From the NCBI RefSeq assembly GCF_014651675.1, contig NZ_BMXI01000002.1, forward strand, positions 277,695 through 341,694: a DNA stretch of 64,000 nt, given 5' to 3'. Positions 1 through 64,000 of the stretch are shown here, in pieces (the first letter of the stretch is position 1; every line of letters starts with the position of its first letter). The stretch is from Roseibacillus persicicus. GTDB lineage: Bacteria > Verrucomicrobiota > Verrucomicrobiia > Verrucomicrobiales > Akkermansiaceae. Below the pieces are notes generated by a model that was given only the letters and a program-made list of their open reading frames with translations, did not search any database and was not told the origin of the DNA. The position numbers and the translations under genes were made by a program.

Positions 1-312
1 ATCGGAGGCCCCCGCCGCTTGCACGCGGAAGCGGTGATCGCCCTCCGCCATGCCAGTGATGACCGTGGAGCGATCTGTTCCGGTGGAAAAAGTAAAGGAC
101 TCGCCCGAGGGGGGAAGGTGTTCGATGAGGTAGGTCGTGTCTCCTTCTTCGTTGCTGTTAGATTTTGACCAGCTCAGCGAAACGGTGCCGTCAGTGGTTT
201 CGGAAGGTGGCTCGAGAAAGCTAGTAGGGTTCCCATGGGCCCCGTCCGCGAAGCAGACGATGGCGAGTAATGTGAGGATGACTTTGGGTCGGTAGATAGC
301 TCGTGGTGACGT
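1..312 (-). CDS. Secreted protein with fibronectin type III-like domain, 5' part only
   Basis: The open frame runs off the left edge of the window. It reads a hydrophobic stretch (I-L-T-L-L-A-I-V-C-F-A-D-G-A) typical of a signal peptide. After it comes a beta-rich segment with the pattern T-V-S-L-S-W-S, T-Y-L-I-E-H and H-R-F-R-V-Q-A that is usual for fibronectin type III modules. No ATG, GTG or TTG lies between the upstream in-frame stop (near 313) and the signal sequence, so the start is unresolved. Either a rare start codon is used, or a frameshift joins the hydrophobic segment to the ATG of a neighbouring frame near 365. Function cannot be assigned from this fragment; export is inferred from the hydrophobic segment. 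Confidence 0.55.
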
Positions 313-448
313 CTAAGATTCTGTCCTAACGGAAGAACGCAATGGTCTCGGGCGGAAAGAGCCAAACAAATGTCAGGGCAGGTGCAAGGGATTTTTTCTG
401 ACGATTCGTTGCCAAGCGCTTCGATTCGTGCGAGGGCTTTGTATAGAG

Positions 449-1729
449 ATGGTTGAAACTAAAGAGAGAGCAGAGGTCTCTTTGCCTCGTTTGCAGCGAC
501 GGTTTAAAGAGTTGAGTGACATCGGGTTGGACCCGGAAGTGGGAGGGCTTTACCGCATGGCTTTCACCCAGGAAGACATGGAGGCGCGCAGTTGGCTGGA
601 GAAGGAAATGGAGGATGCTGGACTGGTGGTTGCTCGCGATGGCGCCGGAAATGTCAGTGGGGTGTTGGAAGGGCGGGAGCCGGATTTGCCACGTATCTTG
701 ATTGGTTCTCACCTCGATACCGTACCCTGTGCGGGCACTTTGGATGGCTCTCTCGGGGTGCTTTCCGCCTTGGAATGTTTGCACGCGATGAACGAGGCGG
801 GTTTCAAGCCGAAGCACTCGCTGGAGGTCATTTCTTTTTCCGATGAAGAGGGTCGTTTCGGTGGCATGTTTGGTTCCCAGGCCGTTACTGGTAAACTCAC
901 GCCCGAGACGCTGCACAATGCAAAGGACTTAAACGGAGTGAAGCTCGCCGACGTTCTCGAGCGTCGGGGGATGGATCCTTGGAAAGCGCTGGAGGCGGTG
1001 CGGGATCCGAAGAGTTTGGAGTGTTATTTGGAGCTGCATATTGAGCAGGGACCGGTCTTGGATGTCGCTCGCGAGCAGGTGGGATTGGTGGAGGATATTA
1101 CCGGTCTATTCAAGTGGTCGGTGACGCTGCGCGGAGAAGCGAATCATGCTGGCACCACCCCGATGGACATGCGGCAGGATGCCTTTTTCGGAATGGCGGA
1201 GTTTGCCTATCAAATTGATCGCGTGCTGGAGGAAAACGGGAGCGAGCGTTCGCGGGCCACGGTGGGGAAGGCCGAACTGCTGCCCGGTTCGGCGAACACG
1301 GTCCCGGGCGAGGCGAACTTCTCACTCGATGTGCGCGACACCGATCCGGAGATTTTGCGGCAGCTCTCTGATCAGTTCCGGCGCGCGCTTTCCGCCATTG
1401 CGCGGCGACGCAATCTGATGTTCGAGTTCACGGTGGAGAGCGAGATCGAACCCGTGGCGTGTTCGCGTCCGATGCTGGATGTCTTGGAAGAAAAAGCCAA
1501 GGACTTGGGCCTCGCCTATCGCCGTATGCCCTCGGGGGCCGCGCATGATGCCCAGATGATGGCGACCATCACGCCGACCGTGATGCTCTTTGTCCCCTCG
1601 CGGGGCGGAAAGAGTCATTCGCCGCAGGAGTGGACCTCGTGGGATGACATTTTTGCAGGGACCAACCTTCTGATGGAGACCCTGTTAGAGTTGTCCGAGA
1701 CCGGAGTCACCGATAGCCAGGAAGCCTGA
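449..1729 (+). CDS. M20-family N-carbamoyl-L-amino acid / allantoate amidohydrolase
   Basis: This is a metal-dependent amidohydrolase of the hydantoinase/carbamoylase group in peptidase family M20. It hydrolyses N-carbamoyl amino acids or ureides such as allantoate. Visible family motifs are G-S-H-L-D-T-V near residue 90 (metal His and Asp), D-E-E-G-R-F near 140, L-H-I-E-Q-G-P near 200, N-H-A-G-T-T-P-M in the dimerisation domain, and G-A-A-H-D-A-Q near 360. The length of about 426 residues is normal. I chose the ATG at 449 over an in-frame GTG at 428, which would add seven unlikely residues. The next gene begins two bases after the stop, so the two are probably co-translated. The exact substrate (allantoate, ureidopropionate or a carbamoyl amino acid) cannot be read from the sequence. 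Confidence 0.88.
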   Translation: MVETKERAEVSLPRLQRRFKELSDIGLDPEVGGLYRMAFTQEDMEARSWLEKEMEDAGLVVARDGAGNVSGVLEGREPDLPRILIGSHLDTVPCAGTLDGSLGVLSALECLHAMNEAGFKPKHSLEVISFSDEEGRFGGMFGSQAVTGKLTPETLHNAKDLNGVKLADVLERRGMDPWKALEAVRDPKSLECYLELHIEQGPVLDVAREQVGLVEDITGLFKWSVTLRGEANHAGTTPMDMRQDAFFGMAEFAYQIDRVLEENGSERSRATVGKAELLPGSANTVPGEANFSLDVRDTDPEILRQLSDQFRRALSAIARRRNLMFEFTVESEIEPVACSRPMLDVLEEKAKDLGLAYRRMPSGAAHDAQMMATITPTVMLFVPSRGGKSHSPQEWTSWDDIFAGTNLLMETLLELSETGVTDSQEA

Positions 1730-1731
1730 TT

Positions 1732-2463
1732 ATGCTCAATTTAAAAATGGGAAAAGGGGAGCAGCGGGCGGATTACATTGAGGCCTTCCTCTGTCACCCC
1801 GAGCGCACGCGGGCTCTGCGCGAGCGCAAGGCGGCGCTGGTCTGCATCGATGTGCAATATCTCGATGCCGCCCCGGGTTATGGGCTCTTCACTGACCCCG
1901 AGGCTTCGGGAGTTTCCAAGCAGGGCAGGGACTATTACTTCTCCCGGCTGGAGGATTTGGTGATGCCAAATATGCGGAGGCTGCAGGAACAGTTTCGTGA
2001 TTCCTCTCTGGAGGTCATCCATTGCCGCATCTGCGCGCTGACGAAGGATGGGCGCGATCGTTCCAGCGGGCACAAGCGCTTGGGTCTATTGGCTGCCCCG
2101 GGATCGAAGGAGGCCGAATTTTTGCCCGAAGTGGCTCCGGTGGGTGATGAGATCATCATCAACAAGACCGCGAGCGGGGCTTTCCCCTCCACCAACTTGC
2201 ACTTCGTGCTGCAGAACATGGGCATCGAGACCCTCTATATGGTGGGGGTCTATACTAACGAGTGTGTGGAAACCACCGCGCGCGATGCTTGTGACTTGGG
2301 CTACTTCGTCACGGTGGTGGATGATGCCTGTGCGACGGTTTCGCAGGAGCTGCACGACGCCTCGCTGGGGGTGTTGAAGTTCCGCTACGCGAATGTGATG
2401 ACTACTCAGGAAGTGCTGCACGAGGTGCGGCGCGAGACCAACTTGCCCCGGGGGGAGCGCTGA
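1732..2463 (+). CDS. Isochorismatase-like cysteine hydrolase
   Basis: This is a cysteine hydrolase of the isochorismatase-like fold, about 243 residues. It shows the catalytic Asp in C-I-D-V-Q-Y near residue 40, the Lys of I-I-N-K-T-A-S-G-A-F near 145, and the nucleophilic Cys in Y-T-N-E-C-V-E-T-T-A-R-D-A near 180. Relatives include ureidoacrylate hydrolase, N-carbamoylsarcosine amidase, biuret hydrolase and nicotinamidase. The start lies two bases after the M20 carbamoylase, so a shared ureide or N-carbamoyl catabolic step is likely by context: one enzyme releases a carbamoylated product that the other may cleave. The precise reaction is inference. Confidence 0.85.
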   Translation: MLNLKMGKGEQRADYIEAFLCHPERTRALRERKAALVCIDVQYLDAAPGYGLFTDPEASGVSKQGRDYYFSRLEDLVMPNMRRLQEQFRDSSLEVIHCRICALTKDGRDRSSGHKRLGLLAAPGSKEAEFLPEVAPVGDEIIINKTASGAFPSTNLHFVLQNMGIETLYMVGVYTNECVETTARDACDLGYFVTVVDDACATVSQELHDASLGVLKFRYANVMTTQEVLHEVRRETNLPRGER

Positions 2464-2514
2464 AGAAGCATCCCGTGCTCGTCAAGGGCAGGGAATTGAG
2501 CCATAGCTTTCGCG

Positions 2515-3552
2515 ATGGTCGACCTACCGCAGCCTTTCACCGTTCTCGCCCCCATGCAGGAGGTGACGGATTTGCCGTTTTGGAAGACCCTGATGCAATG
2601 TGGGGGAGGGGCGGATCTCTACATCACGGAGTACTTTCGCGTCCATATCCACTCCACTTTGGAAAAGGATATTCTCGCAAGCCTCCTGCAAAATCCCACT
2701 GGTCGGCCCGCCATCGCCCAGATGATTGGGCAGGACGTGGCCGAGATGCGTCGCACCGCTGCAGCTCTGTTAGAGCACGAGGAAGTGGCGGGAATCGATA
2801 TCAACCTGGGGTGCCCGGCGCCTGTGGTTTGCTCCAAGCAGGCGGGCGGGGGACTGCTGCGCGATCTGGAGCAGGTGCACCGGTTGTTAGGCGGACTGCG
2901 CGAGCAGTGCGGGGAGCGCTGGTTCACGGTCAAGACCCGGGTCGGGTTCGAGAGCGAGGAGGAATTCGGTGAGCTGTTAGAAGTCTTTGCCCGTCACGAG
3001 ATCGACATGCTGAGCGTCCATGGCCGCACCGTCAGAGAGCGGTATCAAACTCCGGTCCATGTCGATGTGGTGCGGACGGCGGTCGAGCGCTTGGCCTGCC
3101 CGGTGGTGGCCAATGGCAATGTGGTCGATGTGGCGACCGGGCAAAGCTATCTCCGCCAGACCGAGGCCGCGGGACTGATGGTGGGGCGTGGGGCGATTCG
3201 CAATCCGTGGATTTTTCCCCAACTGCGAGCCGCTTTTTCGGGTCAGGAACCGGAGCCCGTGGAGCGCCGCCAGCTGCTCAACTACATTCTCATCCTCTGG
3301 GAGGAAACTGCCCGAGCCCGAGTGGAGTTTCGGCAGGGCTTTGAGGAAAAGAAGCATGTGCAAAAGATGAAGCGCTACCTCAACTACATCATCGCGGGAC
3401 TGGATGATGACTTCGAGTTTCGCATGAAGAGAAGCCGCGAGAAGGAAGAGCTCTTTGCGCTGCTCCACGACTTTCTGGACAACGATGAACATGTTCCCGC
3501 GCTGCCACCCGAGCGCTCGAAGCTCTTCTGTGGTTTTCGCGAATTGCTTTGA
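2515..3552 (+). CDS. tRNA-dihydrouridine synthase (Dus family)
   Basis: This is a flavin-dependent TIM-barrel enzyme that reduces uridine to dihydrouridine in tRNA. Landmarks are the N-terminal A-P-M-Q-E-V-T-D flavin-binding strand, Q-M-I-G-Q-D near residue 75, and I-N-L-G-C-P-A-P near 100, which contains the catalytic Cys. S-V-H-G-R-T-V near 165, A-N-G-N-V and G-R-G-A-I-R-N-P-W phosphate-binding motifs follow. At 345 residues it is within the family range. The subclass (DusB or DusC type) is not resolved. It follows the carbamoylase pair by about 50 bases on the same strand but is unrelated in function. Its 3' end overlaps the remnant of a small membrane-protein gene on the other strand. Confidence 0.92.
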   Translation: MVDLPQPFTVLAPMQEVTDLPFWKTLMQCGGGADLYITEYFRVHIHSTLEKDILASLLQNPTGRPAIAQMIGQDVAEMRRTAAALLEHEEVAGIDINLGCPAPVVCSKQAGGGLLRDLEQVHRLLGGLREQCGERWFTVKTRVGFESEEEFGELLEVFARHEIDMLSVHGRTVRERYQTPVHVDVVRTAVERLACPVVANGNVVDVATGQSYLRQTEAAGLMVGRGAIRNPWIFPQLRAAFSGQEPEPVERRQLLNYILILWEETARARVEFRQGFEEKKHVQKMKRYLNYIIAGLDDDFEFRMKRSREKEELFALLHDFLDNDEHVPALPPERSKLFCGFRELL

Positions 3553-3775
3553 GGCCCCAGAGGGATGAGGGGAGGTGGCCATGATAGGGAGCCTCGAGAA
3601 AATCTGAAATTCCGAACAAGACGAAGGAGGGAACCGCTGGCCAAGCTCATTTGCGTCGGGAGGACTCGAGCTTCCGGATGCGGGCCCAGAGATAGCACGC
3701 GATGAGAATCCACAGGACCCCCTCCACCCAGTTGAACAACGCGTAGTGCTCGGCCGAGAGGGGGGGGGGGGCAAT
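3542..3775 (-). pseudogene. Decayed tandem copy of the small membrane protein gene
   Basis: Read on the minus strand in the same frame as the intact upstream neighbour, this stretch gives H-Y-A-L-F-N-W-V-E-G-V-L-W, a TGA stop, then L-F-G-I-S-D-F-L-E-A-P and S-L-W-G-L-K. The intact neighbour has Y-G-L-F-N-I-M-E-G-I-A-W, F-A-I-S-D-F-I-E-A-P and W-L-W-A-L-K at the same places. The copy is therefore a paralogue with an internal stop. It has no recognisable start codon, because a run of 12 G (3760-3771) sits where its N-terminus should be. Its C-terminal third is missing, and homology stops where the dihydrouridine synthase gene ends. It lies directly after the stop of the intact copy, which suggests a tandem duplication followed by decay. 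Confidence 0.7.
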
Positions 3776-3778
3776 TTG

Positions 3779-4135
3779 TTAGAATAGAAAGATCAGGCAA
3801 AGGGCGATTCCGAGGAGAATAAGTCCCAGCAGTGCGGTCTTCAATGCTTCGGCCTTTCTCTTGGAACCAAGATAGCAGACTCGGGAGAGGAAGACGATGA
3901 AGCCGGAAACTAGCTTCAAGGCCCACAGCCAGTCGGGTAGTTTCTCGCCAAACTGAGGCGCTTCAATGAAATCAGAAATCGCAAAGGCACAGAAGGCGGG
4001 AGCGGAAAGGAAGACCCAGAAAACCTTTTTCCGGTCGAATTGGGACCGGCGTGAGATCAGGAAGTACGCCACCCAGATCCAGGCGATGCCCTCCATGATG
4101 TTGAAGAGCCCGTAGACATAGCTCGAGATGTCCAT
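3779..4135 (-). CDS. Small integral membrane protein of unknown function
   Basis: This 118-residue protein has about four hydrophobic segments: near residues 5-27, 38-55, 70-85 and 98-118. Short charged connectors separate them (S-R-R-S-Q-F-D-R-K-K and S-K-R-K-A-E). Conserved-looking positions, shared with the decayed copy beside it, are L-F-N-x-x-E-G, I-S-D-F-x-E-A-P and L-W-x-L-K, so these are likely the defining motifs of the family. I do not recognise a named function. The start is the ATG nearest the upstream region. The gene is followed at once by its pseudogene copy. Confidence 0.7.
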   Translation of the reverse strand: MDISSYVYGLFNIMEGIAWIWVAYFLISRRSQFDRKKVFWVFLSAPAFCAFAISDFIEAPQFGEKLPDWLWALKLVSGFIVFLSRVCYLGSKRKAEALKTALLGLILLGIALCLIFLF

Positions 4136-4438
4136 GTCCTAAAGAAAGCGTGCTGGTGCGCCGGAAGGAGAGAGGCCCGATGGCCGGGTTAGGGAAGGTT
4201 GCGAGGACGTGATGAGCTGATTCATTGGAGATTTCCGAATAGAAAATGAGACTGATTGTTAAGTGCTGGCAAAGAGAATCTGCTCTTGAAAGTTCAATTG
4301 TTCTTATTTTTATAAAAAATCGTATTTTTGGTTTTAAATTTTTAGAATAACCCTGTAGACAGTCAATATTGTCTGAAAGTCTCGAGGGTTACCTCGGTTT
4401 TCAAGCAGTGCTTCTCGTGTTCCCCCCCTTTGTTTCCA
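4136..4438. other. AT-rich intergenic region, probable promoters for divergent genes
   Basis: About 300 bases separate the minus-strand membrane protein from the plus-strand acetylesterase-like gene. The stretch 4255-4350 is strikingly AT-rich and contains a palindrome T-T-G-A-A-A-G-T-T-C-A-A and a T-A-T-A-A-A-A tract that could act as promoter elements. Near 4357-4377 there is an imperfect inverted repeat (AGACA ... TGTCT) that might be an operator. No coding frame of any quality is present. Confidence 0.4.
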
Positions 4439-7400
4439 ATGATTAAATTGTCCGGTATTGTGCCGTTTCTGGTGGCTGCTCTCGTATCGACGGCGTCCTG
4501 CCAGCCAGCTGTTGCGTCCCCTGTAGGAATTCAATCCGACGGTAGTGGTGGTCTCCAATTGTCCTATCTCGGTGTGTTGCAAGAGAGTACGGACCTCGTG
4601 AATTGGACGGATATTACTCCGCAGCCACCTTCTCCCTGGAGCGTTCCCACGACTGGGGACGCTTGGTTTGTGCGGAGCAAAGCGGTAGCTGGAAACGGGC
4701 TCTTGGAGATGCCTGAGATTTTCACCGACTTCATGGTTTTACAAAGGGAACAGCCGGTTCCGATTTGGGGGTATCTGCCTCCGACGGCGGAGGTGGAGGT
4801 GAGCTTTGGCGGAAACACCTATCGCGCAACTGCCGATGCCTCCGGGCGCTGGGAAGTGATTTTACCCGCGATGGGAACCAATTGGGGAGGGCGCACCATG
4901 ACGATTCGCACCGGTTGGGAAACCCGCGAAATTGACGAGGTGGTGGTGGGTGATGTGTGGTTCGTTTCGGGCGGTAGCAGCATGAACCTCACTCTGGAAG
5001 AGTTGGGAACCGCGGAGGCTGATGCGGAGCTCACCGATACCTTCGACGATATGTTGAGGGTCTTTGTGTTGGATGAAGCCGCAGCACGCAATCCCCGGAC
5101 GGTAGCGACTGGGGATTGGCACCCCAGTGTGCCGGGGGCGCTCGAGCCCGTGGCGGCTGTGCCCTACTACTTTGGGAAAAAGCTCCGCAGCGAGGTCGGC
5201 ATTCCTATCGGCATCATCGAGTGTGCGCGAGATAGCCAGCCGATCGAGAGCTACCTCTCGGACACTGCGCTGGGGACGTTTTCCCAAGGACAAGCCGAGC
5301 TCTATGCCAAGAGTCAGGCTTACGCCAATTGGGCTAGCGGTGCGACCCAGAGTGAGTATCAAAGCGAGTTGGCCGCCTGGGAGGACAACCCCGTGGGACC
5401 GCGTCCGACAGCACCGCTGGATCCCGCTCTGCGTCCCGAGATTGCGGGGCAGACATTCAATGCAATGATCAACCCAGTGGCCGATTATGAGGTGCGCGGC
5501 CTGTTGTGGTATCAGGGGGAAATCGACGCCACTTGGAGCAAGTCGATCTTTTATCGCGAGTTCTTGGAAAATCTGGCCAGCGATTTGAGGGGGCGCTTTG
5601 GAGCGCAGAAGCCTTTCTACTATGTTCAACTCGCGAACTTTGAACAACCCGGCGAAACGGGCGGAGGCCTGACTTGGGTCACGACTCAGGACGAGATGCG
5701 GCGGGCATTGCCCACGATCAGTCTGGCAGGCAACGCCGGCATGGTGGTCGCCAACGACATTGGTGACCCGGGCGATATCAATCCCTCTAACAAAAAAGAG
5801 ATTGGTGAGCGCCTGGCGCGCTGGGCTTTGCGCAATGAGTATGAAAAGTCCGCAACCAAACGTTCGGGGCCGGTGTTCAAGTCTTCGGTGATTGGCGGAT
5901 CGACAGTTGAGCTGAGCTTCGACCACAGCGCGGGGCTCGCTTCGAGCAATAGCCAACCGCTGTCAGGCTTTCAGGTTCGCGCTGCCGGGCAAGCTTGGGT
6001 GAATGCCGACGCGGTGATCTCGGGGAACAAGGTGGTGGTGTCTGCAAGTCAAGTGAACGCCCCGGTGGCAGCCCGCTATGCTTGGGATGACAATCCGACT
6101 TTCGCCAATTTGACCAATGCATCCGGATTGCCTGCCGGTCTGTTTGCCACCTCCCAAGGGCTGGAAATGCCTGCGATGTTTTCGGACGGGATGATTTTGC
6201 AGCGGGAAAAGGGTGCGAAGATCTGGGGGTGGGTTTGTGGAGGCTGTTCGGTCTCAGTGCAGTTCGATGGCCGACAGTGGGAAACCACTGCCGATGATCT
6301 CGGTCGCTGGGAGGTGGTTCTCGACAATCTGGCAGCATCCTCGGTCGGCCGTGATCTGGTGATCACGACCGATGAAGAAGTTCGCACCATCTCCGATGTG
6401 TTGGTGGGCGAGGTGTGGTTGGGTGGCGGGCAATCCAATATGGAATTCCGCTTCTCCTACTTGCCGACTCCGGCGAACAATGCCGAGGCTGCAAGCGCGA
6501 ATGATCCTTTGCTTCGGGTCTTTGTCGCCAACGAGCAGGCCCGCAAGGATCCCCAACGTCTCGTGCAGGGGGACTGGCTTCGTGCGCAGAGTGGAGATAT
6601 GCCGGACATGCCTCTGACTCCCTATCATTATGCCAAAGTGTTACGTGCCCAGTTGGGGGTTCCCGTGGGGGTCATTGAGAATGCCTGGGGTGGCCAGCCG
6701 ATCCAAGGCTACATCGAGGAGGAAAAGCTTCTCACCTTCCCAGAGGGTGTCTCTATCTTGAATGAAAAGACCGCAGCTTACGCCGCTTGGGATCAGGCGC
6801 TTGCTGACTACGAGGCAGAGCTCGCGGCGTGGAATGCGAATCCGCAGGGACCCGCTCCCGAGCCACCTACTGGCGACCCGCAGTTCGAAGCCAACCTAGG
6901 GGGGCAGTCTTTCAACGGAATGGTCGCACCCATTGCGGGCTATGGCGTTCGGGGAATCATCTTCTATCATGGCGAGGCGAATAGTTTCGGTTTCAGCTCC
7001 AACGACTATCGGGAATTGTTTGTGGCTTTGGTGGAAAACTGGCGGGAGAAGTGGGGCGAGGATTTGCCTTTCTATTACATGCAGTTGCCGAACTTTGACC
7101 ACGAGGGCGCGCGGCCTGGTTGGGTACGCGTGCAGGACGAGCAACGTCTAGCCTTGGCGAATCTGACCAATGTGGGAATGGCCATCGGCAATGATATCGG
7201 TGATCCGAATGATGTGCACCCGGCGGACAAGACCCAGATCGGGGACCGGCTTTCCCGCTGGTCTCTGGTCAATCAGTATGGACAGAGCAAGGTTCTAACA
7301 GGCCCGATCTATCAGTCGCACAGTGTGAAGGGGGCGACTATCGAGGTTCAGTTTCAGTATGGAGAAGGTCTGAAAACCAGTGACGGACTTGCGGTTCAGT

Positions 7401-7591
7401 CGCTAGAGATCCGGGAGGCCGGAGGGGCCTGGACCGCGGCTACTGGAACAATTGTTGGAGATATGCTTGTGATTTCTGCTCCGGGAATCAATAGCCCGGT
7501 CAGCGCTCGCTATGCTTGGGATTCCAATCCGACTACGGCGAACCTGCGCAATGGAGCCGACTTGCCCGCAAGTCTTTTCATCACGGATTAA
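4439..7591 (+). CDS. Two-domain secreted sialate O-acetylesterase-like protein
   Basis: An exported protein of about 1,050 residues with two tandem SGNH/sialate O-acetylesterase domains. After a signal peptide (hydrophobic to about residue 22, then A-V-A-S-P) comes a short module E-S-T-D-L-V-N-W common in secreted proteins of this phylum. The second esterase domain looks complete: G-G-G-Q-S-N-M-E-F near residue 662 with the Ser nucleophile, F-Y-H-G-E-A-N, and D-P-N-D-V-H-P near 924 with the catalytic His. In the first domain the Ser block is G-G-S-S-M-N near 177 and the His block reads D-I-N-P-S-N-K near 445, so the catalytic His is replaced by Asn. The first copy is therefore probably non-catalytic. 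The ATG at 4439 is preferred to an in-frame TTG nine bases upstream. The next gene encodes an O-acyltransferase. Confidence 0.88.
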   Translation: MIKLSGIVPFLVAALVSTASCQPAVASPVGIQSDGSGGLQLSYLGVLQESTDLVNWTDITPQPPSPWSVPTTGDAWFVRSKAVAGNGLLEMPEIFTDFMVLQREQPVPIWGYLPPTAEVEVSFGGNTYRATADASGRWEVILPAMGTNWGGRTMTIRTGWETREIDEVVVGDVWFVSGGSSMNLTLEELGTAEADAELTDTFDDMLRVFVLDEAAARNPRTVATGDWHPSVPGALEPVAAVPYYFGKKLRSEVGIPIGIIECARDSQPIESYLSDTALGTFSQGQAELYAKSQAYANWASGATQSEYQSELAAWEDNPVGPRPTAPLDPALRPEIAGQTFNAMINPVADYEVRGLLWYQGEIDATWSKSIFYREFLENLASDLRGRFGAQKPFYYVQLANFEQPGETGGGLTWVTTQDEMRRALPTISLAGNAGMVVANDIGDPGDINPSNKKEIGERLARWALRNEYEKSATKRSGPVFKSSVIGGSTVELSFDHSAGLASSNSQPLSGFQVRAAGQAWVNADAVISGNKVVVSASQVNAPVAARYAWDDNPTFANLTNASGLPAGLFATSQGLEMPAMFSDGMILQREKGAKIWGWVCGGCSVSVQFDGRQWETTADDLGRWEVVLDNLAASSVGRDLVITTDEEVRTISDVLVGEVWLGGGQSNMEFRFSYLPTPANNAEAASANDPLLRVFVANEQARKDPQRLVQGDWLRAQSGDMPDMPLTPYHYAKVLRAQLGVPVGVIENAWGGQPIQGYIEEEKLLTFPEGVSILNEKTAAYAAWDQALADYEAELAAWNANPQGPAPEPPTGDPQFEANLGGQSFNGMVAPIAGYGVRGIIFYHGEANSFGFSSNDYRELFVALVENWREKWGEDLPFYYMQLPNFDHEGARPGWVRVQDEQRLALANLTNVGMAIGNDIGDPNDVHPADKTQIGDRLSRWSLVNQYGQSKVLTGPIYQSHSVKGATIEVQFQYGEGLKTSDGLAVQSLEIREAGGAWTAATGTIVGDMLVISAPGINSPVSARYAWDSNPTTANLRNGADLPASLFITD

Positions 7592-7611
7592 ACCTTAACC
7601 CCTCGTAGCGA

Positions 7612-8928
7612 ATGAATCGAATCACTATTTCTTCCAACCCTTTGTTCAAAGCCTTGGCCTTGAACGAAAAGGGGAGTGATGTAGCCCCTCCAACCAATCT
7701 TGGTAAGGGACCGGGAAGGGTCAACAATCTCGATCTCATTCGACTGATTGTGGCGTTGCATGTGGTTTGCACGCACACTCTTCACTACGACGGATTGAGT
7801 TCTCGTCTGGATAGCACGGGGGCCACTTTGCATCGGCTGTTTCTTTTGATTCCGGCCGTGCCGATCTTCTTTGTGATTAGTGGCTTCCTCATCGTGGCTT
7901 CTTTCGAGAGAAATCCGAAGGACCTCAAGGGATACTTCTGGCGGCGGGGATTGCGGATCTATCCCGCGCTTTGGGTCTCGGTGTTGGTGTCTCTCGGGAT
8001 TCTGACTTGGGCAGGGTATTTGCAGCGGGACTTTGTTGCCACTCCGACTTTCTTGGCCTGGCTGGCGGGGCAGGTCTCGTTTGTTCAGTTCTGGAATTTG
8101 GAGCACTTCCGGGGCTTTGGCATGGGGGTGGTCAATGGTGCGCTCTGGACCATCACCGTGGAGTTGCAGTACTACCTTTTTGTTCCGCTTTGGTGTCTGC
8201 TCAGGGGCTTCCTCAAGCGTTATCGCTTCGTTAATCTTGGATTCGATGGAGTGCTTTTTGTCACCTCGGTGGCGGCGAACTTGTTCATGCGCTATCACGT
8301 CAACGTCGCGGGAGAGTTCGCTCTTGTCGCCATGCCGATCAAGCTCCTGCACATGACCTTGCTGCCGCATCTTTGGATGTTCATCCTGGGGGTCTATATT
8401 TATCGGCACTTCGACTCGCTACGTAGTATCTTGGAAGGACACTTTCTCGCCTGGGCCGCAGCTTGGGTGGTGGTAACTGGCGTTGGGGAATTGCTCATCG
8501 GTGGAGAGACCGCAGTCGGCACCGCATTGTATGTGGTGGCCCAGTGTTTGCTGGCCTTTGTGACCATTTCGCTGGCCTACACTTTACCCGCTCTTTCGGG
8601 CAAAGTTCTAAGGGGGCAAGACCTGTCCTACGGAATCTATATCTTCCACTTCCTCATTCTCAATGTCCTTATTGAGCTGGGTTACATGACGACCCTATAT
8701 GCCATCCCCGTTATGCTGGTGGCTTCATTCCTGATGGGGTTCCTGAGTTGGACCTTCATCGAAAAGCCGGCTTTGTCCCTGAAGAATTTCCGATTTGGAA
8801 AATCCTCCCTGACGACGGGAGCGGTTCCCGTGAGAAGCGATGCGCCCCCATCCGGGACGGCCTATAGTATGCCTAAACCGCGAACGGCGTTGGAGAATAC
8901 CGACTTGTCGGCGCGCAAGCAGGATTAA
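7612..8928 (+). CDS. Acyltransferase family 3 (OafA-like) membrane protein
   Basis: An integral membrane acyltransferase of about 438 residues with roughly ten hydrophobic segments. The family signature is visible: N-L-D-L-I-R-L-I-V-A near residue 40, H-V-V-C-T-H near 50, F-F-V-I-S-G-F-L near 85, R-R-G-L-R-I-Y-P-A near 110, and L-W-T-I-T-V-E-L-Q-Y-Y near 180. Members transfer acetyl or other acyl groups to surface polysaccharides, lipids or peptidoglycan. It begins 20 bases after the acetylesterase-like gene, so the pair may add and remove O-acetyl groups on the same glycan. The C-terminal 40 residues are polar and rich in Pro and Ser, without recognisable function. Confidence 0.9.
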   Translation: MNRITISSNPLFKALALNEKGSDVAPPTNLGKGPGRVNNLDLIRLIVALHVVCTHTLHYDGLSSRLDSTGATLHRLFLLIPAVPIFFVISGFLIVASFERNPKDLKGYFWRRGLRIYPALWVSVLVSLGILTWAGYLQRDFVATPTFLAWLAGQVSFVQFWNLEHFRGFGMGVVNGALWTITVELQYYLFVPLWCLLRGFLKRYRFVNLGFDGVLFVTSVAANLFMRYHVNVAGEFALVAMPIKLLHMTLLPHLWMFILGVYIYRHFDSLRSILEGHFLAWAAAWVVVTGVGELLIGGETAVGTALYVVAQCLLAFVTISLAYTLPALSGKVLRGQDLSYGIYIFHFLILNVLIELGYMTTLYAIPVMLVASFLMGFLSWTFIEKPALSLKNFRFGKSSLTTGAVPVRSDAPPSGTAYSMPKPRTALENTDLSARKQD

Positions 8929-8986
8929 GGACGTGGAAAGAAAGGCGGGAGCTTGCCCTGATGCTTCGGCCGGTCCAATCTGAGCC

Positions 8987-9451
8987 ATGCTTTCTGCCAA
9001 GGCCCAGCTTCTCACCAAGGTCATTGCCGTGCTTCGCGAGGAACATGAAGAGTTCGCCCGCGTGTTAGCGGATACCAGCGCGGCGGCCACTGATCCGGAT
9101 AGCAAGGCCGAGAGCAAATACGACACGCGCAGTCTGGAGATGTCCTACCTCGCCGCAGGGCAGGCCAAACAGGCCGAGCAGTTGGTGGAGGCTCTGGACC
9201 TGTTGGAAAAATTCGAACTGCCCGAGTTCGCGGTGAGTGACCCGATCGACCTGGGTGCCTTGGTGGAATTGGAGCTGGAGGGAGTCTGGAGCTTCTATTT
9301 TCTTTTGCCGGCGGGCGGCGGGATCGAAGTCTCGGAGGGGGAGATTTCCGCTACGACCTTGACCCCGGAGAGCCCACTTTTTTCCCTGATGAAGGGCAAG
9401 CGAATCGGCGAGCCCTTGGAAAACGGTGCGACCGTGAGCGAGGTGAGCTGA
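8987..9451 (+). CDS. GreA/GreB-like protein
   Basis: A 154-residue protein. The N-terminal 75 residues are helical and charged (R-E-E-H-E-E-F-A-R, S-K-Y-D-T-R-S-L-E-M-S-Y-L-A) and probably form a coiled coil. The C-terminal part ends with S-P-L-F-S-L-M-K-G-K-R-I-G-E, which resembles the S-P-L-G-x-A-L-x-G-K-x-x-G-D turn of the GreA/GreB C-terminal domain. The K-Y-D-T-R block is typical of a short Gre-like subgroup of unknown role. It may therefore bind RNA polymerase, but it could also be a Gre-fold protein with another function. It stands 58 bases after the acyltransferase. Confidence 0.6.
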   Translation: MLSAKAQLLTKVIAVLREEHEEFARVLADTSAAATDPDSKAESKYDTRSLEMSYLAAGQAKQAEQLVEALDLLEKFELPEFAVSDPIDLGALVELELEGVWSFYFLLPAGGGIEVSEGEISATTLTPESPLFSLMKGKRIGEPLENGATVSEVS

Positions 9452-9502
9452 GCGAGATTTCCGGGTTTTACCTTCCCGTCGAATTGAGGCAGCTTGGCCA
9501 CG

Positions 9503-9856
9503 ATGACCATTCGCAAGATTTCCGAGCAAGCGCCGTTCACCACGAAGGATGGCTCGACCATTCGAAGCATTCTCGATCTATCCAATGCTCCGGTGAAAAT
9601 GCAGAGCTTGGCCGAGGCCACCGTGCCGGCCGGAGGCGCGACGGATCGCCATTATCACAAGCTCAGTGAGGAATTCTACTTCCTGCTGGAGGGCAAGGCT
9701 TTGATGGAAATTGATGGGGAGGAGAGCGAGGTTGTCCCGGGAGATGCCATTCTCATCCCCGCCGGAGCCTGGCACCAGATTACCGGTATCGAGGAGACCC
9801 GGTTTCTCTGTTGCTGCGCCCCACCCTATCAGCACGACGACACTTACTTTGAGTGA
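9503..9856 (+). CDS. Small cupin-domain protein
   Basis: A single-domain cupin of 117 residues. The first cupin motif reads H-Y-H-K-L-S-E-E-F-Y near residue 50 and supplies two His and a Glu for metal binding. The second reads P-G-D-A-I-L-I-P-A-G-A-W-H near 85 with the third His. A C-C-C-A-P-P stretch and H-D-D-T-Y-F-E lie at the C-terminus. I prefer the ATG at 9503 to a TTG three codons upstream. Substrate or role cannot be told; such small cupins include isomerases, dioxygenases and sugar-binding proteins. The stop is ten bases from the convergent amylase gene, with no terminator seen between them. Confidence 0.85.
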   Translation: MTIRKISEQAPFTTKDGSTIRSILDLSNAPVKMQSLAEATVPAGGATDRHYHKLSEEFYFLLEGKALMEIDGEESEVVPGDAILIPAGAWHQITGIEETRFLCCCAPPYQHDDTYFE

Positions 9857-9865
9857 AAGGGCTTG

Positions 9866-12800
9866 TTAGGGAAGGGTGACGATTAGTCTGTAGAAGCGAT
9901 TGCTGTCGACGCCGGGCGCAGACCCGGTCTCGCTTCCGTCATCCGTGAGAAGGAAGGCGGGGTCGCCCGTGAGTCCGGTGCTGTCGGTGGCTGCTCCCAT
10001 CTTTTCCCATGAAGTCATTCCGTCATTCGAGAATTCAATCTGATAGCGGCGGGCAGGAATCAGTGGGAAGGTCAAGTCGACGGACCCGTCGGTTCCGCGT
10101 TCGATACAGAGCTGAAACTTTTCGCTGTCGGCTACGATGGGATTCAGTCCGGCCAAGAATTCTTCCGCGTTGGTGAGCTGGTCGTTGTCAGGATTGCCAG
10201 CCGGTCCGTCGTCGCCCGTTGCTCCTGTGGCGATGCTGTTGTCTAACCCGTAGAGGACTTCCCAATCATCGGGAAGCCCATCCCCGTCTTGATCAGAACT
10301 GGCTGCAGAGGTGTCGATGAGTCTGAGGTATTGCGCTTGCCCAAGTTGGCTTAGGGACTGGTCAAGGATGACGGTGAGACCGTTGTCGATGAGGTCTTGC
10401 CCCGTGCGGTCAGTGCTCCAGAGATATTGGGTGTCGTCGCTGGCAAGTAGGTTGATAACATTGTATTGGTGAGAAGGCTGGATGCCGAACCAATTGACCC
10501 CGGGAGAGGACTCAGGGGAGAGGTCAAAGGTTTGCATGCGATTGCTATTTGCAAGCGGGTCGTTGTTGACGAGGGCGAAGACCACATCCTGGGAGCTGGC
10601 ATTGACTCCAGCACTTTCGAACTTGGCGACGGCCATGATGTCGTCGTCGAAATTGCCGTCGCTCAGCTTGCTGAGAAAGTATTCTCCGTCGCTGCGAAGC
10701 GCCGGGCTGCCGAGACGGGCTGTATTGATGCGCCCATACAAATTCTCCAAGATGGCGTCCGCATTTTGCCAGACACGGGTCATGTCGTTGTAGCGCTTGA
10801 AGTTCGGAATCGTCTTTCCAAAGTTGTCTTCATACACGCTCCAGTTGTGGTCGGAGTTGGGAATGGCTCCGGTGAAACCATACTTGACGAAGTCATTGAG
10901 CGCTCCGGCTTCCTGCCCATACATGACCATGGGGATACCTTTGAAAGCCGCGAGCTGGGCGTAGGTGTTGAGCAGTTCATAAGGGTGATCGCTGGGGAAG
11001 ACCTCGTCGTGGCTCGTTAGATTGTTGAGTAGAACGACGTTGTCATAGGCCTCCCGGCGCTGGCGATAGGCGTCGAAAGTGCTGAAAGTATCCTTGGTCC
11101 CGGTGCCGCCAGAGCCCGGACCGTCGGCGGGATAGTCGAACCAAGTGTCCCGCCAGTAAAAGACGATGTTCTCGTTGAGAATGTCGAAATGGCGGGCGCT
11201 GCGATAGCTCACCCCGTGACGAGGATTGCCGGCCACATTGTTGAACCCGTCAAGTGACTCGGCCATGAAGAGAAAGTTCCACTTCACGCTGCGGGTTTTG
11301 TTGATGCAATATTCCCAGAACTCGTTGGGAAGGCCCTGTGCAAAGTCGCAACGCATTCCGTCGATGCCTTGGTGGGATTGGCTGGGGGGCGTCCCGATTG
11401 GGTGCCCCGTCTTGTCGAGCCAGTAAATGGGATAGTAGGCAAAGTAATCCCACAGTTCCTTCGTAGTGGCTGACAGGGGCTCGAGTTTGTCTCTTTCCAG
11501 AAGATACTCGCGCGTATGGGAGTCGCTGTCGTATTTCACCAAGGCATCGTAGTTGCCGAAATAGAGTTCGCGCACATCGACAAATTTTCCAAAGTCTCTT
11601 CGGTCGGGTGCAACGGCTTGTTCGGATGCGTTTTCTGCCGGTTTGCTGTAGTCGCCGGCCTTGGCATACCAGCTTGGACGGACATCGCGGATTAGGTTGG
11701 CGGGATTCTGTCCGTAAAGGTCAACCGCACCTTGTCCCAGAATCGCGTCGGGGGACGAGTGGTTGAAGGTGCCGTCCACCATGACGCCGATTCCGTGGCG
11801 GTCAAATTCGTCGACCATGGTCTGGAATTCCGCCATCGCTCCCGACTCAGTATTGTCTGCGCCCAGGAAGGGGGCAACTTGCCAATAGTCTTTCACCGAG
11901 TAGGGGCTGCCCGGGTCGTAGTCCTGGTTCGTAAGGGGATCAGTTTGTCTGCCCTCGGTGCCGATGGGGTGGATGGGCTGGAGCCAGATCATGTTGATGC
12001 CCAGTTCGGTGAACTTCTGCGTGCTGACGGCATCGGGTCGATCCGTGTTTTCCATCCAAAGATCGCGGAAGGTTGAGCGACCGGAGGGAGTGCTGTCCAC
12101 CGCTTCCACAATGGCGGGATTGACTTCATATAGAATTGTGTCCAGCGCATTGTTGGGAGAGACCACGATGGCGAGGTCCCGCCGCAGGCCTCCGTCGGTG
12201 AAGTAGAAAGGTCCCTCGCCATCAATGAAATAGCGCACCGTAGCCCGATAGGCTCCGCAGGTGTCGACGGGTAGGGTTGTCGTCCAAGTCCCGTTGGATT
12301 CGCTCATGGGGTAGGCGCGGTAGTAGGTTTCGGAAGAGGTGGTGGCGAGGTCGCGATTTTCCTGAATGACGGCAAAGTCGCGGCGGTTCAGGTTGGTGAT
12401 GACCTCGACCTGACTGACGGTTTCGTCCGGGTTGGCATGAGGGGTGAAGTTTAGGCTGAGAGATGCGCTCTCGTTTGCTTGTTCGTCGATAAAGAAGCGC
12501 CGCAAGCCATAGTTGGCATCCGCGAGATTGCCATTCACCTCGCTTGTCAAGGTTGGTGCTCCCTGATCGAAGTGTCCATCGAGATCCTCGTCGCGAATGG
12601 ATTCCACGGTCACGGGAGCCATCTCCATGATGTCCAGATTGTCGTCTTGCCAGAAAATTGGAGTCTGCCCCACCATGGCATCTCCGGCGTTGGTTCCGTA
12701 AGCTAGCGCGGAGAGGTAGACTGTTTCGGGCATGGTGCCAAAGACCTCCTCGAGGTCGATCACTCCTTCGAGAACTCCTCCATTAGGTCCTTCGGCATGT

Positions 12801-13213
12801 TCGCCCGATGCTCCTCCGTTGTTCAGGGTGGCGTAGTCGTTGTCACCTTCCGCCGCCAACCAGGGCCACTCCGCGAAGTAGTAGTTCAGGGTGCCAGCCT
12901 TTCCCCAGGGGTGTCCTTCCGGATTGCCGAAGGTGGTGGAGCAAAGCACGAAGTGATCGCTGGTTCCGCCTTCGGTCGACCAAGTGGCCAAGTAGAGTTT
13001 GGAGCCCTTGACGGCAGCCCATAGTCGCATCCCGTTGTCCGTGATGAGGTAGTTGGCGCTGTCGAGGTCGCCGTCGAGGACAAAGCATGGCTCGCTATCT
13101 GGATCGCGGGCTGCTTTCGACTGAACTTTTTCTTTGGTGGTGGAGTCCTGTGCGGCCAGAGGAGGAGAACAGCAGAGAATGCCGCCAATCAGGGCGAGGA
13201 GGAGCGTGGGCAT
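9866..13213 (-). CDS. Secreted GH13 alpha-amylase family protein
   Basis: A secreted glycoside hydrolase of about 1,115 residues. The ATG at 13213 gives a clear signal peptide (L-L-L-A-L-I-G-G-I-L, cut near L-A-A-Q-D); a longer in-frame start adds 19 unlikely residues. Domains in order are a DOMON/CBM9-like beta domain (about 25-190), an Ig-like or CBM48-like region (about 225-340), and the GH13 barrel. The barrel has M-I-W-L-Q-P-I-H-P, D-G-T-F-N-H-S-S-P, G-M-R-C-D-F-A-Q near 619 (nucleophile), F-M-A-E-S-L-D near 651 (acid/base) and L-T-S-H-D-E-V near 734 (third Asp). After a C-terminal beta domain come a Ca-binding-type D-Q-D-G-D-G-L-P-D-D-W-E repeat and a terminal Y-Q-I-E-F-S ... F-Y-R-L module. 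It likely acts on starch-like alpha-glucans outside the cell. Confidence 0.9.
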   Translation of the reverse strand: MPTLLLALIGGILCCSPPLAAQDSTTKEKVQSKAARDPDSEPCFVLDGDLDSANYLITDNGMRLWAAVKGSKLYLATWSTEGGTSDHFVLCSTTFGNPEGHPWGKAGTLNYYFAEWPWLAAEGDNDYATLNNGGASGEHAEGPNGGVLEGVIDLEEVFGTMPETVYLSALAYGTNAGDAMVGQTPIFWQDDNLDIMEMAPVTVESIRDEDLDGHFDQGAPTLTSEVNGNLADANYGLRRFFIDEQANESASLSLNFTPHANPDETVSQVEVITNLNRRDFAVIQENRDLATTSSETYYRAYPMSESNGTWTTTLPVDTCGAYRATVRYFIDGEGPFYFTDGGLRRDLAIVVSPNNALDTILYEVNPAIVEAVDSTPSGRSTFRDLWMENTDRPDAVSTQKFTELGINMIWLQPIHPIGTEGRQTDPLTNQDYDPGSPYSVKDYWQVAPFLGADNTESGAMAEFQTMVDEFDRHGIGVMVDGTFNHSSPDAILGQGAVDLYGQNPANLIRDVRPSWYAKAGDYSKPAENASEQAVAPDRRDFGKFVDVRELYFGNYDALVKYDSDSHTREYLLERDKLEPLSATTKELWDYFAYYPIYWLDKTGHPIGTPPSQSHQGIDGMRCDFAQGLPNEFWEYCINKTRSVKWNFLFMAESLDGFNNVAGNPRHGVSYRSARHFDILNENIVFYWRDTWFDYPADGPGSGGTGTKDTFSTFDAYRQRREAYDNVVLLNNLTSHDEVFPSDHPYELLNTYAQLAAFKGIPMVMYGQEAGALNDFVKYGFTGAIPNSDHNWSVYEDNFGKTIPNFKRYNDMTRVWQNADAILENLYGRINTARLGSPALRSDGEYFLSKLSDGNFDDDIMAVAKFESAGVNASSQDVVFALVNNDPLANSNRMQTFDLSPESSPGVNWFGIQPSHQYNVINLLASDDTQYLWSTDRTGQDLIDNGLTVILDQSLSQLGQAQYLRLIDTSAASSDQDGDGLPDDWEVLYGLDNSIATGATGDDGPAGNPDNDQLTNAEEFLAGLNPIVADSEKFQLCIERGTDGSVDLTFPLIPARRYQIEFSNDGMTSWEKMGAATDSTGLTGDPAFLLTDDGSETGSAPGVDSNRFYRLIVTLP

Positions 13214-13360
13214 GGGAGTTTTTTTGGAGTAAAAAGAGGAAGTCGCGCGATAGACAGCCGTGCAAACCACTTTCGCTGATTGCAGAGGTCTATCCGTGAC
13301 TGTCTGGTTTACTCCAATTTTCCCTTTTTTCGAAGCAGGGAAGTGAACCCCAGCCTTTGC

Positions 13361-14857
13361 CTATTCTCCTGTCGGGATCTGGTTGGCGGTGTAGTAGAAG
13401 AGTTGATTCTGGATTTTCTCTCCCTTGGAACTCTCCATCGCCGGCAGATCCAGTTGATACACTTTGCCAGCTTCGAAGCCCTCGAGGGCTACCGAAAAGG
13501 TGCGCCCATCGACCGGGACGATTTCCGTGACTTCGTGCTGCGCCTTGTTTTCGGGTGCAGAACCGTAGGTCCATTTGGATTGATAGGTGAAGGAGTTGAA
13601 CTTCAGGTCCCGGGCTTGAGGCTGCTTCGAAAGTTCCCGGGTGAAGGTGAGCTTGAATCCCTTGGGGGTGATTTCGAATTTCTCGATATCAAAGGGCATT
13701 TCTTGGCTGGCCGGAGTGATGCGCTGGATCCCTTCTGCCGGTTGACCCCAGCCTCGCACCGTTTGGCCAACGTAGATCTGTTGGCCATCGGGGCTGAAGC
13801 GGATGCGGTGGTTGCCCGAGCGCAAGCCACCATTGTCGAGGAAGTGGGTGCAGGCTCCCTGGAACTCGCCATTGACTTCTTCCAGCATGATTCGGGTGAT
13901 GCGGGTGCCGTTGTTGTCGGGCAGTAGCATTTGGCCTGGAAAGTGGGGGAAATTGTCGGGGATGACGTAGGGCTCGCCCGCTGAACGGTTGATCTCCTTG
14001 TGCGGGATTTGCACCACCGGAAGGGTCCGGTGCGCATTGTAGGCCGCCAAATCCTCTCGAAAGGTTGCGAGGGGATCCTTGTTGGCCGGCCACGTGGGAT
14101 CCCAGACCAAGCTATTGGGGTGTCCATAGAACTTGCCTTTCTCGAGGTGATAGAGCGGGGTGGTTGCCCGCCAGTCGCCCTGATTGTCACCGCACCACAG
14201 GTTGCCGTCTTGATCGCGATGAATTCCGTTGTGCATGCGGAAGCCGTAGCAGTAGGGGGTCAAGTTGCCCTCGGCATCGCAGTGCAGGGTGGTGCCCCGC
14301 CATTTGACGGCGGCGAAGTTGCGTCCCCGGCGGCCGAACTTGGAGTAATCCCCAAGGGTATGCTCGCCGGTCGGGCCATTGTGGGAGGCGGTGCCCACGG
14401 CGATGTAGTAGCCGCCCGCGCCATCATCGGTGATGGTGTTGGTCTCGTGATAATTTCCCGACAATCCCCATCCGGAGGCAAAGATGCGGTATTGGTCCGC
14501 CGTCCCATCCCCATCGGTATCGGTCGCTTCAGTAAAGTCGGCCATCTGGGTGACTCGCACTTTGTTCCGGGTCACGGCATCCAGTCCGCACCCGTTGTGG
14601 AATCCGCTGGCGAACAACTGCCAGTCCCATTTCTCCGGATCGGATTGTGGCTGGGCGCGAAAGACATCGCCGCGTCTCAGCACCACGAAGAAGGTGCCGT
14701 CTGGAGCGAAGTCAATGGCTCCGACCTCGGGAGGGCAATTGGGGGGGAGGGCGATGTTCTCGACCTGATAGGGTGAGGCTCCCACAGTGGCAGCTCCTGT
14801 TAGAATGAGTCCAAGTGTGAAGACCTTGTTCCAGCGGCTGTGTTTGATTGCGTTCAT
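13361..14857 (-). CDS. Secreted PQQ-dependent sugar dehydrogenase-like beta-propeller protein
   Basis: An exported protein of 498 residues with a signal peptide (L-G-L-I-L-T-G-A-A-T-V-G-A-S). Propeller-like repeats include I-D-F-A-P-D-G-T-F-F-V, Y-G-F-R-M-H-N-G-I-H-R-D near 230, D-G-N-L-W-C-G-D-N-Q-G-D-W and I-R-F-S-P-D-G-Q-Q-I-Y-V-G near 365. This pattern is that of secreted glucose/sorbosone dehydrogenase-like proteins common in Planctomycetota and Verrucomicrobiota. About 120 residues of beta-rich C-terminal domain follow. It starts 24 bases after the cytochrome c gene on the same strand, so electrons from oxidation of a sugar could pass to that cytochrome. Bound PQQ is not proven; some members of this group have lost cofactor residues. 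Confidence 0.78.
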   Translation of the reverse strand: MNAIKHSRWNKVFTLGLILTGAATVGASPYQVENIALPPNCPPEVGAIDFAPDGTFFVVLRRGDVFRAQPQSDPEKWDWQLFASGFHNGCGLDAVTRNKVRVTQMADFTEATDTDGDGTADQYRIFASGWGLSGNYHETNTITDDGAGGYYIAVGTASHNGPTGEHTLGDYSKFGRRGRNFAAVKWRGTTLHCDAEGNLTPYCYGFRMHNGIHRDQDGNLWCGDNQGDWRATTPLYHLEKGKFYGHPNSLVWDPTWPANKDPLATFREDLAAYNAHRTLPVVQIPHKEINRSAGEPYVIPDNFPHFPGQMLLPDNNGTRITRIMLEEVNGEFQGACTHFLDNGGLRSGNHRIRFSPDGQQIYVGQTVRGWGQPAEGIQRITPASQEMPFDIEKFEITPKGFKLTFTRELSKQPQARDLKFNSFTYQSKWTYGSAPENKAQHEVTEIVPVDGRTFSVALEGFEAGKVYQLDLPAMESSKGEKIQNQLFYYTANQIPTGE

Positions 14858-14880
14858 CTGCGGTAAAATTTTCTAACAGG

Positions 14881-15846
14881 TTAGTCCCGGGTCACTTCTG
14901 CGGAGGATTTGATAAAGAGAATCACTGAATCGAGTTCCTTCTCGTTGAGCTGATAGGGTGGCATGTAGTTGGGCGGGAAGCCTTTTGCGGTTTTGGCATT
15001 GGGTGCCAGGATGGACTCGCGGAGATAGGCTTCGTCTGCGGTGATCGTATCGCCTCCTTCGATTTCGCGTTCGCTGCCAAAGAGGCCGGCCAGAGTCGGT
15101 CCGTGCCCCACGGAGCCGTCGGTGGAGTGGCAGGCAATGCAGCCGTAGGCGAGAAAGACCTCTTCGCCTGCTTTGGCATTGGCATCCGCGATCTTAATCT
15201 CGCGATCAAAGCCCTGATGGCGCGAGAGCAATTCGCCGGAAATGTCTTCGGTCGTCTTCTGCCCTTGGGTGGTGATGACCCTTTGGAAAGTCAGCTTTTC
15301 CTCACTGGGCAGGATGGTTTCGGCAAACTCCTGCTCTCCAAGGCGGTAGCGGAAGGTCGGAACGCCGTTCTCGGAGAGATCATAGCCGATGAAACGGGGT
15401 TCAGCCTGCTCCTGTGACTGGGCGAGATAAAAGAGATTGCCGACCAGGCGGGGAACGTAGTCAAAGGAGCGGCGACCTCCCTTTTCAGTATCTCCCCAAT
15501 ATGGATACATATCCAGGAAGCCTCCTTGCCAGGCATACATCACGCGGCATTCGATGGTATCGAACACATAGGAAAGTGCTGGCCCGTGATTGACGGCAAT
15601 TGCTGCCGGCAAGACCTTGATCATCTCATACTCACCCGCCACGTCGCGGCCTTTGCCCGCATTGTATTTCGGAGATTTGGCGGCTTGGCCGTGATGGGAC
15701 AGCACCGCGGGATCGAGTCCGGGGTCGGGGACGTAGGTCCGGAGGATCAGTGGCTTTTCAAGGACTCCCAGGGGGTTGGAGTCGTAACCAAGGGGCTCGC
15801 TTTGCAAAGCGGCAATCAGTAGGACAGCGGGTAAGATGAGGGGCAC
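14881..15846 (-). CDS. Secreted c-type cytochrome, partner of the adjacent dehydrogenase
   Basis: A 321-residue exported protein with a short signal sequence (L-I-L-P-A-V-L-L-I-A-A-L-Q). The N-terminal 210 residues form a beta-rich domain of the type found in front of planctomycete/verrucomicrobial cytochromes. The C-terminal 90 residues are a class I cytochrome c: Y-G-C-I-A-C-H near residue 235 binds haem. G-P-T-L-A-G-L-F-G follows, and M-P-P-Y-Q-L-N-E-K-E-L near 300 supplies the axial Met. It is the first gene of a two-gene unit with the sugar-dehydrogenase-like protein and is probably its periplasmic electron acceptor (inference from pairing). Confidence 0.82.
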   Translation of the reverse strand: MPLILPAVLLIAALQSEPLGYDSNPLGVLEKPLILRTYVPDPGLDPAVLSHHGQAAKSPKYNAGKGRDVAGEYEMIKVLPAAIAVNHGPALSYVFDTIECRVMYAWQGGFLDMYPYWGDTEKGGRRSFDYVPRLVGNLFYLAQSQEQAEPRFIGYDLSENGVPTFRYRLGEQEFAETILPSEEKLTFQRVITTQGQKTTEDISGELLSRHQGFDREIKIADANAKAGEEVFLAYGCIACHSTDGSVGHGPTLAGLFGSEREIEGGDTITADEAYLRESILAPNAKTAKGFPPNYMPPYQLNEKELDSVILFIKSSAEVTRD

Positions 15847-15925
15847 CCTCTGGTTACCGCGCTGCTACTGAGAATTTTGCAGCAAAATTGCTGGGAACGG
15901 TCAACGTTCGCCGAGCGTACCCAGT

Positions 15926-16627
15926 CTACTCGATGCCGATGGTTGGGTCGATTTTGTCCGGGGCGCCGCTGGGAGCGGGGATGGAACTGGGCACGGCCGG
16001 GGCTTCGGGCAACTGGACCGGGCTGGGAGAGCCGCTGGTTGGAATGAGCACTTCGGTCGGCTTGCGTTCCGGGGACTCGATGACGACGGGGTCGGGGTCG
16101 GGGCTTGCGCTGACGCTCGACGGCGGCGGGATGAGAGAGGAGCCAGAAGGTTGCAGGGGTGCCGGAGCCAGGCTCGCGGGGGCCAGGTCACTGCTACTGC
16201 TGCGTTGCAAGGGAGCGGAGGGCGGCGGCGGCAGGAAGGGGGAGGTGTCGTCGCTGCTGGAGGGCTCGGCCACCATGATAGTGGGGACGTAGCCCACGGA
16301 GCCGCCTTCCAATTCGACTTTCAAGTGCGAACCCTTGGTGGCAACGACCTTCAGTGGAGTTCCCAGGCTCAGCACCTTGTCGGCGGTCGCGTTGCCTTTC
16401 GGGATTTTATTAAAGAAAGTCGCATTGGGGGTCGCGGTCTCAACCCATGTGCCGGCGCTGTAGGTGGGGCCGGTGGGCTGAAAGCTGTTCGAGCGCAGAC
16501 GGGGTGAATTCGGGCCATCCAGCGGGTTGTAATCGCTGGTGATTGGCTCTTGGAGAGTGGAGGCAATCTGCGCGCAACTGGCGAGGGAGAGTGTTGCTGC
16601 GAGGGGAAGCAATCTGCTGCTTTTCAT
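15926..16627 (-). CDS. Lipoprotein with SH3-like domain and Pro/Ser-rich tail
   Basis: From the ATG at 16627 the product has 233 residues and a lipoprotein signal (L-S-L-A-S-C). Residues about 45-125 resemble a bacterial SH3 domain (G-T-P-L-K-V-V-A-T-K-G-S-H-L-K-V-E, then G-Y-V-P-T). The remaining 110 residues are a low-complexity Pro/Ser/Ala tail (P-P-P-P-S-A-P and similar), which could span peptidoglycan. The ATG was chosen because the 12 residues before it in the longer frame precede a perfect lipobox. A role at the cell wall is an inference. Confidence 0.75.
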   Translation of the reverse strand: MKSSRLLPLAATLSLASCAQIASTLQEPITSDYNPLDGPNSPRLRSNSFQPTGPTYSAGTWVETATPNATFFNKIPKGNATADKVLSLGTPLKVVATKGSHLKVELEGGSVGYVPTIMVAEPSSSDDTSPFLPPPPSAPLQRSSSSDLAPASLAPAPLQPSGSSLIPPPSSVSASPDPDPVVIESPERKPTEVLIPTSGSPSPVQLPEAPAVPSSIPAPSGAPDKIDPTIGIE

Positions 16628-16669
16628 GCCGCAAAGGATGACCTCGGGGCGGGGTGCGGTCAATGCGAT

Positions 16670-17557
16670 TTAGAATGTGGGGTGGGAATTGTTAGATTGA
16701 AGCTCTGTGACCCGTTGGCGCAGAACGTGGGTCCAGTCCGCCATCTCATGTCCCAGTGAGCTCAATTTGGCCGGAGTCATGGCGGTATGGACGGGGCGAT
16801 TGGTCCGCAAGACCGGAATCTCCTCCATCCGGCGGGGGGTGACTGGAATGGGCCCCTCCGTTAGGCCCAGCTCGTGGACCGCAGCCGAGACCTCCACCGC
16901 ATACCGGTGCCAACTCACTGGCTCGGCCGCCGTTTGGGTGAGGTGAAAGAGACCGTGCGACCGCGAGGCAATCAGGAAGTCGAGAGCCTTCGCCATTTCG
17001 GTCGCGGAAGTGGGCACGGAGTATTTGTCCGCGACCGCCTCCAGCGCGACTTTTTCCTGAATCTGCCGAAAGACCTTCTCCAAAAAGCCTTCTCCGGCGG
17101 AGCCAAAGACCCAGGAAACCCGCGCCACGATGGCCTCCGGATGGGCGGCAGTGACCTCCTGCTCGCCAGCCAGCTTGGTTCGTCCATAGAGGTTGTTCGG
17201 CTGGCAGGGCGAATCTTCGGCCTTCAATCCGGCCTCGCTGCCATCAAGCACGTAGTCGGTGGAGAAGTGGATGAAGGGCACCCCCTTTTCCCGGCAAATC
17301 CGGGCCATCGTGGCGGGGGCTTCCACATTCACTTTTTCCGCGAGCTCGGGCGCGCTTTCGCATCCTTCCGGGGTCGAGACCGCTGCTGGATTGACGAGCA
17401 GATCGAAGTCGCTCTCTTCCAGAAAGCGGGACAATTGGGCGGTGTCGGTAAGATCCACTACCGAACGGGGGCAAGCGGTGACCCGATGCAGGTCCTGCCA
17501 ATAATCCGCCAAGTATCCTCCCACCTTACCAGTTGTTCCGGTCAGAAAAATCTTCAT
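16670..17557 (-). CDS. dTDP-4-dehydrorhamnose reductase-like (RmlD superfamily) protein
   Basis: An extended short-chain dehydrogenase of 295 residues. The NAD(P)-binding motif is F-L-T-G-T-T-G-K-V-G-G at the N-terminus. N-P-A-A-V lies near 57, H-F-S-T-D-Y-V-L-D-G near 100 and L-Y-G-R-T-K-L-A-G-E near 127 with the Tyr/Lys pair. V-S-W-V-F-G near 147 follows the RmlD pattern R-x-S-W-V-F-G. It may reduce dTDP-4-keto-L-rhamnose, but no rmlA, rmlB or rmlC gene lies nearby. A related sugar reductase, or the regulatory MAT2B-like subgroup, is possible. A short gap separates it from the lipoprotein gene. Confidence 0.8.
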   Translation of the reverse strand: MKIFLTGTTGKVGGYLADYWQDLHRVTACPRSVVDLTDTAQLSRFLEESDFDLLVNPAAVSTPEGCESAPELAEKVNVEAPATMARICREKGVPFIHFSTDYVLDGSEAGLKAEDSPCQPNNLYGRTKLAGEQEVTAAHPEAIVARVSWVFGSAGEGFLEKVFRQIQEKVALEAVADKYSVPTSATEMAKALDFLIASRSHGLFHLTQTAAEPVSWHRYAVEVSAAVHELGLTEGPIPVTPRRMEEIPVLRTNRPVHTAMTPAKLSSLGHEMADWTHVLRQRVTELQSNNSHPTF

Positions 17558-17620
17558 GGGAGAAGTCTTTAGCGAGAGGAGACACTCGCGGCCAGAACCG
17601 TTCTTCGCTCAAGTCGGAAC

Positions 17621-17662
17621 AAAAAAATCCACCTTGGTATGAGCAACCAAGATGGATTTTTG
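17621..17662 (-). terminator. Rho-independent terminator hairpin
   Basis: A long inverted repeat, AAAAATCCA-C-CTTGGT paired with ACCAAG-A-TGGATTTTT around a short loop, lies just downstream of the minus-strand secreted-protein gene. On the minus strand it ends in a run of seven T. The A-rich other side means it could also work for plus-strand transcripts. Confidence 0.85.
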
Positions 17663-17684
17663 GATTGCGGGAAAGGGGGAGCTG

Positions 17685-18665
17685 CTAGCGCTTGACTGCT
17701 CGGAAAAATCTCTTGGGGTCCTCGTTGAACACGATGGGAACGGTGATGGGCGAGCTGGCGTTGACCTCGAAGGTGTCCCACTGATTGAGGTCGGTCGAAA
17801 CTTCGATGTCGATGACTCCGGAGCCCCCGGTCCAGCTCAGTTCCACGGAGTCTTCGGAGCTTTGCTCGATGGAAAGGATCAAGTCTTCGAGAGGTTCGTT
17901 GACCGAAATGACGGCCAAGTCGGCAAACTTGAGGACGGCTTGAGTCCCGTTTCCCCCGGGAGCGCTCACCGAATTCAATACTCCCAAGTTAACCAAACCA
18001 TCAGAGTCGAAGTTAATATCAATGGTGGAGGAGTCTTCGGTAGCCTGGAAGGGGATCTCGATATCCAAGGCCTCTGATTCAGCTAAAAGAGATATGTCGA
18101 CAAGGTCCAAAAGGTGAATGTTCACTCCTCCCACCCCATTGGTGTCAGTCACCGAACCAGCAATTGAGATTTGAGTGTTTGCAAGAAGGCCGGAAATGTC
18201 GATCAGGCTGTTGTCAGGGATGACCGTGCAGCGCAGGACATAGTTTCCTCCCTCCAGGAGATCGGTGTCCAAGGTGAGGTCGGATTCCCAATTGCTCATG
18301 AGGTCAATCTCAAGGATTCCTTCTATCAATGCGCTCAAGTCGACCCCCAGAGCGGTTCGGGCTTTCTGTTCCCGCCCGAAGATGAGGCTCGTTCCATCAG
18401 TTTGCGTAAAAGTCCTGATTTCCAGGCAAGCGAGGCCCAGATTGAATCCGGCAGCTCCCGCTACATGATGAGTCCAAGTAGCAGTCTCTTCCAGATTCGT
18501 AAAGGTCTTCGATACGATCTGATCACTGGAAGTCTGAAGAGCAGAAAGACTGGTTGTTACCGGATCGCATTCTTCAAACAGAGAAGAAAGAGGAACATGT
18601 GCGTTTACCATTGAGTTAGAGAGCACAACGAATGACATAACTTTTACTTGAACATGGAACTTCAT
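17685..18665 (-). CDS. Secreted protein of unknown function with terminal STDL-W/FFR module
   Basis: A 326-residue product with a weak N-terminal hydrophobic stretch (V-M-S-F-V-V-L-S-N-S-M-V-N-A) that may be a signal peptide. The body is beta-rich, acidic and full of Leu/Ile/Asp/Ser strands, such as L-I-D-I-S-G-L-L-A-N-T-Q-I-S-I. The last 60 residues carry the module I-E-V-S-T-D-L-N-Q-W followed by R-F-F-R-A-V-K-R, shared with several other exported proteins in this window. No catalytic motif was found. It has its own terminator and a palindrome-rich upstream region, so it is probably monocistronic. Confidence 0.7.
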   Translation of the reverse strand: MKFHVQVKVMSFVVLSNSMVNAHVPLSSLFEECDPVTTSLSALQTSSDQIVSKTFTNLEETATWTHHVAGAAGFNLGLACLEIRTFTQTDGTSLIFGREQKARTALGVDLSALIEGILEIDLMSNWESDLTLDTDLLEGGNYVLRCTVIPDNSLIDISGLLANTQISIAGSVTDTNGVGGVNIHLLDLVDISLLAESEALDIEIPFQATEDSSTIDINFDSDGLVNLGVLNSVSAPGGNGTQAVLKFADLAVISVNEPLEDLILSIEQSSEDSVELSWTGGSGVIDIEVSTDLNQWDTFEVNASSPITVPIVFNEDPKRFFRAVKR

Positions 18666-19125
18666 AGTTCTTCATTTTTACTCCTGTTTTGATTTTCTGT
18701 AAATATATATTTTACAATGCTAAATTGTAAGTGTTTCCAGGAAGAAATGTTTAGGGTCTTCCTAGTTCCTGTAAATTTATGCAAGTGCTTAAACCCTCTT
18801 GGTTTTAGGGTTCTTTAATAAGAGTTATTTGCCGAGAGTATCAATAAATCATCAGTGAAGAAGTGCTCTCTCTGGATGGGTTTAATGAAAATTCCTCAAA
18901 AAGGAGATGGGAGAGAGCTCGCTCCTCGCCAAAAAGGGCTCGTTTCCGGTCGCTGTTTTCGTTTTTTTTGCGGGGAAAAGGGAATTTTTTCGAATTTCCA
19001 ACACTTTTTTAAGGAAGAAAAACCAGAAAGATTGAGATTGTTGCCCCCGGGTTGCTTGTAAAGTTCCGTGACTGAAGAATTCAATTCTCGCCCAACAACT
19101 CTGGGCATTTCCTCAGGGAAGTTCT
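18666..19125. other. Intergenic region with overlapping palindromes, no convincing gene
   Basis: About 460 AT-rich bases lie between divergent genes. They contain two overlapping palindromes (18698-18730). An inverted repeat (AAACCCT ... AGGGTT, near 18793-18814) could be a terminator-like or processing hairpin. Near 19112 a sequence AGGGA lies six bases before the thymidine phosphorylase ATG. A 68-codon frame at 18855-19061 has no clear ribosome-binding site or recognisable features and is not called. Confidence 0.5.
18698..18730. promoter_or_regulatory. Two overlapping palindromes, possible operator
   Basis: TGTAAA-N7-TTTACA (18698-18716) overlaps TTACAAT-N5-ATTGTAA (18712-18730). Both are perfect and lie 33-65 bases upstream of the start of the minus-strand secreted protein. 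The position and symmetry fit a dimeric regulator binding site; which regulator is unknown. Confidence 0.45.
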
Positions 19126-20451
19126 ATGCTCCTTCCCATGTTACCGCAGGAAATCATTCGCAAGAAACGAGACGGCAAGGCGCTCAGCAAGGACGAGGTC
19201 CTCTTCTTCGCCTCGGGAATTGGCGACAATTCGATTTCCGAAGGGCAAATAGCGGCTTTTGCGATGGCGGTCTTTTTCAAAGGGATGAGCCTCGACGAGC
19301 GGGTGGCTCTCACCGAGGGGATGCGCGATTCGGGCTCGGTGCTGCGCTGGGAAGGGATGGATGGTCCCGTCATCGACAAGCATTCCACCGGCGGGGTGGG
19401 CGATAATGTCTCCCTGATGCTGGGGCCTCTCATCGCGGCCTGCGGGGGATTTGTGCCCATGATTTCGGGGCGCGGACTCGGGCACACTGGGGGCACCCTC
19501 GACAAGCTCGATAGCATTCCCGGCTACAACACCTCACCTGACGAGAAGGTGCTTCGCAAAGTGGTGGCCGACTGCGGGGTCGCCATCATCGGGCAGACCG
19601 GCGAGCTCGCTCCGGCAGACAAGCGCTTCTACGCCACCCGCGATGTCACTGCCACGGTGGAGTCCATCGACCTGATCACCGCCTCCATACTTTCCAAGAA
19701 ACTCGCCGCCGGATTGCAGGCGCTCGTCATGGATGTGAAGACTGGCAACGGCGCCTTCATGGCGACTTACGAGGATTCGCATGCCCTCGCGGAAAGCATC
19801 GTCGGCGTGGCCAATGGCGCGGGGGTCAAGACCAGCGCCCTCATCACCGATATGAACGAGCCTCTCTGCAGCGCGGCGGGCAATGCCCTCGAGGTGCGCG
19901 ATGCCATTTCGTATCTAACAGGCTCCAACAAGCGAAGCCGTCTCCACGAGGTGGTGATGGAGTTGTCGGCGGAACTGCTCGTGCTGGGAGGCCTGCATCA
20001 GGACAACGAATCGGCCCGCACTGCCTTGGAGGAGGCCCTGTCCTCGGGTCGCGCGGCCGAGGTTTTTGCCCAAATGGTTTCCGGCTTGGGCGGACCGACT
20101 GACCTTCTGGAGAAGGTCGACGACTATTTGCCCGCCGCTCCCATTGTGAAGGACGTGATCGCACCCTCCGCCGGCTATCTCGACGCCATCGATACCCGGG
20201 GACTCGGGCTGGCGGTGGTCGAGCTTGGAGGTGGCCGGCGTCGCGCGGAGGACTCCATCGATTACGCGGTGGGGCTCAGTGATTTTGCGGAGAGAGGCCA
20301 AGCGGTAGCCGCGGGCGACTTGCTCTGCCGGGTCCACGCCCAAAGCGAAGACACCGCCGAAGCCGCCATCCAGCAAGTCCTCGCCGCCATTCCAATGGCC
20401 GAGCAAAAGCCCAGCTTGAGCGACCCCGTGAGCGAGGTGCTCCGCAAATAG
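19126..20451 (+). CDS. deoA: Thymidine phosphorylase
   Basis: This enzyme splits thymidine with phosphate into thymine and deoxyribose-1-phosphate in nucleoside salvage. The 441-residue product follows the well-known enterobacterial enzyme closely over its whole length. Shared blocks are [10 protein letters not shown], the phosphate-binding [10 protein letters not shown] near 85, [13 protein letters not shown] near 110, K-R-F-Y-A-T-R-D near 165, and [11 protein letters not shown] near 205. AGGGA stands six bases before the ATG at 19126; an ATG four codons later would also match the family's usual N-terminus. No other deo genes are adjacent. The next gene on the strand is an aminopeptidase. 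Confidence 0.95.
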
Positions 20452-20686
20452 TTTTGTATATTGTTGAGTTTTTTCCCGATTTCGCTTGTCTTGAGGTCGT
20501 GAGGAAAAATCTCCAGCTAAATTCCTCCGTCCTGTCTTGGATGGGGGCTGGCACCCACGCAGTTTTTGCGGATTCAGAGGGTCGACCAGTCGGGGTCTTT
20601 GGTTCTGGGGGGAGGCTTTCTCACGAAACAGTCCGTCTCTTTTCTCAGGCCGTCTTTTCCTCTACCGAAAACGCAAATCTCTCAAA

Positions 20687-21862
20687 ATGATCACCAATAC
20701 ACATCTTCAACGCTGGGCCGACGTTCTGGTTCGGCACGCGACTCAAGTTCAGCCCGGCGACGTGGTTCGGATTACTTCTGTTCCTGCTGCGGAGCCTCTG
20801 CTGGAGGCTGTCTATCGGAAGGTCTTGGAGGCGGGGGGATTGCCGGTGGTGAATTGCCGTCCGGAGTTTCTGGGCGAAGCTTTCTATGAGTTGGCCAGTG
20901 AGCAACAGTTGGATTGGGTCAATCCACTTGTTCAGGCAGAGACCGAGTTGGTGGATGCGACGATCAATCTGGGCGGCTCCACCAATCTGCGGGCGTTGGA
21001 CAAGTTTGATCCGAAACGGATTCAACGGGCAGCGCGGGCGAACAAGGCGAGTCGCGAGCTCTTCTTTCAGCGGGCGGCAGTGGCGGATGACCCTGGTATC
21101 GACTCGGAACTGCGTCCATTGCTCTGGTCGACCACTCTTTTCCCCACCAACGCATATGCGCAGGATGCGGGGATGAGCCTGCGGGACTATTGCGAGTTTG
21201 TGGTGAAGGCCTGCCAGCTGAATCAAGAGGATCCGGTCGCCTTCTGGCAGCAATTGGATGCCTGGCAATCGGCGTTGGCGGAGTCTTTGATGAAAGGGAA
21301 TCAGCTCCGTTTCCAGACTCCCGCCGGCACGGACCTCACGGTTGATGTCTCCGGGATGCGTTGGCTCTCTAGCCCAGGGAGAAAGAATTTTCCGGACGGC
21401 GAGGTCTACTCTGGGCCGAACCTTGCCGCCGAAAATGGCGGCGCGGAGGGGGTGGTCGTCTTTGACAAGCGCTGCGTCTATCAGGGGCACGCCGTTCGAA
21501 ATGCCCGCATCGTGATGGAAAAGGGCCGGGCCACCGAGGTACAGGCGGAGGAGGGAGAGGAGTTCCTCATCTCCATGTTGGATCAGGACGAAGGCGCGCG
21601 CCGTATCGGTGAGGTCGCCTTTGGAACCAACCGGGCCATTGACCGGGCGACGGGTCAGATTCTCTTTGATGAGAAGATGGGCGGCTCTTTCCACCTTGCC
21701 TTTGGCGCGGGATATCCCGAGACCGGCAATACGAACAAGAGCACCTTGCACTGGGATCTCATCGCGGGTCTGGGTGAAGGATCACGGGTGACCCTGGATG
21801 GAAAGCCGTTCTGCATAGATGGCCGCTTTGTGGAGATGCCACCCGAGGTCGAGTGGCTTTAG
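20687..21862 (+). CDS. M29-family metallo-aminopeptidase
   Basis: A thermophilic-aminopeptidase (M29) family enzyme of about 391 residues that removes N-terminal residues from peptides with two metal ions. C-terminal motifs are clear: S-G-P-N-L-A-A-E-N-G near 240, E-G-E-E-F-L near 285, A-F-G-A-G-Y-P-E-T-G near 335, and L-H-W-D-L-I near 350 with metal-binding His and Asp. The ATG at 20687 starts M-I-T-N-T-H-L-Q-R-W-A-D and fits the family; the longer open frame upstream is not typical. A 67-codon fragment closely matching its 3' end occurs at 44035-44235. Confidence 0.9.
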   Translation: MITNTHLQRWADVLVRHATQVQPGDVVRITSVPAAEPLLEAVYRKVLEAGGLPVVNCRPEFLGEAFYELASEQQLDWVNPLVQAETELVDATINLGGSTNLRALDKFDPKRIQRAARANKASRELFFQRAAVADDPGIDSELRPLLWSTTLFPTNAYAQDAGMSLRDYCEFVVKACQLNQEDPVAFWQQLDAWQSALAESLMKGNQLRFQTPAGTDLTVDVSGMRWLSSPGRKNFPDGEVYSGPNLAAENGGAEGVVVFDKRCVYQGHAVRNARIVMEKGRATEVQAEEGEEFLISMLDQDEGARRIGEVAFGTNRAIDRATGQILFDEKMGGSFHLAFGAGYPETGNTNKSTLHWDLIAGLGEGSRVTLDGKPFCIDGRFVEMPPEVEWL

Positions 21863-21874
21863 GTGAGGTGTTTG

Positions 21875-24800
21875 TTAGGGCGAAACTCTAACAATGCGGA
21901 AGAAATTCTTGGGCTTGGTGACGGGGTCAATGGGGAGCGCGAAGGTCTCCGGTGAACCGTTGCCAGTTCTGACCTCAACCTCATCCCAGTCGTTGGACAA
22001 GAGGGTTTCGCTTTCTTCGACTCGATACAGGTAACCCGGAACCGTGGTCCACTGTAGCGAAGGACCGGCCACCATTTGGCAGGAGAAAAAGGAGTTGGCG
22101 TCGTCCGGATCGGTGAGCCAGGCAAACTCCTCGGCCAGGCTGCTGCCGTCACCGTCGCTATCGATGGTGGGATCGTCGTCGGAAGTGGGATTCAGGCCAT
22201 GGTTGAGCTCCCACCACGCGGGGAGCCCGTCTTCATCCCCGAAGAGGCTTTCTGAATCGCTACCATAGGCAATTTCTCCTCCAAATTCGTGGGAGCCGGG
22301 CTCGATTCCGTTTTGCACTTGTCGGATGAAACCCCGGCCATCCCGCTCCGGCGGTTGGGCCACCCCAGCCCCAATATTGGTGATGAAATTGTCGAAACCT
22401 GTTAGAGGTAAGTAGGAGTAGGTGGGCCCATAGCCCCCATAATCTGCGAAAGGTCGGAACGCTGCCGAAGAAACCCCCACCGCATCTGTGGCGGTGGCAA
22501 AGCCTACGCTGGACTGACTGAAGAGGTTGAAGGCCGAAGTGATATCTGTCCCGAAGGAGACCGCGGGTCGTGCGATGTCGTAGAAGTGACACCCGTAGAG
22601 ATAGAGGGAAGAGCTGGAGATTAAGTCGATGACTCCTCCGCTGGGGCTGGAGCATTCTCCGAAGGTGCAGAAGGAGATCCGGGAGTTTCCTCCCTCGATT
22701 TTAATTGCGGAGGCTTGGGCAGAAGCTGAGAGCTGGGCAAAGGTGCAGTTCTCCAGCATCATGTCGCCTCCAATCGAGATCGCGCCCCCGAAGTCAAAGC
22801 CCGCGTTGCCTGAAAAGGTGCAGCTGGAGGCGACCAGGTTGGCAGCGGGAAGATGGAGCGAGCCCCCATTGCCGGATTCGGCGAACGAATCACGGAAGTG
22901 GATCCCGTGGCAGGCTATGGTGATGTCCGGGCTCGTGGTATACGCTCTCCCCACCAAGTCGATGCCCGAGGGCAGGTCCGTGGCGTCCATGGTGAGAGTC
23001 TTGGAAAGGGCGAGATTGTCCAGCGTGATCGAGGCATTGTTCAGCGAGGTGTCGAAGAGGATTGTTCCTCCGGGGGCCAGGTCGCGAATTGCTTCCCGCA
23101 GGGAGAGGTTGGGGCCTGCCGGGCTGTCGTTCTCGTCAGCAGTCGTATTTACGACCAGGATGTTGTTAGGGATGTCGGTTGCTCCTGTCGTGGTCGCGAA
23201 GATTGGGCTCGCGGCGAGAGGTGGTGATTCCAGAACGCCATCACGGTCATAGTCGAAGAGAGGGGCCAGGCGTGCGCTGTAGTAGGTTTTGTCTTCGCTG
23301 TTTTGTAAGAAGGAGTCTCCGAGGTCAGAGAGGTTATCACCTTCGGAAAAGAGGATTCCATTTGGGTTGTTAAAGGCCGAGGACCCATGATTAGCGGCGA
23401 AGAGAGTGGACTTGATGGACGTGTGGGCGAGCGAACCCGCGTTCGCCGGATTGCTGCCATTGCGATACCAGGTGCAGTGGCGCATGCGGGTGAACCCAGT
23501 ATTTTCCAGCATTCCTTCAAGAGACTCGTTTTCGGCGATCGTGCAGTGGTCGAGAAACAAGCGGGCGGCGGTTGAGGCTTGGACAAAGATTCGGGTGCTG
23601 AGGTCCGAGCTGGTATTGCGGGTGAACGAAGAGTTCTCCACACTCATGTCGGCAGAGACTTTCGTGAGAAAAAGAGCGGCATCACTGTCGAAGTTGAGTT
23701 CGTCCGCGCGGACCCGGGTGGCGAGGGCCTGGCTCGTGCCAGTAGCGCTGAGGTAGCCCAAGGCTGCGGTTTCAAATTCGCAATCGTGGAGGTGGAGATT
23801 GCTATTCTCAGAGAGAGAAAAAGCGATTCTATCGCGCGGGGGTTGGAGGGCGGTGGAGTTCAGATGGAGGTAGCTCTCTGCGCTCAGGCTGACCTGGTTA
23901 AGCGCGTTTGAGATAAAGATAAGGGTGAGATCCTTGCCGGCGAGATTGAGATCAAGAGAGTGCGGACCAGCGAGTGAGATTTCCGAGTTGATCTTGATTT
24001 CACTAATCGTGGGATCGACCGAGATGCTGACTGGATCGAAGTCGCCTCGGGCGAGACATTCCCGCAGCGAATCGCCATCGCCCAATCCCAGACCTCCATC
24101 GTTTTCGTCCTTGTGGGTTGTAACCATGAGGGGAATACCTGCTTCCACGGCCCCGACGTCAGGGAGAACAGAATTGTTGGAATCGCCATCGATGTATCGG
24201 ATGGTTCCCCGTCCATCGGTGATGCCTGCGGTGCTTGGCAAGGCACTGTCAATCGCCGGGGAACCGGGCTGCAAGGTGTAGTGTCGGGTGCCATTGCGTC
24301 CCAGTGCCAAGGGACCGAGCAAAGGATCGGTGTCGACTTGATCAGAACCCAAGGTCCCGCTCTGCGAAGAGTCGAACAAATTGCCTCCGCCCGAGTTGAT
24401 TCCTGATAAATTGGTGGTTACCAGGTTGTTCGAAAATATGGAGTTGGAGATTGAGAAGAAATTCGTCGGGTAGCTTGAAGTCGAAGCGGTCAGCAGGCTT
24501 GTGTTGGCAGGTCCGCCAAGCGTGTTGCCTGCGATCGTTAAATGGTCGAAGAGGATGAACCACGGAACGCTGTAGCTTTGGCCGTCAATCTCGAAGAGGG
24601 AAGGCTGGAGATAGTTCTGAAAGGCGGTTGTGGTCAGAACATTGTTGGCAAAGGTGCAGTTGCGAATTCTCGAGATGATGGGCTGGTCGCGTGAGAAGGT
24701 GGTGAATCGGATGAGGGCGCCACGTCCTGATGAATTCGACGCGATCTTTTGTTCGATAAAGGATGAGCGCGAGATGAGAGCAGGGCTACCGATGTCGACA

Positions 24801-27367
24801 AGCACGTGGTCTCTGGCAGGCTCATTAAGGCTGAAATGTGTGTCGCGAATCGTATGGGCGAGGCCGTCGAGAGAGAGACCCTTTTCAGATGAATTTTCCC
24901 TGAACTCGCAGTGGGACAGGGAGAGCCTCGAGTTGGCGAGGCACTGGATGGCCGAGTTGTTGGAATTGGGGTGATTGCGCACTTCGCAGCGATGGAGGCT
25001 GAGGGAACTGGGGTTGGATGGCGCGGATGGGTTGGTGACGCTGAGGAAAGCATTGTTGTAGCCCCCCGCATCGAAGTCGATGCCATGCAGGGCAACTTCG
25101 GAGGTAGAAAAGGAGAGGCGAAGTTCGGAGAACGTGGTGGGCTGCAGGGCTTCGATGAAAATCATGCTTCCCGTGGGGATATCCGGTACTGAACTGAACT
25201 CGATGCGAGGGGTATTGCTAATACGGATGGTGCCCCCTCGCGCGACGCTATTGATGGCGGTTTGAAGTCCCTCCTCATCGGTATCATCGAGCAAGATGGT
25301 GGGCGCAAGCTCCACCGCTCCAATATCATCGTAGTCCAAGCCCGGGAGGCCGGAGTTCGTTGTGGGGTCACCGTCCTGGAAGCTGGCGATACCCCGGGCA
25401 TCCAGGGGGGAGGCCGCCCCGCCTTGAATCGCGGCGTCGATGAGCGGCGAACCGAGCAAGGGCATGCAGGTGCGCACAAAGCCCCCGTAGTAGCCAAGGT
25501 CCGTGAGAAGAGGGTTGGCGTTCTGATAGTCAGTTCCCAGGGTGAAGCCCATGTCGCTGCCCGACTCCAGATTATCGCCATAGCTCACCGTGCCGCCCGA
25601 ACCCAATGCGATAAAGTTGTTGGGATGGCCTTCGGCAGTATTGTGAGCCACACAGACCCCTTGAAAGGCAGGATCTGCCTCTCTGACCGCAAGGGCTCCT
25701 CCCCCGGCACCGCATCCGTTCTGATAGAAAGTGCAGTGGGCAAAGTTGAAAGAGGCTGTAAATCCGTCGGCATTGATTGAGTCTTCGTAGACTGCACCTC
25801 CATTGCTGATGGCCAGGTTTTGAAAAAAGGTGCAGCGGGAGAACTGCAACTGGGCTGGGGGAGAGGAAGTCGACGAGCTGTTTTCGGCCGCGATCGCACC
25901 GCCATTTACAGCGGTATTGGCGTCGAAGGTGCAGGCATATAGTTCGCACTCCACCCCGGCGTTGGCCACGATGGCGCCGCCGTTGCTTCCCACCGCTTCA
26001 TTCTCGGCAAAGTCACAGGACGAGAGCTGAACTTCAGCTTCGCGAAGGGAGAGCGCACCGCCTACCGAGCTGCTGGAGCGATTAAGCCAAAGTTTGCATC
26101 TTTGCATTGTTAGCTTGGCGTCTGTTCTAGCAGCGATTGCTCCCCCGGCGGCGCGTGCCAGATTGCTCATGAAGTCGCATTGATGGAAGTGAGCCTCGCT
26201 TTCGGCCCCTTTGATGAAGAGGGCACCCCCTTCGTTGTTGGAAAAATTTTGGCTGTAATCGCAGTTGTTAGCGACAAGCGAGGAGTCGCCTTCGACATAA
26301 GTTGAACCTGCGGCACCGGCCGCAAATAGATTTTGACTGGCCCCGTGGGAGAAGCGAAGATCGCAGAGTGAGAGATGGCTTCCGTTCTGTATCAAGAGAT
26401 GCCTGACCTCGCCGCCGCCGTAAAAGCAAGGCCGAGCAGCGATAGTCGACCCGTCGATTGCGAGGTTGCGATTGCTGAGGGTGATGCGGGATCCTTGTCC
26501 ACCGCCAGAGGACGAGAGGTCAATCAGGGGGGCGACACTGGTGGAGAAGTCGAACTCGATGCGCCCACCATTGGGCGTATCGCGAAGAGCTTCGCGGAGC
26601 GAGGTATTGGCCCCGGGGGGATTGTCGAACTCGTCGACGATGGTGTCCACTGTGGTGACGGGGGGGCGGATGAGGTAGGCGCTGTAGGGCGGGATGCTGT
26701 TGGGGGTGTCACAGGCAATATTCAGCCCGATAGTGGCGTCGGCATTTTGGATGCCAGTTGTGGAGCCAGAGCCGGCCTCGGGGTTTCCTTTTTCAAACTG
26801 AAGAAGAATGTCAAAGTTGTCGAAGAGAAGGGCCTGGAAGGAGAAGCGGGTGCTACTGCCAGTGGCGTGATGCATGTTTTGCCAAGTGATGACGTGGACC
26901 CCGCAGGAGTGCAGGGGATGGGGTGAACTTGGGAAATATTCGTAGAGAACTTTTCCGGTTGAGGTGTCGAGTTCCAGATTGTCATTGAGCACGTAGATGC
27001 GATTGCCGCCTCCAACTGATGGAGTGGCGGGCAGGGGACAGTCGTTGGTCTCATCGTTACCCGACTCGGTCAAAAGGTCGGTGATGTAGCCGTTGCGTGA
27101 GATGCGCAAGGTCTTGGTTTGTGCGCCATAGATCCCACCCCATGGGACAGTCAGGTCGACGTTTCCGGCCGTGGCGGTGTTGTTCTCCAGCACCAGGCTT
27201 GCCTTGGGGGTGTGCTTGATGAGCTCGTAGACGGGGCCTTCTTCTTCGTCAGAGTTGATCCAAGTGTAGCCGTAGCCATCCGGACCTCCGCTGGCTGCCG
27301 GAAGGGATTGGCAGCAGAGAAGGAACCAGAGGAACAAAGTAAAAAAAGAGTGCTGATTGGGATTCAT
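21875..27367 (-). CDS. Giant secreted beta-helix protein with repeated S-L-R-E modules
   Basis: A secreted protein of about 1,830 residues. The ATG at 27367 gives a signal peptide (F-F-T-L-F-L-W-F-L-L, then P-A-A-S-G). Three large right-handed beta-helix segments each start with a D-E-x-D ... S-L-R-E module (T-S-L-R-E-A-L, D-S-L-R-E-C-L, L-S-L-R-E-A-I). The segments tend to end with an anchor-like D-x-R-G ... D-I-G-A-V-E or G-A-V-E motif, the 'choice-of-anchor Q' type. The helix coils show the ladder of small and Asn/Cys residues, with many H-C-x-F and C-x-F steps. The C-terminus has an E-D-G-L-P-A-W-W-E-L-N-H-G-L-N-P repeat and an E-E-S-E-T-L ... F-F-R-I-V-R module. It probably acts as an adhesin or polysaccharide-binding surface protein; no catalytic residue set is evident. 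Confidence 0.82.
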   Translation of the reverse strand: MNPNQHSFFTLFLWFLLCCQSLPAASGGPDGYGYTWINSDEEEGPVYELIKHTPKASLVLENNTATAGNVDLTVPWGGIYGAQTKTLRISRNGYITDLLTESGNDETNDCPLPATPSVGGGNRIYVLNDNLELDTSTGKVLYEYFPSSPHPLHSCGVHVITWQNMHHATGSSTRFSFQALLFDNFDILLQFEKGNPEAGSGSTTGIQNADATIGLNIACDTPNSIPPYSAYLIRPPVTTVDTIVDEFDNPPGANTSLREALRDTPNGGRIEFDFSTSVAPLIDLSSSGGGQGSRITLSNRNLAIDGSTIAARPCFYGGGEVRHLLIQNGSHLSLCDLRFSHGASQNLFAAGAAGSTYVEGDSSLVANNCDYSQNFSNNEGGALFIKGAESEAHFHQCDFMSNLARAAGGAIAARTDAKLTMQRCKLWLNRSSSSVGGALSLREAEVQLSSCDFAENEAVGSNGGAIVANAGVECELYACTFDANTAVNGGAIAAENSSSTSSPPAQLQFSRCTFFQNLAISNGGAVYEDSINADGFTASFNFAHCTFYQNGCGAGGGALAVREADPAFQGVCVAHNTAEGHPNNFIALGSGGTVSYGDNLESGSDMGFTLGTDYQNANPLLTDLGYYGGFVRTCMPLLGSPLIDAAIQGGAASPLDARGIASFQDGDPTTNSGLPGLDYDDIGAVELAPTILLDDTDEEGLQTAINSVARGGTIRISNTPRIEFSSVPDIPTGSMIFIEALQPTTFSELRLSFSTSEVALHGIDFDAGGYNNAFLSVTNPSAPSNPSSLSLHRCEVRNHPNSNNSAIQCLANSRLSLSHCEFRENSSEKGLSLDGLAHTIRDTHFSLNEPARDHVLVDIGSPALISRSSFIEQKIASNSSGRGALIRFTTFSRDQPIISRIRNCTFANNVLTTTAFQNYLQPSLFEIDGQSYSVPWFILFDHLTIAGNTLGGPANTSLLTASTSSYPTNFFSISNSIFSNNLVTTNLSGINSGGGNLFDSSQSGTLGSDQVDTDPLLGPLALGRNGTRHYTLQPGSPAIDSALPSTAGITDGRGTIRYIDGDSNNSVLPDVGAVEAGIPLMVTTHKDENDGGLGLGDGDSLRECLARGDFDPVSISVDPTISEIKINSEISLAGPHSLDLNLAGKDLTLIFISNALNQVSLSAESYLHLNSTALQPPRDRIAFSLSENSNLHLHDCEFETAALGYLSATGTSQALATRVRADELNFDSDAALFLTKVSADMSVENSSFTRNTSSDLSTRIFVQASTAARLFLDHCTIAENESLEGMLENTGFTRMRHCTWYRNGSNPANAGSLAHTSIKSTLFAANHGSSAFNNPNGILFSEGDNLSDLGDSFLQNSEDKTYYSARLAPLFDYDRDGVLESPPLAASPIFATTTGATDIPNNILVVNTTADENDSPAGPNLSLREAIRDLAPGGTILFDTSLNNASITLDNLALSKTLTMDATDLPSGIDLVGRAYTTSPDITIACHGIHFRDSFAESGNGGSLHLPAANLVASSCTFSGNAGFDFGGAISIGGDMMLENCTFAQLSASAQASAIKIEGGNSRISFCTFGECSSPSGGVIDLISSSSLYLYGCHFYDIARPAVSFGTDITSAFNLFSQSSVGFATATDAVGVSSAAFRPFADYGGYGPTYSYLPLTGFDNFITNIGAGVAQPPERDGRGFIRQVQNGIEPGSHEFGGEIAYGSDSESLFGDEDGLPAWWELNHGLNPTSDDDPTIDSDGDGSSLAEEFAWLTDPDDANSFFSCQMVAGPSLQWTTVPGYLYRVEESETLLSNDWDEVEVRTGNGSPETFALPIDPVTKPKNFFRIVRVSP

Positions 27368-27726
27368 GGCATTGCGGGTTAACGGATTGGGCGACTTTCT
27401 TGTGGGGCTGGTTTCTAAAAATGGGTTGTTGTCCAAGGCTCACGATGATTTGTGGGACAAATAACAAAAAAAGTTTCGATTTTCGATTCTCCGAACAAGC
27501 AGATCTCCGTCCACTCTACAATTCCAAAGCCCAGAGGTTCTGAGATAAACCGAGATTCCGAAGCGCGGGGTAGCCTGTTCGAGCTCGCCTATCTCATCCC
27601 GTCGACAGGCTTTGAATTGGCTTCGGAGTCTTTTGTTTAGCTTGATTAAATATTAGAAATCGCTAACATAGGAGCGGTTTTTCTAGGTATCTCGTTTTGA
27701 TACCAATCCCCATTCGACAACGCTCC
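27368..27726. other. Intergenic region between divergent secreted-protein genes
   Basis: About 360 bases hold the promoters of the giant beta-helix gene and the PEP-CTERM gene. The part near 27640-27700 is AT-rich (T-T-G-A-T-T-A-A-A-T-A-T-T). No credible coding frame, RNA gene or strong hairpin was found. Confidence 0.5.
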
Positions 27727-28443
27727 ATGAAAACATTCTTCTACTCATCAATCGTCGCTTCCGGACTAGTCCTTCAGGGTCAAGCGGTTTCACTTTTGAC
27801 TATTAGTGACTTCGATTACGATTTTGATAACAACGGAGGCCAGACCTATCCATTGAGTCAGGATTTCAAGGGCGTGGGGGACGTGACCTTCACCTTTTTG
27901 CCCGGCAATCCATCAGGCAATGAGAATGGGAACTACATCGCCGACTTTAGCGATGTGTCGGCTCATCCCCCTCTGCTTCGCGACGAAATCCGCTTTTTTG
28001 AGTTTACTCCCCATGCTTTGGAAGTGGCCTTTGCCATGGATTTCGCGATTCCGCTCGAGGCAGGCGATCTTCTTCTCTTCTTGGATTTTGATTTGATTGA
28101 AGAAGGGGTTTCCATCAAGGCCTTTGACCCCGCGGGCAATCCGATTACGGACCTTTCGACCTGGGCCTTCAATGAGTATCCGGGCAAGACCGGGGTGATG
28201 GACAATAGCCACCAATGGGACGCTGGGACCGCCCGGATCTCCACTGATGCTGCAATTGCCGGGAATGTGGAGCTGCCGCTGGCGACTTTGACGGTCGATC
28301 AACCAGTGGGGCGTCTGGAATACACGATGAGCTATGCGACCGGGGGGGGAACCAGCTTTCAAGTGGCAACGATTGTCCCGGAACCCAGCAGTGTGTCGCT
28401 CTTGGCTTGTCTTGGTCTATCTCTTTTCCGGAGAAAGCGTTAG
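27727..28443 (+). CDS. PEP-CTERM sorting-domain protein
   Basis: A 238-residue exported protein from the ATG at 27727. A signal peptide (T-F-F-Y-S-S-I-V-A-S-G-L-V-L-Q-G-Q-A) is followed by a beta-sandwich-like body rich in Phe and Asp. The C-terminus is a textbook PEP-CTERM tail: V-P-E-P-S-S, a hydrophobic segment, and R-R-K-R. Such tails are processed by exosortase, and the proteins are linked with exopolysaccharide and the outer surface. No exosortase gene lies in this window. The gene is followed by a strong terminator, so it is monocistronic. Confidence 0.85.
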   Translation: MKTFFYSSIVASGLVLQGQAVSLLTISDFDYDFDNNGGQTYPLSQDFKGVGDVTFTFLPGNPSGNENGNYIADFSDVSAHPPLLRDEIRFFEFTPHALEVAFAMDFAIPLEAGDLLLFLDFDLIEEGVSIKAFDPAGNPITDLSTWAFNEYPGKTGVMDNSHQWDAGTARISTDAAIAGNVELPLATLTVDQPVGRLEYTMSYATGGGTSFQVATIVPEPSSVSLLACLGLSLFRRKR

Positions 28444-28474
28444 GAGCAGAGTGAAGGTCGAAATTTTTCGATAG

Positions 28475-28510
28475 AAAAGGGGCAAAGGCGACCAAGCCTT
28501 TGCCCCTTTT
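28475..28510 (+). terminator. Strong rho-independent terminator
   Basis: A perfect 15-base stem AAAAGGGGCAAAGGC / GCCTTTGCCCCTTTT encloses a six-base loop 30 bases after the PEP-CTERM gene. It has U-rich 3' sequence on the plus strand and is also symmetrical for the minus strand. Confidence 0.9.
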
Positions 28511-28589
28511 ATTGGATTGTCCCGGAAATTTTTCGGCCGTTCGGCTGTCGGTTTTGACAAAATTTAGCATTTACCGTTCCAACTGCTTT

Positions 28590-28618
28590 AGGCTTGGGAA
28601 AAAATGGTTCCCAAGCCT
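28590..28618 (-). terminator. Hairpin between convergent genes, likely terminator
   Basis: An 11-base perfect stem AGGCTTGGGAA / TTCCCAAGCCT encloses a seven-base loop. It lies about 100 bases downstream of the minus-strand outer-membrane protein gene. It lacks a long T tract, so it may be a terminator for that gene or simply a stable transcript end. Confidence 0.55.
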
Positions 28619-28714
28619 GCATTGAACGAGCGTTCAGCTGCCGGTTGGGATGCTGGGAAGACCTCTCGGCCTCTCGGTCGAACGGGAAGCGCGATGAGCA
28701 ACAGCTCTGTTGAA

Positions 28715-29572
28715 TCAGAAGCGCCAGGTCAGAAGGGACTGCACCGAGAGGTCGGCTGAATCCGGGGTCAGTCCGGTTGCGGTGCCGAGGGTGATGGAAA
28801 AGGAGTCGTTGGGGTAGAAAGTGGAGGTGAGATAGAGGAGGTGTTCACCATTGCTGTCGAAGTCCCCGGTGGCCTCGAGTCCTGCGGAGAAGAGCTCGTT
28901 GAAGCGGTGGCGATAGGCGAGCGCGTAACCAAAGGCGGGGTCGCCATCCTCGGGAAACACCGCGATTAAGTTGCTCGCGATCTTGTCGCGCTCTCCCAGC
29001 TCCAGCTCCGCGATCAGCCGGAGAAAGCCATGGCTCTCCCCGTGCCGGTGGATGCCATCATGCGAGTGGCCATCTTCATCATGAGAGTGGTTGAGGCGTT
29101 CCTCGTTGGCGAGGAGGCAGGCTTGATAAAGAGCGGGAATGCCGATGAGGCTCGAGCAATCTTGTAGGGCCAAGTCGCCTCCGTGGGAATGGTTGCTACT
29201 TGTCCCTCTGGTCGGGATTTCCCAGCCTAACGCGAATCCCAGTGACAGCGACGAGTGCTCGCCCCACTCCAGTTTGGCTCCATTCCATTGTAAGGTTGGA
29301 GTGATAGATTCGCTGGCCCATTGTCCGCTTCCCTCGTCGCCGATGCGGTACGAGGCGCCGGCCGTGAACCCGCCGGGCAGCCCCAGGGTGAAGCCCTGCA
29401 GGAGAGAGATTTCTTCTTCGCTACCTTGCTTGCTGTAGTCGAATCCACTCGTGCTGAAAAGCTGCCAAGGGTGCGGAGTCGCCGTGTCCAGAGTGACGAG
29501 AAAATCTTGTCCGTGATGACCGAATACAACGGTCGCGGAGGCAATGAAAAAGAGTGGAGCAGTGGTTTTCAT
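28715..29572 (-). CDS. Outer-membrane beta-barrel protein with His-rich loop
   Basis: A 285-residue exported protein; the ATG at 29572 opens a signal peptide (T-A-P-L-F-F-I-A-S-A-T-V-V-F-G). The mature protein starts H-H-G-Q-D-F-L. Alternating hydrophobic strands (F-T-A-G-A-S-Y-R-I, L-S-L-G-F-A-L-G-W, F-G-Y-A-L-A-Y-R-H) and the terminal Phe of L-L-T-W-R-F mark an outer-membrane barrel. A His/Asp-rich loop around residues 165-185 (N-H-S-H-D-E-D-G-H-S-H-D-G-I-H-R-H-G) is a likely metal-binding site. It is the last of four minus-strand genes that include a Cys-motif membrane protein and a di-haem cytochrome, so metal transport or sensing is plausible but not proven. Confidence 0.72.
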   Translation of the reverse strand: MKTTAPLFFIASATVVFGHHGQDFLVTLDTATPHPWQLFSTSGFDYSKQGSEEEISLLQGFTLGLPGGFTAGASYRIGDEGSGQWASESITPTLQWNGAKLEWGEHSSLSLGFALGWEIPTRGTSSNHSHGGDLALQDCSSLIGIPALYQACLLANEERLNHSHDEDGHSHDGIHRHGESHGFLRLIAELELGERDKIASNLIAVFPEDGDPAFGYALAYRHRFNELFSAGLEATGDFDSNGEHLLYLTSTFYPNDSFSITLGTATGLTPDSADLSVQSLLTWRF

Positions 29573-29604
29573 AGAGCGATAGAAAAAGAAGGATGGAGAG
29601 AAAG

Positions 29605-29639
29605 CAGGGGGAAGGATGAGGTGTGCCTCCTTCCCCCTG
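29605..29639 (-). terminator. Terminator-like hairpin after the PEP-CTERM gene
   Basis: A perfect 12-base stem CAGGGGGAAGGA / TCCTTCCCCCTG with an 11-base loop lies 15 bases after the stop of the minus-strand PEP-CTERM gene and before the barrel gene. It has no T run, so it may reduce rather than stop transcription into the barrel gene. Confidence 0.65.
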
Positions 29640-29653
29640 ATGAATGCCAATGA

Positions 29654-30325
29654 CTATCTTCGGCGGCGAAGCAAGCCGATGGAGCTAATCGCGATGAGCA
29701 CAAGGCTGCTGGGCTCGGGGATAGCCGCTGCGCTGATGGTGGCACTGTAGTCCGTGGGGAGAGCGGTTAGGCCAACCTGCGAAGCGGTGTTGCCACCCAT
29801 TGCAAAGGTGTAGCTTCCCGCGGTCAGCGTGAAGGATTGGCTAGCACTGGATTCGGTCGTGTTGTCGACGTGTCCAACGTATTCCAACACAATGGCGTCG
29901 GGATGAATCTGGGTATCTGCGATGTTGTTAAAGATGTGACGGTCCTCATTGACCGCATCTCCATCATTCAAATCAGAGATGTCGGAGATTCCCCGATACA
30001 AGGTGAAGGAGGGAAAGAGGCTTTCCGCGTTGGCGCTATTGGGCCCATCCGTCACCCGGTTCAGTTCGAAGGTAATCAGCGCGTCGGTGGTCAGAGTGAG
30101 CTCGAACCAATCCGCAGTGTGCCGCCAACCCACGTTGCTGCCCAAGTCGGTATCATGCCAAGCCCATGAGCTGAAGTCGCCGGAGAAGCTGGTGCTGTCA
30201 CCGGCAGCCATCGTGGCGTTCCAGAAGTTGGAGTGAGCACCGGCTGCTGCGCCGGGGTTGGTGGTGACGACCGCAGCTTGAGAAGCGACCGCCGATGTGA
30301 GAAGGATGATTGTTTTTAGTTTCAT
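29654..30325 (-). CDS. PEP-CTERM sorting-domain protein
   Basis: A 223-residue exported protein from the ATG at 30325 (signal I-I-L-L-T-S-A-V-A-S-Q-A-A). The body resembles a pre-peptidase C-terminal type beta-sandwich: W-F-E-L-T-L-T-T-D-A-L-I-T-F-E-L near 85, and F-T-L-T-A-G-S-Y-T-F-A-M-G-G near 185. The C-terminus is I-P-E-P-S-S, a hydrophobic segment and L-L-R-R-R-R, so it should be processed by an exosortase. It lies 32 bases after the beta-propeller di-haem cytochrome gene and probably shares its transcript. No metal ligand pattern is evident. Confidence 0.83.
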   Translation of the reverse strand: MKLKTIILLTSAVASQAAVVTTNPGAAAGAHSNFWNATMAAGDSTSFSGDFSSWAWHDTDLGSNVGWRHTADWFELTLTTDALITFELNRVTDGPNSANAESLFPSFTLYRGISDISDLNDGDAVNEDRHIFNNIADTQIHPDAIVLEYVGHVDNTTESSASQSFTLTAGSYTFAMGGNTASQVGLTALPTDYSATISAAAIPEPSSLVLIAISSIGLLRRRR

Positions 30326-30357
30326 TGTCGTGTTCGTATTTTCGTTTTTTTGAATTC

Positions 30358-32970
30358 CTACCAATTGCGTTGCAGGCGGAAGAAAGCGTTTTCGTCATCA
30401 GGTCCCGGCACCGTAGTCAATGTGTCCGATTGGGTTGCGGGTGCGGTGTGGGGCGACCAGAGAGAGAGGTTGTTGCTCTTCTGGAGGTGCCACCCTGAAA
30501 ATTCACGAGACCAGGCGAGCTCTCGATCCGTGTCGATGGTGAGCTCGGGGAGCGCTTCCTCCCGGTCGGCTATCTGGTTGTTGTTTCGGTCGGTGGAAAA
30601 GCGGCTTGCGCTTCCCAAGGGGACTCCTGTCGCGATGAGAACGTCACCACTTTGCATCTCCTCATAGAGCTCCGAAAAGGTCTGTGGGATGACGCTGTTG
30701 GAATCGGACTCATACTTTTCGGACTGCGGATTGAAGCGGAAACTCCGCCGCTCACCTTGGAAGGTCCCCCTGAGAACGAGGTCTGAACTGGCAAAGTCAC
30801 CGAGGGTTTGATTTTGCAAAGTGATGAGTTCTTGGAGCTCTTCCACACGGAACCCCGCATCCTTGCGAAAGGTGACTTGGGCACCGACGGAGGGAGCGGT
30901 TCCGGTGTCGAAGGAAAGCAGGAAGGCTGTGAGGTCGAGCTTCTCTTGGTCCCTCACTGCCTGCGGTCTCGAGGGCTCGTCGAGTATGTGCAATGAGTAA
31001 GGGTGTACGATGGGAAAGTCCTTTGCGCTGCCGCTGCCGTCGGAGAGCATCCCAAATCCGGTGATGCTGGTCTCCCCGCTGGCCGTGTTGAAGAATTGGC
31101 GCTGGTAAAGGGTGCGGAGCGGAGGGTCTTTGAGCGCTTGGAAGGAGCTCACCGTGCTCGGGAGATCGAGATTGTTGCTGGTGCCGGAGGGGAGGCTGTG
31201 ACACTCGATGCAGTGGTTGTCAAACTTGGCGAAGACTGCCACGCCAGCCAGAGGGTCACCCCCATTGATCTCGTCCGGAGGGCTGCGGTCGAGGTTGAGA
31301 TTGGGGTTGGGATGGTGATTGAGAGTGAGGAGGTAGTTGGCCACTTTATCCATGTCTTGACTAGCCAAGCGACTTCCTCCCATCAGGTTGGGGAAGGTGG
31401 AGTTGAAGGACTGGATGGAGGCCTTGTCTCCGCGCCAGTGAAGTTTGGTCTGATCTCGCAATCCTATTAGGGTTTGCGTGGTCATCGGACCTTTCATGGG
31501 ATGGAGGGAATGGTTTACGGCGGTGTCGTAAAGGTGCACCGAGCGGAGAAAGCCGGTGACAGTGAGCATCGAGCCGGTCGGGTCTCCCAGATCCCACGCC
31601 ATGCCGTCGCGCTCCAGGTCCAAGTGACAAGTGGCGCACGAGACCGAGCCATTTCCGGACAAGCGGGCGTCTTGCAAAAATGCACGACCCATCTTGAGGT
31701 CGGGGTCGAGATCGGGAAAAGAAGCGAGGTCTACTTCGCCCACGACAAGGTGGCTTGTCGTATTAATGATGCTGAGAGTGTGGGAGAGCTTGTTGTAGCT
31801 GTAGAGAAAGGGAGCGCTGGGATGGAGCGCCAGACCGCGTGGTCCGCGAACTGTCTGACCGTCGCGAGGAGCTGCCGGTGCGTCGAGGGCCCGCAGATCA
31901 ATGCGCTGGAGAATGGTCGCGGTATCGGTATCCACCAGAGCCAGACGGTCGGAACCATAGGCTGCCAGCCAGACTTGATCGTCTTCCGCGGCGAGGAGTG
32001 CCATGGGTTGGGCTAGCGCACTGGCGGCAGAGCTGCTCTCGATGAGAGGGAAAGTGAGGTCGGGGTCGTCATTGAGATCGAGTTGGCTGACTCCACTGGA
32101 ACTGATGTTCGCCAGCCGGCTTCTCGCGAAGCGGGACCGGAGCTCGGGCTCGAAGGAAATCAGGTTGCGGGCTTCGGAATTGGCGGCTGCCAGCGAGCCG
32201 TTTTCCAGTGTGGTGAGTGCGAGAATGTTGGTGCCGATTCCACCCTGATAGACAACCGAATCGGTCGCTACCGCGATGGTTGCGATATCGTGATCGAGCA
32301 CCGTGTAGTCGATGGCCGGATCGTCGATTGAAACAATCTGGGCCACTTGCGGCGGAGCGGGAAGAGCAGGGTTGGCGTATTCCGGAACGGTCTGGGCCGG
32401 TGCTTCGGTACGAGGCAGAATGGTGGTGCCGTTGCTGGTGTGCTGGAAGCCGACATGAATCTGTGTGCCATCGGCGGACGGGGTGATGGCGCGGGGAAGG
32501 AGTCCTTCCAGAGCGAGGGTGTTGGTTTTTTCCCGCGTGACGACATTGAAGACTTCCACCGAGTTGTCTCGTGAACAAGTGACGTAGGCTTTCCCTTGCG
32601 AGAATGCGACATCGGCCGGTTCATCCCCAGTGTGAATGGTGGCAATGGTGTTATTGTTAGAAAGGGAAACGATGGAAATGGTATCGGAGAGCTCGTTCAC
32701 GACCCATGCCTCGTCGTCATTCAAGAGCCGCACGCTGACCGGCACCAGTCCCACTGGAATCTCGGAAATGAGGAGGGGCTGGACATGTTCGGCGGGGCCA
32801 ACCGCGAACACTGATAGACGACCCTCTGCGGGATTGACCGCCAGAAGCCGGGAACCATCCGAAGTGATCGTCAGGGGGTGAACGGGCCGGGGCTCGAAGG
32901 TGCTGTCGGCGCGGGCCAGCGAGAGACCGAGTGCGCAGAGAAGTAGGGTGGTTTTGAATAAAGTGGGCAT
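30358..32970 (-). CDS. Secreted beta-propeller (YVTN-type) and di-haem cytochrome c peroxidase-like fusion
   Basis: An 870-residue exported protein (signal T-L-L-L-C-A-L-G-L-S-L-A-R-A). The first ~400 residues form YVTN/lactonase-like propeller repeats (V-A-F-S-Q-G-K-A-Y-V-T-C-S, I-T-P-S-A-D-G-T-Q-I-H-V-G). Next comes a MauG/cytochrome c peroxidase-like part with two haem sites: S-C-A-T-C-H near residue 445 and H-C-I-E-C-H near 587. The C-terminus carries the module W-H-L-Q-K-S-N-N-L-S-L-W ... F-F-R-L-Q-R-N-W. Such fusions catalyse periplasmic redox chemistry, for instance protein-residue oxidation or peroxide reduction; the substrate is not known. Neighbours downstream on the same strand are a PEP-CTERM protein and a His-rich barrel. 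Confidence 0.83.
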   Translation of the reverse strand: MPTLFKTTLLLCALGLSLARADSTFEPRPVHPLTITSDGSRLLAVNPAEGRLSVFAVGPAEHVQPLLISEIPVGLVPVSVRLLNDDEAWVVNELSDTISIVSLSNNNTIATIHTGDEPADVAFSQGKAYVTCSRDNSVEVFNVVTREKTNTLALEGLLPRAITPSADGTQIHVGFQHTSNGTTILPRTEAPAQTVPEYANPALPAPPQVAQIVSIDDPAIDYTVLDHDIATIAVATDSVVYQGGIGTNILALTTLENGSLAAANSEARNLISFEPELRSRFARSRLANISSSGVSQLDLNDDPDLTFPLIESSSAASALAQPMALLAAEDDQVWLAAYGSDRLALVDTDTATILQRIDLRALDAPAAPRDGQTVRGPRGLALHPSAPFLYSYNKLSHTLSIINTTSHLVVGEVDLASFPDLDPDLKMGRAFLQDARLSGNGSVSCATCHLDLERDGMAWDLGDPTGSMLTVTGFLRSVHLYDTAVNHSLHPMKGPMTTQTLIGLRDQTKLHWRGDKASIQSFNSTFPNLMGGSRLASQDMDKVANYLLTLNHHPNPNLNLDRSPPDEINGGDPLAGVAVFAKFDNHCIECHSLPSGTSNNLDLPSTVSSFQALKDPPLRTLYQRQFFNTASGETSITGFGMLSDGSGSAKDFPIVHPYSLHILDEPSRPQAVRDQEKLDLTAFLLSFDTGTAPSVGAQVTFRKDAGFRVEELQELITLQNQTLGDFASSDLVLRGTFQGERRSFRFNPQSEKYESDSNSVIPQTFSELYEEMQSGDVLIATGVPLGSASRFSTDRNNNQIADREEALPELTIDTDRELAWSREFSGWHLQKSNNLSLWSPHTAPATQSDTLTTVPGPDDENAFFRLQRNW

Positions 32971-33325
32971 GACTAGTTAAAGGAGTTTCCCCAGTAGAGC
33001 CCAGAGGGCCCTCTCCTGAGGAGAAGTTGAAGAGAGAGAAGGAACCGTGGTGGATCCTTGGGCGCAGGGAACCATTGAGGATGGTTTCAAGAATCCGGGC
33101 CACTGAGCGCGGACTGCCTGATGCTTTGGTTTCCGGATGCCGAATTCGCGCAATCGCTACGACGCTTCAAAAGCAATTGTTAGAGGTCTTGCCCGCCAAG
33201 GACGAAGGCGTCAGAACTCGTGAATAACCGGCTCCATTGAAGAGCGCATGGCGGTCGCAAAAATCCAGACCCGAGGGGGCCTTGGGATTGGGCTCAAGAC
33301 AGATCTGTTGCCAGAAACCAACCGG
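32971..33325. other. Intergenic region upstream of the cytochrome fusion gene
   Basis: About 355 bases between two minus-strand genes. No plausible coding frame, RNA gene or strong hairpin was found. The region probably holds the promoter of the cytochrome fusion gene, or is a long untranslated spacer if the small Cys-motif gene is co-transcribed. Confidence 0.4.
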
Positions 33326-33742
33326 TTAAGCCTGGGGAGGTGGCGAAGGAATGGAGGCGGTGAACTCGCACGCTGCGAGGAGTCGCTCTCCGGCCGAAGG
33401 GCTTGACTGACTGCTGAGAGCCCGACCGCTTTCGGTCCTGATCTTGGCCAAGGGATAAAGGTCCAGACGAAGCTGTTCCTGTTGCTTGGGATTATTGGGT
33501 GCAGCCGGTTGTTCGGACTCTTCTTCCTTTGCTTCCGCGATGGCACAGCAGAGGGAGCAGGGGTGGTCGCCATCGAAGGTCATCTCGACTGCTTCGGCGA
33601 TCGTGTTCTCCTGCGAGTAGTCAAAAAGCATGCTCGTCCAAGCTGCAATTTGCAGCAGATTCATCGGCCCCACCGCAACGTGGAGGCAGCCGAGTAAAAG
33701 AAAGATGGAGCGGAGCGCCTTCAGGACGCCGGAAGAAAACAA
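33326..33742 (-). CDS. Small membrane-anchored protein with H-P-C-x-L-C motif
   Basis: A 138-residue protein, apparently from a TTG at 33742 because no ATG gives the hydrophobic N-terminus (L-R-S-I-F-L-L-L-G-C-L-H-V-A-V). The pattern L-Q-I-A-A-W-T-S-M-L-F-D-Y-S and T-F-D-G-D-H-P-C-S-L-C-C-A-I near residues 50-70 recalls small DUF2946-like proteins whose Cys pair sits beside metal, often copper, transport genes. The C-terminal half is polar and Pro/Gln/Glu-rich. If translated from the internal ATG (residue 27) it would lack the membrane segment. A metal-handling role is inferred from the Cys pair and the His-rich barrel and di-haem protein downstream. Confidence 0.6.
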   Translation of the reverse strand: MFSSGVLKALRSIFLLLGCLHVAVGPMNLLQIAAWTSMLFDYSQENTIAEAVEMTFDGDHPCSLCCAIAEAKEEESEQPAAPNNPKQQEQLRLDLYPLAKIRTESGRALSSQSSPSAGERLLAACEFTASIPSPPPQA

Positions 33743-34037
33743 GCGGAATCATCAAAAGTCAAGAGTGGTGGCGCTCAATTCTCGCGCGACGTCCCGTGAG
33801 CTGGCGGGAACCGGACGGTGAGAGTGACTCGGCCGGAAAAAAGAACCTCAGTTCGTTTTGTCGGAAGGACTTGAGACCCAGGTGAATTTTTAGCGCTCGT
33901 TTGTGATCCTTTGGATACGAGATTGGGATTTTACTCTTTCGACTTTATCTTGGGAAGATTCCGTTGTGGGGTTCGTAAAACTCCACGGGGTGTCGGTGTT
34001 GAAGAATACTTCAGGACCTGAATTTTTGCGTAGATTT

Positions 34038-35420
34038 GTGAGGGACTCAATAAAGACAAATATCAAGTTGGTGTTACTGCTGGTGACTTCCGCCGGACTG
34101 CTGTCCTGTCAGTTAGAGCGGGGGGAGCGACCGCGTGCTGACCTTTCGCTGCCCGGGCAGTTTTCGGGAAGTGGCACTCAGGCCGTGGGGGATCAGTGGT
34201 GGCGGGCCTTTGGCGATGGGGACTTGAACACGCTGGAGAGTCGCGCGCTGGCGGGGAATTTTTCTTTGGAGTCGGCCGCCCAGCGCTTGCGGCAGGCCGA
34301 GGCGGTGTTGCGTCAGACGAAGTCGGAGCTGGGGGCGAAGGTGGATGGCGAGCTGTCTGGCTCGGTCCTCGATGTCAGTGAGGGGTCCATTGGCGGGTCG
34401 TATGGCTTGGGCCTGGGGGCTTCCTATGAGGTGGACTTGTGGGGACGGATTCGCACGCGGGTGTCGGCGGAAAAGCTGCGCACGCAGGCCAGTGGCGAAG
34501 ACTACCGCGCGGCGGCGATTTCGCTTTCGGCGGAGGTGGCCACCACTTGGATGCAGCTATTGGAGGCGCGCGCGCAGCAGGAGCTTTTGCAGGAGCAAAT
34601 TGGCACGAACGAGAAAGTGGTGCAGTCCTTGGAAGGCCGCTTTGTCGAGGGGCAAGGTCGGGGAGTTGATATCTTGCGCCAGCGCCAGTTGGTGGAGGCT
34701 ACACGCGAGCGACTGACGGTGGCGGAGCTGCAGAGCGAGATCCTGGAGCATCAATTGCAGGTGCTGTTAGGTCGCGCGCCGGGCACTGGCGGGTTGCCGA
34801 CCGGAGGGAGTTTGCCCAGCCTGCCCGCGAGCCTGCGAACAGGTCTGCCGGTCCAGCTGTTAGAGCGTCGTCCCGATGTGCGGGCGGCCTTTGCCCGCAT
34901 CCGTGCGGCAGATGCCGAGGTGGCGGCGGCGATGGCGGACCGGTATCCAAGCCTTTCCCTCGGGGCCTCGATTGGCACCTCAGAGGGAAACAGTGCTTCC
35001 GACCTCTTTTCGAATTGGACCACCCAGCTGAGTGCGAATCTGATCGGGCCCATCGTGGATGCCGGCCTGCGCCAGGCTGAGGTCGACCGCAACGAGGCCG
35101 TTCTCCGCGAGGCCATTGCGGACTATCGTCAACTGGTGGTGGAGGCCATCGGAGAAGTGGAAAATGCTTTGGCGCGGGAGCGCAAGCAGTTGGAGCGCAT
35201 CCGGCAATTGGAGCGGCAGCTCAGTCTGGCCGAGCGAAGCTCCCACCAATTGCAAAGGGAATTTATCAATGGGGTCACCGAGTATCTGGACGTGCTCACC
35301 GCGCTGGATGACGAGCAGGAGTTGCGCCGCACCTTGCTCTCGGCACGGCGCGAGCTGCTGGAATATCGCATCGCGCTCTATCGATCGTTGGCCGGGGGAT
35401 TTACCTTGGGAAAGGCTTGA
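34038..35420 (+). CDS. RND efflux outer-membrane channel (NodT/OprM family lipoprotein)
   Basis: The outer-membrane factor of a tripartite efflux pump, about 460 residues. A lipoprotein signal (L-V-L-L-L-V-T-S-A-G-L-L-S-C) is followed by the family pattern W-W-R-A-F-G-D. Long coiled-coil helices come next (S-A-A-Q-R-L-R-Q-A-E-A), then barrel strands (Y-G-L-G-L-G-A-S-Y-E-V-D-L-W-G). R-R-P-D-V-R-A-A near 285 and L-S-A-N-L-I-G-P-I-V-D-A-G near 340 repeat the pattern. The true start is uncertain: a GTG at 34038, a TTG at 34026 or an upstream GTG at 33903 are all in frame. I chose 34038 as it gives a normal lipoprotein leader. The membrane-fusion gene follows after 31 bases. Confidence 0.87.
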   Translation: MRDSIKTNIKLVLLLVTSAGLLSCQLERGERPRADLSLPGQFSGSGTQAVGDQWWRAFGDGDLNTLESRALAGNFSLESAAQRLRQAEAVLRQTKSELGAKVDGELSGSVLDVSEGSIGGSYGLGLGASYEVDLWGRIRTRVSAEKLRTQASGEDYRAAAISLSAEVATTWMQLLEARAQQELLQEQIGTNEKVVQSLEGRFVEGQGRGVDILRQRQLVEATRERLTVAELQSEILEHQLQVLLGRAPGTGGLPTGGSLPSLPASLRTGLPVQLLERRPDVRAAFARIRAADAEVAAAMADRYPSLSLGASIGTSEGNSASDLFSNWTTQLSANLIGPIVDAGLRQAEVDRNEAVLREAIADYRQLVVEAIGEVENALARERKQLERIRQLERQLSLAERSSHQLQREFINGVTEYLDVLTALDDEQELRRTLLSARRELLEYRIALYRSLAGGFTLGKA

Positions 35421-35451
35421 AGGAATCATCTAACAGAATAAGGGGAATACA

Positions 35452-36663
35452 ATGTCAGAGGAAGTAAGTGAAAAGCCACCCATGACGGGGAAGTGGTGGT
35501 TGACGGTTTTGGGTTGCCTGGGTTTGGTCGTGGGTGGCTGGCTCCTGATGAAGTGGATCGACTCCACCGAGCCCACTGCCGAACGAAGCCAAGCAGCTAA
35601 AAAGACCGCCATGCTGGTGCAGGTGATCACGGCGGAGGCAGGTGACTACCAGCCCCGCATCGAGGCCTTGGGGGAGGTGCAGGCCGCGCGCGAGGTTTCG
35701 CTGGGGGCACGGGTCAGTGGCGAGATCATCGCCCGTTCACAAGCCTTTACCGAAGGGGGCATTGTTCCGGAGGGAGAGGTGCTGGTACGCATTGACCCGG
35801 TGGACTACGAGAAGATTCTCGCCCAGCGCAGAAGCGAGTATCTGCAAGCCCAGGCGGAGATTGATATCGAGGCGGGACGGCAGAACGTGGCCCAGCTCGA
35901 TTTGGAATTGTTAGAAGACACTTTGGAGGTCAAGGACAAGGCCCTCGTCTTGCGCGAACCCCAATTGAAGTCGGCCCAAGCGGCTTTGGAATTGGCGGGA
36001 GTGGCTGTTGAACAAGCGCGGCTGGACCTGCAACGCACGGAGGTTCGCGCGCCCTTCGCCGCCCAAGTGATGTCGCGGGAAGTGGATGTGGGCGCCCAGC
36101 TTTCGGCCGGAACCCGCATCGGACGTTTGGTGGGATTGGAGGAATACTGGGTGGTGGCCACCGTCCCACAATCGGCGCTGCGCTGGATGCGTTTCAAGAC
36201 CGGCGAGGAGGCCATGTTGGCGGAGGTGCGGGATGCGGCCGCTTGGGGCGAGGATGTTTTGCGAATGGGGAAAGTGGAGCGTCTGTTAGGTGAGCTCGAC
36301 GAAGAAACCCGCTTGGCCCGGGTGGTGATTGTGGTGGAGGATCCACTGGGACGGAACAGCGAGGAAGCGGTCCCGAACCTGATTCTGGGCTCGCTGTTAG
36401 ATGTCGTGATTCTGGGCGAGACGATTCAAGATGTGGTGCGTCTGCCGCGCGAGTATTTGCGAAAGAACGACACCGTGTGGGTCAATGCCGATGGCAAGTT
36501 GAACATCCGGGAGGTCACGGTCACCTTTAGCGACAAGTCTTTTGCCTATCTCTCCGAAGGTTTGGAAGCGGGGGAACAAGTGGTGACCACCAGTCTGGCG
36601 TCCGTGACCGAGGGCGCGGCCCTGCGAACCGAGGGCGTAAGCGAAGGAGGAGGCGATGAATAG
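35452..36663 (+). CDS. RND efflux periplasmic adaptor (HlyD/AcrA family)
   Basis: A membrane-fusion protein of 403 residues. One N-terminal membrane helix ([18 protein letters not shown]) is followed by the lipoyl half-motif A-R-V-S-G-E-I near 90 and a helical hairpin (about 120-190). The second lipoyl half V-R-A-P-F-A-A-Q-V near 200 and a beta-barrel with V-P-Q-S-A-L-R come next. It links the inner-membrane pump to the outer channel. Its last eight bases overlap the start of the RND permease gene, showing tight translational coupling. No regulator is adjacent. Confidence 0.92.
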
Positions 36664-39600
36664 CGAAAGCAATGGAAAGGGATTGATCGCGTGGTGGGCC
36701 CGCAACTCCATCGCGTCCAATCTGCTCATGATGATTCTGCTGGTGGGCGGAGTCTACACCGCGCTGAAGATTCAGAAGGAGGTCTACCCCGACTTCGCCA
36801 TCGACATTGTGGAGGTCGAGGTCGGCTACCCCGGTGCGGCCCCCAGCGAGGTGGAGCAGGGGATTTTGCTGCCGGTGGAAGAAACCGTGCGCGGCGTGGA
36901 AGGCATCAAAGAGATGAACTCCGAGGCTCGCGAGGGCAGTGGGGTGGTGAGGATCGAGCTCATTGCCGGGGCCGACCGGATGAAGGCCTTTCAAGATATC
37001 GACCAGGCGGTCTCGCGAATCCGGACCTTCCCCGATGATGCCGAGCAACCGGAAGTGCGCCTCCAGGATCGCACCCGCGGGGTGATGAACGTGGTGCTCT
37101 TTGGCGAAGCCGATGTCTTTAGTCTACGAGTGCTGGCCGAGCGCTTGCGCGATCAGTTGCTCAGTGAGGAATCCATCACTCAAGTTGAACTCCACCGCGC
37201 GCCCAATTACGTGACTCACGTGGAGATTCCGCGCGCCAGGCTGCGGGAGTATGGGCTCACCCTCGACCAAGTCGCGGCCTTGATTCGGGCCTCCAGTGAG
37301 GATGTCGCCGCGGGCACGGTCGAGACTCGGGCGGGCGAAATTCTTTTGCGCATGCGCGAGCGCAAAGAGGTGGCGAGGGAGTTTGCCGAGATCGAGATTG
37401 TGGCGGCTGCCAGTGGGGCGACCGTGACCCTGGGGGACTTGGCCACCATTACCGATGGCTTTGAGGAGGGCGAGTTTCCCTCCCAGTTCAATCAGGGCCC
37501 TTCGGTGGAGCTCAATGTCTTTCGCGTCGGAGACCAGTCACCGCTGGATATCGCTAGTGCGGTGGAGCGGGTGATGGCGGACTTCGAGACCGGCCTGCCG
37601 CCGGGCATCCATTGGCGGATCGATAGCAATAGCGCGGAGGACTTCGCCGACCGGATGAGCCTGTTGTTAGAAAATGGCGTGCTGGCAATCGTCATCGTGA
37701 TGGGCATTCTGGCGCTCTTTCTCGAGATTCGCCTGGCCTTCTGGGTGATGATGGGGATGACCGCCTCCTTCATCGGCGGCATCATGCTGCTGCCCTTGGT
37801 GGGAGTGAGCGTGAGCATGGTCTCCATGTTTGCCTTCCTGATCGTCTTGGGAATCGTGGTCGATGACGCCATCGTGGTGGGGGAGAATATTTATGAAAAG
37901 CGCCAATCGGTGCGCGACCCCCTCAAGTCGGCGACCTTGGGCGCGACCGAGATTTCCAAGCCGGTGGTCTTCAGTATTCTCACCACCATTATTGCCTTCA
38001 TCCCCTTGTTATTTATTCCGGGGGAAACGGGAAAATTTTGGAAGCCTCTGCCCTTGGTGGTGATCGTGGTGCTGTTGGTTTCCCTTGTGGAGGCTCTCTT
38101 TATCCTGCCCTCCCACCTCGCCCACGTCCCGCGCAAGACCACTCGGCGGGGACCGGCTCTTTGGCTGCACAACTTCCAACAAGCCTTTGCCAAATGCTTC
38201 GATTGGTTTGTCCACCACATCTATCGACGCTTCCTGGATGCCGCGTTGCGCTATCGGTATCTCACCATTGTGGCGTCGGTGATGATGTTTCTAGTGGTGG
38301 GCAAATACGCGACCAGCGCGCACATGGGGATGATTCTCATGCCCGAGGTTTCCGCTGACGAGATCGAGGCCGGGGTGCGTCTGCCCGTCGGAACCACTCC
38401 CGAGCAGGCCGCCAAGGTGGCCAACGAAGTCACCGCCGCGACCCGCCGCATGTTCGACGAGCATGGACTGGAAGAAGCGTCCGAGGGCATCAAGACCAAC
38501 GTGCGCCGGGGCACCTTCGTCGATGTGGAAATCGTGATGAAGCCACCCGACGAGCGCGAGATGACGTCGCAGGATGTCATTCGCATCTGGCGCGATGAAC
38601 TCGAAGACATCGCGGGTGTGCACCAGATCACTTTCCAAGCGGAAAGCGGTCCCTCCGGTCCACGTCCGGACATCACGGTGAGCCTCAGTCACAATGAGAC
38701 CGACGTGCTGGAGGCTGCCAGTCAGGTCCTTTTGGCGAAGGTCGAGGAGTTCGACTACACGCGGGACGTGAACGACGATTTTAACAAAGGAAAAAGCCAG
38801 CTCGACTTCGAGATTCTCCCCGAAGGTCGGGCCTTGGGTCTGACCGCCACCGACGTCGGACGTCAGGTGCGGGCCTCTTTTTATGGAGCCTTGGGGCTGC
38901 GTTATTTGCGCGGAACCAATGAAGTCGAGGTGCGGGTGAAGTTGCCGCAGGAGGAGCGCATGGACCTTCACAATCTGGAAGACCTCGTCATCCAGACCCC
39001 CTCCGGAACCGAGGTGCCGCTGATGGAAGTGGTGCGGGTGAAATCCGGGGAAGCCTTTACCCGCATCCTGCGCCGGGATGGTCGCCGGGTGGTGAATGTG
39101 TCCATGGATGTCGAGCCCAAGCGGGCCATCACCCAGGTCATCACCGCCCTGAATACCGACGTGCTGCCCCAACTGCGCGCCGATTACCCCGGCATCACCT
39201 GGACCTTCGAAGGGAGCGAGGCGGATATGCGCGAGTCGACCTCCGCGCTGTGGAGCGGCTTCACCATCGCCATCCTCCTCATCTACGCCCTCCTAGCGGT
39301 GGCTTTCGGGAGCTACATCCAACCGCTCATCGTTCTTTCCGCCATTCCCTTTGGGCTGGTGGGAGCGATTGCGGGACACATTCTGTTAGGTTTCGACCTC
39401 TCGCTGATCAGTCTGATGGGCGTTATTGCTCTCAGCGGGGTGGTGGTCAACGACTCCATCATTATGATCGACTACGCCAACCAGCTGCGGAAGGAGAAGT
39501 CGGTCTTCGCGGCGATTCGGGAGGCGGGACTGCGCCGTTTCCGGCCCATCTTCCTGACCACGCTCACGACCTTTGGCGGGCTGACCCCCATTATTCTGGA

Positions 39601-39754
39601 GCGTTCCTTGCAGGCGCAGTATCTGATTCCCATGGCGATTTCCCTGGGGTTTGGAATCATCTTTGCCACCGCCATCATCCTCGTGCTCGTGCCTTGCCTC
39701 TATCTTTCCACGGAGGAGCTCAAGGAGCGATTTGGGAAAGGAAAGAAGGCCTGA
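36656..39754 (+). CDS. RND family efflux permease (AcrB/HAE1-like)
   Basis: A 1,032-residue inner-membrane proton-driven exporter. Twelve transmembrane segments in the usual 1+5 / 1+5 layout are visible, with two large periplasmic loops. The N-terminal F-P helix region reads [12 protein letters not shown], and V-E-V-G-Y-P-G-A follows. TM4 carries [12 protein letters not shown] with the acidic proton-relay pair typical of hydrophobe exporters, not the heavy-metal class. TM10-11 have [12 protein letters not shown] near 920. It completes the channel-adaptor-permease operon. Likely substrates are drugs, bile-like detergents or lipids; they cannot be specified. Confidence 0.94.
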
Positions 39755-39826
39755 GCGAGTATAGATTCCATTGAGCCTATTCACCATCTGGGGCGCGAGT
39801 CTTTCCCTCGCGTTCTTTTCAGCCTT

Positions 39827-41332
39827 ATGAAAACCTTATCACTTCTCACCCTCTGCGCCTTGAGCCTTCCTTCGCAGGCGGCTTTGCAACTGGCCTCGCC
39901 CTTCACCGATCACATGGTTCTCCAGCGCGACCAAAGCGTTCCGGTGTGGGGATGGGCGGATGCGGGCGCGACGGTCGAGGTCGCCTTTTCCGGACAAGTG
40001 AAGGAGGCCAAAGCCGATGCTTCCGGGCACTGGCGGATTGACCTCGAGCCGCTCAAGGCCACTTTTGAATCCACGGCGTTGTCAGTAAAGGACTCGTCCG
40101 GAGACCAGGTCACCCTCAATGATGTGGTGGTGGGGGAGGTGTGGATTTGTTCGGGGCAATCCAACATGCAGTTTGGGACCAATGCGGTGCCGGAGCTCAG
40201 AAGACTTCTTCCGAAGGCCAAGAATCTCCGTTCCTTTCACGTTTCCAATACCGTGGCCTTTGCCGAGCAGAAAACCTGCGAAGGCACTTGGAAGACCGTG
40301 CCGCCGAGTAGCGCGGTGGCCTTTGGCTTCGCCTACTTCCTAGAGCAATCCGCGAAGATGCCAGTCGGCATTATCCAGACCTCTTGGGGCAGTTCGTCGA
40401 TCGAGGCCTGGATGCCGCGCGACATGACCGCGACCGTGCCGCACTTCCAGACCATGATGGAGGAGTTCGATGCCGACACCGCCACCCGCGAGAAAATCCA
40501 GAAAGCGCTCGATGCCAAGCCCTGGAGCGGGCAGCAAGACGTCTTTCTTCGCCGCCAGCCGAACATTCTCTACAACGCCATGATGAAACCGCTCGCGCCC
40601 TTCGCTTGCCGGGGGCTGGTTTGGTATCAGGGGGAACGCAATACCCAGTCGATGGAGGGCATGGTGAAGGAGCCGTGGTTCTCGCGGAACTCCGGGATGC
40701 TGCGTTACGGCGAAGTGTTAAAAAAGTGGATTGAGCGCTACCGTCAGGAGTGGGGGAATGAGGAGATGCACTTTCTCGTCGTGATGCTCCCTGGCTATGG
40801 ACAGACCCTGCCCTCTAGTCCGGAAAAAGGTCCCGAAAATCCCGCCGCACATTCCTGGGCCTGGCTCCGCGATTCGCAATTGCAGGCGCTCGACCTTCCG
40901 CACACCAGCGTCGCCAACACCGTCGACCTCGGGGATATCAAAAACGTGCACCCAAAAGATAAACTGCCCGTCGCGCAACGACTCGCCCTCCTCGCCGAAC
41001 GCGATACCTTAGGCAAAGAGGTCATCGCCGAAGGCCCGATGAAAACGAAAGTGGAGGCCAAAGGAGACTCCCTCGTCGTCCACTTTAAAAACGCGGAAGG
41101 ACTCACCACTACAGATGGCAAAGCGCCGACCGGATTTTGGCTAGCCGACAAAAATGCAAAGTGGGTCCCCGCCACCGCCCGTATCGAAGGCGAAACCGCC
41201 ATCCTCACATCCCCCGACCTCAAGAAGCCTCTCTACACTCGCTACGCCTTCGCCGGAAAGCCCACCGTCAACCTCGTCAACGGAGCAGGCCTCCCCGCCT
41301 ATCCCTTCCGCAGCGACGACTTTAAGCCGTGA
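39827..41332 (+). CDS. Secreted sialate O-acetylesterase-like SGNH hydrolase
   Basis: A 501-residue exported single-domain esterase (signal [14 protein letters not shown]). The start of the mature protein ([10 protein letters not shown]) matches the start of each domain of the two-domain protein at 4439-7591. Catalytic blocks are intact: C-S-G-Q-S-N-M-Q-F near residue 109, W-Y-Q-G-E-R-N near 265, and I-K-N-V-H-P-K-D-K near 373 with the catalytic His. It removes O-acetyl groups from sialic acids or other sugars. It begins about 70 bases after the RND pump and is probably a separate unit. Confidence 0.9.
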
Positions 41333-41434
41333 GGTTAGGTGGTCCAACAGAGAAGTTTTTGTGGGTCTGTTAGAACACAGGGTGCAGGCTGGTCTTGCGC
41401 GCAATAGGATGTGAGGTTTCTGTTGGGGACAGCG

Positions 41435-42157
41435 ATGAGTAAGACTAATCAAGAGGCGATTGAGGTTCGTCCGGGCGAGGAGGACGGCTATGTCTCCAGC
41501 GTTGAGGGGAAGCCGATGAAGATTCCTACTGACTGGGGGCTTCTGCCTCCGGGAGATGCGGCTTTGAGCCGGAGAGTGAAGATGGAGGGCCCGAGTTGGA
41601 CGGTGGTGGAGTTCAAGCGACGTAAGAAATTTTCTCATGGGATCTTTGCGCCCGCGGATCGGATTGAACAACTGAAGGCAGAGCGCGAAGCGGAGAAGAA
41701 CGATCCCGCCTATCTCAAGAAACTCGATGCCGGACGTTCGCGCCGCGCCAAGGCGGAGAAGGCCTATGCGGAGGAGTTTGAGCAGGCGGTGTTTCAGTTT
41801 CTCGATTTTCATGAAGAGCATCTGGAACTGGCCAATCAGATCGCTAAAGCGGTGGCCGAGCATGCCGTTCCGGTAGGGAGTGGCACGGTGGCTCGCACGC
41901 AGCGCATCCCTATCGAGCAGCGTGCGGAATCCGCGGTGATCGCCTGGATGCGCCATCAGACGACCGCTTACGATCACATGCTGATTCCCCGCGAGAAAGG
42001 GGCCCGCCGTGAGGTGCGCCGAATGCTGGCCAAGGAGTCGCGCCGCTTGCTGCAGGATTATCGCAGCTCCGGACAGCAGGGGAGCAAGGATTGCCCTTTA
42101 AGCCGTGCGTGTGGCAGGTTTTGCAAGCCAAAGAAGGATGATTATCGTTCTTGCTAG
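41435..42157 (+). CDS. DUF2293 domain protein
   Basis: From the ATG at 41435 the product has 240 residues. Residues about 95-150 are strongly charged and helical (E-K-A-Y-A-E-E-F-E-Q-A). The DUF2293 block lies in the last third: R-A-E-S-A-V-I-A-W-M-R-H-Q-T-T-A-Y-D near 175, then R-E-V-R-R-M-L-A-K-E-S-R-R-L-L. The role of this domain is not established. The tail after L-L-Q-D-Y-R-S holds four Cys (D-C-P-L-S-R-A-C-G-R-F-C and a final C) and may be a read-through extension created where the downstream island joins. Composition returns to GC-rich here, unlike the next two genes. Confidence 0.75.
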   Translation: MSKTNQEAIEVRPGEEDGYVSSVEGKPMKIPTDWGLLPPGDAALSRRVKMEGPSWTVVEFKRRKKFSHGIFAPADRIEQLKAEREAEKNDPAYLKKLDAGRSRRAKAEKAYAEEFEQAVFQFLDFHEEHLELANQIAKAVAEHAVPVGSGTVARTQRIPIEQRAESAVIAWMRHQTTAYDHMLIPREKGARREVRRMLAKESRRLLQDYRSSGQQGSKDCPLSRACGRFCKPKKDDYRSC

Positions 42158-42231
42158 CTTCCCTCGAAAGTCCTATTCACTTGGCAAATTTAGTATCTCA
42201 CAATCCGTCGCTTAGGCTGCCGTCAACGAAG

Positions 42232-42717
42232 ATGACTTTAAATAACCAAAAAGAACAGTTCAGCTCTGCGTATGCACAAGCCGTTGCAAGCGTGGCTGGT
42301 TTAAAGATATCAAAATGCGAAGTGGATGACGATAGCATCGACATCACGATCGAACGGTCTGGCGGCCTCGCCGAAAGATTAGACATTCAGCTCAAATGCA
42401 CCGCCTCTTCCATTCCGGTTAGCGGAGACCTGAGCTTTCCATTAAAGCTCAAAAATTATGAAGATCTCTCACGGGTGACAATCATGCCCAGAATTTTGGT
42501 AGTTCTCTTCGTTCCAAAAGACAGCCAAGATTGGATGAAGATTACGGAAGAGCAGGCTCTCATTCGTCACTCCGCTTGGTGGGTCGATTTGAAAGACTCC
42601 CCGTCCACAGACAATGATACCTCAGTGACAGTGACGATTCCACGCGACAATCTTTTCCGCCCAGAAATTCTGACCAAATTGCTCGACGAAACTCGTAACC
42701 AATTCACCCCAGCATGA
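42232..42717 (+). CDS. DUF4365 domain protein, putative defence-cassette component
   Basis: From the ATG at 42232 the protein has 161 residues. The N-terminus N-N-Q-K-E-Q-F-S-S-A-Y-A-Q-A-V-A-S follows the DUF4365 pattern. The core then reads D-D-S-I-D-I-T-I near 45 and L-D-I-Q-L-K-C-T near 58, which recalls the D ... Q-x-K arrangement of restriction-endonuclease-like folds. W-W-V-D-L near 125 is also conserved-looking. The start is preferred because the longer frame begins in sequence unlike the family. The stop overlaps the next gene's start (ATGA), so the two are translationally coupled. The codons are more AT-rich than in the flanks, suggesting import. A nuclease or nucleic-acid-binding role is inference. 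Confidence 0.72.
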   Translation: MTLNNQKEQFSSAYAQAVASVAGLKISKCEVDDDSIDITIERSGGLAERLDIQLKCTASSIPVSGDLSFPLKLKNYEDLSRVTIMPRILVVLFVPKDSQDWMKITEEQALIRHSAWWVDLKDSPSTDNDTSVTVTIPRDNLFRPEILTKLLDETRNQFTPA

Positions 42718-43835
42718 CCGGTAGCTCTCATCAGATTGACCATCTCACTTCGCACGACGTAGCGGCCTACGTGCGCTCGTCCGGATGGAAGCACATCGGG
42801 AACTACGGCCAAGAAGCGAGCGCTTTCGAGAAAAATGAACATCAGCTTCTTATACCCCTCGCCACTGACTTTGCGGACTACGGTCGCCGAATGGCCGAAG
42901 TTGTCAGCAGCCTTGCTAAATTTGAAGCGCGTTCGTTGGACGCGGTTCTGAGAGATTTGGCCTATGCATCTGCTGACGTCTTTCGTATCCGACTTCAAAA
43001 TCCACTCTTTGAGGGTGGCGAAGTCACTTTAGACCAAGGGATTCTTCTCTTCGACAATGCCCAGAAGCTGGTTCATGCGGCAGCCCGCTCAGCAATCAAC
43101 CCTAAGGCCTATCACCTTGCTCGGGCAGGAACCCAAGCCGAAGATTTTCTCAAGAGAGTTAAACTCGGTCAGACGGAGATTGGCAGCTATATTCTGACTA
43201 TCGTTTTCCCTATCACCCCAGATCTCTTGGACGATCAAGACGAAGAAGCATCACTTCCTTTTGAGAGAAAAGTTACCCGGGGAATCGTTTCCGGTCTGAA
43301 TTCGCTTGAAACGGCTCTTCGGTCTCAAGTGGCCAAACCCTCTTTAGAACCGTTTCTGAAGCTAGTGAAAAAGGGAGTCAGTGCGAATCTCTGTGAAGCT
43401 ATATCCAATATTGGAGAGAAGACAGAAGGAACGATGATCGACACCCAACTCACTTGGGCTAGGAATCGGCGAGCCCCAGAGATGAACACAAAGGCACGCT
43501 TTCAAGCTGGAGATTTTTCTTACCTCCGTTCAGCGGCAGAAAACTTGAAGGAGCAGGCTTGGGACGAGGAACTTGTTGTAACAGGACCTGTGACTCGGAT
43601 CGAAAGTGACGCGGCTCTTTTCGGAGGCGATGTTTTCGTTAATGCTCTCATCGGAGAATCAGTCCGGCGGGTAAAACTCAATCTCGATCAAGACCAATAT
43701 CAACAAGCGAATCAAGCTCACCTTGCGGGCCAAGCTATCGAAGTGAGGGGGAAAATTGAGAAACAGGGTCGTTACCTCACAATGGTTTCACCTGCTGAAT
43801 TTTCAGTATTCGAGATAAAGGAAGAGGACCAATAA
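42714..43835 (+). CDS. Conserved protein of unknown function, coupled to the DUF4365 gene
   Basis: A 373-residue soluble protein overlapping the DUF4365 gene by four bases. The N-terminal ~60 residues read A-A-Y-V-R-S-S-G-W, H-Q-L-L-I-P-L-A-T-D-F-A-D-Y-G-R-R-M and V-L-R-D-L-A, a helical arrangement. A helical middle part follows. The last 85 residues are beta-rich with a probable OB-like pattern: V-T-G-P-V-T-R-I, then V-K-L-N-L-D-Q-D-Q-Y-Q-Q-A-N-Q-A-H, and I-E-V-R-G-K-I-E-K-Q-G-R-Y-L. No enzyme motif, membrane segment or P-loop is visible. Coupling to a DUF4365 partner in AT-richer DNA beside truncated genes suggests a mobile two-gene module. Confidence 0.68.
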   Translation: MTGSSHQIDHLTSHDVAAYVRSSGWKHIGNYGQEASAFEKNEHQLLIPLATDFADYGRRMAEVVSSLAKFEARSLDAVLRDLAYASADVFRIRLQNPLFEGGEVTLDQGILLFDNAQKLVHAAARSAINPKAYHLARAGTQAEDFLKRVKLGQTEIGSYILTIVFPITPDLLDDQDEEASLPFERKVTRGIVSGLNSLETALRSQVAKPSLEPFLKLVKKGVSANLCEAISNIGEKTEGTMIDTQLTWARNRRAPEMNTKARFQAGDFSYLRSAAENLKEQAWDEELVVTGPVTRIESDAALFGGDVFVNALIGESVRRVKLNLDQDQYQQANQAHLAGQAIEVRGKIEKQGRYLTMVSPAEFSVFEIKEEDQ

Positions 43836-44034
43836 TAAGGAAATGAACAGCGGTGCTTTCAAAGAAGAAACGTCTGGTCTAGGCTGAAGTCTATTCCTTG
43901 GGGCCATTCGTCCAGCGTTCAGGTAAGTTCGCACATCGCCACTTTTTTCATCCTATTCAACAGTGCTATTTGAATTATGAAGTAGGTCTGGTTCTGGAAA
44001 TGGAAAATGAAAAAATGTCTGACCCCTTACAAAA
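43836..44034. other. Island right-hand flank with a partial repeat-like motif
   Basis: About 200 bases without a gene separate the two-gene cassette from the aminopeptidase fragment. Near its end (44013-44028) stands AAATGTCTGACCCCTT, a sequence reminiscent of short repeats that accompany REP-associated transposases in other bacteria. The aminopeptidase homology begins seven bases later, which suggests a recombination junction. Confidence 0.4.
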
Positions 44035-44235
44035 CTCTTTGATGAGAAAATGGGAGGTTCCTTCCACTTGGCCTTCGGGGCCGGCTATCCCGAGACTGGG
44101 AACACCAACAAGAGTGCCTTGCATTGGGACTTGATCGCCGGGTTGGGCGAGGGTTCTCGAGTCACCCTCGATGGCAAACCGTTCTGTGTGGATGGGGTCT
44201 TTGTCGAGATGCCGCCAGAGGTTCAGTGGCTCTAG
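44035..44235 (+). pseudogene. 3' fragment of a second M29 aminopeptidase gene
   Basis: Sixty-seven codons, from L-F-D-E-K-M-G-G-S-F to V-Q-W-L and a stop, match the C-terminus of the intact aminopeptidase at 20687-21862 almost residue for residue. They include A-F-G-A-G-Y-P-E-T-G and L-H-W-D-L-I. The DNA is similar but not identical, so this is a diverged paralogue rather than a recent copy. All upstream parts, including most metal ligands, are absent. The break coincides with the end of the AT-richer cassette, so insertion or deletion removed the 5' part. Confidence 0.85.
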
Positions 44236-44307
44236 CTGATGACCCGCGCGGCGGGAAAGTTTGACCAGAGTTGCAACTCTCCCAAGTGGCGGGGTTGAAC
44301 TTGTCAG

Positions 44308-44899
44308 ATGAAAACGCCGCTCCTCTCTCTTCTCCTGTTGCTTTCCCTTCCGCTCGCTGCGCAATCGCGGCGGGGCACTGACATCGCGCCCAAGGTGGGG
44401 GACGCGATTCCCAAGGTGGAGGTGGTGAAGTTGGAGGGCGAGGGAAAGGTGGATCTTTCCAAGCCGGAGAAAGTCACCGTTCTCATCTTTGGCTCCCACA
44501 CCTGAGGACCTTTCATGAGGCTGGCCGGGCGCCTGCAGAAGCTTTACGAAACCTACGGGGAAGATGCCGATTTCTGGTGGATCTATATCCAGGAAGCTCA
44601 CCCCACGGATGGTCGCCGTCCCAGTAAGACGGTCCAAATCGAGTCGCACAAAACCTTCGACGATCGGCAGACGGCTGCTGAAGGATGTTCCAATATCGGT
44701 GCTGAAGGTCCCCGTCTTGCTGGACGATATGAATGATTCCGCCGCCACCGCCTATTCCGCGAGCCCGGAGCGATTCTTCATCTTGGGAGCCGATGGAAAA
44801 GTGGCGTATGCCGGTGAACGCGGCCCATTCGGAGTGGATATCGATGCTCTCGAGGCACGATTGAAGGAATTGTTGGTTGAGACGTGGAGTTCGCAATAG
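44308..44899 (+). pseudogene. Deiodinase/thioredoxin-fold protein gene with in-frame UGA at the Sec/Cys site and a frameshift
   Basis: A signal peptide (L-L-S-L-L-L-L-L-S-L-P-L-A-A-Q-S) is followed by V-L-I-F-G-S-H-T, a TGA codon (44503-44505), then G-P-F-M-R-L-A-G and I-Y-I-Q-E-A-H-P-T-D-G in the same frame. This matches iodothyronine-deiodinase-like proteins, where F-G-S-x-T-U-P-P-F carries selenocysteine and bacterial members often have Cys. Near 44688-44697 the frame shifts by one base; the family continues in another frame with V-P-V-L-L-D-D-M, F-F-I-L-G-A-D-G-K-V-A-Y and R-G-P-F-G. Two readings are open: a selenoprotein with a second lesion, or a Cys gene decayed by a nonsense change and a frameshift. 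A GC-rich hairpin (AGGC ... GCCT, 44518-44534) follows the TGA. Confidence 0.72.
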
Positions 44900-44937
44900 C
44901 TGGCAAGCGTGGAGGGTGAAACGGGGTTGTTGCTGAG

Positions 44938-45033
44938 GACGCAACACCTTTGGTGTTGGGGGATTTGAGGGAATGGTGACCCAGGGTAGGCTCCGCCAGC
45001 CCTAGGCTGAGAGACGCAACACCGTTGGTGTTG
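44938..45033. repeat. Intergenic palindromic repeat pair
   Basis: GACGCAACACC-T-TTGGTGTTG (44938-44958) recurs as GACGCAACACC-G-TTGGTGTTG (45013-45033). Each can fold (CAACACC / GGTGTTG). Between them is CCAGGGTAGGCTCCGCCAGCC followed by CTAGG, which is itself partly self-complementary. The arrangement is that of a short interspersed repeat. The stretch lies between the deiodinase-like gene and the convergent regulator gene. Confidence 0.7.
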
Positions 45034-45091
45034 ACGAGGGCAAGGTGGGTGGTTTTGAAATGGAATCGTTGGCTGGCTGAAGTATGAGGTT

Positions 45092-45436
45092 TCAGGTGAC
45101 GGGTTTGTCTTTGGCGCGCGGACGGCGGCGGGTGGAGAAGAGGGAGGTGCGGCGTTCGAGGGGAATAGACTCGTAGCAGACGGCGACGAGCTCTCTGAGG
45201 CGGGGTGCGACTCGTGATTTGGGGTTCCAGCTGTAGACGAGAGTTCGGCCTTGTTTCTTGGAGACGAGGACACCGGCTAGGCGAAATTTTTCCAACTGTC
45301 GTTGAATCGGTTCGAGGCTAAGATCGAGGTCGTTGGAGACTGCTCGTCCGTAGGTTTCGCCGTGGTGGAAGAGGTGGAGTAGAACTGCTTCGGCTGAGCG
45401 GCTACCAAGAATATCCCCCAAGGCTGATAAATTCAT
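45092..45436 (-). CDS. Winged-helix transcriptional regulator, putative antitoxin-like partner
   Basis: A 114-residue protein. Residues 5-70 form a winged helix: L-G-D-I-L-G-S-R-S-A-E-A-V-L-L-H-L-F near 5, a recognition-helix-like S-L-E-P-I-Q-R-Q-L-E-K-F near 40, and a wing with G-V-L-V-S-K-K-Q-G-R-T-L-V-Y near 55-68. The tail is basic (R-R-R-P-R-A-K-D-K). The gene is divergent from a nucleotidyltransferase gene, with only 41 bases between start codons, and a perfect palindrome fills that gap. It probably represses both genes. Similar regulator/nucleotidyltransferase pairs are known or suspected toxin-antitoxin modules. Confidence 0.75.
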   Translation of the reverse strand: MNLSALGDILGSRSAEAVLLHLFHHGETYGRAVSNDLDLSLEPIQRQLEKFRLAGVLVSKKQGRTLVYSWNPKSRVAPRLRELVAVCYESIPLERRTSLFSTRRRPRAKDKPVT

Positions 45437-45474
45437 GACTTGAAAATAGGGTCAAATGACTTTAATTTCAAGTC
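45437..45474. promoter_or_regulatory. Palindromic operator between divergent starts
   Basis: GACTTGAAA (45437-45445) and TTTCAAGTC (45466-45474) are perfect inverted copies separated by 20 bases. They lie between the two start codons (45436 on the minus strand, 45478 on the plus strand). The spacing between arm centres is about 29 bases, close to three helical turns. Binding here would block both genes, so this is a probable autoregulatory site for the winged-helix protein. Confidence 0.65.
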
Positions 45475-45477
45475 GAA

Positions 45478-46041
45478 ATGAATGAATCTATATCAGAGCC
45501 CAATTGGGCAGTCGCTATGGAGGAGGACGTCTGGAGGTTTCTTGCGTGGCATCTGCAGAAGGCTGGAATCGAAACGGTGTTGGTGGGCGGCGCGGTAGTC
45601 GCGATCTATACTGAGGGGCTCTATCAGTCGGGAGACCTAGACATGGTTCCTGATGAATTTGAGCGGAAACGAATTGAAGAGGTTTTGACGGCGATTGGCT
45701 TTGAGGCTCGGGCGGGTAGGTATTTCGGCCATCCCCAATGTGAGCATCTTCTGGTCGAGTTTCCGAAGGGGCCAGTCGAGCTAGGGGAAGAGTTTCCGGT
45801 GACGCCTGCAGAGGAGTTGGTGTCGGGTGAAATTCTGAAAATTTTATCACCAACCGACTGTGTGAAAGATCGGCTGGCAGGTTATATCCACTGGCAGACC
45901 CGTGACACGTTTGACCAGGCGGTGTTGGTTTGTAAGAAACAAGCAGAGAGAATCGACTGGAGTGTCTTGAAAAACTGGTGCAAACGCGAAGGCGCACTTG
46001 GGGCTTACGAAGAACTAGAGAAAGCGGTGCAAAGAGAGTAA
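45478..46041 (+). CDS. Nucleotidyltransferase-fold protein, putative toxin or kin
   Basis: A 187-residue protein with a nucleotidyltransferase signature: V-L-V-G-G-A-V-V-A-I near residue 38, then S-G-D-L-D-M-V near 55. These are the G-G ... D-x-D elements of pol-beta-like nucleotidyltransferases, as in AbiEii-type proteins. Residues 110-135 (S-P-T-D-C-V-K-D-R-L-A-G) recall the substrate-facing helix with K-D-R. The C-terminus is a helical domain. It is divergently paired with a winged-helix regulator and may be a toxin that modifies nucleotides or RNA, or an antibiotic-modification-type enzyme. Activity cannot be proven from sequence. Confidence 0.72.
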   Translation: MNESISEPNWAVAMEEDVWRFLAWHLQKAGIETVLVGGAVVAIYTEGLYQSGDLDMVPDEFERKRIEEVLTAIGFEARAGRYFGHPQCEHLLVEFPKGPVELGEEFPVTPAEELVSGEILKILSPTDCVKDRLAGYIHWQTRDTFDQAVLVCKKQAERIDWSVLKNWCKREGALGAYEELEKAVQRE

Positions 46042-46071
46042 TAGGGCTTTAGTCCCGTCCTGACATCATTG

Positions 46072-49000
46072 ATGAAAATCACCTATCCAGAACTCCCGGT
46101 TTCTTCTCGCAAGGAAGAGATTCTGGAGGCGATGCGCTCGGCGCAGGTGGTGGTGGTGGTGGGGGAGACGGGCTCGGGGAAGACGACGCAGTTGCCGAAG
46201 ATGGCGCTGGAGTTGGCTTTGGCCGAGGGCAAGCGGGGGATGGTGGGTTGCACGCAGCCGCGTCGATTGGCGGCGACCAGTGTGGCCAAGCGGGTGGCAG
46301 AGGAGCTGAAGGTTCAGCCCGGCAACGAGGTGGGCTACGAGGTGCGTTTCGACAAGCGGACCACGAAGGATACCCAGCTGAAGTTCATGACCGATGGAAT
46401 CCTGCTCGCGGAGCTGCAGGGGGACCGGGACTTGCGCAAGTATCACACCATCATCATCGATGAGGCCCACGAGCGGTCGCTGAATATTGACTTTTTGCTG
46501 GGGATTCTGAAGCAGCTGTTAGAGCGGCGGAAGGATCTGCGGGTTGTGATTTCCTCGGCGACGCTGGACGCGGGAAGTTTTTCGAAGTTCTTTGCCTCGG
46601 GTGGTGGACGTTCCGTCCCCCTTGATTCTGGAATGGAACGCGTGGACGAGACGTCCACGCCACAGGCTCCCATGGTGCTGGTGGAGGGGCGGACCTTTCC
46701 CGTGGAGGATTTCTTTTTGCCTCCTTCGAGTGGTGAGTATCTGGCGGACCAGGTGGTGCGTGGGGTGGAGTGGGTGGATGCCTACGACAGGACCGGTGAT
46801 GTGCTGGTCTTTTTGCCCGGGGAACGGGAGATTCGTGAGGCGGCCAATGCGGTGGAGGATAGAGGGTTTCGCGATACCGAGGTGCTGCCGGTTTTTGCCC
46901 GGTTGTCGATGGGGGACCAGCAGCGGGTTTTTTCACCCAGTCGCAAGCGACGCATCGTGCTTGCGACAAATGTGGCGGAGACTTCGCTGACCATTCCGGG
47001 CATTGTCTATGTAATCGATAGTGGGCTAGCGCGCGTGAGCCGGTGGTCGCCGCAGCGGGGGATTCAGCGTTTGCAGATCGAGCAGATTTCGCAGGCCAGT
47101 GCCCGACAGCGACGGGGGCGATGTGGGCGGGTGCGCGATGGGGTGTGCGTGAAGCTTTATGATGAGATGGATCTGGAGGAAGCTTCAGAGTTCACCGACC
47201 CGGAGATTCGGCGCAGTTCCTTGGGCGGGGTCATTCTCAAGATGAAGGCTCTGGGCTTAGGCGAGATCGAGGACTTTCCCTTTGTCGACCCGCCGAACAG
47301 CAAGGCAATCAAGGAGGGGATGAAGACCCTCGAGGAAGTCGATGCCTTGCAAGCCGATGGACGTAATGGGCTTTCCGAGGTGGGTTGGCGGCTGGCGAAG
47401 TTGCCGCTCGACCCGCGCTTGGGCCGCATGTTGGTGGAGGCCGAAAAGCGTGGGGTGCTGGCGGAGATGCTGGTGATCGTGGGCGGACTGTCGGTGATGG
47501 ATGTGCGCGAGCGACCCGAGGGCAAGGAGGATGCCGCCAATCAGGCGCAGGCAAAGTTCCGCGACGGTCGTTCGGACTTTGTCGCGTTGTTGAAGATTTG
47601 GAATGCGGTCTCGAAGCTGCGGGATGGCAAAGGGCGTTTTCAGCGGAATCAGTTGCGCAAGTTTTGTCAGAAGAACTACTGCAACTTCCGGAGGTTGGTG
47701 GAGTGGGACCAGGTGGTGGGGGAGATCGAGCGCAGCTTTTGTGGAAAAGGGCAAAGGCCCGATCCGCGTAAGCTGACCTTCGAAGTGGAGGTTGGTGAGG
47801 GGAAGGGTTCGCGCAATCGGGCGGCCAAGTATTATAAGGAAATTCACTGTGCCTTGCTGGCGGGAATGCCGCGTTCGGTGGGCCTGTGGGACAAGGAGAA
47901 GAAGCTCTACAAGGGCGTGGGAGGAATGGGCTTTGCCATTTTTCCCGGCTCGGGATTGTTCAAGGAGAAGAAGCGGCCGGAGTGGGTGATCGCCTTCGAG
48001 CTGGTGGAGACCTCGCGTCTGTGGGCGCGCAAGGTGGCGTGGATGCAGTCCGAGTGGGTGGAGGAAGTGGCGCCGCATTTGTGCAAAAAGCGTTATCACT
48101 CGCCGGCTTGGGACGAGAGTCAAGGGGCGGTCTATGGCAAGGAGACTGTTCTGTTAGGCGGGCTTACCGTAGTGCCCGGGCGGGCGGTGTTCTTTGGCCG
48201 GGTTTCGCCCAAGGCGGCGCACGAGGTCTTTATCCGGGAGGCGATTCTGGAGGGGCGTTTGGTGAAGGGCGGAGGAGCGGTTCCGCCGTGTCTGGAGCGC
48301 TTGGCGAAAGTGCGTCGACAAGTGGCGTCGGCGGAGCGGAAGTTGCGGCGCGTGGGCGGGATGTGGCTGGAGGAGTATGCCTACGATTTTTACTTCGCGC
48401 GTATTCCGGTGGAGGCGACTACGGCGAAGGCCTTTCATGCCTGGCGTCGGCAGGACCAGAATGAGGAAAAGCTCATGATTGGGATTCGCGATGTCGTCTG
48501 GGAGGAAGGCATCGAAAGCCGTCTCATGCTTTTTCCCGATGTCGTTGAGCATGGGGGACGCGAGTGGTTGGTGGAGTATGTCTGCGATGTGGAGGCCGAT
48601 GATGATGGCTTGGTCTTCGAGCTGGAATTGGCGGAGCTGCCGCATCTGCCCGACTACCTACCGGGCTGGGTGGTACCGGGTCTGTTAGAAGAGCGGGTGG
48701 AGTTACTGATCCGCAGCCTGCCCAAGGACTGGCGCACGCGGTTCCAGCCCGTGAAGGGAACAGCGGAGGATTTTCTAAAAGAGTGGACGGGGTGGGAGCC
48801 TCAGGTTGACCTGTTAGAAGCGCTTGGCGAGTTTTTGTCGGGAATCGCGGGAGTTGTGATCGAGCCCACCATGTTCGACGAGTCGCGCTTGCCCAAGTGC
48901 CTGCGCCCAACGGTGACGGTGCGTGATGAGAAGGGGAAGGTGCTCGCGTTCTCGGAAGATGTGCGGGAGGTGAAGGAGAAGCTCGCGGGGCTGCTGAGGT

Positions 49001-49857
49001 CGCGACGCGAGGCGGCGGCGAACGAGGAGTGGGAGATGACGGGCGGAACGTTCTGGTCTTTCGGTGATTTGCCGCAGGAGGTGGATGGGGTCTATCCGGC
49101 TTTGGTTGACGAAGGGAGTTCGGTGGGGACACGGGCGTTTCTTGATCAAGAAGAGGCGGAAGAAAGTCACCGTGCGGGGGTGGTGAGACTGTTTTGGTTG
49201 GACCACGGGTCCATGCTGCGTGGGCATCTGAAGCGCGGGTTCCTGCGGCCTTTGGCGAAGCTGGTGTTTGGGCCGAATCAAAAGGAAGCCCTGGATGAGC
49301 AGGTGATGCGGGTGGCGGTGGAGGGGGCCTTTCTCAAGAAATTCGACGAGTTGCCTCGCACGGCGGAGGAGTTTGCAGCGGCCTCGGAGGTGGCGCGGGG
49401 CTGGGTTCTGGACGTGGCCAAGTCCATCGCGTCCCAACTGGAAGCGGCGGCGGAGAGCTACGAGAAATCGAGTCGGTGGATTCGGAGCAAGGCTGATGAG
49501 AAGCTCTACATCGAGACCGTGGCGGACCTGACCGAGGAGCTGGAGTGGCTTTCGCGAGATGGCTTTTTGTGGAAAGCGGGAGCTCATCGCGCGCTGCGTT
49601 ATGCGCGACACTTTGATGCCATCGAGGAACGACTCAAGCGCATGGACAGCCTACCGCTAGTCAAGGATGAAGAAAAGCGACGCCAGTTGGATGTGCTGTG
49701 GCTGGACTGGCTGAAGCAGTGGCGTGCCCGGCCGGAGGCGGCGAGGCTTTGGCGGGTGGGCTGGCTGTTAGAGGAGTGGCGGATTCAACTCTTTGCCCCT
49801 GGCGTGCCGCGCGAAGGCAAGGTGAGTGAGAAGATTATAGCGAAGGCCCTGAAGTGA
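46072..49857 (+). CDS. hrpA: ATP-dependent DEAH-box RNA helicase
   Basis: A 1,261-residue DEAH-box helicase of the HrpA class. Motif I is G-E-T-G-S-G-K-T-T near residue 32, C-T-Q-P-R-R motif Ia near 60, D-E-A-H motif II near 131, and S-S-A-T-L-D-A motif III near 163. A-T-N-V-A-E-T-S motif V and Q-R-R-G-R-C-G-R motif VI follow. Beyond the helicase core are the winged-helix/ratchet domains and the long C-terminal region (about 600-1261) with A-Y-D-F-Y typical of HrpA. Between motif III and the next conserved block an in-frame insert of roughly 25 residues coincides with a palindromic DNA repeat. HrpA acts on stalled ribosomes and mRNA turnover. The ATG at 46072 is preferred to the preceding TTG. 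Confidence 0.9.
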   Translation: MKITYPELPVSSRKEEILEAMRSAQVVVVVGETGSGKTTQLPKMALELALAEGKRGMVGCTQPRRLAATSVAKRVAEELKVQPGNEVGYEVRFDKRTTKDTQLKFMTDGILLAELQGDRDLRKYHTIIIDEAHERSLNIDFLLGILKQLLERRKDLRVVISSATLDAGSFSKFFASGGGRSVPLDSGMERVDETSTPQAPMVLVEGRTFPVEDFFLPPSSGEYLADQVVRGVEWVDAYDRTGDVLVFLPGEREIREAANAVEDRGFRDTEVLPVFARLSMGDQQRVFSPSRKRRIVLATNVAETSLTIPGIVYVIDSGLARVSRWSPQRGIQRLQIEQISQASARQRRGRCGRVRDGVCVKLYDEMDLEEASEFTDPEIRRSSLGGVILKMKALGLGEIEDFPFVDPPNSKAIKEGMKTLEEVDALQADGRNGLSEVGWRLAKLPLDPRLGRMLVEAEKRGVLAEMLVIVGGLSVMDVRERPEGKEDAANQAQAKFRDGRSDFVALLKIWNAVSKLRDGKGRFQRNQLRKFCQKNYCNFRRLVEWDQVVGEIERSFCGKGQRPDPRKLTFEVEVGEGKGSRNRAAKYYKEIHCALLAGMPRSVGLWDKEKKLYKGVGGMGFAIFPGSGLFKEKKRPEWVIAFELVETSRLWARKVAWMQSEWVEEVAPHLCKKRYHSPAWDESQGAVYGKETVLLGGLTVVPGRAVFFGRVSPKAAHEVFIREAILEGRLVKGGGAVPPCLERLAKVRRQVASAERKLRRVGGMWLEEYAYDFYFARIPVEATTAKAFHAWRRQDQNEEKLMIGIRDVVWEEGIESRLMLFPDVVEHGGREWLVEYVCDVEADDDGLVFELELAELPHLPDYLPGWVVPGLLEERVELLIRSLPKDWRTRFQPVKGTAEDFLKEWTGWEPQVDLLEALGEFLSGIAGVVIEPTMFDESRLPKCLRPTVTVRDEKGKVLAFSEDVREVKEKLAGLLRSRREAAANEEWEMTGGTFWSFGDLPQEVDGVYPALVDEGSSVGTRAFLDQEEAEESHRAGVVRLFWLDHGSMLRGHLKRGFLRPLAKLVFGPNQKEALDEQVMRVAVEGAFLKKFDELPRTAEEFAAASEVARGWVLDVAKSIASQLEAAAESYEKSSRWIRSKADEKLYIETVADLTEELEWLSRDGFLWKAGAHRALRYARHFDAIEERLKRMDSLPLVKDEEKRRQLDVLWLDWLKQWRARPEAARLWRVGWLLEEWRIQLFAPGVPREGKVSEKIIAKALK
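46640..46660. repeat. Palindromic element inside the helicase gene
   Basis: GCGTGGACG and CGTCCACGC form a perfect nine-base stem with a three-base loop. Flanking bases GTTCC ... GGAAC add further pairing. The hairpin falls in the coding region that adds D-S-G-M-E-R-V-D-E-T-S-T-P to the helicase, a segment absent from usual family members. It therefore looks like a small interspersed repeat that entered in frame. Confidence 0.6.
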
Positions 49858-49858
49858 T

Positions 49859-50443
49859 TCACCAGCCCACTTTGGAGAAGCGTTCGGGAGACTCCAGATC
49901 GTTGAATTCGGTCTGAAGACGGTAGTAGCCCACGCGGCCATCGGGGGAAGTCAGCGGGAAGGCTTCGGTGGCCCACATCTCGCCGTTGTTGCCGCCGGAG
50001 GTCTCGATGAAGAACTTCACCTCCTGGCCCATGATGCGGGTGGATTGCCACTCTTGCGGGGTCGAGGGACCCATGCCGCCCATCGGTGGCGGGGTTTCGC
50101 CGAAAGTGAGGAGGGGTTCAGGTGAGCCGGTGATGGTGAAGTTGTCAAAGGAGCTCTCGGGGTCGTTGTAGTAGAGTCGGTAAAGTCCCTCGGGAGAGGT
50201 GAGGATCTCCGGCTTGCCCCATTTCTTTTCCAGAAAGGATGATTTGAGAATGGGGACCTTGATGGCGGTGAGGGATTTGGCCTCTTGGAGTGATTCGCGG
50301 AGCTCGGCCTGATGGGCTTGCCACTTTTTCTCGGTGGTTTCGGCTGGGGCCGCTTCAGGTTGGGTGCTGTTGGTTGAGCAGGCCCAAGTGATGCAGCAAA
50401 GAATGCCAGCCAAGCCCACAAGGGAGAAGAGAGGGGATTTCAT
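49859..50443 (-). CDS. Paralogous lipoprotein ending in R-F-S-K-V-G-W (copy 3)
   Basis: A 194-residue protein. The leader I-L-C-C-I-T-W-A-C-S gives a lipobox. The body includes L-Y-R-L-Y-Y-N-D-P-E near 85, F-T-I-T-G-S-P-E-P near 102, S-T-R-I-M-G-Q-E-V near 135 and V-G-Y-Y-R-L-Q-T-E near 170. The C-terminus is R-F-S-K-V-G-W. The order of motifs and the terminal heptapeptide are shared with the next two genes, so these three form a tandem family. It is the third copy in transcription order, 12 bases after copy 2. Function is unknown; a surface or periplasmic role is inferred. Confidence 0.78.
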   Translation of the reverse strand: MKSPLFSLVGLAGILCCITWACSTNSTQPEAAPAETTEKKWQAHQAELRESLQEAKSLTAIKVPILKSSFLEKKWGKPEILTSPEGLYRLYYNDPESSFDNFTITGSPEPLLTFGETPPPMGGMGPSTPQEWQSTRIMGQEVKFFIETSGGNNGEMWATEAFPLTSPDGRVGYYRLQTEFNDLESPERFSKVGW

Positions 50444-50455
50444 CGTTTTTTGATT

Positions 50456-50998
50456 CTACCAGCCAACCTTCGAGAAGCGGGCGGGGGCGGCTCCGGTCAC
50501 GCTTTCGATAACAAGCCGGTAGTAGCCAGTTTTTCCTTCCGGAGAAGTGAGAGGAAATCCTTCCGTGGAGTAGTAGCTGCCGTCCGCACCATCAGCGACA
50601 TCCTCCTGATACCAACGAACGGTTTGGCCCATGACTCGGGTTGATTTCCAGCTCTGGGGAGTCTTGATGCCGGGGTCGTCTTCGTAGAGACCATCCCGCG
50701 AAGGAGTGGTCAGGACGGGCGGCTTCGCCCTTTTGGGAAAGGGCTTGGTGGAGCCGTAGATGACGAGTTGCTCAAAGGGGTCGCTCTGATGTCGGTAGCG
50801 GATTTCGTAGGATTGGCCGTCGTTCGAGACCGTCTGCCATTGCTGCTCCCAGCCCTTGCCCAGTCCCCGGGCAGTGAGAACCGGAGCGTCGACATCGAGG
50901 GTGGTCGCGGGAAGGTTGGCGTTTTCGGGAGTGTCGGTCGAGCTGCAGGCAGCCAAACCGACAAGCGCTGTCGCGAGGAATGGGAGAAGGGTTTTCAT
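50456..50998 (-). CDS. Paralogous lipoprotein ending in R-F-S-K-V-G-W (copy 2)
   Basis: A 180-residue lipoprotein; leader A-L-V-G-L-A-A-C-S. Body motifs parallel copies 1 and 3: Y-E-I-R-Y-R-H-Q near 65, L-V-I-Y-G-S-T-K-P near 80, S-T-R-V-M-G-Q-T-V near 120, G-Y-Y-R-L-V-I-E near 160, and the end A-P-A-R-F-S-K-V-G-W. The neighbour gaps are 12 bases on each side, so the three copies are very likely one transcript. The shared I-Y-G-S-x-K-P and W-K/Q-S-T-x-x-x-G-Q blocks suggest a common fold, with no enzyme motif seen. Confidence 0.8.
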   Translation of the reverse strand: MKTLLPFLATALVGLAACSSTDTPENANLPATTLDVDAPVLTARGLGKGWEQQWQTVSNDGQSYEIRYRHQSDPFEQLVIYGSTKPFPKRAKPPVLTTPSRDGLYEDDPGIKTPQSWKSTRVMGQTVRWYQEDVADGADGSYYSTEGFPLTSPEGKTGYYRLVIESVTGAAPARFSKVGW

Positions 50999-51010
50999 GG
51001 CGGAAGAATT

Positions 51011-51634
51011 CTACCAACCCACCTTGGAAAAGCGAGCCGGGGCTTGTCCGGTGATGGTCTCGATAACAAGCCGGTAATAGCCAACCCGGTCATCGGGGCC
51101 AGTCAGACGAATTCCCACGGTGGAGAAGTATTCGCCATCCGCCCCGCCGCCGGTGCTCTCAATATACCAGGGCACGGTTTGGCCCAGAACGGTGGTGCTC
51201 TGCCAGCGCTGTGTTTTTTCCACCGTGCCCAGTCCGCCATTGACCATCTCTTCAGAAAGAATCTTGGGCGGAGCGATGGGACGGGGGAACGGCTTGGGCG
51301 AACCGTAGATGAGGAGGCGTTCGAAGGGACGGTTGGGGTCTTCGTAGGTCAGGCGGTAGAATCCTTGGGGAGAAGTTTCCACCGAAGGCTTTCCCCACGA
51401 GGACTCCAGGGAAGGAGCGCGCAAGACCGGGATGGAAAGAGCGGCGAGGGAGCCTCCCTCGTTGAGACTGCTCATCACAATCTCATTAGCCTTTTCCCAT
51501 GAGGGGTCGATGACCGAGACCGAGCTCTGCGGCAGGTTGGACAGGGTGGTGCGCGGAGTGGTGGGGCCGCAGGCGGTGGCAAGGACACCGAGGCAAAGCG
51601 CTCCAGCGAAGAACAGGGTGGTTGTTGTTTTCAT
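51011..51634 (-). CDS. Paralogous lipoprotein ending in R-F-S-K-V-G-W (copy 1)
   Basis: A 207-residue lipoprotein; leader L-G-V-L-A-T-A-C-G. It contains L-S-I-P-V-L-R-A-P near 67, G-F-Y-R-L-T-Y-E-D-P near 90, L-L-I-Y-G-S-P-K-P near 107, S-T-T-V-L-G-Q-T-V near 145, G-Y-Y-R-L-V-I-E near 185 and the end A-P-A-R-F-S-K-V-G-W. It is first in the tandem series. It starts 27 bases after the giant repeat protein gene, so all four may be one operon. The lipoproteins could help secretion or anchoring of that giant protein, which is an inference from order only. Confidence 0.8.
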   Translation of the reverse strand: MKTTTTLFFAGALCLGVLATACGPTTPRTTLSNLPQSSVSVIDPSWEKANEIVMSSLNEGGSLAALSIPVLRAPSLESSWGKPSVETSPQGFYRLTYEDPNRPFERLLIYGSPKPFPRPIAPPKILSEEMVNGGLGTVEKTQRWQSTTVLGQTVPWYIESTGGGADGEYFSTVGIRLTGPDDRVGYYRLVIETITGQAPARFSKVGW

Positions 51635-51661
51635 ACCTTTGTTAGATTGAGGACTATCGAA

Positions 51662-54600
51662 CTAGCGGCTTCCCACGACCCGGGCATAGGCGGTGGGGGC
51701 GACGCTCAGAGGCTGATCGTAGGCGTAGGTGCGGATGTCGTAAAGAGCGTTGAAGGACGCGCTTTCCAGCAAGACCGGATCGATGGTGCCGTCTCCAAAG
51801 TTCTGGAGATTGGTGGAGGTCTCCACTTCGAGGGTGGTGCCTTGCAGATCCTTTGGCACCAGCACGGTGAAGGTTTGGTATTGCTCGCCAGCGGCGAAGC
51901 CCAAGGTTGGATAGGCGGTGCTGAGGTCGTCACCGGTGCTGGTCCCCGTGTCGGATACCACCTCGGGGGAGGGGCCGGTGGAAGGATCCGTAGAGTAGAT
52001 GAACTCTAACAAATTGGGGAAGTCGTCGCCATCCGGGTCGTCGTTTTCCCCGAGCTCGTTGGCTGGGAGGTTGAAGTTGGCGAGGTAGTCGAGATAGGGA
52101 TCCGAGGGGGAGTCCAGGTATCCGTTGAGCACTACGATTTTTCCGACGTTCTCGCCATTGTAGGTGTTGAATCCTCCTCCACACCAAATACGGCCTTGCG
52201 CGTCGACCTTGATGACCTCCGGGTAGCTGCCATCGAAGCCGGAGCCGGGATTGAAATCGGGTTCGGGCACTCCATCGCTGTTGACGATCACTATGTTGTT
52301 CATCGTCTGTCCGCTGTAGGTGGAGAACTGACCAGCGATGATGCTGCGGGTGCTGTCGAACTGAGCGAGTTCGTAGACGCGGGTGTTGGGGCCGCCGGAG
52401 TTGGCGAGGCTGGGCCAAGTTGCGCTGCGGTTGCCGCTGGCGTCGACTTTTTCGATGTAGGGATAGCTGATGCTGCCGGTGAGCACTCCGCCGTCATTGG
52501 TTGGGATGACATCGGAGATGGTGAGGTTTCCATTGTAGGTGTAACCGGAAACGGGGGCTCCTGTCGCATCGATGCGAACTTGTCGGGTGCTGCCGGGATA
52601 GCCTCCGCCTGCCAAATAGTAATCGCTTCCTACGCAGGTGATGTCTTCGACAGCGCTTGTCGCTTGTGAGACGAAGCTGGTATCGACGCTACCGTCTTCA
52701 TTCAGGCGACAGACATATGCCGTGCCAGATTGGCCCGCGAAGCTCGTGAAGTAACCTGTGACCATTACCTGATTGTTAGGGAGAACTTTGACCTGGAGGA
52801 TGTCACTATTCGGTCCGGTCCCCGGGTCGAAAGTGGAGTCGATGGTGCCATCGGAGTTGATTCGTGCGATGTAGTTGATGTTAACAAAGGACCCATTGGC
52901 ATTGAGTTGGGTGAAGCGACCACCCACGAGATAGCGACCGTTGGAATCGATATCAATGGAGGCAATGTTACCGTTTCCGACGACCTGTGGGAAAGTGAGG
53001 TCCGGGGTTCCGTCGGCATTGATTTTGGTCAAATACCGTCGACTGGACGAGCCGTTGGGATGGGTGAGCGAGGTGAAGAAGCCACCTGCCACAAAGCTGC
53101 CGTCATCATTGGGATAGAGTGCGCGGACAGTGCTGTTGAAACTGGGCAAAACAATCGAGCGATCCCGCGAGGCGGGAAGGCGCACGACGTCGAGGTCGAC
53201 GGTGAGGGAGTCAACGCTGCCAAGACCGTTGGAGATGCGCACGAAGACGGTTCCGCTGTCTTCGAGAGAGAGGTCGCTGAGAGTGAGCTCGGCGGTGGTG
53301 GCGCCAGTGATATTCGTGTCGTCGCTAAGGGGGGAGCCGTCCTTAAACCATTGATAGCTGACCGGAGAAGCCCCCCGCGCATCCACCGTGAAGACGGAAT
53401 CAAATCCCGTCTCGACCGTGAGGTCCTCGGGCTGGGCCAGGATTTCGGGGGCGCCCAGCACCACGAGTTCGGCGCTGTTGGAGGTGAGGGTTTCGTTGGT
53501 CGTACTATGGGTGACGATCACGCGGTATTCGCCCTCGGCGTTCTCGTCGGCATTGGCAATGCTGAGGGTGTTGGAGGTCGTTCCCGAGATGTCTCCAGTG
53601 TCCGTCAAATCAGAGCCGTTCTTTTGCCATTGATAATTGATGGTGTCAGTGGCGGCAGCGGTGACGGAAAAGGTCGCGGTCGTGCCTGGATCGATGGCCG
53701 TGGAGGATGGGTGGGAGACGATTGCGAGTTCCAATGGATTGCCATTGAGTAGGACGAGTCGCGAGGCATCAGATCCCCGATAGGTGGAAAATCCACCCCC
53801 AAGCCAAATTCTGCCGAGGGGCTGGAGGGCAATTGCTTGGACGACGCTGTTGGCTCCGTCCTGAACGTCGAAGCTGGTATCCGTCGTTCCGTCGGAATTG
53901 AGCCGGGCGATGGAGCTGGAGCTTTCGTTGTTCGCTTCCGTGAAGTTACCGCCAACGAGGATTTTGCCAGCCGAATCCACTGCCAAACTCCAGGCGTCTC
54001 CATTGAGAGAGGTTGAGAAGGTCGGGTCCTCGGTGCCATCGTCGAGGAGGCGGCGCAAGCGCCCGAAGCGTCCGGCGAGCAGCAGTTTGCCGTCAGGTTG
54101 CAGGGCCATGGTGTAGACATGATTGGAGTGGGTTCCCTGATAGGAGGAATCGCGCGTTCCGTCCGAATTGAGACGGGTGATGTAGCTCCCGCTCGCCACA
54201 GCGGAGAAGGCTCCCCCCACAAGAACCTGATTGTTCGGGAGGGGGATAACCCGGTAAATGGTGTTGAGAGAGGGAGGGCTAAAGTCCTCATCGAGGCTTC
54301 CGTCGGCATTCAGTCGGACGAGATAGGCGAAGTTGCTGTCGGAATTGAATTGGTTGAAAATACCACCCGCCAGCACTTTGCCATCGGCAGTGGGTTGAAG
54401 GTCGTAAACCGTGTTGTTGGCACCCACCCCGGGATCGAAACCCGGGTCGATGGACAAGTCCGCATTGAGGCGGGCGACTCGTCGACGGGTAGCGCCTCCA
54501 ATGGATTGGAAGGTGCCGCCGACGAGAATTTTTCCATCGGGGGTCAGAGTCAGGCAACGGACCTGACCATTGGGGTTGAAGTCCATGGTGGTATCGAGCG

Positions 54601-57600
54601 AACCATCGGCATTGAGCAGGGCGAGCTCGTCGATGGGGTAATATTGTCCATCGAAAGTGATGCTGGAAAATCCACCGCCGACCAGAGTCCGTCCGTCGGG
54701 CAAGGGAAGGATAGCATAGATGGTGCTATTGAAGACGAGGCGGTCGTCGAAGTCCGGGCTGATTGCGGCGGGTGCGAAGACCACGGTGACGGTCACCGCA
54801 TCGGAGCTGGTATCGCCGAAGCTATTGGTGACCACAACGGAGTAAACGCCGGTATCGGTTTCCTCGGTCATCGAGATTGCAAAGGTCTCCGAGGTGGCGC
54901 CGGGAATGTCCACGCCGTCTTTTTTCCATTGATAGGTAAGAGTGCCCGCGCCTTGGGCCGAGACGCTCAGTTCGAGAGCGTCGCCGACTTCCAGGTCGAA
55001 GGTCGTTTCGGAAAAGGTCAGGATCTCTGGTTCCGCAAGCACTGTGAGAGTTGCGGCCGAACTCGTGCGGTCGCGCCCAGTGATGGTGTTGGTGATGACG
55101 ACTTCGTAGCGGCCCTCGTCGCTTTCCTGGGCGTTGGCGATAGTCAGGGTGGCTGAGGTCTCACCAGTGAGCTCCAGGCCATCCTTCAACCATTGGAAAG
55201 TGACCGGCGCACCACCCAGACCACTTGCGCTTATGCTGAGTTCCGCAGTGGAACCGAGGTCGGCGAAGGTATTGCCCGGCTGCTCAAGAATGATCACGTC
55301 GACCGGGTCGCCATTGAGGAGGGCGTATCCATAGTGAGTGACTCCTTTGAAGGTGTTGAAGCCGCCGCTGACCCAGATTTTTCCGTCTTCGGTGACCTCG
55401 ATTTTACGAATAGGGCTGTTGAATCCAGTCCCGATATCGAAGAGAGGATCGGGGGAGCCGTCGGAGAGCACACGCGAGAGGTAGGGGGCTTGCGAGTGGG
55501 CGGTGAGGTATTTGCCATTGGGCTGAACCGCGATGTCGTAGAGAGTGTTCGAGCCAGTGAATCCCAAGTTGTCGATGGTGGAGAGTAAAGTGCCATCCGC
55601 CGAGAGCTGATGGATTCTTTGCGCGGTGCTATTGGCAGCCGCCAGATGGATGTGGCCGTCCAGACCAACATCGAAGGTTACGTAGGCCGGGGTCGTGCCG
55701 ATGCTTGGATCGAGGATGAAGGTGGTATCGAGTGAACCGTCGGCGTTGAACCGCTGCAATGAACTTGAGGTCATGACGAGCAGTTTTCCATCCGAAGTGA
55801 GCATCATCTCCAGCGGAGTGCCCGAGAAGGTCGGGGCGTAGGTCGCGTCGAGAGTGCCGTCGGCATTCAGTCGGTCGATATTGTTGAAGCCACCCAGATA
55901 GACCCGGTCCAGAGAATCGACGGCAACCAGTCCGAAGGCAGTGTTGATAGCGGCATCAGCATTGGTGGTGAAGGGCTCGTGGTTCGTGCCGTCCGCATTG
56001 AGCTTAACCACATGGTAGTAGTTTCCGTTAATCAGGAAGCCATAGCTGTTCTGGGTGCTGACGAGGATCGGGAGGCCGCTGGAGTCGAGGGCTGCGTCAG
56101 TGGAACGGTTGGCGCTGCCGTTGTTAGTTGCCGGAGCAAAGGAGGTGACGGGGGCGCCGCTGGCATCGACTTTGGCGAGGCGATCATTGAACGCTCCGGC
56201 GGGATGGGTGATGTTATAGAAGTTTCCGCCGAGATAGGCACCGCCGTCAGGGGTTGGCGTGATGTGCTCCGGGTAGGAAAGCATATAGCTCGCGGGCACG
56301 AAGCCATCGACGAGTCCGGTGGGGTCGGGAATGAACTGGATGTTGGCGGGGACCGTGCTGGCCGAGCCCAATGCATTGGTGATGGCGAGGGTGTAGTTCC
56401 CCGAGTCTGTGAGCTCGCTACTAGATATCTCGTAGGTGGCGGAATTTGCCCCGGGAATATCAACGCCATTTTTCTGCCATTGCAGGGTGTAGGGACTACT
56501 GGCGTAGAACTTGGGCTGGAGGGTGATGCCATCTCCAACGATGAGGGTCTTGGACGCCGGAGACTCTCTCACCTCCGGTGCTCCCAGCACGATGAGTTCA
56601 GCGAGGTTGGATGGGAGGGTGAGGTTGGTCTCGGTATTGGTGACGACTACATCGTAGAATGCGGAATCACTTGGAGCGAGGCTACCTACGGTGAGGGTCG
56701 ATCCGGTTTCGCCGGGAAGGTCGACTCCGTCCTTTCGCCACTGGTAGGCGATGGTGCCGGAGGATACCGCGTCCACGCTGAAGCTCGCACTTTCCCCAAC
56801 CTCGGCAGCAACGAGTGAGGGGTGTTCCACGATCGCCAGCTCACCGGGGGTGCCGTTGAGCACGACGAGGTGAGGGACGGGATTGCCATTCAAGGTGGTG
56901 AAGGCTCCTGCGACCCAAACTCTCCCCGCCTGGTCAACTTCGATGGAGGATACGACATTATTGAAAGGTCCCATCTTGGTGGTGAAATCAGGATCTCCAT
57001 TCGAGACTGCCAGGTAGGGGGTATTGGCCCGCGGTGAATAAATCGTTCCATTGTCATCGACCCCCAGATCGAAGTAGCTCAGGGAACCTAGAGATGCGGG
57101 CGAGGTGTCGAGGCTGCCGTCAGGGTTGATGATCCGAACCCATTGGCTAACGGTGCCGAAGCTCTGCTGGGCGAGGATGGCGAGCTTCCCGTCGTCCATT
57201 TTCTCGATTGCGAGAGGCAGGACGTTGGTCGTGAAGTTGAAGCTCTCGTCGCGGGTGCCGTCATCATTCAGTTTGGTGAGGTAGTTCCCCGCGGTTCCGG
57301 TGCCGGACGAAGTGAAGCGACCCCCCACGTAGATATGTGAGCCGTCGACCAGGATGGACTCGATGTTAGGGTTGTAGCCAAAGCTCACTTGCGGAAAAGC
57401 CGCGTCGAGGCTGCCATCGGCATTGAAGCGGTGCATCGTTTCGTAAACGCCGCTGGTGCCTTCGCCCACGAGGATTCGCCCGGCGTCATCGACTGCGATC
57501 ACCGAGGGCCGCTTGGTCAGGTTGCTGGTGATCTGTCCGGTGGCAAGGGTGCCGTCGGGATTGAATTTGGCGATAAAGGATTGGCTCTGCCCGTTGACAG

Positions 57601-60325
57601 TGGTGAAGTATCCGCGCGCGGCTACCCCTCCTCCAGGTAGTGTCACGACCTGTTCGGCCTGTGAATTGAGAGTGATGGTGACCACGGGGACGGTCGGGTC
57701 GAGCGAGACTTTTTGAATGATGAATCCCAAGGTCGAGGACTGTCCCGCAACCCACGCGGTTTGATTGTCGATGAGGGCGATCGAGAAAATATTCTGGTCG
57801 AGATCGGGAGTAGGGGGAGCCGCCGTGGCGAAGTAGGGAGCGGGTTTCACAAGGACCTCCGCGGAGTCACTGGTAACCGTACCTGCGGCATTGGTGACTT
57901 CCACCGTATAGCTTCCGGAGCCCGCGAGGGTGACTGGATCGAGGGTCAGGGTGGCCGCGACTTCCCCCGGCAAAGGCGTGCCATCGCGCAGCCATTGATA
58001 GCTCAAAGGTGTCGGGCTGTCTGCCGTCACCGTGAGGGTGAGGGTTTCGTCTTCTTGCAGCTGCTGCGACGGGAGGGGCTGGGTGGCGATTGTGAGAGGG
58101 GTGTCGTCGTCGAGGATCTCGATTAGAATCGAGCTATTCGTCCCGGGCCGGGCGTCGGGTGAATAATTCACGAGGACAAGCTGGAGAGTTTCGGTCGATT
58201 CAATCTCGCTATCATCGGTGAGGGTGACGGTAATGGTTTTGTCGGCGAGGTCTCCGTCGGCCCAGGAAACAGTTTGGGTCGCGAACGAGTAGTCGGCACT
58301 GGAAGCGGTGCCCGCGAATGCGGTGACGTCGACCGAGACCGCGTTCACGGAGGAACCGGAGCGGGTTAGGGTGACCTCGAGGGTGCCATCAGATTCGATG
58401 GCCGAGGTCGAGGAAAGGGCAAAGGAGAGATCGGCGGGATCTTTGACCACCACGGTTGCGACCGCAGAGGTGACGGTGCCGTTCGGGTTGGTGACGGTGA
58501 CCGTGTAATCGCCATCATGCTGGGCTGCGTTGGCATTGGTGGCGAAGTAAAGTGGCGAAGTTGCTCCCGAAATGGGCGAGCCATCTTTGAACCACTGATA
58601 GGTCGTGGGGTCTTTGCCGGAAATGGCACCTACTGCCAGTTGGAAAAACTCAAAGGGAGGCACGTAGAGTGGAGATGGTTCGGCAATGATGAGCGGGGGC
58701 GAGTTGGAATCGATGATGGTGGCGTAGGTTTCCACCGTGGTCCCGAGCGTGGCGCCTGTGGGGTTGCTGAGAGTGACGGTGAAGACTTCAAGAGTTTCCA
58801 CCAAGGCGTCAGCCGTTAGAGCGACGTCGATGTATTTCGTTCCCGCTTCTCCCGCCGCAAAGCTGATTGTGCCTGCAGTCGTTGTGTAGTCGCTGCCGGC
58901 GGTGGCATTGATGTCGGCAAAAGAGTAATCAACCGTGGCCGCGCCGGTAGCTCCTCCGATGCGGGTGACGGGGACCCGCAAGGTGAGGTCGCATTCTGCA
59001 GCCGACACTGCGAAGGTGCCCATTTGGATCGTGCCGGGCGAGTTGGGGATGTAGTCGCCCTCGAAGGCGGCAATCTTGATGGTTGGTTCACCATTGACGC
59101 CGCTAAAGCTTCCTCCAGCATAGATCTTGCCGGTGGGAGAGGTGATGGATTGATTGAAGTAGGCAGTGTTGTTGCCCGTGATTCCAGTGCCGGAAGCATT
59201 GAAGGTCGCATCGAGCGAACCATCATTATTGATTCGCACCAACTGGGTATTCCCGAGGCTGGGGTCTCGCTTGGAGAGAAGGAAGCGGCCCAGCGGATCC
59301 TGACGGAGAGGACGGGCTGAGACTTTTGGCAAAGAGGCGTCCAGCGTGAAGCTGCCGGAGGGAGAGCCGGTCTCGGTGAAGCGCCCCATAAAGTTGTTGC
59401 TGCTGGCAGTATTTCCGTAGGACCCGAGTGCGACGATCGTTCCCGCTGGCTCGAGCACCACCCCGGAAAAAGAATCGACGCCCTGAGGGAAGCTGGGAGC
59501 GAAAGAACCATCCAAGGAGCCGTCGGAATTGATGCGGGCAAGGATGGGCGCGCTATCCGAGAAGGTGCCTCCCGCAGGACGGGCGCTTCCCACGATGTAA
59601 TACTTTCCATTCGCGGTAGGAGCAACTTGTCGGATAAAGAGGGTTCCGGCATCGAAAGAGCCAAGTGAAGAGGGGACCACCTGGAAGCTTGTGTCGAGCG
59701 AACCGTCGGCATTCAGGCGAGCAATTCCTTCGCGGGAGATGAAGGAGCCACCCTGATTCCGAACTGAATTGAAGCCGCCCGCAATGATGATCTTATCATC
59801 GGAGGTAGTGACGACTTCGTCGATGAACTCGGTGTCGATTCCCGCGCTCTGGAAAGTGACGTCGGGGTCTCCGTTCGCGGTGATGCGGACGATGCCGTTG
59901 GAGATGAGGGCGTTGGTCGAGGAGCCCGTGGTGACGCCATCCCTCATGCCCTGCATACAACCGACCGCAATGATCTTTCCATCTGATTGCAGCGCGAGTC
60001 CATGGACCTCGGGCTGGCCCGGGAGGTCGTAGAAAATGCCCGAACCCTGACCGTTGGGAGTCGCGTCTGCGTGGAAAGTGTGGTCTGTCGTTCCATCCAG
60101 ATTGAAACGGACCAAAGGAGTGTAAAGCGTGCCGTTCTGGGCCGACATCCAGTTGGAACCCACCAGTAATTTTCCGTCAGGTTGAATCAACATTGAGGCT
60201 GGGCCTCCCAGTTGGACCTCGTCGTAGAAGGAGCCTGCGGTGCTGGCAAAGGCCTGGTCAACGGTGTCGGGTGCGGCCCGCAAGGGGAGGCTAAGAAGGG
60301 TGAGAGACAGAAGAAGTTTGTTCAT
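51662..60325 (-). CDS. Giant secreted delta-60 repeat / Ig-like / Calx-beta protein
   Basis: A protein of about 2,888 residues from the ATG at 60325 (signal L-L-L-S-L-T-L-L-S-L-P-L-R-A-A). Five blocks of delta-60-type propeller repeats can be seen, with the recurring pattern D-G-K-I-L-V-G-G ... L-N-A-D-G-S-L-D-x-T-F. Ig-like domains, mostly in pairs, separate them (Y-Q-W-x-K-D-G ... G-x-Y-x-V-x-V-T-N). Two Calx-beta domains lie near residues 460-570 and 660-760. The C-terminus has D-P-D-G-D-D-F-P-N-L-L-E-F and a short V-E-T-S-T-N-L-Q-N-F module. It is probably a large surface adhesin or binding protein. Three paralogous lipoprotein genes follow 27 bases downstream. Confidence 0.85.
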   Translation of the reverse strand: MNKLLLSLTLLSLPLRAAPDTVDQAFASTAGSFYDEVQLGGPASMLIQPDGKLLVGSNWMSAQNGTLYTPLVRFNLDGTTDHTFHADATPNGQGSGIFYDLPGQPEVHGLALQSDGKIIAVGCMQGMRDGVTTGSSTNALISNGIVRITANGDPDVTFQSAGIDTEFIDEVVTTSDDKIIIAGGFNSVRNQGGSFISREGIARLNADGSLDTSFQVVPSSLGSFDAGTLFIRQVAPTANGKYYIVGSARPAGGTFSDSAPILARINSDGSLDGSFAPSFPQGVDSFSGVVLEPAGTIVALGSYGNTASSNNFMGRFTETGSPSGSFTLDASLPKVSARPLRQDPLGRFLLSKRDPSLGNTQLVRINNDGSLDATFNASGTGITGNNTAYFNQSITSPTGKIYAGGSFSGVNGEPTIKIAAFEGDYIPNSPGTIQMGTFAVSAAECDLTLRVPVTRIGGATGAATVDYSFADINATAGSDYTTTAGTISFAAGEAGTKYIDVALTADALVETLEVFTVTLSNPTGATLGTTVETYATIIDSNSPPLIIAEPSPLYVPPFEFFQLAVGAISGKDPTTYQWFKDGSPISGATSPLYFATNANAAQHDGDYTVTVTNPNGTVTSAVATVVVKDPADLSFALSSTSAIESDGTLEVTLTRSGSSVNAVSVDVTAFAGTASSADYSFATQTVSWADGDLADKTITVTLTDDSEIESTETLQLVLVNYSPDARPGTNSSILIEILDDDTPLTIATQPLPSQQLQEDETLTLTVTADSPTPLSYQWLRDGTPLPGEVAATLTLDPVTLAGSGSYTVEVTNAAGTVTSDSAEVLVKPAPYFATAAPPTPDLDQNIFSIALIDNQTAWVAGQSSTLGFIIQKVSLDPTVPVVTITLNSQAEQVVTLPGGGVAARGYFTTVNGQSQSFIAKFNPDGTLATGQITSNLTKRPSVIAVDDAGRILVGEGTSGVYETMHRFNADGSLDAAFPQVSFGYNPNIESILVDGSHIYVGGRFTSSGTGTAGNYLTKLNDDGTRDESFNFTTNVLPLAIEKMDDGKLAILAQQSFGTVSQWVRIINPDGSLDTSPASLGSLSYFDLGVDDNGTIYSPRANTPYLAVSNGDPDFTTKMGPFNNVVSSIEVDQAGRVWVAGAFTTLNGNPVPHLVVLNGTPGELAIVEHPSLVAAEVGESASFSVDAVSSGTIAYQWRKDGVDLPGETGSTLTVGSLAPSDSAFYDVVVTNTETNLTLPSNLAELIVLGAPEVRESPASKTLIVGDGITLQPKFYASSPYTLQWQKNGVDIPGANSATYEISSSELTDSGNYTLAITNALGSASTVPANIQFIPDPTGLVDGFVPASYMLSYPEHITPTPDGGAYLGGNFYNITHPAGAFNDRLAKVDASGAPVTSFAPATNNGSANRSTDAALDSSGLPILVSTQNSYGFLINGNYYHVVKLNADGTNHEPFTTNADAAINTAFGLVAVDSLDRVYLGGFNNIDRLNADGTLDATYAPTFSGTPLEMMLTSDGKLLVMTSSSLQRFNADGSLDTTFILDPSIGTTPAYVTFDVGLDGHIHLAAANSTAQRIHQLSADGTLLSTIDNLGFTGSNTLYDIAVQPNGKYLTAHSQAPYLSRVLSDGSPDPLFDIGTGFNSPIRKIEVTEDGKIWVSGGFNTFKGVTHYGYALLNGDPVDVIILEQPGNTFADLGSTAELSISASGLGGAPVTFQWLKDGLELTGETSATLTIANAQESDEGRYEVVITNTITGRDRTSSAATLTVLAEPEILTFSETTFDLEVGDALELSVSAQGAGTLTYQWKKDGVDIPGATSETFAISMTEETDTGVYSVVVTNSFGDTSSDAVTVTVVFAPAAISPDFDDRLVFNSTIYAILPLPDGRTLVGGGFSSITFDGQYYPIDELALLNADGSLDTTMDFNPNGQVRCLTLTPDGKILVGGTFQSIGGATRRRVARLNADLSIDPGFDPGVGANNTVYDLQPTADGKVLAGGIFNQFNSDSNFAYLVRLNADGSLDEDFSPPSLNTIYRVIPLPNNQVLVGGAFSAVASGSYITRLNSDGTRDSSYQGTHSNHVYTMALQPDGKLLLAGRFGRLRRLLDDGTEDPTFSTSLNGDAWSLAVDSAGKILVGGNFTEANNESSSSIARLNSDGTTDTSFDVQDGANSVVQAIALQPLGRIWLGGGFSTYRGSDASRLVLLNGNPLELAIVSHPSSTAIDPGTTATFSVTAAATDTINYQWQKNGSDLTDTGDISGTTSNTLSIANADENAEGEYRVIVTHSTTNETLTSNSAELVVLGAPEILAQPEDLTVETGFDSVFTVDARGASPVSYQWFKDGSPLSDDTNITGATTAELTLSDLSLEDSGTVFVRISNGLGSVDSLTVDLDVVRLPASRDRSIVLPSFNSTVRALYPNDDGSFVAGGFFTSLTHPNGSSSRRYLTKINADGTPDLTFPQVVGNGNIASIDIDSNGRYLVGGRFTQLNANGSFVNINYIARINSDGTIDSTFDPGTGPNSDILQVKVLPNNQVMVTGYFTSFAGQSGTAYVCRLNEDGSVDTSFVSQATSAVEDITCVGSDYYLAGGGYPGSTRQVRIDATGAPVSGYTYNGNLTISDVIPTNDGGVLTGSISYPYIEKVDASGNRSATWPSLANSGGPNTRVYELAQFDSTRSIIAGQFSTYSGQTMNNIVIVNSDGVPEPDFNPGSGFDGSYPEVIKVDAQGRIWCGGGFNTYNGENVGKIVVLNGYLDSPSDPYLDYLANFNLPANELGENDDPDGDDFPNLLEFIYSTDPSTGPSPEVVSDTGTSTGDDLSTAYPTLGFAAGEQYQTFTVLVPKDLQGTTLEVETSTNLQNFGDGTIDPVLLESASFNALYDIRTYAYDQPLSVAPTAYARVVGSR

Positions 60326-60753
60326 TGTCAGTGGGTTGTTGGGTTTTTGATTATGCTGGGATTGGGAAATCTGCTCAAGAGTGAAATCGGATAGCACCTG
60401 GTCGGCCAAGGTTCCGATTGAAGGTCGAGGTAGATGTCTGAGGGCAGTGGCTGGAAGTTGCTGCCTTTCAAAAAATGAATCCCCCGTCTTTCGGGCTGTT
60501 CAATTCCGTGAGTTTTAGGTTTGTCCAGTTGTTCTGCATTTGCTTGTGAGAGAATGGCCATCCCCGCGAGAAACGCGGAGATGGCGTTATGAGAGCAACA
60601 GCCTTATCGTTGTTCGATAGGGAGGTTGCGTTGCTGTTCCCAAGAGACGGATGGTCGTTACCCCTTATGGCAAAGAAGGTTAGTTCCACGCTCTTGCATG
60701 AACGTAGATCCGGAATCGGAAACCCGTCTATCCCCTGAACAGGTGGGAAAGCG
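60326..60753. other. Intergenic region with hairpin, no gene
   Basis: About 430 bases between the giant protein gene and the response regulator, both on the minus strand. It holds the promoter region of the giant gene and, near 60558-60584, a hairpin (CCATC-c-CCGCG / CGCGG-a-GATGG, five-base loop). The hairpin could end the two-component transcript, although it lacks a T run. A 73-codon frame on the minus strand is not convincing. Confidence 0.45.
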
Positions 60754-61383
60754 TTAGAGGCCGAATTTGGTGGCGTAGAACGAGGCCTCCGCTCGCGAGG
60801 AGATGGCGAGCTTTTGGTAGATGGACTTGATGTGGGAGGCGACTGTGTTCTCGCTGATGTTCAGTTTTTCAGACACGTCCTTGTTCCGAAAGCCGCGTGA
60901 GATCAGGGCGAGAATTTCAATCTCGCGTGAAGTCAGCCCACTGTCTTCCGCCTTCTCCGGACCGGTTTGGCGGAAGTGGTCAATCAGGCGTCTCGCGATA
61001 GAGGCGGAGAGAATGGGATTGCCCTGCTCCAGGCGCAGGAGGCTTTCCTTCATCTCAGCTGCGCTTTGTTCTTTCAGGAGATAGCCGGCCGCTCCTGCTG
61101 AGAAGGCCGCGAGTAACATCTCGTCTTCCGCCATCACGGTCAGTACCACGGCCAGAGTCTTGTTCTGTTGCCGTTGCAGGTAGCGAAGAATATCCAGGCC
61201 CGAACCATCCGGTAGACCCAAATCGACGAGCACCATGGGATGGCAGTCTTTCTCGAGGACACACAGCGCTTCATTGAGCGTGCTCACAAGGGTCGCCTTA
61301 ATCTCAGGAAAAGCCTCCTCGACAACCCGGCGAACCCAGTTCGCGGTTTCCGGAATATCTTCAACAATCAGTGCCTTCTTCAT
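60754..61383 (-). CDS. NarL/FixJ-family response regulator
   Basis: A 209-residue two-component regulator. The receiver domain (about 1-120) has the phosphoacceptor Asp in L-V-D-L-G-L-P-D-G-S-G near residue 54, and E-D near 8. The conserved Lys lies near 103 (Y-L-L-K-E-Q). The C-terminal domain (about 145-205) is a LuxR-type helix-turn-helix: L-T-S-R-E-I-E-I-L, then N-I-S-E-N-T-V-A-S-H-I-K-S-I-Y. The ATG at 61383 shares a base with the kinase stop (TGATG), so kinase and regulator are translationally coupled; a GTG one codon earlier is also possible. Target genes are unknown. Confidence 0.9.
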   Translation of the reverse strand: MKKALIVEDIPETANWVRRVVEEAFPEIKATLVSTLNEALCVLEKDCHPMVLVDLGLPDGSGLDILRYLQRQQNKTLAVVLTVMAEDEMLLAAFSAGAAGYLLKEQSAAEMKESLLRLEQGNPILSASIARRLIDHFRQTGPEKAEDSGLTSREIEILALISRGFRNKDVSEKLNISENTVASHIKSIYQKLAISSRAEASFYATKFGL

Positions 61384-63662
61384 CACGAACGTTCAGCAAG
61401 GGGGAGGCTCACGATGATGACCGCACCCTTTTCCGACTCGGGAAGTGAAAGCTCTCCACCCAATTCTGCAAGTCGAGATTCCATGTTTTTCAACCCATTG
61501 CCCGAGTTCCCTTGGATGGGGGGCAGGCCTTTGCCGTTGTCGCTGATGACCGCTTCGAGGTGCTGCTCCCGACCTCTCAACTCGATAGAGGCTCGGGTCG
61601 CTTCGGCATGTTTGAGAATGTTGGTGAGTGCTTCTCTCAGGATGGAGCTCATCGCATGCATGGCAGTTCTATCGAGCTCGATTTCTGCCAAGCCAATCTC
61701 TTTCCACTCCAAGGCGAGGCCTCCTGTTTCGGCCCGTTGTCGACACTCATTCTCCATGGTCGCGAGGAAGCTGGTGAAGTCTCCTCGCTCCACGGGTTGG
61801 TCGTTGATGATTTGGCGGAGCTCGCGGATGCTGTTTCGAATCTTCTCATCCTTCGAGTCGGTTTCGCCTTGATGCAGGGCGCTGAGAAGGTTGCCCATGG
61901 TGTTGTCGTGTACGTCGCGGGCGATGCGCTTTCGCTCCTGCAGGATGCCTTTTTTATAAGAGTCGAGGCTATCGAGAATATGGTTCAGCATGGAACGCAT
62001 TTCCCGGGTCTCCGCGATGTCGCGGGGATGGAACAATCGTCGTCCCTCGCTGGCATGACTGAGGCGAATTCCTGCTTGGCCTAGAATGCCGGGCACCAGT
62101 AAATCCAGCCCGTTGCGATCCAAGCCCGCCTCGTTGACTTCGTCAGTCAGGGCGGTGACTTCCAGTGCGGAGAATTCCTGCTGCAGATGGTTTTGCCAAG
62201 CTTCCTGCTGCGCGGTGGAGCCGTGGGGGTTGGCGGCGATGGCCATTAGCTTATCGAAGTGAGCGCGGAAGCCTTCCTTCTTTCGCCGAGTAATCATCTT
62301 CCAGAGCCAGGCTCGAAATGGCAGCCAAAGTAGCCCCGAGATGAGGAGGGAGAGGCTGAGCGAGGCCCCGGTTGACAATTTGAGTCCATAGAGAAACAGG
62401 AGGTCTAACAGCACAAGAAGCAGCACCGCTCCGGTCCAAGTCAGAATTCCCCGCCACCAGTCCCCAATCTCGAAAAGGCGAAAGCGCAGAATGCCGAAAG
62501 CGAGTCCCCCATACACGAGGAGAAAGAGTGAAAAGGCGTATCCCTGAATCGAGGAGGTATCGATGCCGAACATCTGCGGTAGCAGAATGAAGACCGCAAA
62601 GAGGCTAGTGCCGAGGAGCCATGAGAGGAGGAACCATTGTAACGACGCACGGGCCAAAGGTTCCTTGCGAGTGACGAACCATTGCACCCCTGCAAGGATG
62701 AAGGTGGCGAGAACCCCGAGCATTACCAGGAAGCGGCGTGCAAACACCATGGACTCGAAAAAGCCCAGCTGCTGGAGAACAAACCAAAGGACAAAAAGAG
62801 AGACCACCGCGATCCCTACCCAGCGGGGAGCAATCTTGCGGGGGTAGTAGAGCAGGAGCGCGACGAAGCTGGCAGCGAAGAGGCTGCCCCCGAGAAAGTT
62901 GATATCGCAGGCCCAGCGAAAGGTCTCGCCATCGAAGCCGAGTTCGCGCGTGGTGTAGCATGCGGCCGCCGTGGTGAAGACGAGGGTTGCGGCCCCGCTC
63001 AAGAGGAGATAGCGCGCATTCTGTTGCCGGGGTCGAAAGATGAAGACGGAAGCCGAGACCATCCAAGCGAGAAACCCAACAACAACCTGAACCCAAAAAT
63101 CGGGAGGCAGGCTGGAGAGAGGGCGTCCTTCGGCATCGGGCTTAATGGGGTAAACGGTGCCGTCTGCGGCAATGAGATCAAAGGAGTTGTTTTGGCCGTA
63201 GCTCTTGATCTGCGCGATTTCATTTTGGCGGAGAAGAAAGCGACCATATTCCGCAAAGTCTTTCATCAGGCCATCGGGCTCGGTGATCAGGTCGAAGGGC
63301 TCGAGCTCAATGCGGTGCTTCATTGACTTTAGAGCCACCACTTCCGTTCCGACCGGAATGTGCTGCGAGGGCCCCTTGGCTGTCACGACCACAATTTGGC
63401 TCTCGCTGCCTTCAGCCAATCCCAGCCGGAGACCCATCCACGGTTGACTGGCGGCGATGAAAGTCGACCATCCCGCAACGACCATGCCTATGGCCAGGGC
63501 GACTGCCATCCAAGTCTTGGCCGGAAGGTGCAGTTTGAAACTGAGGGTTTTGTGTGAAGGCACAGGGCTGGAAATAGTGAAACCAAGCCAGATGGCAAGC
63601 CCAAGCGTAGCAATTGGGGCAATCGTTCGAGGGCGTTTGCTTGGAGATGCAACTTTGTGCAT
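61383..63662 (-). CDS. Membrane sensor histidine kinase (HisKA_3 / NarX-DegS type)
   Basis: A 759-residue kinase. Two N-terminal membrane segments (near 15-33 and 48-70) flank a periplasmic domain of ~120 residues with a PDZ-like pattern (H-I-P-V-G-T-E-V-V-A-L-K-S). Several further membrane helices follow between about 190 and 450. The cytoplasmic part has a dimerisation/phosphoacceptor block E-R-K-R-I-A-R-D-V-H-D-N near 585 with the phospho-His. An HATPase domain has R-E-A-L-T-N-I-L-K-H near 680, D-N-G-K-G-L-P near 715 and G-L-K-N-M-E-S-R near 730. It presumably phosphorylates the response regulator encoded directly downstream. The signal is unknown. Confidence 0.9.
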   Translation of the reverse strand: MHKVASPSKRPRTIAPIATLGLAIWLGFTISSPVPSHKTLSFKLHLPAKTWMAVALAIGMVVAGWSTFIAASQPWMGLRLGLAEGSESQIVVVTAKGPSQHIPVGTEVVALKSMKHRIELEPFDLITEPDGLMKDFAEYGRFLLRQNEIAQIKSYGQNNSFDLIAADGTVYPIKPDAEGRPLSSLPPDFWVQVVVGFLAWMVSASVFIFRPRQQNARYLLLSGAATLVFTTAAACYTTRELGFDGETFRWACDINFLGGSLFAASFVALLLYYPRKIAPRWVGIAVVSLFVLWFVLQQLGFFESMVFARRFLVMLGVLATFILAGVQWFVTRKEPLARASLQWFLLSWLLGTSLFAVFILLPQMFGIDTSSIQGYAFSLFLLVYGGLAFGILRFRLFEIGDWWRGILTWTGAVLLLVLLDLLFLYGLKLSTGASLSLSLLISGLLWLPFRAWLWKMITRRKKEGFRAHFDKLMAIAANPHGSTAQQEAWQNHLQQEFSALEVTALTDEVNEAGLDRNGLDLLVPGILGQAGIRLSHASEGRRLFHPRDIAETREMRSMLNHILDSLDSYKKGILQERKRIARDVHDNTMGNLLSALHQGETDSKDEKIRNSIRELRQIINDQPVERGDFTSFLATMENECRQRAETGGLALEWKEIGLAEIELDRTAMHAMSSILREALTNILKHAEATRASIELRGREQHLEAVISDNGKGLPPIQGNSGNGLKNMESRLAELGGELSLPESEKGAVIIVSLPLAERS

Positions 63663-63835
63663 CGTTTCCTGCGGTAGCTCTCAACTTTGAGATGAGCGAT
63701 TGCTGAGCAAGAAAGTTAGTTTGTATTTCCTGTTTGAGGAGTGGTCAAAATTGTCAGGTGTTGAATCCTATTGCTGAATGAGAAGGATGTAGGTTGAGGC
63801 TTGAAAGGTTCAGCCAAACAGATAGTGATTTTCAG

Positions 63836-64000
63836 GTGCGAATCCTATCCCTCCGAAAGGTTGCTTCTCTCAGTGGCGCCTTGCTCTGTTTACCCCAAGT
63901 CTTCGGCACTAGGATTGAGAGTGCCACTCCGATTGCCTTGCCCGCTGGCGAAACGATCACTTTGACGGGGTCGGGGCTGGCGAATACGACCAAGGCGACA
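63836..64000 (+). CDS. Secreted protein, 5' part only
   Basis: The frame starts at a GTG (63836), or possibly a TTG at 63794, and runs off the window. A signal peptide (K-V-A-S-L-S-G-A-L-L-C-L-P-Q-V-F-G) is followed by a beta-rich start (A-L-P-A-G-E-T-I-T-L-T-G-S-G-L) that could open an IPT/TIG or Ig-like domain. It is divergent from the histidine kinase across a 170-base gap and could be a target of that two-component system. Function cannot be told. Confidence 0.5.
   Translation, partial: MRILSLRKVASLSGALLCLPQVFGTRIESATPIALPAGETITLTGSGLANTTKAT

Follow-up and report, generated by a model that had tools for sequence, protein, structure and literature searches.

The gene at positions 44,308 to 44,899 of the window (by which we mean the whole stretch of 64,000 nucleotides of Roseibacillus persicicus analysed here) resembles the deiodinases, carries an in-frame UGA at the active site and changes reading frame further downstream. 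It raises two questions: whether the UGA is read as selenocysteine (Sec) or as a stop, and whether the gene is still whole. An earlier note on the same DNA put them as a single choice, between a decoded selenoprotein and a doubly broken pseudogene.

Translation from 44308 gives F-G-S-H-T-[UGA]-G-P-F-M and then, in frame, I-Y-I-Q-E-A-H-P-T-D-G, just where the earlier note had placed them. Membership of the deiodinase family, also claimed there, is borne out by the Pfam profile T4_deiodinase (PF00837), which matches residues 29-125 of this frame (7.4e-20, 71.7 bits against a cut-off of 27) and also the second part of the gene (5.7e-9, 36.1 bits, same cut-off). The only match to PF00837 in the whole genome is the window gene, in pieces that correspond to profile positions 74-174 (with one TGA) and 174-233. 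The first part holds the start of the thioredoxin fold, the Sec active site and a conserved Cys127, and it begins with an N-terminal hydrophobic leader of about 20 residues, a signal peptide when judged by eye. A gene finder would split the gene at the UGA, as had been foreseen, and in fact the ORF listing ends there. The coordinates are collected in Table 1.

Table 1. Features of the deiodinase-like locus and of the related aminopeptidase genes in the window
Feature	Position	Strand	Basis or remark
M29-type aminopeptidase, intact gene	20537-21862		PF02073, 4.2e-72
M29-type aminopeptidase, 3' stub, directly upstream of the deiodinase-like gene	44050-44235	+	0.0079 alone, below cut-off
Deiodinase-like gene, first part	44308-44691	+	ATG at 44308; translation, PF00837 match, alignment to relatives
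In-frame UGA, residue 66	44503-44505	+	same codon in 18 relatives
Predicted bacterial SECIS hairpin, 6-bp stem, 5-base loop CGGGC with invariant G	44520-44536	+	covariation
Frameshift zone, net two-base deficit relative to each of the 15 relatives aligned	44689-44701	+	alignment
Deiodinase-like gene, second part, L-K-V-P-V-L-L-D-D-M ... TAG 44897-44899	44702-44899	+	next frame over
UGA ending the first frame past the shift	44734-44736	+	translation

Relatives of the gene were sought with PF00837 in the order and in the family. In the order, 46 of the 386 genomes drawn have a match, above the cut-off in 42; the UGA lies inside the above-cut-off match in 18 genomes, that of the window included, and is absent from 23, the remaining one having a fragment at a contig edge. 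In the family, the match exceeds the cut-off in 11 of 260 genomes, and 10 of these 11, again with the window genome, have the UGA form. The two surveys yielded 18 relatives with the UGA (17 from the order and one from the family), each a single open frame apart from that codon; since the UGA stands at the same residue in all of them, a chance match is excluded. Other homologues have Cys there, as the comparison proposed in the earlier note was meant to reveal: UGA was found in 20 of the 39 loci inspected, a count that includes repeats of one genome and near-identical species, and Cys at the Sec position in 15 of the 18 non-UGA loci inspected, the other three not being resolved by the script. 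The statement that most bacterial members have Cys is thus fair for the order, with 23 genomes lacking the UGA against 18 with it. The usual active site among the UGA loci is F-G-S-H-T-U-G-P-F, with variants, and over its first part the window copy shares 66-68% identity with its nearest relatives in named records. Three relatives recur below, L036 from a Verrucomicrobiales MAG and L037 and L038 from Akkermansiaceae MAGs; when the gene lists were compared by eye, no neighbour was common to the window and these three. Matches to PF00837 below the cut-off were also seen in frames of 454-622 codons with one TGA (G412, G413, G325, G181, G184 and G177), perhaps another family of Sec redoxins.

The genome (5.28 Mb in 92 contigs, 97.5% complete) has the means to decode such a codon. 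All the Sec genes that the earlier note had named as a check are present: selA and selB are both above the cut-off (for selB a curated one), selD is above the cut-off and has its own in-frame UGA, in SSCAG-U-ASK, and tRNA-Sec, with anticodon tca, was detected by both Rfam and ARAGORN. A thioredoxin-like gene with an in-frame UGA in SASW-U-GPC (L010, 579-1301 on the minus strand) lies near tRNA-Sec on contig 16 of the genome (G000), and a second member, 40% identical and with one TGA, on contig 10. Homologues with one TGA occur in the three sister species, and many more are found in the family and the order; this thioredoxin-like group may be a larger Sec family of these bacteria. Across the survey, selA is above the cut-off in 15 of the 18 genomes with the UGA form, the three misses being 53, 59 and 83% complete, and in 12 of the 23 genomes whose above-cut-off matches have no UGA; this comparison, which omits the genome with the contig-edge fragment, is no more than suggestive of a link between the UGA form and the presence of selA.

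A SECIS-like structure after 44503, another check named in the earlier note, was found as a covarying hairpin in an alignment, A1, of the window copy and 16 relatives; L023, L043, L057 and L060, each from the same genome as a kept row or near-identical to one, were omitted, and L062, by eye the same protein as L037, also stands outside A1. The hairpin lies 15-31 bases past the UGA, with columns 18-23 paired with columns 29-34. Over the 17 sequences, and with their kinship ignored, 86.3% of the cells are paired and five of the six pairs have changes on both sides, a figure equalled by 6 of 500 shuffles; the covariation score, likewise with kinship ignored, is 0.400, against 0.170 (sd 0.036) in shuffled alignments, none of 500 reaching it, and 0.034-0.115 for slid partners. 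Five or six of the six pairs of this fixed stem can form in 13 of the 16 UGA relatives, against zero to five in 15 Cys homologues, where five are reached in one only (L059, which has an 8-bp hairpin at the SECIS place); in L040, L046 and L056 the hairpin there is different or shifted. The window copy keeps five pairs, having U-U at 44522/44534 (columns 20/32), where the other 16 sequences have A-U, and the same change substitutes Leu for the Gln, Asp or Glu of the 15 relatives in the protein alignment. RNAalifold on A1 recovered four of the six pairs, and its consensus energy was -0.05 kcal/mol. Single-sequence folding was uninformative: 197 of 200 shuffles of the window stretch after the UGA fold at least as well as the stretch itself, and eight sequences folded singly had z-scores between -0.72 and 1.83, that of the window copy being the poorest of all; as none of the eight fell below -0.72, the test is one of low power. 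Over 43800-45500 every Rfam match fell far short of its gathering score.

Because the Sec genes, the other in-frame UGAs of the genome, the UGA relatives and the covarying SECIS hairpin all agree, the window UGA is almost certainly a selenocysteine codon, and the gene belongs to a deiodinase-like family that would decode this stop as Sec, the actual insertion of Sec being what these sequence features predict. Three of the four refuting conditions named in the earlier note (no Sec machinery, no SECIS-like structure, Cys in all close homologues) thereby fail.

The second interruption is of another kind. In the protein alignment, made of the window copy and 15 relatives (L055 was left out as near-identical to L029), all 15 relatives have the same spacing from the conserved Cys and Ser codons (44686-44691) to L-K-V-P-V (starting at 44702), and the window copy has lost it, so that the shift lies between these two points. 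The earlier note had come close as to the place, which it gave as 44688-44697; as to the size, the zone is net two bases shorter than in the relatives and not simply one longer. Within it no single base is repeated more than twice in a row. The window copy is therefore not one reading frame apart from the UGA and was filed as a broken, not a working, member, since the frame is lost at 44689-44701. Even with Sec inserted, translation would yield 142 residues and about the last third of the fold would be missing; in the model of L036 the elements past residue 135 are E136-139, H144-150, E155-159, E164-170 and H178-190.

The gene directly upstream is truncated as well. The aminopeptidase stub has an intact counterpart some 22 kb upstream, with whose end it shares 93% of amino acids and 78% of nucleotides; 205 bp can be aligned. 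Since the differences at this nucleotide identity are mostly synonymous, its truncation is probably a recent event. Other elements were recorded around the locus. A DUF2293 gene precedes, and the stub follows, a candidate defence pair recognised by PADLOC at 42151-43835 (plus strand), with 41411-42157 upstream (PDC-M02A, a DUF4365 protein, 1.2e-57; PDC-M02B, 1e-116), and the third-position GC of the two genes, 0.51 and 0.47, is below that of most window ORFs. Just downstream of the deiodinase-like gene the palindromic repeat GACGCAACACCnTTGGTGTTG occurs at 44938-44958 and 45013-45033, and a genome-wide search that allowed up to 2 mismatches found only one further copy. It is followed by a divergent pair, possibly defence or toxin-antitoxin-like, composed of a small protein at 45092-45436 on the minus strand, which matches PDC-M05A weakly (4.8e-7), and a nucleotidyltransferase-like protein at 45478-46041 on the plus strand (DUF2204, below the cut-off).

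How old the break may be was judged from the codons on its two sides. Compared with its five nearest relatives, the window copy differs at codon positions 1, 2 and 3 by 8-17, 6-14 and 38-45 sites in the 79 codons before the break, and by 8-17, 5-9 and 31-40 in the 54 codons after it; among intact relatives the corresponding ranges are 8-18, 2-10 and 34-51 before the break position and 5-13, 6-10 and 27-38 after it. An excess of replacement changes, as expected from decay, was sought on both sides and not clearly found. Where the rest of the close group is uniform, the window copy has 8 private changes, one of them at the junction, where the alignment is unsure; the intact L042 also has 8, and the other four close relatives have 1, 1, 4 and 6. 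From the columns uniform across the other 15 sequences the window copy departs in none. Because the codon-position pattern is so much like that of intact relatives, the break is either young or not real.

Between these two, the main alternative is that the gene is intact and encodes a functional Sec deiodinase-like protein, the frameshift being an error of sequencing or assembly, a possibility that we take seriously while thinking it distinctly the less probable. It would fit the pattern of codon positions and the conservation of residues, which before the break as well as after it match a gene under selection, and the number of contigs in the assembly, which is 92. Several observations go against it. 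The break is not at a homopolymer; selA, selB, eight further selB-like matches and, apart from its UGA, selD are each a single open frame; a greedy list of 38 window ORFs, one of them of 2915 codons, revealed on inspection by eye no further obvious split; the loss of the SECIS pair and the change of Gln to Leu are private to the window copy; and the adjoining gene is truncated too. Moreover, in three genomes of the same genus the deiodinase-like gene is absent from all three, with selA kept. We favour, with a modest preference, a recent pseudogene over an error, because there is no homopolymer at the break, the neighbour is truncated and the gene is absent from the three sister species. The frameshift itself is seen in the assembly, and it is presumably present in the living genome.

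Much less probable is a bypass of the frameshift by the ribosome, in which the UGA and a recoded shift would both serve one gene. Runs such as CCC in frame are places where +1 slips can happen, and the conservation of both parts, together with a run of four C at 44710-44713 that places CCC in the first frame, could be read in this way. However, the intact frame of L037 has the same run (CTG AAG GTC CCC GTC), a slip at the run would make the preceding loop of the product shorter and different, and no split gene occurs among the 18 UGA relatives, so that no conserved frameshift exists. A gene broken twice, with the UGA a plain stop, is the default reading of a gene finder and agrees with the end of the listed ORF; it is hardly credible, since 18 relatives have UGA at the Cys/Sec position, a covarying hairpin follows the codon and the genome has the Sec genes in full.

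We thus regard the locus as a gene for a Sec-decoded deiodinase-like selenoprotein that recently lost its frame, a young pseudogene being, with some reservation, the most likely reading because translation would stop at 44734-44736. The choice offered by the earlier note was a false one: its first half holds in that the UGA would be decoded, its second fails in that the gene is probably not doubly broken. As the UGA is no defect and the frameshift probably is one, this is likely a selenoprotein gene broken once.

The working form of the protein can be approached through the intact relatives. In phmmer searches L036 matched Dio3 (4.2e-20) and Dio2 (4.1e-16), and its predicted structure (mean pLDDT 71.5, built with three sequences) had Dio2 and Dio3 (9h48 and 4tr3) as the top two Foldseek matches. 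In Dio2, Ser127, Thr129, Tyr157, Glu160, His162 and His182 have been proposed as a proton relay (PMC11592359). Besides Sec, the window copy shares with animal Dio2 and Dio3 counterparts of all six proposed relay residues, S63, T65, Y93, E96, H98 and H114, located by their spacing from Sec and by the alignment of L036 with Dio3. Two features set it apart: the conserved Trp of loop D (Trp167 in Dio2, Trp207 in Dio3) is, by spacing, Arg103 in the window copy (E-A-H-P-T-D-G-R), and in place of the membrane anchor there is a leader that by eye looks cleavable. In the column of the window Cys127, 61 residues past Sec, 14 of 16 alignment rows have Cys. The NCBIfam model NF038285 (deiodinase_rel), which is longer, with 347 positions, is matched partially by the two parts (2.6e-21, 76.5 bits, and 2e-13, 50.5 bits), its cut-off being 250 bits.

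On this basis we propose that SelA, SelB, SelD and tRNA-Sec, together with the SECIS hairpin, would decode the UGA as Sec; that in the intact relatives the Sec selenolate may attack an oxidised or halogenated substrate, assisted by the Ser-Thr-Tyr-Glu-His-His relay; that Sec would be reset by means of another thiol, perhaps that of the Cys found 61 residues further on; and that a short net deletion would recently have cost the window copy its reading frame. Our best guess for the working form is a Sec-based reductase, peroxiredoxin-like or dehalogenating, which would probably be secreted, to judge by eye from the leader. A more specific idea, which we offer as a rather unlikely one, is that the secreted Sec enzymes of Verrucomicrobiales with the full relay and no loop-D Trp are reductive dehalogenases of environmental iodinated or brominated aromatics. 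If it were true, they would be a bacterial form of a chemistry later applied by animals to thyroid hormone, and the window copy would be such an enzyme in the course of being lost.

The family to which the gene belongs is not new. Deiodinase-like proteins of bacteria with Sec and a bacterial SECIS were predicted in 2005 (PMC1088965) and counted again in 2008 (PMC2398784), and the family is listed in reviews of 2022 and 2026 (PMC9312934, PMC13188914); as it has been known since 2005 and recurs in the order, to call this an unusual bacterial selenoprotein, as the earlier note did, was an overstatement. The deiodinase-like selenoproteins of the Sargasso Sea and GOS data (PMC1088965, PMC2398784) are, as described there, of the same Pfam family, have UGA at the Cys/Sec position with Cys homologues alongside and, like those studied here, a SECIS of the bacterial type whose small apical loop contains a G; from them the window copy differs by its frameshift. 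UxxC is given as the family motif in PMC13188914 and PMC9312934, and Cys three residues past Sec is found in none of the 20 UGA loci shown, the window copy having U-G-P-F; we did not take UxxC as defining, because the GOS paper (PMC2398784) gives the family no motif. A word search for 'Verrucomicrob' found none in the main texts of PMC2398784, PMC9312934, PMC13188914 and PMC5029168, and among the papers listed from the one limited collection searched there was none on deiodinase-like selenoproteins of Verrucomicrobia or Akkermansiaceae.

The window gene is accordingly a new, probably broken, member of the known bacterial deiodinase-like selenoproteins. It points to a lineage of Verrucomicrobiales that decodes Sec and has deiodinase-like selenoproteins which gene finders would split at the UGA, and it offers an instance in which such a gene is breaking down and the Sec genes are retained. 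The window copy itself, being probably dead, is of modest interest; the useful outcome is the set of intact relatives L036, L037 and L038, bacterial homologues with the full relay whose expression could show which reaction the family carries out in the absence of thyroid hormone.
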